IMG/VR virus record: IMGVR_UViG_3300049732_000150
Coordinates: 1-20,780 of that record
DNA: 20,780 bases
Strand: one strand, 5' to 3'
DNA from: a virus
Shown here piece by piece: positions 1 to 20,780 of the stretch. Under the pieces are notes generated by a model, which was given only the letters and a program-made list of their open reading frames with translations, was not told the DNA's origin and made no database searches. Every line of letters begins with the position of its first letter. Positions within the stretch are counted from its first letter, which is position 1. Position numbers and translations under genes: made by a program.

Positions 1-1692
1 CTTCTTCGCGGCCTCCTCCATCTTTTCCCAGGGGAAGCTGCCCTCCTCGGCCAGCCGCTGGTAGAACTGCATGAACTGCATGAGTTGGTCGCGCGAGAAG
101 TTCCCCGAACTGAACTTGGCCAACGGCCCGGCCCAGCCGCCGGCCCCGAACCCAGCCGCGACGAGCTCGTCAATCGACGGCGCCTCCGCCCCGAGCTCCT
201 GAATGGCGGCGCCGACATCGCGGAGAGCATCGGCCCAGTGCTGCGCATCGACGGCCGCCTGCCGCGTATCCCGCGACATCGCTTCGACGGCCAAGCTGTA
301 CGCGGCCGAGAAGATCGTCATCCAGCCGCCGTACGCCTGCATGGCGGTGGTCGCCGCGGCCAGCTGCTGGATCCCCTGGATCATCTGCTGAATGCCGGCC
401 GCGACGGCGCTGGACGCCCGGCTGCCCGCCAGGCCGAACTGCGTGAACGCGCTCGTCGCGGGCCCGAGACCCTGGGTGATGAACTGCTTCGTCGTGAGCG
501 TCGCGTCCTGGCCGAGGTTCTGGAACGCCTGGTCGACTTGCTTCGCGCCCTGCACCGCCGGCTGCACCATCACCCGCGGCAGCCGCGCGAACTCCGCCGC
601 GATCGCGTCGATCATGTCGGGGATGTAGGACCGCCCGACGACGTTCAGCCAGAGCTGCTTGTACACGCTGTCGACGGCCCCGATCAGCCCTTTCACGCCG
701 CGCACGGTGTCGCCGAACCGTTCGAACAACCAGTAGTTCACGCCTTCGTAGATTTTCTTGGCGGTGTCAACGATGGCGTCGCGAGCCGTCTCGAAGACGT
801 ACACGAGGCCTTCCCACGCCTTACGGATCCACTCCGTGGGCTTCAGCAGCGCGGTCACCTTGTCGACCACCCAGCCAATGCCCTCGGCGACCTTCTGCAG
901 CACGTACCCGAGGGGCGTGAGGACCAGATTCAGGAGCTCGGCGAGCACCTTCACGATCGGCAGGACCGCCTGCAGCAGCTCCGTCAGGATCGGCAGGATC
1001 GGCTTCAGCGCCGTGCCGATGAGCGCCATGAAGGCGCCCTTCAGCTGGTCGAGCGTGTCGCCAAACTCGTCGCCGGCCTTGATGGCGGTCTCGTCCATCA
1101 CCAGCCCGAGCTCCTGCGCCTGGTTGCCGAGCGCGACGAGGCCCTGCTTCATCGCCGGCAGGTTGTCGGCAAAGCCACGGCCCATGAGCGCCGCGCCCAG
1201 GCTGACCTGCTTCATCGGGTCCGGGATCTTCCCGACCCGGTCCGCGATGAGTTCAAACGCCTGCTCGGGCCGCATCGCGCGGACGTCCTCGAGCTTCAGC
1301 CCGAGCTCCTCGAGCGCGCCCACGACGCCCTCGTTGCCGCTCCCGAGGCCCTTCATCAGGAACGTCGCCGCCGACGTCAGGCCCTCGAGGGACCCGCCGC
1401 TCTGCTCGGCCGCGAACTTCCATCGCTGGATGGCCTCGACGCCGACGCCCAGCCGATCGGCCGTGTCCTGAATCTGGCTCGACAGGCTCATGAACTCGAA
1501 GACCGTGACGCCGATCCCGAGGACGCCGATCGCCTTTTTCGCCAGGCCGAAGGCCGCGCCGAGGCCCTGGATGCTCTTGTCGGCCTTCTTCCCGCTCTGC
1601 TCGACGCCGGTGATCGCCTGCTCGGTCTGCCCGAGCTTGGCGTTGGCGTCCGAGTTGTCCGCCGTGATGCGGATGTTCAGATCACGCGCCAC
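1..1692 (-). CDS. Tail tape measure protein, N-terminal 564 residues (cut by window edge)
   Basis: The minus frame from the GTG at 1690-1692 stays open to base 1 (exactly 564 codons), so the C-terminus lies outside the window. The GTG is chosen because AAGAGG lies 7 bases upstream. The start overlaps the upstream chaperone stop by 11 bases. The N-terminus (residues 1-60, starting MARDLNIRITADNSDANAKL) followed by a VEAIQRWKFAAEQSGGS stretch near residues 85-100 is typical of siphophage tape measures. A long hydrophobic, leucine-rich helical stretch lies at about 227-280 and a second Ala/Gly/Gln-rich hydrophobic one at about 425-472; in this family such segments can insert into the host membrane during DNA ejection. 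The protein sets tail length inside the tube. The place after the tube and chaperone genes is canonical. Identification is by residue pattern, length and synteny. Confidence 0.93.
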   Translation of the reverse strand, partial: MARDLNIRITADNSDANAKLGQTEQAITGVEQSGKKADKSIQGLGAAFGLAKKAIGVLGIGVTVFEFMSLSSQIQDTADRLGVGVEAIQRWKFAAEQSGGSLEGLTSAATFLMKGLGSGNEGVVGALEELGLKLEDVRAMRPEQAFELIADRVGKIPDPMKQVSLGAALMGRGFADNLPAMKQGLVALGNQAQELGLVMDETAIKAGDEFGDTLDQLKGAFMALIGTALKPILPILTELLQAVLPIVKVLAELLNLVLTPLGYVLQKVAEGIGWVVDKVTALLKPTEWIRKAWEGLVYVFETARDAIVDTAKKIYEGVNYWLFERFGDTVRGVKGLIGAVDSVYKQLWLNVVGRSYIPDMIDAIAAEFARLPRVMVQPAVQGAKQVDQAFQNLGQDATLTTKQFITQGLGPATSAFTQFGLAGSRASSAVAAGIQQMIQGIQQLAAATTAMQAYGGWMTIFSAAYSLAVEAMSRDTRQAAVDAQHWADALRDVGAAIQELGAEAPSIDELVAAGFGAGGWAGPLAKFSSGNFSRDQLMQFMQFYQRLAEEGSFPWEKMEEAAKK

Positions 1693-2020
1693 GGTCGGAC
1701 CTCTTGGTCGGGTAGTACGCGTCGTAGATCAGGCTGACCCGGGCGGTGAGGCCGTCCGGATTGTCGGTCGCGGCCAGCGCCTGCGCATAGATCGCCGGCG
1801 CCGCGTGGGTCTCCACAGCGAACCGGCTGCACACGCGATGGAACGTCGTCCAGGCGATCACGTTCTCCTCGTCGAGCCGGCCGAGGTGCTCAGCCAGCGG
1901 ACACGTCTGACAGTCGAACTGCTCGGGATCGGTCTCGATCACCTCCGCCTGGGCGGTCTGGCAGCACGGCACGTGCTTGCCGCCGCCGACCCAGAACGCG
2001 ACGAACTCACGGAGTTGCGC
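1682..2020 (-). CDS. Tail assembly chaperone T-domain, probably made only as a G-T frameshift fusion
   Basis: This frame is open well upstream of its first usual start codon (GTG 1972, which has no SD). The upstream part reads as convincing protein (AQLREFVAFWVGGGKH), continuing into a Cys-rich segment (CC, then CQTC about 18 residues later) and the helical stretch LDEENVIAWTTFHRV. It therefore looks like the downstream half of a lambda G/GT-type chaperone, reached by a +1 shift at the end of the preceding gene. The shifted product would be 132 residues of G plus 112 residues of T, 244 in all, close to the size of known G-T proteins. G-T recruits the tape measure and tail tube subunits and is absent from the finished tail. 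It ends with TGA overlapping the tape measure start. The alternative is independent translation of 96 residues from GTG 1972. Confidence 0.8.
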   Translation of the reverse strand, partial: AQLREFVAFWVGGGKHVPCCQTAQAEVIETDPEQFDCQTCPLAEHLGRLDEENVIAWTTFHRVCSRFAVETHAAPAIYAQALAATDNPDGLTARVSLIYDAYYPTKRSDRGA

Positions 2021-2417
2021 GAAACGACTCTTCCGAATCCTCCTGCGTCCCGACGGTGTCGCCGCCGAAGCCGCACCGCCGCGCGATCGCCGTGACCAGG
2101 GCGGCGTTCTTCGCGAGGAGCAGCTTGTTGTCGCGCGAGCACGGCGCCGGCTGGCCGTTGAGCGTGATGCCCGACCAGTCGACGACGCAGTAGTCGAACG
2201 CGTCGAAGCCGAAGCCGATCGAATCGGTCTCTCCGCTGACCAGCACGCCCGAGCGCGGGCTGCGGACCTTCTGCGTGTTCTTCCGATGGAGCGCCTTCAT
2301 CTGCTCGATCGGCAGGAGGCGCAGCGTATAGCTGACATCCGGCTGCGCCCCGTCGAGGCCAAGGTCGGTCTCGGCCACGTCGAATGTGTCGTCGTCCCTC
2401 ATCAGTGCTCGTGACAT
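2007..2417 (-). CDS. Tail assembly chaperone G
   Basis: A 136-residue acidic protein with an excellent SD (AGGAGG, 5 bases before the ATG at 2417). It sits between the tail tube gene and the T-domain/tape measure pair, the position and size of lambda gpG-type chaperones (about 140 residues). The N-terminal half contains a beta-type segment (DVSYTLRLLPIEQMKALHRK) and a central FGFDAFDYCVVDWSGI stretch, a pattern seen in tail chaperones that carry a tube-like fold. It ends in EDSEESFRATP just after the proposed slip site. The unshifted product should be the more abundant one and coat the tape measure before tube polymerisation. Function is assigned from position, length and overlap architecture, not from a catalytic motif. 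Confidence 0.8.
   Translation of the reverse strand: MSRALMRDDDTFDVAETDLGLDGAQPDVSYTLRLLPIEQMKALHRKNTQKVRSPRSGVLVSGETDSIGFGFDAFDYCVVDWSGITLNGQPAPCSRDNKLLLAKNAALVTAIARRCGFGGDTVGTQEDSEESFRATP
2021..2044 (-). promoter_or_regulatory. Candidate +1 programmed frameshift site (TTT-C) with upstream SD-like AGGAGG
   Basis: Near the end of the G gene the minus strand reads TCG TTT CGC. A tRNA-Phe on TTT (2022-2024) can slip one base forward to TTC and enter the T frame, whose next codon is GCG. The G-frame stop follows five codons after TTT. A perfect AGGAGG lies at 2039-2044, 14 bases before TTT, where it could bind the translating ribosome. The frame relationship (+1, or equivalently -2) is read directly from the sequence; the exact slip codon is inferred. 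Confidence 0.55.
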
Positions 2418-2442
2418 CTCGTCCTCCTGGACCCGTGCCCGT

Positions 2443-2471
2443 GTCTACCCCTGGTCTACCCGTGTCTTCCC
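2443..2471. repeat. Three short direct repeats (GTCTaCCC) at 10-11 base spacing
   Basis: The 73-base gap between the tail tube and chaperone G genes contains GTCTACCC at 2443 and 2454 and GTCTTCCC at 2464, one helical turn apart. On the transcribed strand these read GGGTAGAC, GGGTAGAC and GGGAAGAC just before the chaperone SD. No hairpin or promoter is evident. They could be a small protein- or RNA-binding array or chance. Confidence 0.4.
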
Positions 2472-2490
2472 GAGATCGTGCCCGACGTCG

Positions 2491-3558
2491 TTACAGCGAG
2501 AACGCGTTCAGCGAATTGGTTTGGATGAGCGTCAGCCGGAACGGGTTCACGAACGGCATCCCCGCCGGCGACGACGCCGCGAGCTTCGCCATGAACACGA
2601 GGTCCGGCTTGACCTGCGTCGGCCCGTCGAGCGGCAGCGACGCTTCGTCCAGCTCCAGGTGCGGGAACTGGTACGTGCGCGTGTACCGGTCGGTCGAGTT
2701 GATGAACGTCCCGAGGAACGTCCAGTCGGCCTTCCAGGCCACGCCCGGCGTGCGGAGCGCGGCGTAGAACGACGCGATGCCCGTCGTGAACCGCGGCGCC
2801 TTGACGGTCAGCTTCACCGTCGGCCAGCCGTTGTCGGCCGGTTCGGCGATGAAGTCCTGGCTGAAGACGAACGGCGCGTCCTGCGGCCGCTCGAACTCGA
2901 AGTCGATCGTCTCGGCCTCCAGCTTGTCGCCGGCCGCGAGCGCCGAGGCGCCCTGCAGGTTGATCCGGAACGTGCCGTGCGACCGGAAGATCCGATTCGA
3001 CAGCGACGGGTAGGACGCGCCATAGACGGTCGAGTTGATGTTGACCGACGAGATGTTCGTCGGCTTCGACCCGAGCACGTAGTAGCCGCGGTCCATCACG
3101 CCGCCCTCGCCCACGACTTCCGTGAAGCCGCGGATTTTGGCGGAGGTCAGCTCTTCGATGAACCGGACCTTGTCGAACGCGAACGTCGCGCCGAACCCGT
3201 CAATCGACGGCGCGAGGTCCATGATGTGCAACCACGACGTGACCTGGCCGGACGCCGAGGTCGAGATCGTGACCGCCGCCGGCGAGCCCATCGCGAGCGC
3301 GTCGAGCGCGTAGTTCCAATCGTTGTACCGGCTGCGCCCCATGAGCGTCAGGTCCGGCGCTTCGACATCGCCAAGGTCGCCCGAGCCGAGGAACGACTGG
3401 CCGAACGCCTCGTCGTTCACGCGCGCGGGCCGGAGCTGCAGGCCGCCGTCCGAGGCGAAGTAGGCGCCGCGCGTCACGGACGCCGCCACGCCCCACGAGT
3501 TGGTGCCGAACTTGGCAAACGCGACGCCGCGGGATTCGCGGCCAGTAACGCCTGGCAT
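2491..3558 (-). CDS. Major tail tube protein
   Basis: A 355-residue protein with a strong SD (GTAGGAGG, overlapping the previous stop; 5-base spacing to the ATG at 3558). It is beta-rich with many alternating hydrophobic residues and no signal peptide or membrane segment. It lies between the tail terminator and chaperone genes, where siphophages keep the tube subunit, and the high-quality SD fits a highly expressed structural gene. The length exceeds the minimal tube fold (about 150-250 residues), so an additional surface domain is likely; boundaries cannot be placed by eye. Hexameric rings of this protein would stack into the tube through which DNA passes. The lack of a neighbouring sheath gene argues for a non-contractile tail. 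Confidence 0.85.
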   Translation of the reverse strand: MPGVTGRESRGVAFAKFGTNSWGVAASVTRGAYFASDGGLQLRPARVNDEAFGQSFLGSGDLGDVEAPDLTLMGRSRYNDWNYALDALAMGSPAAVTISTSASGQVTSWLHIMDLAPSIDGFGATFAFDKVRFIEELTSAKIRGFTEVVGEGGVMDRGYYVLGSKPTNISSVNINSTVYGASYPSLSNRIFRSHGTFRINLQGASALAAGDKLEAETIDFEFERPQDAPFVFSQDFIAEPADNGWPTVKLTVKAPRFTTGIASFYAALRTPGVAWKADWTFLGTFINSTDRYTRTYQFPHLELDEASLPLDGPTQVKPDLVFMAKLAASSPAGMPFVNPFRLTLIQTNSLNAFSL

Positions 3559-3566
3559 AGGGCCTC

Positions 3567-3989
3567 CTACAAAGTGGCTTCGAAGTTCACGCCGACCGAC
3601 AGCCGCGCGACCTGATAGGCCGCACCGTCGACCGGCACCAAGTCCACCGCGCGGTCGAGGTCGTCGACGGCGTACTCGCCGCTGACCTCCGCGCCGTCCC
3701 GCACGATCGCCCGGAGTACCGTCCGCGCGTCTTGATAGAGCTTCCGCGTGGCCTCGGGCGAGTTGTTATTGGTCGGCCGGATCAGGTCGATCACGATCCG
3801 GCCCCGGGCTTCTTCGTTGAACGCGAACGCGCCCTTCGGCGGCATGCCGACGTACGTCACGAGGAACCGCTTGTCCGTCGCGCCGATCGTGAGGCGGGAC
3901 AGATCGCGGCCGACGACTTCCGCAAAGCCGAGCGTGCTCGCGAGCACCGCGCGCACGCGATCCACGACGGCGTCCTCAGTCGTCGCCAT
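3567..3989 (-). CDS. Tail terminator / tail completion protein
   Basis: A 140-residue protein whose ATG at 3989 shares one base with the upstream stop (TGATG), indicating coupled translation. The sequence starts with a helix (EDAVVDRVRAVLAS), then beta segments (RFLVTYVGMP, GRIVIDLIRP), then helix YQDARTVLRAIV, ending in a beta-type VARLSVGVNFEATL. This helix-beta arrangement and size fit gpU-like tail terminators, which cap the tube and join it to the head. The position right before the tail tube gene supports this. No catalytic motif is expected. A neck/head-completion role is the main alternative. Confidence 0.75.
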   Translation of the reverse strand: MATTEDAVVDRVRAVLASTLGFAEVVGRDLSRLTIGATDKRFLVTYVGMPPKGAFAFNEEARGRIVIDLIRPTNNNSPEATRKLYQDARTVLRAIVRDGAEVSGEYAVDDLDRAVDLVPVDGAAYQVARLSVGVNFEATL

Positions 3990-4828
3990 CACATCCGCTC
4001 CAGCGTCCAGCCGCCGCTCGAGACTTCGGCCGCGGTCTGCTGCCGTTCGGTCTCGTCGATGGCGTCGCTGCCGTCGGTGTCGAACTCGGGGCCGAGCTGG
4101 TCGACGACGCGCGCGAACGCCGTATCGGCCTCCGCCGCATACCAGACCGCCTTGTCGGTCCACGGCCCGTCCTGCCCCGCCGGCGCCTCGCGGAAGATGA
4201 GCGCGAGCGTCCGGAGCGTCACCGCCGCCGCCAAGCGCGAGCGGCGAATCACCGCCCACGGCCCGGCCATCGCCCCCGTCGGCACCGCCGACAGCGACAG
4301 CCGCACCCAGAACAAGGGGTCGGAGCCGTTCAGCACGCGCTGCGCGACGCCGTCCGGCACATCCCAGGTGATGGCGCCGCCCTTGCCGAAGGGCTTCAGG
4401 CCGCTGATGGCCTCGTTCTGCACGTTCGCCGGCGTTTCCCAGCCGTCCACCCAGACGCGCAGATCGAGCGCGGCGTCGACCGAGGAGACGCTGTCGGTCA
4501 TCCGCAGCGACAGGCCGCGGAAGATGTCCGTGAACCCGAGGTAGAGATAGTCAGACGCCGAGGCGAACGTCGCCGCCAGATCCAGCCCGTCGGCCGCCGC
4601 GACCTCGGTCGTGCGGTCGGTCGAGCCCGCGAACGCCTTGATGGGCACGTGTCGCGTGCGCAGGCGCGCCGGCGAAAACCCGCGCTGCTCGAGCAGCGGA
4701 AACAGCCAGTCCTCGATCGCCTTCGAGCGTCGCCGCAGCCATTCGGTCTTGCCGAACTGCGTCAGGATCGTTTGCTCGTACGAGAGCAGATCCTGATCGG
4801 TGACGAGGTCCGCAGGGTGCCACGACAT
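3989..4828 (-). CDS. Head-tail connector/adaptor with an inserted beta-sandwich domain
   Basis: 279 residues from the ATG at 4828, which is preceded by AAGGG 8 bases upstream. The N-terminal part (about 1-55) is helical (DLLSYEQTILTQFGKTEWLR), and the C-terminal part (about 200-279) is again helical (LRTLALIFREA, KAVWYAAEADTAFARVVDQL), as in gp6/gp15-like connector proteins. Between them, about residues 70-195, is a beta-rich module with YLYLGFTDIFRGLSL, LDLRVWVDGWE, GAITWDVPDG and FWVRLSLSAVP, a pattern I associate with decoration or binding modules in phage structural proteins. It is 19 bases downstream of the large glycosyltransferase gene and coupled to the tail terminator. The connector call comes from position and helical ends; the beta module could mean a neck or whisker-like decoration. 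Confidence 0.62.
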   Translation of the reverse strand: MSWHPADLVTDQDLLSYEQTILTQFGKTEWLRRRSKAIEDWLFPLLEQRGFSPARLRTRHVPIKAFAGSTDRTTEVAAADGLDLAATFASASDYLYLGFTDIFRGLSLRMTDSVSSVDAALDLRVWVDGWETPANVQNEAISGLKPFGKGGAITWDVPDGVAQRVLNGSDPLFWVRLSLSAVPTGAMAGPWAVIRRSRLAAAVTLRTLALIFREAPAGQDGPWTDKAVWYAAEADTAFARVVDQLGPEFDTDGSDAIDETERQQTAAEVSSGGWTLERM

Positions 4829-4847
4829 CAGTAGCCCTTGGGCGCGC

Positions 4848-7826
4848 TCACGCGGGCACCTCAACGGGATCCGGCGCCACGGTCGCCATCGGCTCGACAT
4901 CCAACACCCAGGGCTCCGCCGCCTTGAACGTCTGCGTCAGCCGGTAGTCCAGCCACTGCCGGGCCTGTTCGGGCGTCCGCGCCCAGAACCGGACCGCCGT
5001 CGCATGCTCGTCCCCCAACCCCTGCTGTTTGGCCGCGAACCCGCACTCCACCTGAATCGCCCCCTCGACTTTTTCGAGGCAGGCCTCATAGAACGGCCGC
5101 GCCAGCGCGTGGTAGAGGTGAGCCGGATCGGCGAAGTACCGTTCGAAGATGCCGATCGCCTGCGACCGGTAGTGCTTGCCCTTCTCTGTGAGTTGGCCTC
5201 GCGTCCGTTCCGATTCCCAGAGCGCGAAGTTGGTGTAGTCGCGCATCACGAGAAGCTTGCCGAGCGTGCGATCGGGAAACATCTGCTGGTCGCGCTTCAA
5301 AAGCGGGAGGTTGCGGTTGATGCACTTGTCCCGCCGGATCGCCTCGGTCAGGTACCCCGTGTGCGCAATCCCGACGTCGGTCACCTCCATGCACGGCCGG
5401 ATGAGCCCGTTGCAGTCGTCCTGCTGCGGCTGTTCATGGATGCAACCGTAGAACGCGATCTCGGGCACGCGCTTGAACAGCCGGGTCGGCCGGTCGAAGT
5501 GCGGCGCCTGGTCGAGCGACAGGTGATGCTGCCGAATGATGTAGCCGTGGTAGAGCGGCCCGGAATCGATGTACTTGCGGAGCTGCTGGCCGCCCGACAG
5601 CACCTCGTCCGTATCGATCCACAGGAAGTACTCGCCCGTGGCGGCCTCGCGCGTGAGATTGCGGGCCTCGCTGAACCCGCCGGGCAAGGCCTCGACCGGA
5701 CCGATCGTGAGGATGCGGCCTTTTCGCGGAAACTCCGTGAGCACGACGTCCAGGTCGGCGCGGTTCTCGAGCGGGCCCGTATCGCCGATGATGATCTCGT
5801 CGGCGATGGCCCAGACGGACTCGAGGCACTTCCGGATGTCGGTGACCTGGTTCGCGAGAATCCCGACCGACAACGTCGGCCGCGGCCGCTCGAGCACGCG
5901 GCGATCAAAATCGCGCCGGCCCGTCGGACGACTCGGGTCCTTCACGTACTGCAGAAACCAGTTCCCGACGAACGACCCCAGCCGCGTCTGGCCGGTCATG
6001 AACAGCGCCTTGATGCGCAGGTCACGCTTCTGGCTGAACACCGCCTCCAGTTGCGCCGGCGTGAAGTGATGGACGTGGCTGGGCTTCCACGGCAGCCGCG
6101 GATGCGCAATTTCCACCATCGGGCCGAAGGGCACCGAGAACGCGACCGTGCCACCGGGCGCGCAGAACGATTCCGCGAAGTCCACGAACCCGCTGCAGTC
6201 GCGGATGTGCTCGAGAATCTCTCCGGCCCAGACGCCATCGAACTCCGCGTCGAACGGCAGCGGTTCGGGCTGCTGCGTCGCCATGTTCCAGATGGGCAAC
6301 ACGTAGAACGAACACCGATCGGCAATCCCAAGCTGCGTCGCGAGCGCCTTCGCCTTCTCGATGTTCACACTCGAGAAGTCCACGCCGACGACGGTCCGGG
6401 TCTTGTCCGACATCGCCAGCATCATGGCGAAGGTGCCGGTGCCGCAGGCCAGATCGAGCACGCGCTTCCGGCCCTCGAACGCCGCCAGGCAGTGGCCGTG
6501 CCGATTCTCCGGGTGCGCTTTGGCGTCGTTCAATTCCTGGACCGGATCCATCGCGTGCGTCGCGTAGTCGTCGGCCGTGTGCTCGAGCCCGGCCGCGACG
6601 CGGTCGCAGAACGCCATCGTCTGGGCGTCGCCCAGTTCCGCGGCGATGAGCTTCGCGGTCTCGTGGTCGTCGTGATGCAGGAAGGACCGCAGGACCTCGG
6701 GCTTGCGCGCCGCGTAGCGGGTCTGGAACGACTGCAGCAGCCACGCCTCCCACTCGGCGGCGAGCACCTCGTAGCTGTAGGCCTGTACGTGCGCGCGGCC
6801 GGCCTGCTGGATCCCCCGGTAGGCCACCGTCTGGTGGCGGCAGCCGTCTAGCATCCGGACCACGGCCTCAATGGAGGCGTTCTGATACGTGTCGGACATG
6901 GCATCGCCCGGCACGAGCTCCCCGTGCGGCACTGTTTCCGGGAGCGCCCCCTTGTAGGACCCGACAAACAGGCAGCCGTTGGCCTGCGCCTCGATCGCCG
7001 CGATGCAGCTCGTCTCGGCGAAATCGACGACGCCCGGGTACCACATGACGGCCGCCTCGGCGAGCGCCTGGTAGAGCGCCGGCTTGCCGAGCTCGCCGAG
7101 ATACGTGATCCCGCCGACCGACGCGTGCACCTCGGCGACGCGCGCGTCGAAGCTCTTGCAGACCTGGCCCCAGCCGCCGGCGTCGTACATCGAGTCGTAG
7201 CGGGCGATGTGCAGCTCGGCGTCCGGCACGCGCGCCCGCAGGGCCGGCCACATCGCGAGCAGCGGCGCCACGCCGCGCTCCGGACGCGAAATGTGAATGA
7301 TCCGATTCGCGCGGCGAATGCCGGCGGTGGCCTTCGCCAGGCCGGCGTCGTGGCCGTTCTTGGTCACCCAGCCGAGCGGCGCGAGGTCCGGGAGGACGCC
7401 CTCCCACTGCTTGCGGTGGAACGCGCTGACGTACGCGACCGCGTCATAGGCCCAGGCGCAGCCCATGATGAGCGACTTCATGTTCTCGTGGCCCATCAGG
7501 TCCTGATTCCAGAGCACGCGGAATCGGGCCTTGACCGGCGCGGTGAGCGGCATCGGCTGCCGGAGCGCGACCAGGACGTCCCAGTCCTTCACCGCCGACA
7601 CCCCGACGTACTCGGACGACGCGTGCCACGCGACGCCAGCGTGGTCGATGAGCGGCGCATCGGCGCCGATCTTGGTCGTGAAGATGTGGACGTCGTGCCC
7701 ACGCGCCACGAGCGCGCGCGCGAGACCGAGGCAGGCCGACTCGGACCCGCCGAGGGAGACCGACCCGTCAATCACGCCGGCGGTGAACTCGACCGAATCG
7801 ACGGTGAAGGCGATGGTGAGCCGCAT
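4848..7826 (-). CDS. Three-domain GT4 glycosyltransferase - SAM methyltransferase - GT2 glycosyltransferase fusion
   Basis: 992 residues; the ATG at 7826 overlaps the previous stop (TGATG). Domain 1 (about 1-370) is a GT-B, GT4-like transferase: LGGSESACLGLARAL at 25-39 is the N-terminal glycine loop, and the donor-site EX7E motif is E271-E279 within ETSCIAAIE. Domain 2 (about 400-640) is a class I methyltransferase: motif I VLDLACGTG at 456-464, acidic VVGVDFSS at 479-486, and a GEILEHIRD motif at 535-543. Domain 3 (about 650-970) is a GT-A, GT2-like transferase: LSVGILANQ at 652, FSEARNLTREAATGEYFLWI ending at 737, and the metal-binding DTD at 738-740, then GCIHEQP and the HTGYL segment. 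There is no signal peptide or membrane segment, so it acts in the cytoplasm. All key motifs look intact. Its place between capsid and tail genes suggests glycan building on virion proteins; modifying host surface glycans is the alternative. Confidence 0.93.
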   Translation of the reverse strand: MRLTIAFTVDSVEFTAGVIDGSVSLGGSESACLGLARALVARGHDVHIFTTKIGADAPLIDHAGVAWHASSEYVGVSAVKDWDVLVALRQPMPLTAPVKARFRVLWNQDLMGHENMKSLIMGCAWAYDAVAYVSAFHRKQWEGVLPDLAPLGWVTKNGHDAGLAKATAGIRRANRIIHISRPERGVAPLLAMWPALRARVPDAELHIARYDSMYDAGGWGQVCKSFDARVAEVHASVGGITYLGELGKPALYQALAEAAVMWYPGVVDFAETSCIAAIEAQANGCLFVGSYKGALPETVPHGELVPGDAMSDTYQNASIEAVVRMLDGCRHQTVAYRGIQQAGRAHVQAYSYEVLAAEWEAWLLQSFQTRYAARKPEVLRSFLHHDDHETAKLIAAELGDAQTMAFCDRVAAGLEHTADDYATHAMDPVQELNDAKAHPENRHGHCLAAFEGRKRVLDLACGTGTFAMMLAMSDKTRTVVGVDFSSVNIEKAKALATQLGIADRCSFYVLPIWNMATQQPEPLPFDAEFDGVWAGEILEHIRDCSGFVDFAESFCAPGGTVAFSVPFGPMVEIAHPRLPWKPSHVHHFTPAQLEAVFSQKRDLRIKALFMTGQTRLGSFVGNWFLQYVKDPSRPTGRRDFDRRVLERPRPTLSVGILANQVTDIRKCLESVWAIADEIIIGDTGPLENRADLDVVLTEFPRKGRILTIGPVEALPGGFSEARNLTREAATGEYFLWIDTDEVLSGGQQLRKYIDSGPLYHGYIIRQHHLSLDQAPHFDRPTRLFKRVPEIAFYGCIHEQPQQDDCNGLIRPCMEVTDVGIAHTGYLTEAIRRDKCINRNLPLLKRDQQMFPDRTLGKLLVMRDYTNFALWESERTRGQLTEKGKHYRSQAIGIFERYFADPAHLYHALARPFYEACLEKVEGAIQVECGFAAKQQGLGDEHATAVRFWARTPEQARQWLDYRLTQTFKAAEPWVLDVEPMATVAPDPVEVPA

Positions 7827-8026
7827 CACGCCCGCCGCCGGATGGTGGTGGCCTGGTCGTCCACGGCCGCGGTGGCTCGGGCGCGATCGGTGTCGACCTG
7901 ATCGAGCGCGGGCTGAATCTCAGATTGGATGACGCGCTGCCATTCAGCCCAGACGGACGTGCGGATCTGCACCGTGCCCCCGGACGTGTAGCGGATCGCT
8001 TTCATTTGTTCGAAGACGTGATGCAC
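7826..8026 (-). CDS. Small helical protein of unknown function upstream of the glycosyltransferase fusion
   Basis: 66 residues from the GTG at 8026. That start is chosen over the in-frame ATG at 8005 because GGGGAGGGG lies just upstream of the GTG, while the ATG has no SD. The C-terminal two thirds (WAEWQRVIQSEIQPALDQVD onward) are predicted by eye to be one long charged helix. No membrane segment or known motif is visible. It begins just after the hairpin terminator and its stop overlaps the start of the fusion gene, so the two are co-translated and may work together. I do not recognise the family; a minor capsid, neck or accessory role is possible. Confidence 0.7.
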   Translation of the reverse strand: MHHVFEQMKAIRYTSGGTVQIRTSVWAEWQRVIQSEIQPALDQVDTDRARATAAVDDQATTIRRRA

Positions 8027-8057
8027 GAACCCCTCCCCTGACGTACCCGGTCGAAGA

Positions 8058-8090
8058 CCCCGGTCCAGCGGGAAGACGCCTGGACCGGGG
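8058..8090 (-). terminator. Hairpin terminator after the major capsid gene
   Basis: A perfect 11-base inverted repeat, CCCCGGTCCAG (8058-8068) and CTGGACCGGGG (8080-8090), with an 11-base loop, lies 20 bases after the capsid stop. The T-run downstream is poor (GTCTTCG), so it may be a partial terminator or an mRNA 3' end stabiliser rather than a full stop. The placement, directly after the most expressed gene and before lower-demand genes, is typical of phage late operons. Confidence 0.75.
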
Positions 8091-8110
8091 CTGGTGTCGC
8101 CGAACGTCAG

Positions 8111-9286
8111 TTAGCCGCTGACGCGGATGCGCGCCATCGCCGCCGGGTGGTACACCTCGACGGTGTATTCGCCCGCGATCAGCTCTTTCTCGTTGTCGCC
8201 CTGCCGACCGATCGGCAGGACCGTGAACGACCGTCCCTGCAGGTTCTTCACCTTGACGCGCTGCTTCGGCACGAGCAGGAGCTCGTCCGCGTCGAGCGCG
8301 CGGCTGAAGAAGACGTTCGCCTTGCCGAACGGACCCTCGTAGGTCCGCACGACCCGCTTGAAGCCTTCCGTCGCCGAGACGTCCTCGATCTTGCTGTCGT
8401 TCATGTTGGAGATCAGGCGGAAGTTCGTGCGGCCCGCGATGATGCCCCAGTCCTCGGTCTCGGGACTGGCGCCGGCGGACACGATGTTCTCCCACGCATC
8501 CCCGAGGTAGACGTGGGCGTTCGCCGTGAACGAGGCCACCGTGACCGTGGAGTTGATCGCGCCCGTGGCGCCGGTGATCCACTCCTTGAGGCCCTTCATC
8601 GTGCGCGTGGTCGTGGCCGACGCCAGCGAGTTGGCCGCGTTCAGCACGCCACGGGTCACTTCGACCTCGAGCGAGTACAGCGCCTGCTCCAGCGCCTTGC
8701 GGCGCTGCGTGTCCAGCATGTTCCGGCCGAAGCCGGCGAGCGCCTGGTTGGTACCCGAGACGGCGATCGGGATGTGGAACAGGCCGACCGTGTTGGCCCG
8801 GCGATCACCGAGGAGCCGCGTGCCACGCCCGTTGTGGTCGTCGCCTTCCACGCCGGCCGCCGCCGTGATCCAGAGCGTCCCGCCGACCGCGAGCGAACCG
8901 GAGCCGGCCGCCACCGCGCCGCCGTAGCCGCGCGCGAGCGTGATCGAATCCGCGCCGACGATCGACTTCACCTGGTAGTACTCCGGGTTGGCCGAGCGGT
9001 TGTGCAGGACCGTCCCGATGGTCAGCGCGAGGCCCTTGCCGTTGATGGCAATGGAGATGTCGCCGCCGGTCGTCGACGCGATCGCGGTGGAGGTGATGAC
9101 GCTGTTGGGCAGCGCGTAATCGTCCCACCACTCGTGCTTGGTGGACGTCGCCGGATCATCGGCATCGCCGAGCCAGCCGAGCAGGGTCAGTTCTTTCGGA
9201 TGCAGCTCGATCAGCGCGGCGGCCACGTCTTCCTGGACGCCGCTGATCGTGAGCAGTTCGTTCGAGGCAACACCGGTGAAAGGCAT
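8111..9286 (-). CDS. Major capsid protein, SU10 / DUF5309 type
   Basis: 391 residues with a strong SD (GAGGGAG, 5 bases before the ATG at 9286). The N-terminal helical region contains KHEWWDDYALP; a beta insertion (about 75-135) carries ISIAINGKGLALTIGTVLHN and SITLARGYGG, the 'RG-gg' turn found in SU10-type capsid proteins. A long central helix (MLDTQRRKALEQALYSLEVE) matches the HK97 spine helix, and the C-terminus (LIAGEYTVEVYHPAAMARI) matches the family ending. It follows the scaffold gene and precedes a hairpin terminator, as expected for the most abundant virion protein. The HK97 fold with an insertion domain is family knowledge; the assignment is from residue patterns and synteny. Confidence 0.92.
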   Translation of the reverse strand: MPFTGVASNELLTISGVQEDVAAALIELHPKELTLLGWLGDADDPATSTKHEWWDDYALPNSVITSTAIASTTGGDISIAINGKGLALTIGTVLHNRSANPEYYQVKSIVGADSITLARGYGGAVAAGSGSLAVGGTLWITAAAGVEGDDHNGRGTRLLGDRRANTVGLFHIPIAVSGTNQALAGFGRNMLDTQRRKALEQALYSLEVEVTRGVLNAANSLASATTTRTMKGLKEWITGATGAINSTVTVASFTANAHVYLGDAWENIVSAGASPETEDWGIIAGRTNFRLISNMNDSKIEDVSATEGFKRVVRTYEGPFGKANVFFSRALDADELLLVPKQRVKVKNLQGRSFTVLPIGRQGDNEKELIAGEYTVEVYHPAAMARIRVSG

Positions 9287-9320
9287 AGGGACTCCCTCTG
9301 TCTGTGCCGCCGCCGGTTAC

Positions 9321-10049
9321 TTAGCCCCGAGACGAGAGGGCATCGTTCGTCTGACGCGAGCGAATGTCAGCGCGATGCGCCTCGAGCGTGTCGTGGCCAG
9401 GCTTGGCGGAGGCGAGAGACTGCGTAAGCGACGCACCCGTCCGCGCCAGGCCCGTCCGGCTCGTGCCGGCGGCCTTGTGGTGCGGATGGTCGGTCAGGTA
9501 CGTCGTGACGAGACCCTCGAGAGAGACCGGCTTCTGGTCCTTATCGAGTCTGGGATTCCCGGGTTTGGCGAGGTCTTGCACGAACGGCTGGAACCCGTCG
9601 TCCAGCGCGATGTGCTTGTCGAGCAATTCCTTGATTTCTTCGATCGATTCGGCGCGGGCGCCGGCCTTGGCCGCCACGATGCCGAGCTCGTTCTTGACGA
9701 GCTCGCGGATGCGCGTCGTGCGCTTGTCGATCGCGGCCTGGCTCTTCGCGATCGTGTCGTCCTTCTCGGCGAGCGTCTTCGCGTGCCGCTCGTCGCGCTG
9801 CTGCTGAGCGGCGTCGAAGTTCTTGGTGCGCAGCGCTTCGGCTTCCTTCAGCTGCGAGGTCTCCAGCTCGAGGGCCTTCAGGCGTTCCCGGAGCACGGGA
9901 TCAGCGGACTGGCGCGCGGCTTCCTCGGCCGCGGCGGCCTTCGCCTTGCCGACGGCTTCACCGATGCGCTTGTCGAAAAACGTCTGCAGTTCCGCAGGCA
10001 GCGTCCCGATCTTGCCGTCGTCGCCGATCTCGATCTCGAGCTTGGGCAC
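9321..10049 (-). CDS. Capsid scaffolding protein
   Basis: 242 residues, highly charged and helical. Residues about 25-130 form a long coiled-coil rich in Ala, Glu, Lys and Gln (for example AVGKAKAAAAEEAARQ, RERLKALELETSQLKEAEAL). The C-terminal third is Gly/Ser/Thr-rich with short basic patches, consistent with the capsid-binding tail of phage scaffolds. It is directly upstream of the major capsid gene (34-base gap), the canonical position. The start at 10049 has AGGTG at close spacing and lies 4 bases after the previous stop. There is no recognisable protease motif, so it is a pure scaffold rather than a protease-scaffold fusion. It would be removed before DNA packaging. Confidence 0.9.
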   Translation of the reverse strand: MPKLEIEIGDDGKIGTLPAELQTFFDKRIGEAVGKAKAAAAEEAARQSADPVLRERLKALELETSQLKEAEALRTKNFDAAQQQRDERHAKTLAEKDDTIAKSQAAIDKRTTRIRELVKNELGIVAAKAGARAESIEEIKELLDKHIALDDGFQPFVQDLAKPGNPRLDKDQKPVSLEGLVTTYLTDHPHHKAAGTSRTGLARTGASLTQSLASAKPGHDTLEAHRADIRSRQTNDALSSRG

Positions 10050-10053
10050 CTGG

Positions 10054-10236
10054 CTACCTCAGATTCCGACTCAGCCGCTCGTCGAGCGTCCTGGTGATGG
10101 CGTCCTCGTCCTCGCGGCTCACGCCGAAGAACTCGCGCACGACCTTGCGCCGCCCGGCGCCGGTGATCTGGTGGTACGCGGCCTTCTCGGCGGGTGGCAC
10201 GCGGCGGCTCTTCTGGATGAGCGTCTGGCGCGGCAT
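10054..10236 (-). CDS. Small basic protein of unknown function in the head operon
   Basis: A 60-residue basic protein whose ATG (10236) directly abuts the stop of the preceding gene (TAAATG). It contains a basic N-terminus (MPRQTLIQKSRRVPP) and a helical, charged C-terminus (FFGVSREDEDAITRTLDERL). It ends 4 bases before the scaffold start, so it sits in the head operon. I do not recognise the family. The size, the charge pattern and its location between a neck-type protein and the scaffold would fit a small assembly factor. Its tight fit between two firm genes on the same strand is the best evidence that it is real. Confidence 0.75.
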   Translation of the reverse strand: MPRQTLIQKSRRVPPAEKAAYHQITGAGRRKVVREFFGVSREDEDAITRTLDERLSRNLR

Positions 10237-10524
10237 TTACTGAATCCGCAGCGTGACGCCCTCGGCGTCGGGCTGCACCGTGATGGCCTGGAGCATGCGG
10301 CCGCTCACCTCGAGGTCGGGCGTCGTGCTCATGCCCTCGGCGGCGAGCTGCTTGGCGTAGGACGGGCTGTACGGAGCGAACGGGCGGCCGTCGACGTCGC
10401 GGCCGGCCTTGGTGCGGCGGATGATGCGCTCGCGCTGATCATGGCCGACGGCACGCCAATCCTCTCGGGTGAGCAGATCCAGCTCGGTCAAGGGTGGAAA
10501 GTTGCGCGTGACGACAACCGGCAT
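10237..10524 (-). CDS. Virion morphogenesis / neck-type protein
   Basis: 95 residues from the ATG at 10524 (PVVVTRNFPP follows). The core RRTKAGRDVDGRPFAPYSPSYAKQ followed by TPDLEVSGRMLQAITVQ matches the pattern of Mu gpG / HK97 gp10-like tail completion and morphogenesis proteins, in which a helical N-terminus is followed by 'G.D.dG.pFapYs..Y' and 'L..tG.m...i'. It would join head to tail or complete the neck. It is the first gene of the scaffold/capsid operon, and its start codon lies inside an operator-like palindrome (10524-10539), so transcription probably begins within a few bases of the start. There is no clear SD, which fits a leaderless or near-leaderless message. Family usually 100-150 residues, so this is a short member. 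Confidence 0.72.
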   Translation of the reverse strand: MPVVVTRNFPPLTELDLLTREDWRAVGHDQRERIIRRTKAGRDVDGRPFAPYSPSYAKQLAAEGMSTTPDLEVSGRMLQAITVQPDAEGVTLRIQ

Positions 10525-10568
10525 GTCAGACGGCTGACATTGTGCGCCTGACACTGTCAACGAGTCAA
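10524..10568. promoter_or_regulatory. Operator cluster and probable promoter of the scaffold/capsid operon
   Basis: This divergent gap holds a perfect palindrome TGTCAG-N4-CTGACA (10524-10539), a second one TGACA-C-TGTCA (10549-10559), and between them TGACATTGTGCGCC (10535-10548), identical to an element in the portal promoter region. On the minus strand TTGACT (10563-10568) and CACAAT (10539-10544), 18 bases apart, could be the -35 and -10 boxes for the neck/scaffold/capsid genes. The palindromes overlap the boxes and the likely start point, so binding would repress transcription. The palindromes are seen directly; the promoter and regulator are inferred. Confidence 0.6.
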
Positions 10569-10599
10569 GAGGCCTGTCGGAAGCCTGACGCTTTCGCGT

Positions 10600-10605
10600 T
10601 ACTAT
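10600..10605 (+). promoter_or_regulatory. Possible -10 box (TACTAT) of the TM2 gene, implying a leaderless message
   Basis: TACTAT, a TANNNT-type -10, ends 8 bases before the ATG at 10614. No SD lies upstream of that ATG and no good -35 is seen. If used, transcription would start at or within a couple of bases of the start codon. Confidence 0.4.
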
Positions 10606-10613
10606 CCCCGGCT

Positions 10614-10940
10614 ATGACTGACACCCCAGCCAAAGGTCTCGACGAGAAGTACTGCGAATCCTGCGGCCAGGTCATCAAGATCCGGGCCGAGCTGTGTCCG
10701 AAGTGCGGCGTGCGCCAGCGCGCGGCGGCGGGATCGAGCGAGAAGAGCAAGGTCGCGGCGGGCCTCCTTGGCATCTTCCTCGGGGGCATCGGCGTCCACA
10801 AGTTCTACCTGGGCCAGACCGGCCTGGGCGTCGTGTACCTGGTGTGTTGCTGGACGTTCATCCCGGCCATCGTGGGCTTCGTCGAGGGGATCGTGCTCCT
10901 GTCGATGAACGACCAGCGGTTCGCGGAGAAGTACGCCTAG
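10614..10940 (+). CDS. Zinc-ribbon / TM2-domain membrane protein (moron gene)
   Basis: 108 residues, the only well-supported plus-strand gene. Residues 13-33 form a zinc ribbon with two CxxC knuckles (C14/C17 and C28/C31). A basic Ser/Lys linker (36-46) follows, then a TM2 domain: hydrophobic helix about 47-62, the hallmark GVHKFYLG turn at 60-67, and a second helix about 70-96 (LGVVYLVCCWTFIPAIVGFV). It should be an inner-membrane protein. Its strand is opposite to the surrounding structural genes and it has its own promoter-operator region, so it is best read as cargo expressed independently, perhaps during lysogeny. TM2 proteins have no settled function; superinfection exclusion is one guess. 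Its TAG stop overlaps the stop of the convergent HTH gene within a shared CTAG. Confidence 0.88.
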   Translation: MTDTPAKGLDEKYCESCGQVIKIRAELCPKCGVRQRAAAGSSEKSKVAAGLLGIFLGGIGVHKFYLGQTGLGVVYLVCCWTFIPAIVGFVEGIVLLSMNDQRFAEKYA

Positions 10941-11209
10941 CTAGTCTCCGGTGAAGACTCCGGCTGTATAGCCGCTGCGCGGCTGGCCTGCGTCAGCGAG
11001 TCCTCGATCAGTTGTTCGATGTCTTGGCGACGGAACCACACGCGCCGGCCGCCGGCGAACCGAACTATCGGGAGTAGACCGCGGTAATGGAGGTCCATGA
11101 TGCTCTTGTACGGCAGGCCGATGATCGTCGATGCCTGCTTGGCTGTGACGAGGACCGTGCCTGGTTTTGCTTCGCGAGACCGCTGTGACTGAGCCTGTTC
11201 GTTTGTCAT
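10937..11209 (-). CDS. AlpA/excisionase-like helix-turn-helix DNA-binding protein
   Basis: 90 residues from the ATG at 11209. A disordered polar N-terminus (1-17) precedes a MerR/AlpA-type winged HTH at about 18-66: VTAKQASTIIGLPYKSIMDLHYRGLLPIVRFAGGRRVWFRRQDIEQLI, with the recognition-helix turn and the 'G.rR.wfr..di' wing. The C-terminal 20 residues are low-complexity Ala/Ser/Pro. In other phages such proteins act as excisionases or as regulators of late or cargo genes. No integrase is in the window, so excision cannot be supported. It lies beside the convergent TM2 gene; the pair forms an inserted cassette in the head gene block and the HTH protein is a candidate regulator of the nearby operators. 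Confidence 0.82.
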   Translation of the reverse strand: MTNEQAQSQRSREAKPGTVLVTAKQASTIIGLPYKSIMDLHYRGLLPIVRFAGGRRVWFRRQDIEQLIEDSLTQASRAAAIQPESSPETS

Positions 11210-11221
11210 GCTCCGTATCGT

Positions 11222-11257
11222 CCGCCTGGTTTTTGTGAGGAAACCTCCGACAGGCGG
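11222..11257. other. Nested inverted repeat upstream of the HTH gene
   Basis: CCGCCTG (11222-11228) and CAGGCGG (11251-11257) are inverted repeats enclosing a second one, GAGG-AAA-CCTC (11237-11247). It lies in the 97-base gap between the 64-residue gene and the HTH gene. It may end the portal/MuF transcript, although no T-run follows on the minus strand, or serve as an operator for the HTH gene. No clear promoter is seen in this gap. Confidence 0.45.
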
Positions 11258-11306
11258 TTCGACGGCACGCGACGCCTGTGGTTCCGACGTACTGACCTCA
11301 ACCGGC

Positions 11307-11501
11307 TCATCGAAGCGTCGGTCGTGCAGGCGGCTTAGTAAGGCGGTACATCCGCTCCAGCTCGTGCACCTGACCGTACTGGGACGCCACCAGCGCCATG
11401 AACAGCACGGCCGCGGCGTCAGCGGTTGGTCCCGCCGTGCGCGCCTCGTCCAAGAGCGACCGGAGCTCTGCGCTGATGCGGATGTGGGGGTAGAGACTCA
11501 T
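11307..11501 (-). CDS. Small helical protein downstream of MuF, unknown function
   Basis: 64 residues starting at ATG 11501 inside the MuF stop (ATGA overlap), so translation is coupled to that gene. The N-terminus YPHIRISAELRSLLDEARTAG resembles a short strand followed by a helix, reminiscent of ribbon-helix-helix or tail-to-head accessory proteins, and the middle (TADAAAVLFMALVASQYGQVHELERMYRL) is helical and hydrophobic on one face. I do not recognise the family. It is the last gene before the HTH/TM2 cassette. The coupling and good codon usage support it as real. Confidence 0.7.
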   Translation of the reverse strand: MSLYPHIRISAELRSLLDEARTAGPTADAAAVLFMALVASQYGQVHELERMYRLTKPPARPTLR

Positions 11502-12247
11502 CGCGCCACCGCAATCCAGCTGTGCCGGCAGTTGTACCCACCCGCGGTAAGAAACACGTTCGGCAGCTGCTCGTTGTCGAGCGCGTCGATCTCGGCGCGG
11601 GTGAGTTCCTGCCCGAGGAGGTTCGCGCAGAAGTCGCGGGTCTTCGAATCCAGCGGCCCTTCGTACACGAACTTCTGGTCGGGTGGCAGCTCGTCGGCGC
11701 CGGCGGTCTCGGTCGCGCGCGCGAGCATCGAGGACAGCGTGTCGAAGAGCGTCGCAATACGGGCCCGGCCGAGGTCGGTCGCCGATTCGAGGTCCGCGAG
11801 GATCGTCGACACCGGCCGCGCCGTGATCGTCGCCTGCGTCACGCTCTGCCAGAGCTGGCGCGCGAGCTCGTCGCCGAGACCGAGGAGATCCGTCTGGGCC
11901 ATCTGCGCCATCGCCTGCAGCTTCGGCTGCGCGCCGGCGAGGAGCTGCGCGGCATCCGCCCGGACCCGCGCGTCCAGGAACGACCGCGCGTAGGCGCGGG
12001 CGGCCTCCTCGACGGACGTGACCGCCAGTCCGTCGTAACCAGCGTCGGTGAGGAGCTTGCGAATCTGCACGCGGAGCGTGACGACGCGCTGCGCGGTGAG
12101 CGCGCGCGCGATGCCTTCGTCGACGATGAGGGCGCGGAGGTCCTGGTCGGTGGCCTTGAGGACGCGGCGGAGTTCCTCGACGAACTGGTCGGTCAGGGCG
12201 GCGATGAGGCGCGCAATGTCACGGCCACGATCAGCGGGGTCAGGCAC
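11498..12247 (-). CDS. Minor head protein, MuF / SPP1 gp7-like
   Basis: 249 residues. The GTG start at 12247 overlaps the upstream stop by 8 bases, with GGAAG about 12 bases upstream. The first 190 residues are mostly helical and the C-terminus (about 190-249) has the typical MuF signature: FVYEGPLDSKTRDFCANLLG, then GGYNCRHSWIAV, in which the Asp/Thr-Arg-xx-C and the C-R-H-x-W cluster are conserved in phage head morphogenesis proteins. It sits downstream of the portal, as expected. MuF proteins are carried inside or at the portal vertex in low copy. There is no fused toxin or ADP-ribosyltransferase domain, which some MuF proteins carry; the protein ends 9 residues after the cysteine cluster. 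Confidence 0.9.
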   Translation of the reverse strand: MPDPADRGRDIARLIAALTDQFVEELRRVLKATDQDLRALIVDEGIARALTAQRVVTLRVQIRKLLTDAGYDGLAVTSVEEAARAYARSFLDARVRADAAQLLAGAQPKLQAMAQMAQTDLLGLGDELARQLWQSVTQATITARPVSTILADLESATDLGRARIATLFDTLSSMLARATETAGADELPPDQKFVYEGPLDSKTRDFCANLLGQELTRAEIDALDNEQLPNVFLTAGGYNCRHSWIAVAR

Positions 12248-12467
12248 GGCTGGCTTTTTCTTCCATATCCAGCTTCATAACGATCGCCTCAAACGCTTGA
12301 TCCCGCTGGAACTCGTGATGGAAGTGCAGGCGGCTGACGTGTTTCTGATCCGGCCAGTGAAGGGCGATGGTGAATGGCTCACCGCCGACAGTCAGGTTCT
12401 CCTTCGAGACCCTGAAGCATTGGCTGACGTTGATCAACTCATCGCCGACGTGTTGCCAGACCGGCAT
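12240..12467 (-). CDS. Small beta-rich protein of unknown function between portal and MuF
   Basis: 75 residues from the ATG at 12467, 4 bases after the portal stop; its TGA overlaps the MuF start by 8 bases. The sequence looks like a small all-beta protein with a final helix: DELINVSQCFRVSK, FTIALHWP, VSRLHFHHEF, then QAFEAIVMKLDMEE. It has no membrane segment. The region is visibly less GC-rich than its neighbours and includes codons rare elsewhere here (ATA, TTT, AAA), hinting at a more recent origin. Family not recognised; it resembles short regulatory or inhibitor-type proteins with a 'L.v.....VtLhF' core. Confidence 0.7.
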   Translation of the reverse strand: MPVWQHVGDELINVSQCFRVSKENLTVGGEPFTIALHWPDQKHVSRLHFHHEFQRDQAFEAIVMKLDMEEKASRA

Positions 12468-12471
12468 CAGG

Positions 12472-14040
12472 TCACGCCGCCTGCTGCCCTGGCTTCGGCG
12501 GTTCCGGCTTCGCCTTCGGCTGCCCCGCCTCCGCCATGCGCGCGGCCGAGGCCTCGACCAGTGCGGCCTGCTTCTCTTCGGCGGTCAGGATCGTCTGCGC
12601 GTCGATCTCGTCGTCGATCGTCGCAGCCTGCTCCGGCGTCGCTTCCGGCAGCAGCGCCTTGGCGGTGTCTTTCTTGAGCTGCTTCGCCGCCGTTGCACCC
12701 AGATCCAGCGTCAGCGCCTCGACCGTGCGCGCGATGATCGCGTCGAGGTCCGGGAGCGTGAACTCCTTCGGCCAGGCGGTCCGCGGCTGCACGCGCGCGA
12801 GCTCGGCCTTCCAGCGATCGCCGTAGACGGCACGGAAGACCAACTCGGTCAGCTTGCGCTCAGACCCCGCGCACTCCTTGGCGAACTTGGTCAGCGCCGC
12901 GCGCATGTCTTCGCGCTTGAGCCGCTTTGAATCGGCCGCTTCGGCGTCGCGGGAATCGCCTTCCCAGGAGACCAGCGCGTTCCGGTAACAGGCGCGCACG
13001 ACGCGATCAATCTCGCGATGGTAGCCCTCGAGGCTCGTGCCAGACGGCTCGAGCAGGTTCGCCGGGTTGCGCGAGAAGAGCACGGACTGCGTGCCCGATT
13101 GCGAGCCGATGAGCGTGCGCTCCGACTCGACGTCACCGTCCTGCCCGATGGGCACGTTGATCATCGCGAAGGTCTGGCCCCGGAGGAGCTCACGCCCTTC
13201 CGACCCCATGTTGTAGAGGTCGAGGTACACCTGCGGATCGCCGAGGATGGACTTCCCGACGACCTTGATGAGGCTGCGCTTCCGGCTATAGAGCACCGCC
13301 ACCGGCAACACGCCGTAGTCGTGCTCGACCTTCTCGATTTCCGTGCCGCTGGCGTCGTAGGTCGTGTATGCCTTGGCGTCGATCACGCGCACGCGCAGGT
13401 CCGACGGCTTGGCGGCGACGTTCAGCGAGGCGCGTGGGGCGATGTCCAGGCACTTGATCGCCGTGAGCATCCCGCGCGCATCCGTCAGCCAGTCGATGAC
13501 GTCGAGCGGCGAGTACAGCGACGTCAGCGGGGCGGTCCGATCCGCGACGGTCTCAGCGTCCGACGGCGGTTCCGCCACCAGGAACGTGTGCCCGAACACG
13601 GCCGCCGGCACCCAGGCTTCCATCAGCACGTCATCGATCGATGCGCCGTTCCCGTCGGCGTCGGCCCACCAGAGGCGAATCGCCTCCTCGGGCTTGACGT
13701 CCTGGGCCACCGTGCGCGTCGGCAGCACGCCGAAGAGCGTGCCCTGCAGCGTGTCAACGATCGTCGACGCGATGTTTTCGTAGCGCGCCAGCTTCCAGCG
13801 CATGCGCAGCTTCGGCGACGGATTCATCGGCGACGGATTCGGCTGGCTACCGATTTTCTGGTTCTGGTCGTTCAGGACTGGGATGCTGTGGTCCTGCCAC
13901 TCGCGCGGGTGCGCGACGAGGTACGGTCGCCGGGCGTCGAGGAAGCCGCCGGCGCCCTCGTACACGTCGAAGAGCTGCGCCCAGACCGGTTGAAACTCTC
14001 GATAGAGCGGATGCTTCTGCGTCTGCTGGCGGGTGGCCAT
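12472..14040 (-). CDS. Portal protein
   Basis: 522 residues from the ATG at 14040 (MATRQQTQ). Features: N-terminal helical region with VYEGAGGFLDARRPYLVAHP, then LRMRWKLARYENIASTIVDTLQGTLF, a wing region with beta segments (SLYSPLDVIDWLTDARGML, LRVRVIDAKAYTTYD), the stem/crown helical region (about 300-420, SEGRELLRGQTFAMINVPIG and EADSKRLKREDMRAALTKFA), and a C-terminal charged, Ala/Gln-rich coiled tail. This pattern and the position between terminase and MuF mark it as the portal, a dodecamer at the head vertex. It resembles the DUF4055-type portal group, but that subgroup call is tentative. No SD is visible; the leader is about 10 bases if the promoter at 14057-14085 is used. Confidence 0.9.
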   Translation of the reverse strand: MATRQQTQKHPLYREFQPVWAQLFDVYEGAGGFLDARRPYLVAHPREWQDHSIPVLNDQNQKIGSQPNPSPMNPSPKLRMRWKLARYENIASTIVDTLQGTLFGVLPTRTVAQDVKPEEAIRLWWADADGNGASIDDVLMEAWVPAAVFGHTFLVAEPPSDAETVADRTAPLTSLYSPLDVIDWLTDARGMLTAIKCLDIAPRASLNVAAKPSDLRVRVIDAKAYTTYDASGTEIEKVEHDYGVLPVAVLYSRKRSLIKVVGKSILGDPQVYLDLYNMGSEGRELLRGQTFAMINVPIGQDGDVESERTLIGSQSGTQSVLFSRNPANLLEPSGTSLEGYHREIDRVVRACYRNALVSWEGDSRDAEAADSKRLKREDMRAALTKFAKECAGSERKLTELVFRAVYGDRWKAELARVQPRTAWPKEFTLPDLDAIIARTVEALTLDLGATAAKQLKKDTAKALLPEATPEQAATIDDEIDAQTILTAEEKQAALVEASAARMAEAGQPKAKPEPPKPGQQAA

Positions 14041-14056
14041 GCGGAGGTGTGTCCCG

Positions 14057-14085
14057 ATTATCGGGACCGCGGCGCACAATGTCAA
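14057..14085 (-). promoter_or_regulatory. Sigma70-like promoter for the portal operon
   Basis: On the minus strand TTGACA (14080-14085, perfect -35) is followed after exactly 17 bases by GATAAT (14057-14062, one mismatch to the -10 consensus). Predicted transcription starts near 14050, about 10 bases before the portal ATG. It is the best promoter match in the window and lies in the only substantial gap of the packaging region. The -10 sits within the palindrome TCCCGAT-T-ATCGGGA (14052-14066). Confidence 0.78.
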
Positions 14086-14107
14086 CGACGACGCACGGAC
14101 AATGTCC
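14071..14107 (-). promoter_or_regulatory. Operator-like sites at the portal promoter
   Basis: On the minus strand two related 11-base sites occur 23 bases apart: GGACA-T-TGTCC (14097-14107, perfect palindrome around one base) and TGACATTGTGC (14074-14084), the latter part of the 14-base TGACATTGTGCGCC also found at 10535-10548. The second site overlaps the -35 box, so a bound protein would block RNA polymerase. The regulator is not identified. Confidence 0.6.
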
Positions 14108-14115
14108 GACGCCGA

Positions 14116-15630
14116 CTAGAAGCCGGGCAAGTCGCCCGTGCCGACGCCTCGCTTCGGCCGGTACAGGCGCCGGAGCGCCTGCGTCATCTGGTCGACGTCG
14201 TCGTCGTGCGCGCCGAACGGGAAGGCCGCGCACTCGTTCACGAACGCGTCGACCCACGGCGCGGTGTGCTCCCACGCGATGTCGACCGAGCCGTCACCGC
14301 GCTGCCGACCGGGCAGGTGGACGTTACCCGCCTCTAACAGGGGCACCACGGCGTGGGCCCGTACGACCTTGTCTGCGACCGGGTTATCAGGGACGACGCC
14401 GCCGATCTTCTGGCGCAGCTCGGCGATGGCGTCGGGCCCGGCCGCGCGGTTCTCGATGACCACCTCGGGAATAACAGTCGGGAAGCGTTTCCGGAGCCGC
14501 GCGTGCATCGCTTCGACTTCCTGCACGCAGATGGCCAGGTTCCAATGCCCCGCCGCATGGTCGATCGCGTAGACGTTCGGGCCCACCTGGCCCCAGGCGC
14601 CGACCGCCCAGAGATCGTTGATTTCCTTCGCGCGCTGCGCCGGGTCGACGCTGATCAGGACGCGCGTCGGATGGAGCGGCAGGCGCGGATCGTAGAACCG
14701 CCAGTACACGCGCTTGAGCAGCCCGCCTTCGGTCGGCGTCGGCTGCTGCTGGAAGAGCGCCGACCAGTCGTAAGCGCTGTAGCCCTTGCGGCGCATCAGC
14801 TCCTCGAGGGGATAGCGTGCCGGCCAGAGCGGCTCGTTCGGCCCGCGCGGATCCTCGGGGTGCAGCTGCCCTTCCTGGATGAGCTTGGGCTCCGCGACGG
14901 CTGGGAACGAGATCAGCTCCCACGGCTCGCCGCCGTCTTTCTTCGCGTGCTGCAGCAGGCGCCCGGCCAGGTCGTCCTCGTGCCACCGCGTGGTGATGAC
15001 CACGAGTCGGCCGCTGTCGCCAAACTGGCGGTTATAGAACACCGACGTGAAGAAGTCCCAGACCTTCTTCCGCATCACCGCGGACTCAGCTTCTTCGCGG
15101 TTCTTGATGGGGTCGTCCATCAGGCCGATGTCGGCGGTCTTGCCCGCGATCGACCCGCCCACACCGGCCGACACGTAGTAGCCGCGATGGCCGACGACCT
15201 GGAAGAGGCGCGTCGTCTTCGTTTCGTCGTCCTTGCCCGTCGCCAGGCGCGTCTGCGGGAAGATCAGCCGGTACGGCGCGCTGCCGATGATGCGCTGCAC
15301 GTCGTTCGACATGTCGTGCGCGAGCTCGGCGGCGTAGCTCGACCCGACGATGCGGAGATCCGGGTTGCGGCCGAGCGCCCAGGCCGGGAACTGGCGCGAG
15401 CCCAGCTCCGACTTGCCGTTCTGCGGCGGCATGCAGACGATCAGCCGACGGCAGTCGCCCGTGAACACGCGCTCGAGCGCGCGGGCGTAGACGTGGTGGT
15501 GCCAGTTCGGAATGAACTCGCCGCGGGTCGTGCGACGCGTGAAGGCGATCAGGCGCCGGCGGGCGACCTCGTCCTCGAGCGCGATCAGGCGATCGATCGC
15601 GCGCTGCCGTCGAGCCGTCGCGCGACGCAT
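14116..15630 (-). CDS. Terminase large subunit
   Basis: 504 residues, complete. ATPase domain: Walker A-like MPPQNGKS at 67-74, Walker B-like IGLMDDP at about 168-174 and the coupling motif TTRWHEDD at 213-220. Nuclease domain: SVDPA with D329, VIENRAAG with E393 and the metal-binding cluster GAHDDDVDQ at 473-481, all intact. The enzyme cuts concatemeric DNA and drives it through the portal. The ATG at 15630 is 4 bases after the small terminase stop. The length is normal for this family. The acidic pair after the Walker B hydrophobics is DD rather than the more usual DE, a conservative difference. Followed by a 75-base regulatory gap before the portal gene. Confidence 0.97.
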   Translation of the reverse strand: MRRATARRQRAIDRLIALEDEVARRRLIAFTRRTTRGEFIPNWHHHVYARALERVFTGDCRRLIVCMPPQNGKSELGSRQFPAWALGRNPDLRIVGSSYAAELAHDMSNDVQRIIGSAPYRLIFPQTRLATGKDDETKTTRLFQVVGHRGYYVSAGVGGSIAGKTADIGLMDDPIKNREEAESAVMRKKVWDFFTSVFYNRQFGDSGRLVVITTRWHEDDLAGRLLQHAKKDGGEPWELISFPAVAEPKLIQEGQLHPEDPRGPNEPLWPARYPLEELMRRKGYSAYDWSALFQQQPTPTEGGLLKRVYWRFYDPRLPLHPTRVLISVDPAQRAKEINDLWAVGAWGQVGPNVYAIDHAAGHWNLAICVQEVEAMHARLRKRFPTVIPEVVIENRAAGPDAIAELRQKIGGVVPDNPVADKVVRAHAVVPLLEAGNVHLPGRQRGDGSVDIAWEHTAPWVDAFVNECAAFPFGAHDDDVDQMTQALRRLYRPKRGVGTGDLPGF

Positions 15631-15634
15631 GGGG

Positions 15635-15970
15635 TTACTTCAGCTGGTCCACGAGCTCGGTCATGCGCGCGCGGAGATCGGCATCCGTCAGGGCCTTGAA
15701 GTCCTCGCTCCGGTCGTCGACCGTCACCGCGACCTGCTTGAGCGGCTGGCCGAACCCTCGGGCGCTGAGCTGGTCGAGCGCCTGCAGCCGCGCGCCGAGC
15801 GGGGCCTTCTTGTCGAAGGCGATCGCGTGGTACGCCAGCCAGAGCGTCTGGCCATCCTTGCCGTACTTCTTCTGGAACCAGGCGGCGATGCCCTTCGGGC
15901 GGCCCGAGGGATTGCCGGACTGGCCCGGCTTAAACCGGCCTGATCCGCCCTTGTTACCAGGTGTGGTCAT
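15635..15970 (-). CDS. Small terminase-like protein (DUF5681 type)
   Basis: 111 residues from the ATG at 15970, chosen because the protein then begins MTTPGNKGGSGRFKPGQSG, followed by NPSGRPKG: the conserved N-terminal basic motif of DUF5681 proteins. The rest is helical (ARLQALDQLSARGFGQPLKQ, DLRARMTELVDQLK). DUF5681 genes are commonly found just before large terminase genes, and here the gap is only 4 bases, so it is most likely the DNA-recognising small subunit. It lacks an obvious HTH visible by eye. An upstream TTG at 16009 would add 13 residues but overlap the endolysin, and is less likely. Confidence 0.83.
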   Translation of the reverse strand: MTTPGNKGGSGRFKPGQSGNPSGRPKGIAAWFQKKYGKDGQTLWLAYHAIAFDKKAPLGARLQALDQLSARGFGQPLKQVAVTVDDRSEDFKALTDADLRARMTELVDQLK

Positions 15971-15989
15971 ACGAGTGCATCCAGTCCGA

Positions 15990-16484
15990 TCATGACTCAG
16001 GCCGGTCAACCGCGAGCACCGGGAACCGGCGCGCGCGCTCCTCGGCGAGAAAGCGTTCGGTCCACGGCAGGACGAGCTCGGCGTGGCCGGGATCGCGTGG
16101 ACGCAGCCAGCGACCTCCCCATCTCAAGCCGAGCCGTTCGGCTTCTTCGCCGATGGCCGCGAAGGCCGGATGCGTCACGTCCCAGCTGACCTTGTCCGGG
16201 CCATGCGCGTCGTAGACCTCGTACGGCGCCAGGTCGATGGCGTCGGCCTTGTCGCGGTCCGCCTCCTCAAGCGGCGTGCCCGGTTGCCAGCGGATGCGAC
16301 GCGGCAGGTGCAACGAGAACGGCGTCGCGCTCGTGCCCGCGTTCAGGTTGGCGACGTGCTCCTCGGGCGTGCGGCTGGTCTGGACGACAAGGATCGCGAA
16401 CCCGCGCGCCGTCACGCGCGCGATGAGCGCGCAGGCCAGCGGCAGGAACGCCGACGACAGCGAGTCGAGAGAGCGATCCGGCAT
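15990..16484 (-). CDS. Endolysin, M15-type peptidase (L-Ala-D-Glu / D,D-peptidase-like)
   Basis: 164 residues from the ATG at 16484, overlapping the upstream stop (TGATG). The pattern is that of peptidase M15: QTSRTPEEHVANLNAGTS at 35-52, the zinc ligand H59 in SLH, D84 in ADAIDLAP, the hydrophobic WGGRW at 122-126, and D131 with H134 in RDPGHAEL as the catalytic acid and last zinc ligand. In most family members H and D of the first motif are about 7 residues apart; here 24 residues separate them, an insertion rich in Pro, Arg and acidic residues. It would cleave cell-wall peptides at lysis. The first 30 residues include a hydrophobic stretch (SAFLPLACALIARV) that looks more like a buried helix than a signal peptide. 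A location directly before the terminase is unusual. Confidence 0.88.
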   Translation of the reverse strand: MPDRSLDSLSSAFLPLACALIARVTARGFAILVVQTSRTPEEHVANLNAGTSATPFSLHLPRRIRWQPGTPLEEADRDKADAIDLAPYEVYDAHGPDKVSWDVTHPAFAAIGEEAERLGLRWGGRWLRPRDPGHAELVLPWTERFLAEERARRFPVLAVDRPES

Positions 16485-16864
16485 CACGCGGCCGCCCGAT
16501 ATTTCGTGTTACGGCCCGCGCCGAGCCGCAGGAGCCGGCCCTCCTTTTCCAGCTTGAGCACGGCCTTCTTCACGTCCTGCGGCCTGGCGTTCCCCGCCGC
16601 CGCGAGTGCCTTCAGTGTGACGGGCTCGGCCGCGGCGCTCGTGAGGCGATGCTCCAGTGAGCCTTCGGCCAAGCGCGGGCGGCGGCCCTTCTTCGCCGGT
16701 GTCGCGGTCGCAACCTTCGCGACTGTTTTCGCCACGAGGCGGCCGATGCGCTCGAGCGTCTGTCGGAGGATCGCGTTCGTCTTCCGCATGGCGAGCAGCT
16801 CGGCGTCAGCGCTCGAGGCCTGCTCGAGCAGCTCCTGCAGCGCGTGAAGTTTCGAGGTGCTCAT
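16484..16864 (-). CDS. Coiled-coil plus winged-helix protein
   Basis: 126 residues with GGAGG 4 bases before the ATG at 16864. Residues about 5-48 form a coiled coil (LHALQELLEQASSADAELLA, RKTNAILRQTLERIGRLVAK). A basic Ala/Thr/Lys linker (about 50-65) follows, then a winged-helix-like domain (about 68-124): LEHRLTSAAAEPVTLKALAA, AAGNARPQDVKKAVLKLEKE, GRLLRLGAGRNTKYRAAA, in which the last segment is the beta wing. Dimeric DNA binding is likely; it may be a phage regulator or a DNA-packaging helper. It lies directly upstream of the endolysin and terminase genes and downstream of a microsatellite that could affect its translation. It is a candidate regulator of the shared operators; that link is inferred only. 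Confidence 0.78.
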   Translation of the reverse strand: MSTSKLHALQELLEQASSADAELLAMRKTNAILRQTLERIGRLVAKTVAKVATATPAKKGRRPRLAEGSLEHRLTSAAAEPVTLKALAAAGNARPQDVKKAVLKLEKEGRLLRLGAGRNTKYRAAA

Positions 16865-16952
16865 ACGGCCTCCGGTTCGTTCGTTCGTTCGTTCGTTCGT
16901 TCATGGTCGCCTCGTCACGGTGCTCGTTCGTAGGTTCGGCGGCCCCCTTCAT
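16806..16952 (-). CDS. Possible leader ORF running through the GTTC repeat
   Basis: A 48-residue frame: a first ATG at 16950-16952 shares ATGA with the preceding ORF stop, and an inner ATG at 16902-16904 has GAGG 5 bases upstream. Translated, the repeat gives NERTNERTN. The frame ends 59 bases inside the next gene in a different reading frame. There is no recognisable domain and the amino-acid content is low-complexity. It could be a leader peptide affecting translation of the downstream gene, or not coding at all. Confidence 0.25.
   Translation of the reverse strand: MKGAAEPTNEHRDEATMNERTNERTNRRPYEHLETSRAAGAARAGLER
16875..16902. repeat. (GTTC)7 tetranucleotide microsatellite
   Basis: Seven perfect tandem copies of GTTC (GAAC on the minus strand) lie 11 bases before the coiled-coil/winged-helix gene start. 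On the minus strand an ATG (16902-16904) runs directly into the repeat. Four-base repeats are prone to slippage, and each unit gained or lost changes the frame of the overlapping ORF relative to the next gene. This is the only simple repeat of its kind noticed in the window. Confidence 0.95.
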
Positions 16953-17125
16953 TCACGCGGATGCGCAGGAGGCTTGCGGCGGCCGTCGCCGTTCCGGGCT
17001 CGCGGGGCCCCCGCCGGATCGGGGAGGAGTTGTCGGGGTGCGGTTGGCCCTGGCTCTGGCGCGGCCGCGTTCCCCCGAGCGCCGCCCGCGAGCGTGTCGT
17101 GACTACCCGCGCCAGAAAGACTCAT
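16949..17125 (-). CDS. Possible small Pro/Gly-rich protein
   Basis: A 58-residue frame whose ATG (17125) overlaps the previous stop (TGATG) and whose stop overlaps the next ATG (ATGA). That linkage is the same as for firm genes here and is the main argument that it is translated. Against it: low-complexity Pro/Gly/Ala/Arg sequence, third codon positions less GC-biased than in neighbouring genes, only a weak upstream GGA, and no fold or family recognisable. If it is not real, 16865-17124 is a 260-base noncoding leader containing the microsatellite, with no clear promoter. Confidence 0.35.
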   Translation of the reverse strand: MSLSGAGSHDTLAGGARGNAAAPEPGPTAPRQLLPDPAGAPRARNGDGRRKPPAHPRE

Positions 17126-18405
17126 CACCGGTTCCCGAAGATCGCCCGCAGGAGCAGCACCCACCACGCGGGCTTCGGCTCCGGCTCCGGTTCGGGTGCC
17201 GGCGCCGGCACGGGCACGACCGTCACCGAGCGGATGTTGCTCTTGGGCCGGCCGACTTGTGTCGCTTGCAGGTCGTACGTGCCAGGTTCCTCGAACTCGA
17301 AGAAGTGCGTCGGCGGCGCTTCGGGCTCGGACGGCCGGTCCACGACCAGCGTCCACGCGACCGCCGGCTGCTTCCGCCGCCAGAACGTGACCGGCCGATC
17401 GACCGTCGCCTCGTACACGGATGCCTGCACGCGGAGCGGCGCCATCCCGCTGTCGGCCGACACCAGGAGCACCAGCGGGCCCGGCGTGGGATCGGGCGGC
17501 GTCGGCCCCGAGCTGGCCTCGGGCTCAGTCGGAATCACCCGCGCGGCCCGGAGGTCGATCGCGTCGATCGTGGTCACGCCGGCGACGAACGTCGCGACGT
17601 ACGCCACCGTCCCGAGGACCGCCCAGCTCGCCCACGAGTCCTGATTCGGCCGCTCGAGCACGATCGAGCGCGGCTCCCCGAACGGCCGCAGGAACACGAA
17701 GAACCGCCCCGACGGTTCGTGAAAGCAGCACGTCACGAGCCACGGGTCTCCGGCTTCGTCGCGGTAGACGCCGGCGACGCTCTCGCGCGTCCATGGCGCG
17801 GCCTCGAGCAGCGGCCCGTCCAGGTCGAAGGGCTTGACCAGGCTGTAGGCGGCACTCGTGCCATCGACGAGCGCCGCATCGAGCGCGCCACCGCCTTGGG
17901 CGACGATCGGCGGCTGCCATTGCCCGAGGAGCCCGACGGCGACATGCGCGTTCGCGTGGTCGCGCGCCAGTACCCAGCCGTCCTCGCCGAGCTTGGCTTC
18001 GCCGGCCGGATCGAACGGCAGGACGAGCGGGACGTTGTCGAGCCACGCCTGCCCGGGGAGCGTGGTCAGCCGGTAGCCCGAGCGGACGGTTTGATTGCCG
18101 GCCCAGTCCTCGCCGAGCGCCGAGGCTTGGAAGGTCGCGAGGTTGACCGCCTGGCGCGTCCACGTCGGGCCCGGCCGCATCTCCCAGCCGTGCGCGAACC
18201 CGTCCTCGAGGCCGAACTGCAGCGCGCCGTTCGGGTTGATGCCACCTGTGACGCTGCGCTTGAGCGCGAGCGACGGCGAGAGCTCGACGAGCCGCCACGG
18301 CGACCCGGCCACGCCCGTCGAGCAGTAGAGCTGCCCGTTGTGCACGCCGAGGCGCGGGAACGCGCCCGGGATCTGGATCGTCGCGAGCGGGCGATGGGTG
18401 ATCAT
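17125..18405 (-). CDS. Ig/PKD-like domain protein with beta-rich N-terminus and hydrophobic C-terminal tail
   Basis: 426 residues; the ATG at 18405 overlaps the ParB stop (ATGA) and AGGG lies about 9 bases upstream. The first 290 residues are beta-rich with several Trp/Gly-containing turns (GQLYCSTGVAGSPWRLVELS, DPWLVTCCFHEPSGRFFVFL), compatible with a propeller-like fold, although repeats are not clean. A Pro/Gly linker leads to an Ig/PKD-like domain at about 313-395, ending in PGTYDLQATQVG and SVTVVPVP. Then comes a charged PAPAPEPEPEPKP linker and an aromatic/hydrophobic tail, AWWVLLLRAIFGNR (413-426). There is no N-terminal signal peptide. It may be a virion surface, receptor-binding or membrane-associated protein; I do not recognise an exact family. 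Confidence 0.75.
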   Translation of the reverse strand: MITHRPLATIQIPGAFPRLGVHNGQLYCSTGVAGSPWRLVELSPSLALKRSVTGGINPNGALQFGLEDGFAHGWEMRPGPTWTRQAVNLATFQASALGEDWAGNQTVRSGYRLTTLPGQAWLDNVPLVLPFDPAGEAKLGEDGWVLARDHANAHVAVGLLGQWQPPIVAQGGGALDAALVDGTSAAYSLVKPFDLDGPLLEAAPWTRESVAGVYRDEAGDPWLVTCCFHEPSGRFFVFLRPFGEPRSIVLERPNQDSWASWAVLGTVAYVATFVAGVTTIDAIDLRAARVIPTEPEASSGPTPPDPTPGPLVLLVSADSGMAPLRVQASVYEATVDRPVTFWRRKQPAVAWTLVVDRPSEPEAPPTHFFEFEEPGTYDLQATQVGRPKSNIRSVTVVPVPAPAPEPEPEPKPAWWVLLLRAIFGNR

Positions 18406-19850
18406 CGCGCGCGGCCCTTCGTCGCCTTCGCCGGCGTGCCCTTCTTCGCCTTCGACGCGGCCTTGAGCGTCGCGAGGTACGACTTCTCGAAGGCCGGGAA
18501 GTTCCAGCCGATGAGCTTCGAGTACTTCAGCATGTCCGCGCGCGTATCCACCTGCTCGTGCATGACCTGATCAGCGACGAGGCACGCGACGGCGGTGTCA
18601 GTTGTGATCGTCAACCCGAATGACTCCTTAAGGTCCCGGTCGGCGTAAATGAGCATCGCCTTCACGAGCGCTGGTGTCAGCGTCAGCTTCTTCAGCGTCG
18701 GGACCATCGCGAGGAACGAGGCGGCCTTCAGCCCCTCCCACGCCTCGCGCGCGAGCTGCTCTTTGTCGGCCTTGGCCTTCGCGGCCTTTCGCTCTTTCGC
18801 CAGGTCTCGGCTCGGGTGCGTGCCGCTGGTGCGTTCACGCGGCGGCGCCGGCGGGTAGTGCTTCTCGCACGTCTTCGTGCGGCAGATTTTGAACGTCGCC
18901 GTCCGGCCGCCGTGCACGACGATCGCCTGCTCGGCCTTCTCGCAGACGTCCTTCTTCGCGAGCAGCTCCTTGTAGGCCGAGCCCGGCAGCACACCGCCGA
19001 GCGCCTTCTGCTGCCGGTCGTTCAGGTAGTAGCTCAGCGAGACCTCGACGTAGGGCTTCGCGTCCGGCGCGGCCGCGGCCTGGACGACCTTCGCGATCTC
19101 CGGGAACTGCTCCTGCACTTCGGGGTCCTGCAGGTCAAGCTTCACGTTGGTCTCGAGCCACGTCCGAAACGCGCCGAGGCTGGTCACGTCCTGGCGCAGC
19201 TCGTCCCAGTTCTCGGCCTTGACGTGCTTCGCGACCTGGTCCCGCATGAGGTTCAGGAAACAGCCGTGCTCGAACGCGATCCACTGCTCGGCCTTCGGCA
19301 GCTTCGCCAGGCCCTCAGCGTGGCCTGCGGTGATGACGTCGGCCAGGAACGCCGCCGTGATGCGCGGGTCCAGATTCAGGAGCGCGAGCCGCCGCTTGAT
19401 GAACGCGACCGGCTTCCCGAACCGCGACGCGAGCGCCTCGACGGTGTAGACCTTGTCGAGCGTGCGCAGCTTCGCGAACGCGGCCGCCTCGTCCATCGGG
19501 TGCATGTCGTGGCGGACGATGTTCTCGGACAGCGCGTCCTCGAGGGCCTCCGCGTCGCTGAGCGCGCGGATGGTGACCGGCACGATCTTCAACCCCGCCT
19601 CCATCGCCGCGCGGTAGCGACGCTCGCCGGCGACGATGAGGTAGTGCCCGCCGTGGCTGTCGTTGACGCCGTTCGGCCGGACGACCAGCGACGACAGGAT
19701 GCCCCGCGCCTTGATCGACGCGACGAGCTCCGCGTCGCTGAGCGCGCTGCGCCGCGCGCGTGGCCGGGGATTGTCGGCCCACGGTTTGATCGCCGTGAGC
19801 GGCATGTACTCGAGGGCGGGCGGCTGGGTGATGGGTTCCGTGGCAGACAT
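18402..19850 (-). CDS. ParB/RepB/Spo0J-domain protein
   Basis: 482 residues from the ATG at 19850, chosen because GGAGGA lies 7 bases upstream; the frame is open further but has no good start. ParB N-terminal domain: DAELVASIKARGILSSLVVR near 39-58, the GERRYRA motif at 75-81 and the ENIVRHDMHPMDEA motif at 109-122. HTH domain at about 135-160 (TVEALASRFGKPVAFIKRRL). The C-terminal half is helical and contains a possible zinc site: C303, C323, C328, H331 in a stretch with KICRTKTCEKH. A basic Lys/Ala tail ends the protein. ParB proteins bind CTP and parS DNA for segregation; some phage versions act as nucleases or regulators. No ParA gene is in the window, so segregation is not established. 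Confidence 0.9.
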   Translation of the reverse strand: MSATEPITQPPALEYMPLTAIKPWADNPRPRARRSALSDAELVASIKARGILSSLVVRPNGVNDSHGGHYLIVAGERRYRAAMEAGLKIVPVTIRALSDAEALEDALSENIVRHDMHPMDEAAAFAKLRTLDKVYTVEALASRFGKPVAFIKRRLALLNLDPRITAAFLADVITAGHAEGLAKLPKAEQWIAFEHGCFLNLMRDQVAKHVKAENWDELRQDVTSLGAFRTWLETNVKLDLQDPEVQEQFPEIAKVVQAAAAPDAKPYVEVSLSYYLNDRQQKALGGVLPGSAYKELLAKKDVCEKAEQAIVVHGGRTATFKICRTKTCEKHYPPAPPRERTSGTHPSRDLAKERKAAKAKADKEQLAREAWEGLKAASFLAMVPTLKKLTLTPALVKAMLIYADRDLKESFGLTITTDTAVACLVADQVMHEQVDTRADMLKYSKLIGWNFPAFEKSYLATLKAASKAKKGTPAKATKGRAR

Positions 19851-20188
19851 CACTGAATCCTCCGTTCGGTGTGGATCACGTCGACGACGGGCAGCGCGGC
19901 GGCGCGGCAGAACGCCACGAGCGCCTCGCGGCCGACGAGGTTCTTCGGTTCGAGCAGGAACTCCAGCGCGAACACCGTTGGGTCGAGCGCGCGCTCGGGG
20001 AGTTGTTCGAGTAGCTCCGACAACAGCACCAGGCACGCCGCGGCCAGGACGTTCGCCGGAATCCGGTCGCGCAGATCGGCGAGCTCGCGGTACACGTCCG
20101 CGACGTCGCTGGTCCTGAAGAGCATGCGCAGCTGCGCCGCGGCGTACGCCTTCGCCGATTCGCGCGCGTCGAACTCGGCGGGTGTCAT
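19850..20188 (-). CDS. Small helical protein of unknown function
   Basis: 112 residues from the ATG at 20188 with AGGAG 5 bases upstream; the start overlaps the previous stop (ATGA) and the end overlaps the ParB start (ATGA), so it is translationally coupled on both sides. The sequence is nearly all helical: SAKAYAAAQLRMLFRTSDVA, DVYRELADLRDRIPANVLAA, CLVLLSELLEQLPERAL, then EALVAFCRAAALPVVDVI. The hydrophobic stretch AACLVLLSELL is too short and mixed to be a clear membrane span. Family not recognised. The context next to a ParB-domain gene suggests a role in early or DNA-metabolism functions, but this is inference only. Confidence 0.75.
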   Translation of the reverse strand: MTPAEFDARESAKAYAAAQLRMLFRTSDVADVYRELADLRDRIPANVLAAACLVLLSELLEQLPERALDPTVFALEFLLEPKNLVGREALVAFCRAAALPVVDVIHTERRIQ

Positions 20189-20577
20189 CGCGGCTCCTGA
20201 CTGCCCTGTTCCCTCACCGCCCACGTGTGGACGGTCTCGCCGCTCACGCGGCACGGGCGTTTCGTCTGCGGCGTCACCAACCCGCGCGCGACCAGCGCCG
20301 TCAGACGCGGCCGCACGGAATTGGCGTCGAACACCGACTCGCCGCGCGCCCGCATCCACGCGAGCAGCTCCAGCGCCGTCGGCGACACCTGCGTCGCGTT
20401 CCAGTGCGCGGCGAGACAGCGCAGGACCTGGTCCTCGCGCGTTTCCTTGCCTGCCGACGCTTTCGCGACGTCCCCGGAGCGCTGCCGTCGATACACCTCG
20501 CGCGCGGTGGCCCGTTGCCTCTTGTGAGGCCGGCGCGCCGGCGCGGGGAGATCGAAGGGCAGCGAGAGCGTCGACAT
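20185..20577 (-). CDS. Winged-helix DNA-binding protein
   Basis: 130 residues from the ATG at 20577, 2 bases after the previous stop; only a weak GGA SD is present, so re-initiation is likely. An N-terminal disordered, Pro/Arg-rich region (1-40) precedes a winged-helix domain at about 45-118: REDQVLRCLAAHWNATQVSP, TALELLAWMRARG, SVRPRLTALVARGLVTPQTK and the wing GETVHTWAV. The pattern matches small MarR/replication-initiator-like domains in phages that sense or bind DNA. It heads a tightly linked set of genes ending with ParB. It is another candidate for the regulator of the operators described here, with no direct evidence for that. Confidence 0.78.
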   Translation of the reverse strand: MSTLSLPFDLPAPARRPHKRQRATAREVYRRQRSGDVAKASAGKETREDQVLRCLAAHWNATQVSPTALELLAWMRARGESVFDANSVRPRLTALVARGLVTPQTKRPCRVSGETVHTWAVREQGSQEPR

Positions 20578-20579
20578 CG

Positions 20580-20699
20580 TCAGTCCAACTTGTGCTCGTC
20601 GCCGTCAGCGAGCCGCGCGATCGCATGGACCGCCCAGATGTAGGACCCGGCGAGCGCGAGCGTCACCCCCACACACACGAGCATCTGCACGCCGGTCAT
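20580..20699 (-). CDS. Very small single-span membrane protein
   Basis: 39 residues from the ATG at 20699, with AGGTGG about 6 bases upstream; the start overlaps the previous gene's stop (ATGA). Residues 3-22 form one membrane segment (GVQMLVCVGVTLALAGSYIW), followed by an amphipathic AVHAIARLADGDEHKLD tail. The good SD and ATGA coupling to another tiny membrane protein support it as real. The size and topology could fit a small regulator of membrane proteins or a lysis accessory; no family assignment is possible by eye. Confidence 0.6.
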   Translation of the reverse strand: MTGVQMLVCVGVTLALAGSYIWAVHAIARLADGDEHKLD

Positions 20700-20780
20700 C
20701 GGCCACCTCGCTCCCGCCACCGCGCGATCACGTCCTGCGCCCAAAACACCGGCCCCAGCACCACCAGCAGCACCCCGAGC
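20696..20780 (-). CDS. C-terminal end of a small membrane protein (cut by window edge)
   Basis: The last 27 codons before the stop at 20696 read LGVLLVVLGPVFWAQDVIARWRERGGR: a hydrophobic segment followed by a basic amphipathic tail, similar in layout to the next protein. The N-terminus lies outside the window. The stop overlaps the next start (ATGA). These two adjacent small membrane proteins may be related copies or a two-component unit. Confidence 0.55.
   Translation of the reverse strand, partial: LGVLLVVLGPVFWAQDVIARWRERGGR

Follow-up and report, generated by a model that had tools for sequence, protein, structure and literature searches.

What does a tailed phage modify with a single gene, set between its capsid and tail genes, that carries two glycosyltransferase domains and a methyltransferase domain? 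The question was raised by a stretch of viral DNA of 20,780 nucleotides (the window; IMG/VR record IMGVR_UViG_3300049732_000150), in which a reading from sequence only had placed a GT4-methyltransferase-GT2 fusion at 4848-7826. These coordinates held, but the strand was corrected to minus: the plus-strand reading of 4848-7826 is broken by a stop, and the frame runs from an ATG at 7826, or an alternative GTG at 7829, to a TGA at 4850-4848, giving 992 amino acids from the ATG. A 66-aa ORF (8026-7826) ends in a stop that shares 4 nt with the start of the fusion, and the gap from the 3' end to the next gene is 19 nt. A chance ORF was excluded because four relatives align with the fusion from end to end, at 36-52% identity, and because the gene order around it is kept across dozens of loci. 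An assembly or frameshift artefact was ruled out by the existence of independent full-length copies. One copy, in locus L084, is split.

The fusion lies within a block of minus-strand structural genes. In transcription order, these are the terminase large subunit (14116-15630; phrog_38, 3.4e-104), the portal protein (12472-14085; phrog_145, 5.9e-27), a MuF-like gene, a conserved gene that is a scaffold by position (9321-10049), the SU10-like major capsid protein, our presumed acceptor (8111-9286; PF17236, 3.4e-39; phrog_1328, 4e-24), the 66-aa ORF (7826-8026), which has relatives in several loci, the fusion, and probable connector and tail genes. In lineage A, described below, the fusion is followed by a gene of cluster c7, which encodes 279 aa in the window (3989-4828, minus strand). 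Another conserved neighbor of 355 aa (2491-3558, minus strand; cluster c4) is probably a tail protein by position. Neither matched a family. Other ORFs of the window were inspected by eye. One on the opposite strand to the structural genes (10542-10940, plus), between the MuF-like and scaffold-position genes, resembles a zinc ribbon at its N-terminus, contains a TM2-like membrane stretch, and is a possible moron. The ORF at 15990-16487 (minus), before the gene in the small-terminase position, has the look of an M15-type peptidase, and a ParB-like stretch was seen in the ORF at 18402-20036 (minus), at the upstream end of the packaging genes.

The earlier claim of three complete enzyme domains in one ORF was borne out by profile matches, by the catalytic residues, and by an AlphaFold model of high confidence. 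Residues 1-371 (6714-7826, minus strand, like all the segments that follow) form a GT4 domain of GT-B fold with GGSE at 26-29, R181 and R184, and the EX7E motif as E271-X7-E279. In Pfam, PF13692 matched residues 177-308 (E = 9.5e-7), while PF13439 fell under its own cut-off. With a 30-sequence profile, the best solved match of this part was 6tvp (8e-14). VIA-align gave Z scores of about 30-33 against MshA, PimA, BshA, and other GT4 structures, in rows that span residues 1-371 only and thus speak to the GT4 domain alone. A poorly conserved helical connector (residues 372-441; 6504-6713), delimited by the AF2 model and by conservation, leads to residues 442-640 (5907-6503), which the profiles place among the methyltransferases, as had been proposed. 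PF13847 (6e-14; 52.4 bits against a cut-off of 27) and PF13489 (1e-13) matched residues 449-605, and motif I is present as LDLACGTG (LDxACGxG, 457-464), which together identify a class-I SAM methyltransferase; E536, E539, and H540 are further signature residues. Its best solved relatives with the 30-sequence profile were RebM (3bus) and AtmM (6uv6, named a D-glucose O-methyltransferase). This resemblance to sugar O-methyltransferases points to a putative activity on sugar hydroxyls.

The C-terminal part comprises a GT2 domain of GT-A fold (residues 648-841; 5304-5885), with the catalytic motif D738-T-D740-E741, and a helical domain in the AF2 model (residues 842-975; 4902-5303). From the single window sequence, the Pfam match to PF00535 was sub-threshold (E = 0.0019). 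The NCBIfam SunS model (TIGR04195) matched at 2e-7, with 30.2 bits against a curated cut-off of 350, so the domain is related to the SunS equivalog and is not a member of it. With the 30-sequence profile compared to solved structures, GmaR (2e-34), SunS (2e-24), and a ThuS-like chain (9e-22) were recovered, and at the level of sequence the GT2 identity is unambiguous. The alignment with GmaR revealed common FxxARN, DxDE, HE, HxGY, and RN motifs. This likeness does not fix the acceptor. Lipooligosaccharide glucosyltransferases belong to the same GT2 neighborhood and could have gone unseen in such a comparison if they lack solved structures.

An AlphaFold run with 5 sequences had modeled the GT2 domain poorly (pLDDT 71.9). 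It was superseded by a model from 30 sequences (pLDDT 90.5, pTM 0.89), which supports the three predicted folds, GT4, methyltransferase, and GT2. Foldseek searches with this model placed SunS/ThuS and GT4 enzymes, MshA and PimA among them, on top and AtmM/RebM lower; the GT2 domain matched SunS at 2e-14. By segment, conservation was highest in GT2, lower in the methyltransferase and helical parts, and lowest in the connector. No membrane segment was found in the fusion, where no hydrophobic 19-mer scores above 1.6 (maximum 1.26).

Next, the recurrence of the fusion was determined. A profile scan of IMG/VR found 62 loci, and a second scan seeded with the most distant members found 80. Removal of near-duplicates left 78 long homologues, 74 of which have the same three-domain plan and keep the methyltransferase and GT2 signatures; the remaining 4 lack these signatures and have a different architecture. 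The GT4 signatures are kept in most, with E or D at the first position of EX7E in all 78 and the second Glu replaced in 7. The question of whether the fusion recurs between head and tail genes can thus be answered with about 74 distinct full-length relatives in two head modules. Lineage A (34 loci, by capsid cluster) has the SU10-like capsid family, and most of its loci share the genes of the window. Lineage B (42 loci) has a cap-E/Mu-like module with a Mu-like portal, protease, cement protein, capsid-E-like protein, and gp36. Since loci inside one lineage are kin, they do not count as separate observations; independent evidence comes from the two head modules and from the analogous glycosyltransferase arrangements described below.

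Outside these records, relatives were scarce. None of 50,697 phage records, and no plasmid record, covers 80% of the fusion protein, and no mycobacteriophage was among the listed tblastn matches. A scan of genome contigs yielded two MAG contigs with relatives, which are probably binned phage, and 398 genomes of one phylum yielded one further short contig. Four low-GC loci (L066-L069) were rejected as relatives because the common part is GT4 only. Their proteins have 927-931 aa, are encoded on the opposite strand to long tail-fibre-like genes, and have a non-GT4 remainder that looks like GT2 domains. A GT2 match on an Enterococcus faecalis plasmid is flanked by a regulator gene and an ABC transporter gene, a setting consistent with the bacteriocin enzyme EntS but no proof of it.

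The fusion stands with structural genes, as the enzyme genes of virion glycosylation systems do. Among 71 distinct loci having at least 1.5 kb of upstream sequence, 63 carry the capsid gene at most 6 genes upstream on the same strand, and the median distance between the two genes is about 330 bp. On its other side, the fusion ends within 10 nt of the next gene or overlaps it in 49 of 76 cases; judged from sequence, such short gaps fit co-transcription. When the search was begun from the capsid, all capsid relatives of at least 39% identity had the fusion next to them wherever enough sequence was present. Below about 36%, the fusion was found in some (L196, L211) and was missing in others, namely L192, L194, L198, L201, Gram-positive-type prophages, and Sporosarcina phage Lietuvens. 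Another distant capsid relative, L202, has separate glycosyltransferase genes. The existence of capsid relatives without the fusion counts against the proposal made below and indicates that the fusion was added to a head module able to work alone. Its long retention since then is indicated by distances between fusion proteins, which correlate with those between capsid proteins (r = 0.88 in lineage A and 0.84 in lineage B). A similar value with another structural gene (r = 0.85) shows that this reflects shared vertical descent and not a specific link to the capsid. The place beside the capsid gene marks co-regulation, not the substrate.

We propose that the fusion is a soluble virion glycosyltransferase in which GT2 initiates, GT4 extends, and the methyltransferase O-methylates, with the capsid as the most probable acceptor; on balance, we consider this reading the probable one. 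The phage-encoded soluble protein would be made during head assembly. Sugar transfer would most likely begin at its C-terminal GT2 domain, of the GmaR/SunS/ThuS type, which would use a nucleotide-sugar of the host to glycosylate a Ser/Thr (or Cys) side chain on a virion protein; the likeliest target is the major capsid protein, whose gene lies a short way upstream. A second sugar would then be joined to the first by the GT4 domain, and the central methyltransferase would cap the glycan by O-methylation. With three activities in one chain, a short methylated glycan could be completed on each subunit with no free intermediates, and the particle might gain shielding, altered adsorption, or stability. 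From the evidence above we infer which protein accepts which sugars, by what linkage and in which order, and to what benefit, and the choice of a protein side chain follows from the kinship of the GT2 domain and the location of the gene. The sequence-only reading had left the target as virion proteins or the host surface. The virion side is favored here because of capsid adjacency in two head modules, a GmaR/SunS-like GT2, and the lack of a membrane segment. Its description of the system as self-contained was too strong, as no NAD-dependent epimerase was found in 15 long relatives; activated sugars and SAM are thus presumably supplied by the host. More tentatively, and short of calling it probable, we suggest that the fusion is a core gene of at least two lineages with different head modules and works as a one-chain protein O-(or S-)glycosylation machine that initiates on the capsid, adds a second sugar, and applies a methyl cap.

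The main rival to virion glycosylation is that the fusion modifies a host surface glycan, such as the LPS core or an O-antigen precursor, during late infection or in lysogens, and thereby blocks superinfection or re-adsorption of progeny. LPS is often built by GT4 and GT2 enzymes, and glycosyltransferases of temperate phages are known to alter host serotype (PMC12619734). Many of the phages studied here are temperate, since a tyrosine integrase scored over the cut-off in 8 of the 15 long relatives. Gtr-type serotype converters are membrane-spanning glucosyltransferases or flippases, however, and the fusion, with its low maximum hydrophobicity, is unlike them. Moreover, the gene occupies a place among the head genes, not a moron position, and this holds for both head modules; among solved structures its GT2 domain is nearest to protein glycosyltransferases. 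We therefore regard host-surface modification as unlikely.

Another possible explanation, slightly less likely still, keeps the virion as the target and moves the sugar from the capsid subunit to another protein, such as the tail tube, the small head protein encoded before the fusion, or a neck protein. Capsid and tail-tube subunits are both glycosylated in mycobacteriophages (PMC12619734, PMC12363180), and the capsid gene is often separated from the fusion by a small ORF. The capsid protein itself has no extended Ser/Thr-rich tail, which counts against the capsid as acceptor. On the other side, the capsid gene is the structural neighbor that both lineages share with the GT2-TPR-GT4 analogues described below. 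It is improbable that at least one domain has decayed or is structural only, leaving a single glycosylation. Conservation is indeed lower in the methyltransferase and helical parts than in GT2, and the Pfam GT2 match was sub-threshold in the window sequence, but 74 distinct proteins retain the signature residues of both the methyltransferase and GT2, and the second Glu of EX7E is replaced in so few. Glycosylation of phage DNA with hypermodified bases was put aside as very improbable, for although DNA glycosyltransferases are common in phages (PMC12619734), no gene of the thymidylate-synthase/hydroxymethylase family was found in the 15 long relatives, whose records may be fragments (control genomes were positive), the methyltransferase is nearest to sugar O-methyltransferases, and the gene is located in the head block.

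In less related phages, the place after the capsid gene is taken by a different glycosyltransferase fusion or by glycosyltransferases encoded separately. A GT2-TPR-GT4 fusion follows the capsid gene in L144, L145, L149, and the Manatee Spring podovirus MW202524 (L214:3147-5432). Like the fusion of the window, it joins two glycosyltransferases directly downstream of the capsid gene; unlike it, the order is opposite, TPR stands in the middle, and there is no methyltransferase domain. In MW202524, further glycosyltransferase and methyltransferase genes follow, the methyltransferases being separate genes, in contrast to the window fusion. A related GT2-TPR protein occurs in L143, where the capsid gene was not identified nearby. 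In six lineage-B loci (L098:7007-7969, L089, L091, L092, L101, and L141), a separate GT4 gene of about 320 aa (cluster c21) lies directly upstream of the fusion, which suggests a longer glycan in those phages. Radical SAM proteins of about 240 aa (cluster c11; PF04055, 6e-14) are encoded by 18 ORFs, mostly in lineage B, beside head genes and the fusion (for example L106:6752-7471, L072, L077, L094, L105, and L142). They may conceivably act as a second enzyme that modifies capsid proteins or sugars. In 14 of the 15 long lineage-A records, the fusion is the sole GT2 match, a point in favor of the proposal; G410, the 42.9-kb record of L042, differs in having three further GT2 genes.

Virion glycosylation in tailed phages has so far been known from few isolates, the mycobacteriophages. 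Dozens of environmental phages have this single-gene machine fixed next to the capsid gene; together with the convergent forms, this suggests that glycan coats are frequent on phage heads and under selection. If the proposal is true, methylated capsid glycans would be a widespread and overlooked trait of environmental tailed phages. The fusion offers a test with one gene and one acceptor, by co-expression in E. coli, is a candidate tool for site-specific protein glycosylation, and gives bacterial viruses a counterpart to the enzyme that chloroviruses have for the capsid glycan.

The proposed function has precedents. Flagellin is modified by the O-GlcNAc transferase GmaR, whose TPR part was proposed to bind it (PMC9638930), and SunS and ThuS are peptide S/O-glycosyltransferases (PMC12457901). 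These enzymes have the fold and the FxxARN, DxD, HE, HxGY, and RN motifs of the fusion GT2, which in GmaR is also followed by a helical (TPR) domain, but they are single glycosyltransferases acting on flagellin or bacteriocin peptides and have no GT4 or methyltransferase part. In mycobacteriophage Corndog, an O-methyltransferase and three glycosyltransferase genes lie in the structural operon, and methyl and glycan modification of the capsid was proposed (PMC4351075). The virions of Che8, Corndog, and Myrna are reported to be glycosylated (PMC12363180). Corndog gp35-gp38 and Che8 gp110 resemble the fusion in pairing an O-methyltransferase and glycosyltransferases with or near virion structural genes; they differ in being separate genes, placed between portal and protease in Corndog and near the right end of the genome in F1 phages. 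The closest parallel in design is A064R of chlorovirus PBCV-1, a GT-GT-MT protein of 638 aa that completes the glycan on the major capsid protein of the virus itself (PMC9614988, PMC7826918). Both are single viral polypeptides with two glycosyltransferase domains and one methyltransferase domain, a sugar O-methyltransferase in A064R. Compared by description, the order is GT-GT-MT in A064R, where domain 1 is GT-A and domain 2 a new GT family, and GT4(GT-B)-MT-GT2 in the fusion; moreover, A064R extends an N-glycan of an algal virus, whereas the fusion belongs to tailed phages. The fusion has no evident whole-length homology to A064R or the Corndog enzymes. Given A064R and the Corndog, Che8, and Myrna precedents, the proposed function is already known in kind. 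New here, as far as we have seen in the open-licence literature, are the single-chain GT4-MT-GT2 form, the GmaR/SunS-type GT2, the lack of a full-length relative in the 50,697 phage records, and the fixed place by the capsid gene in two phage groups.
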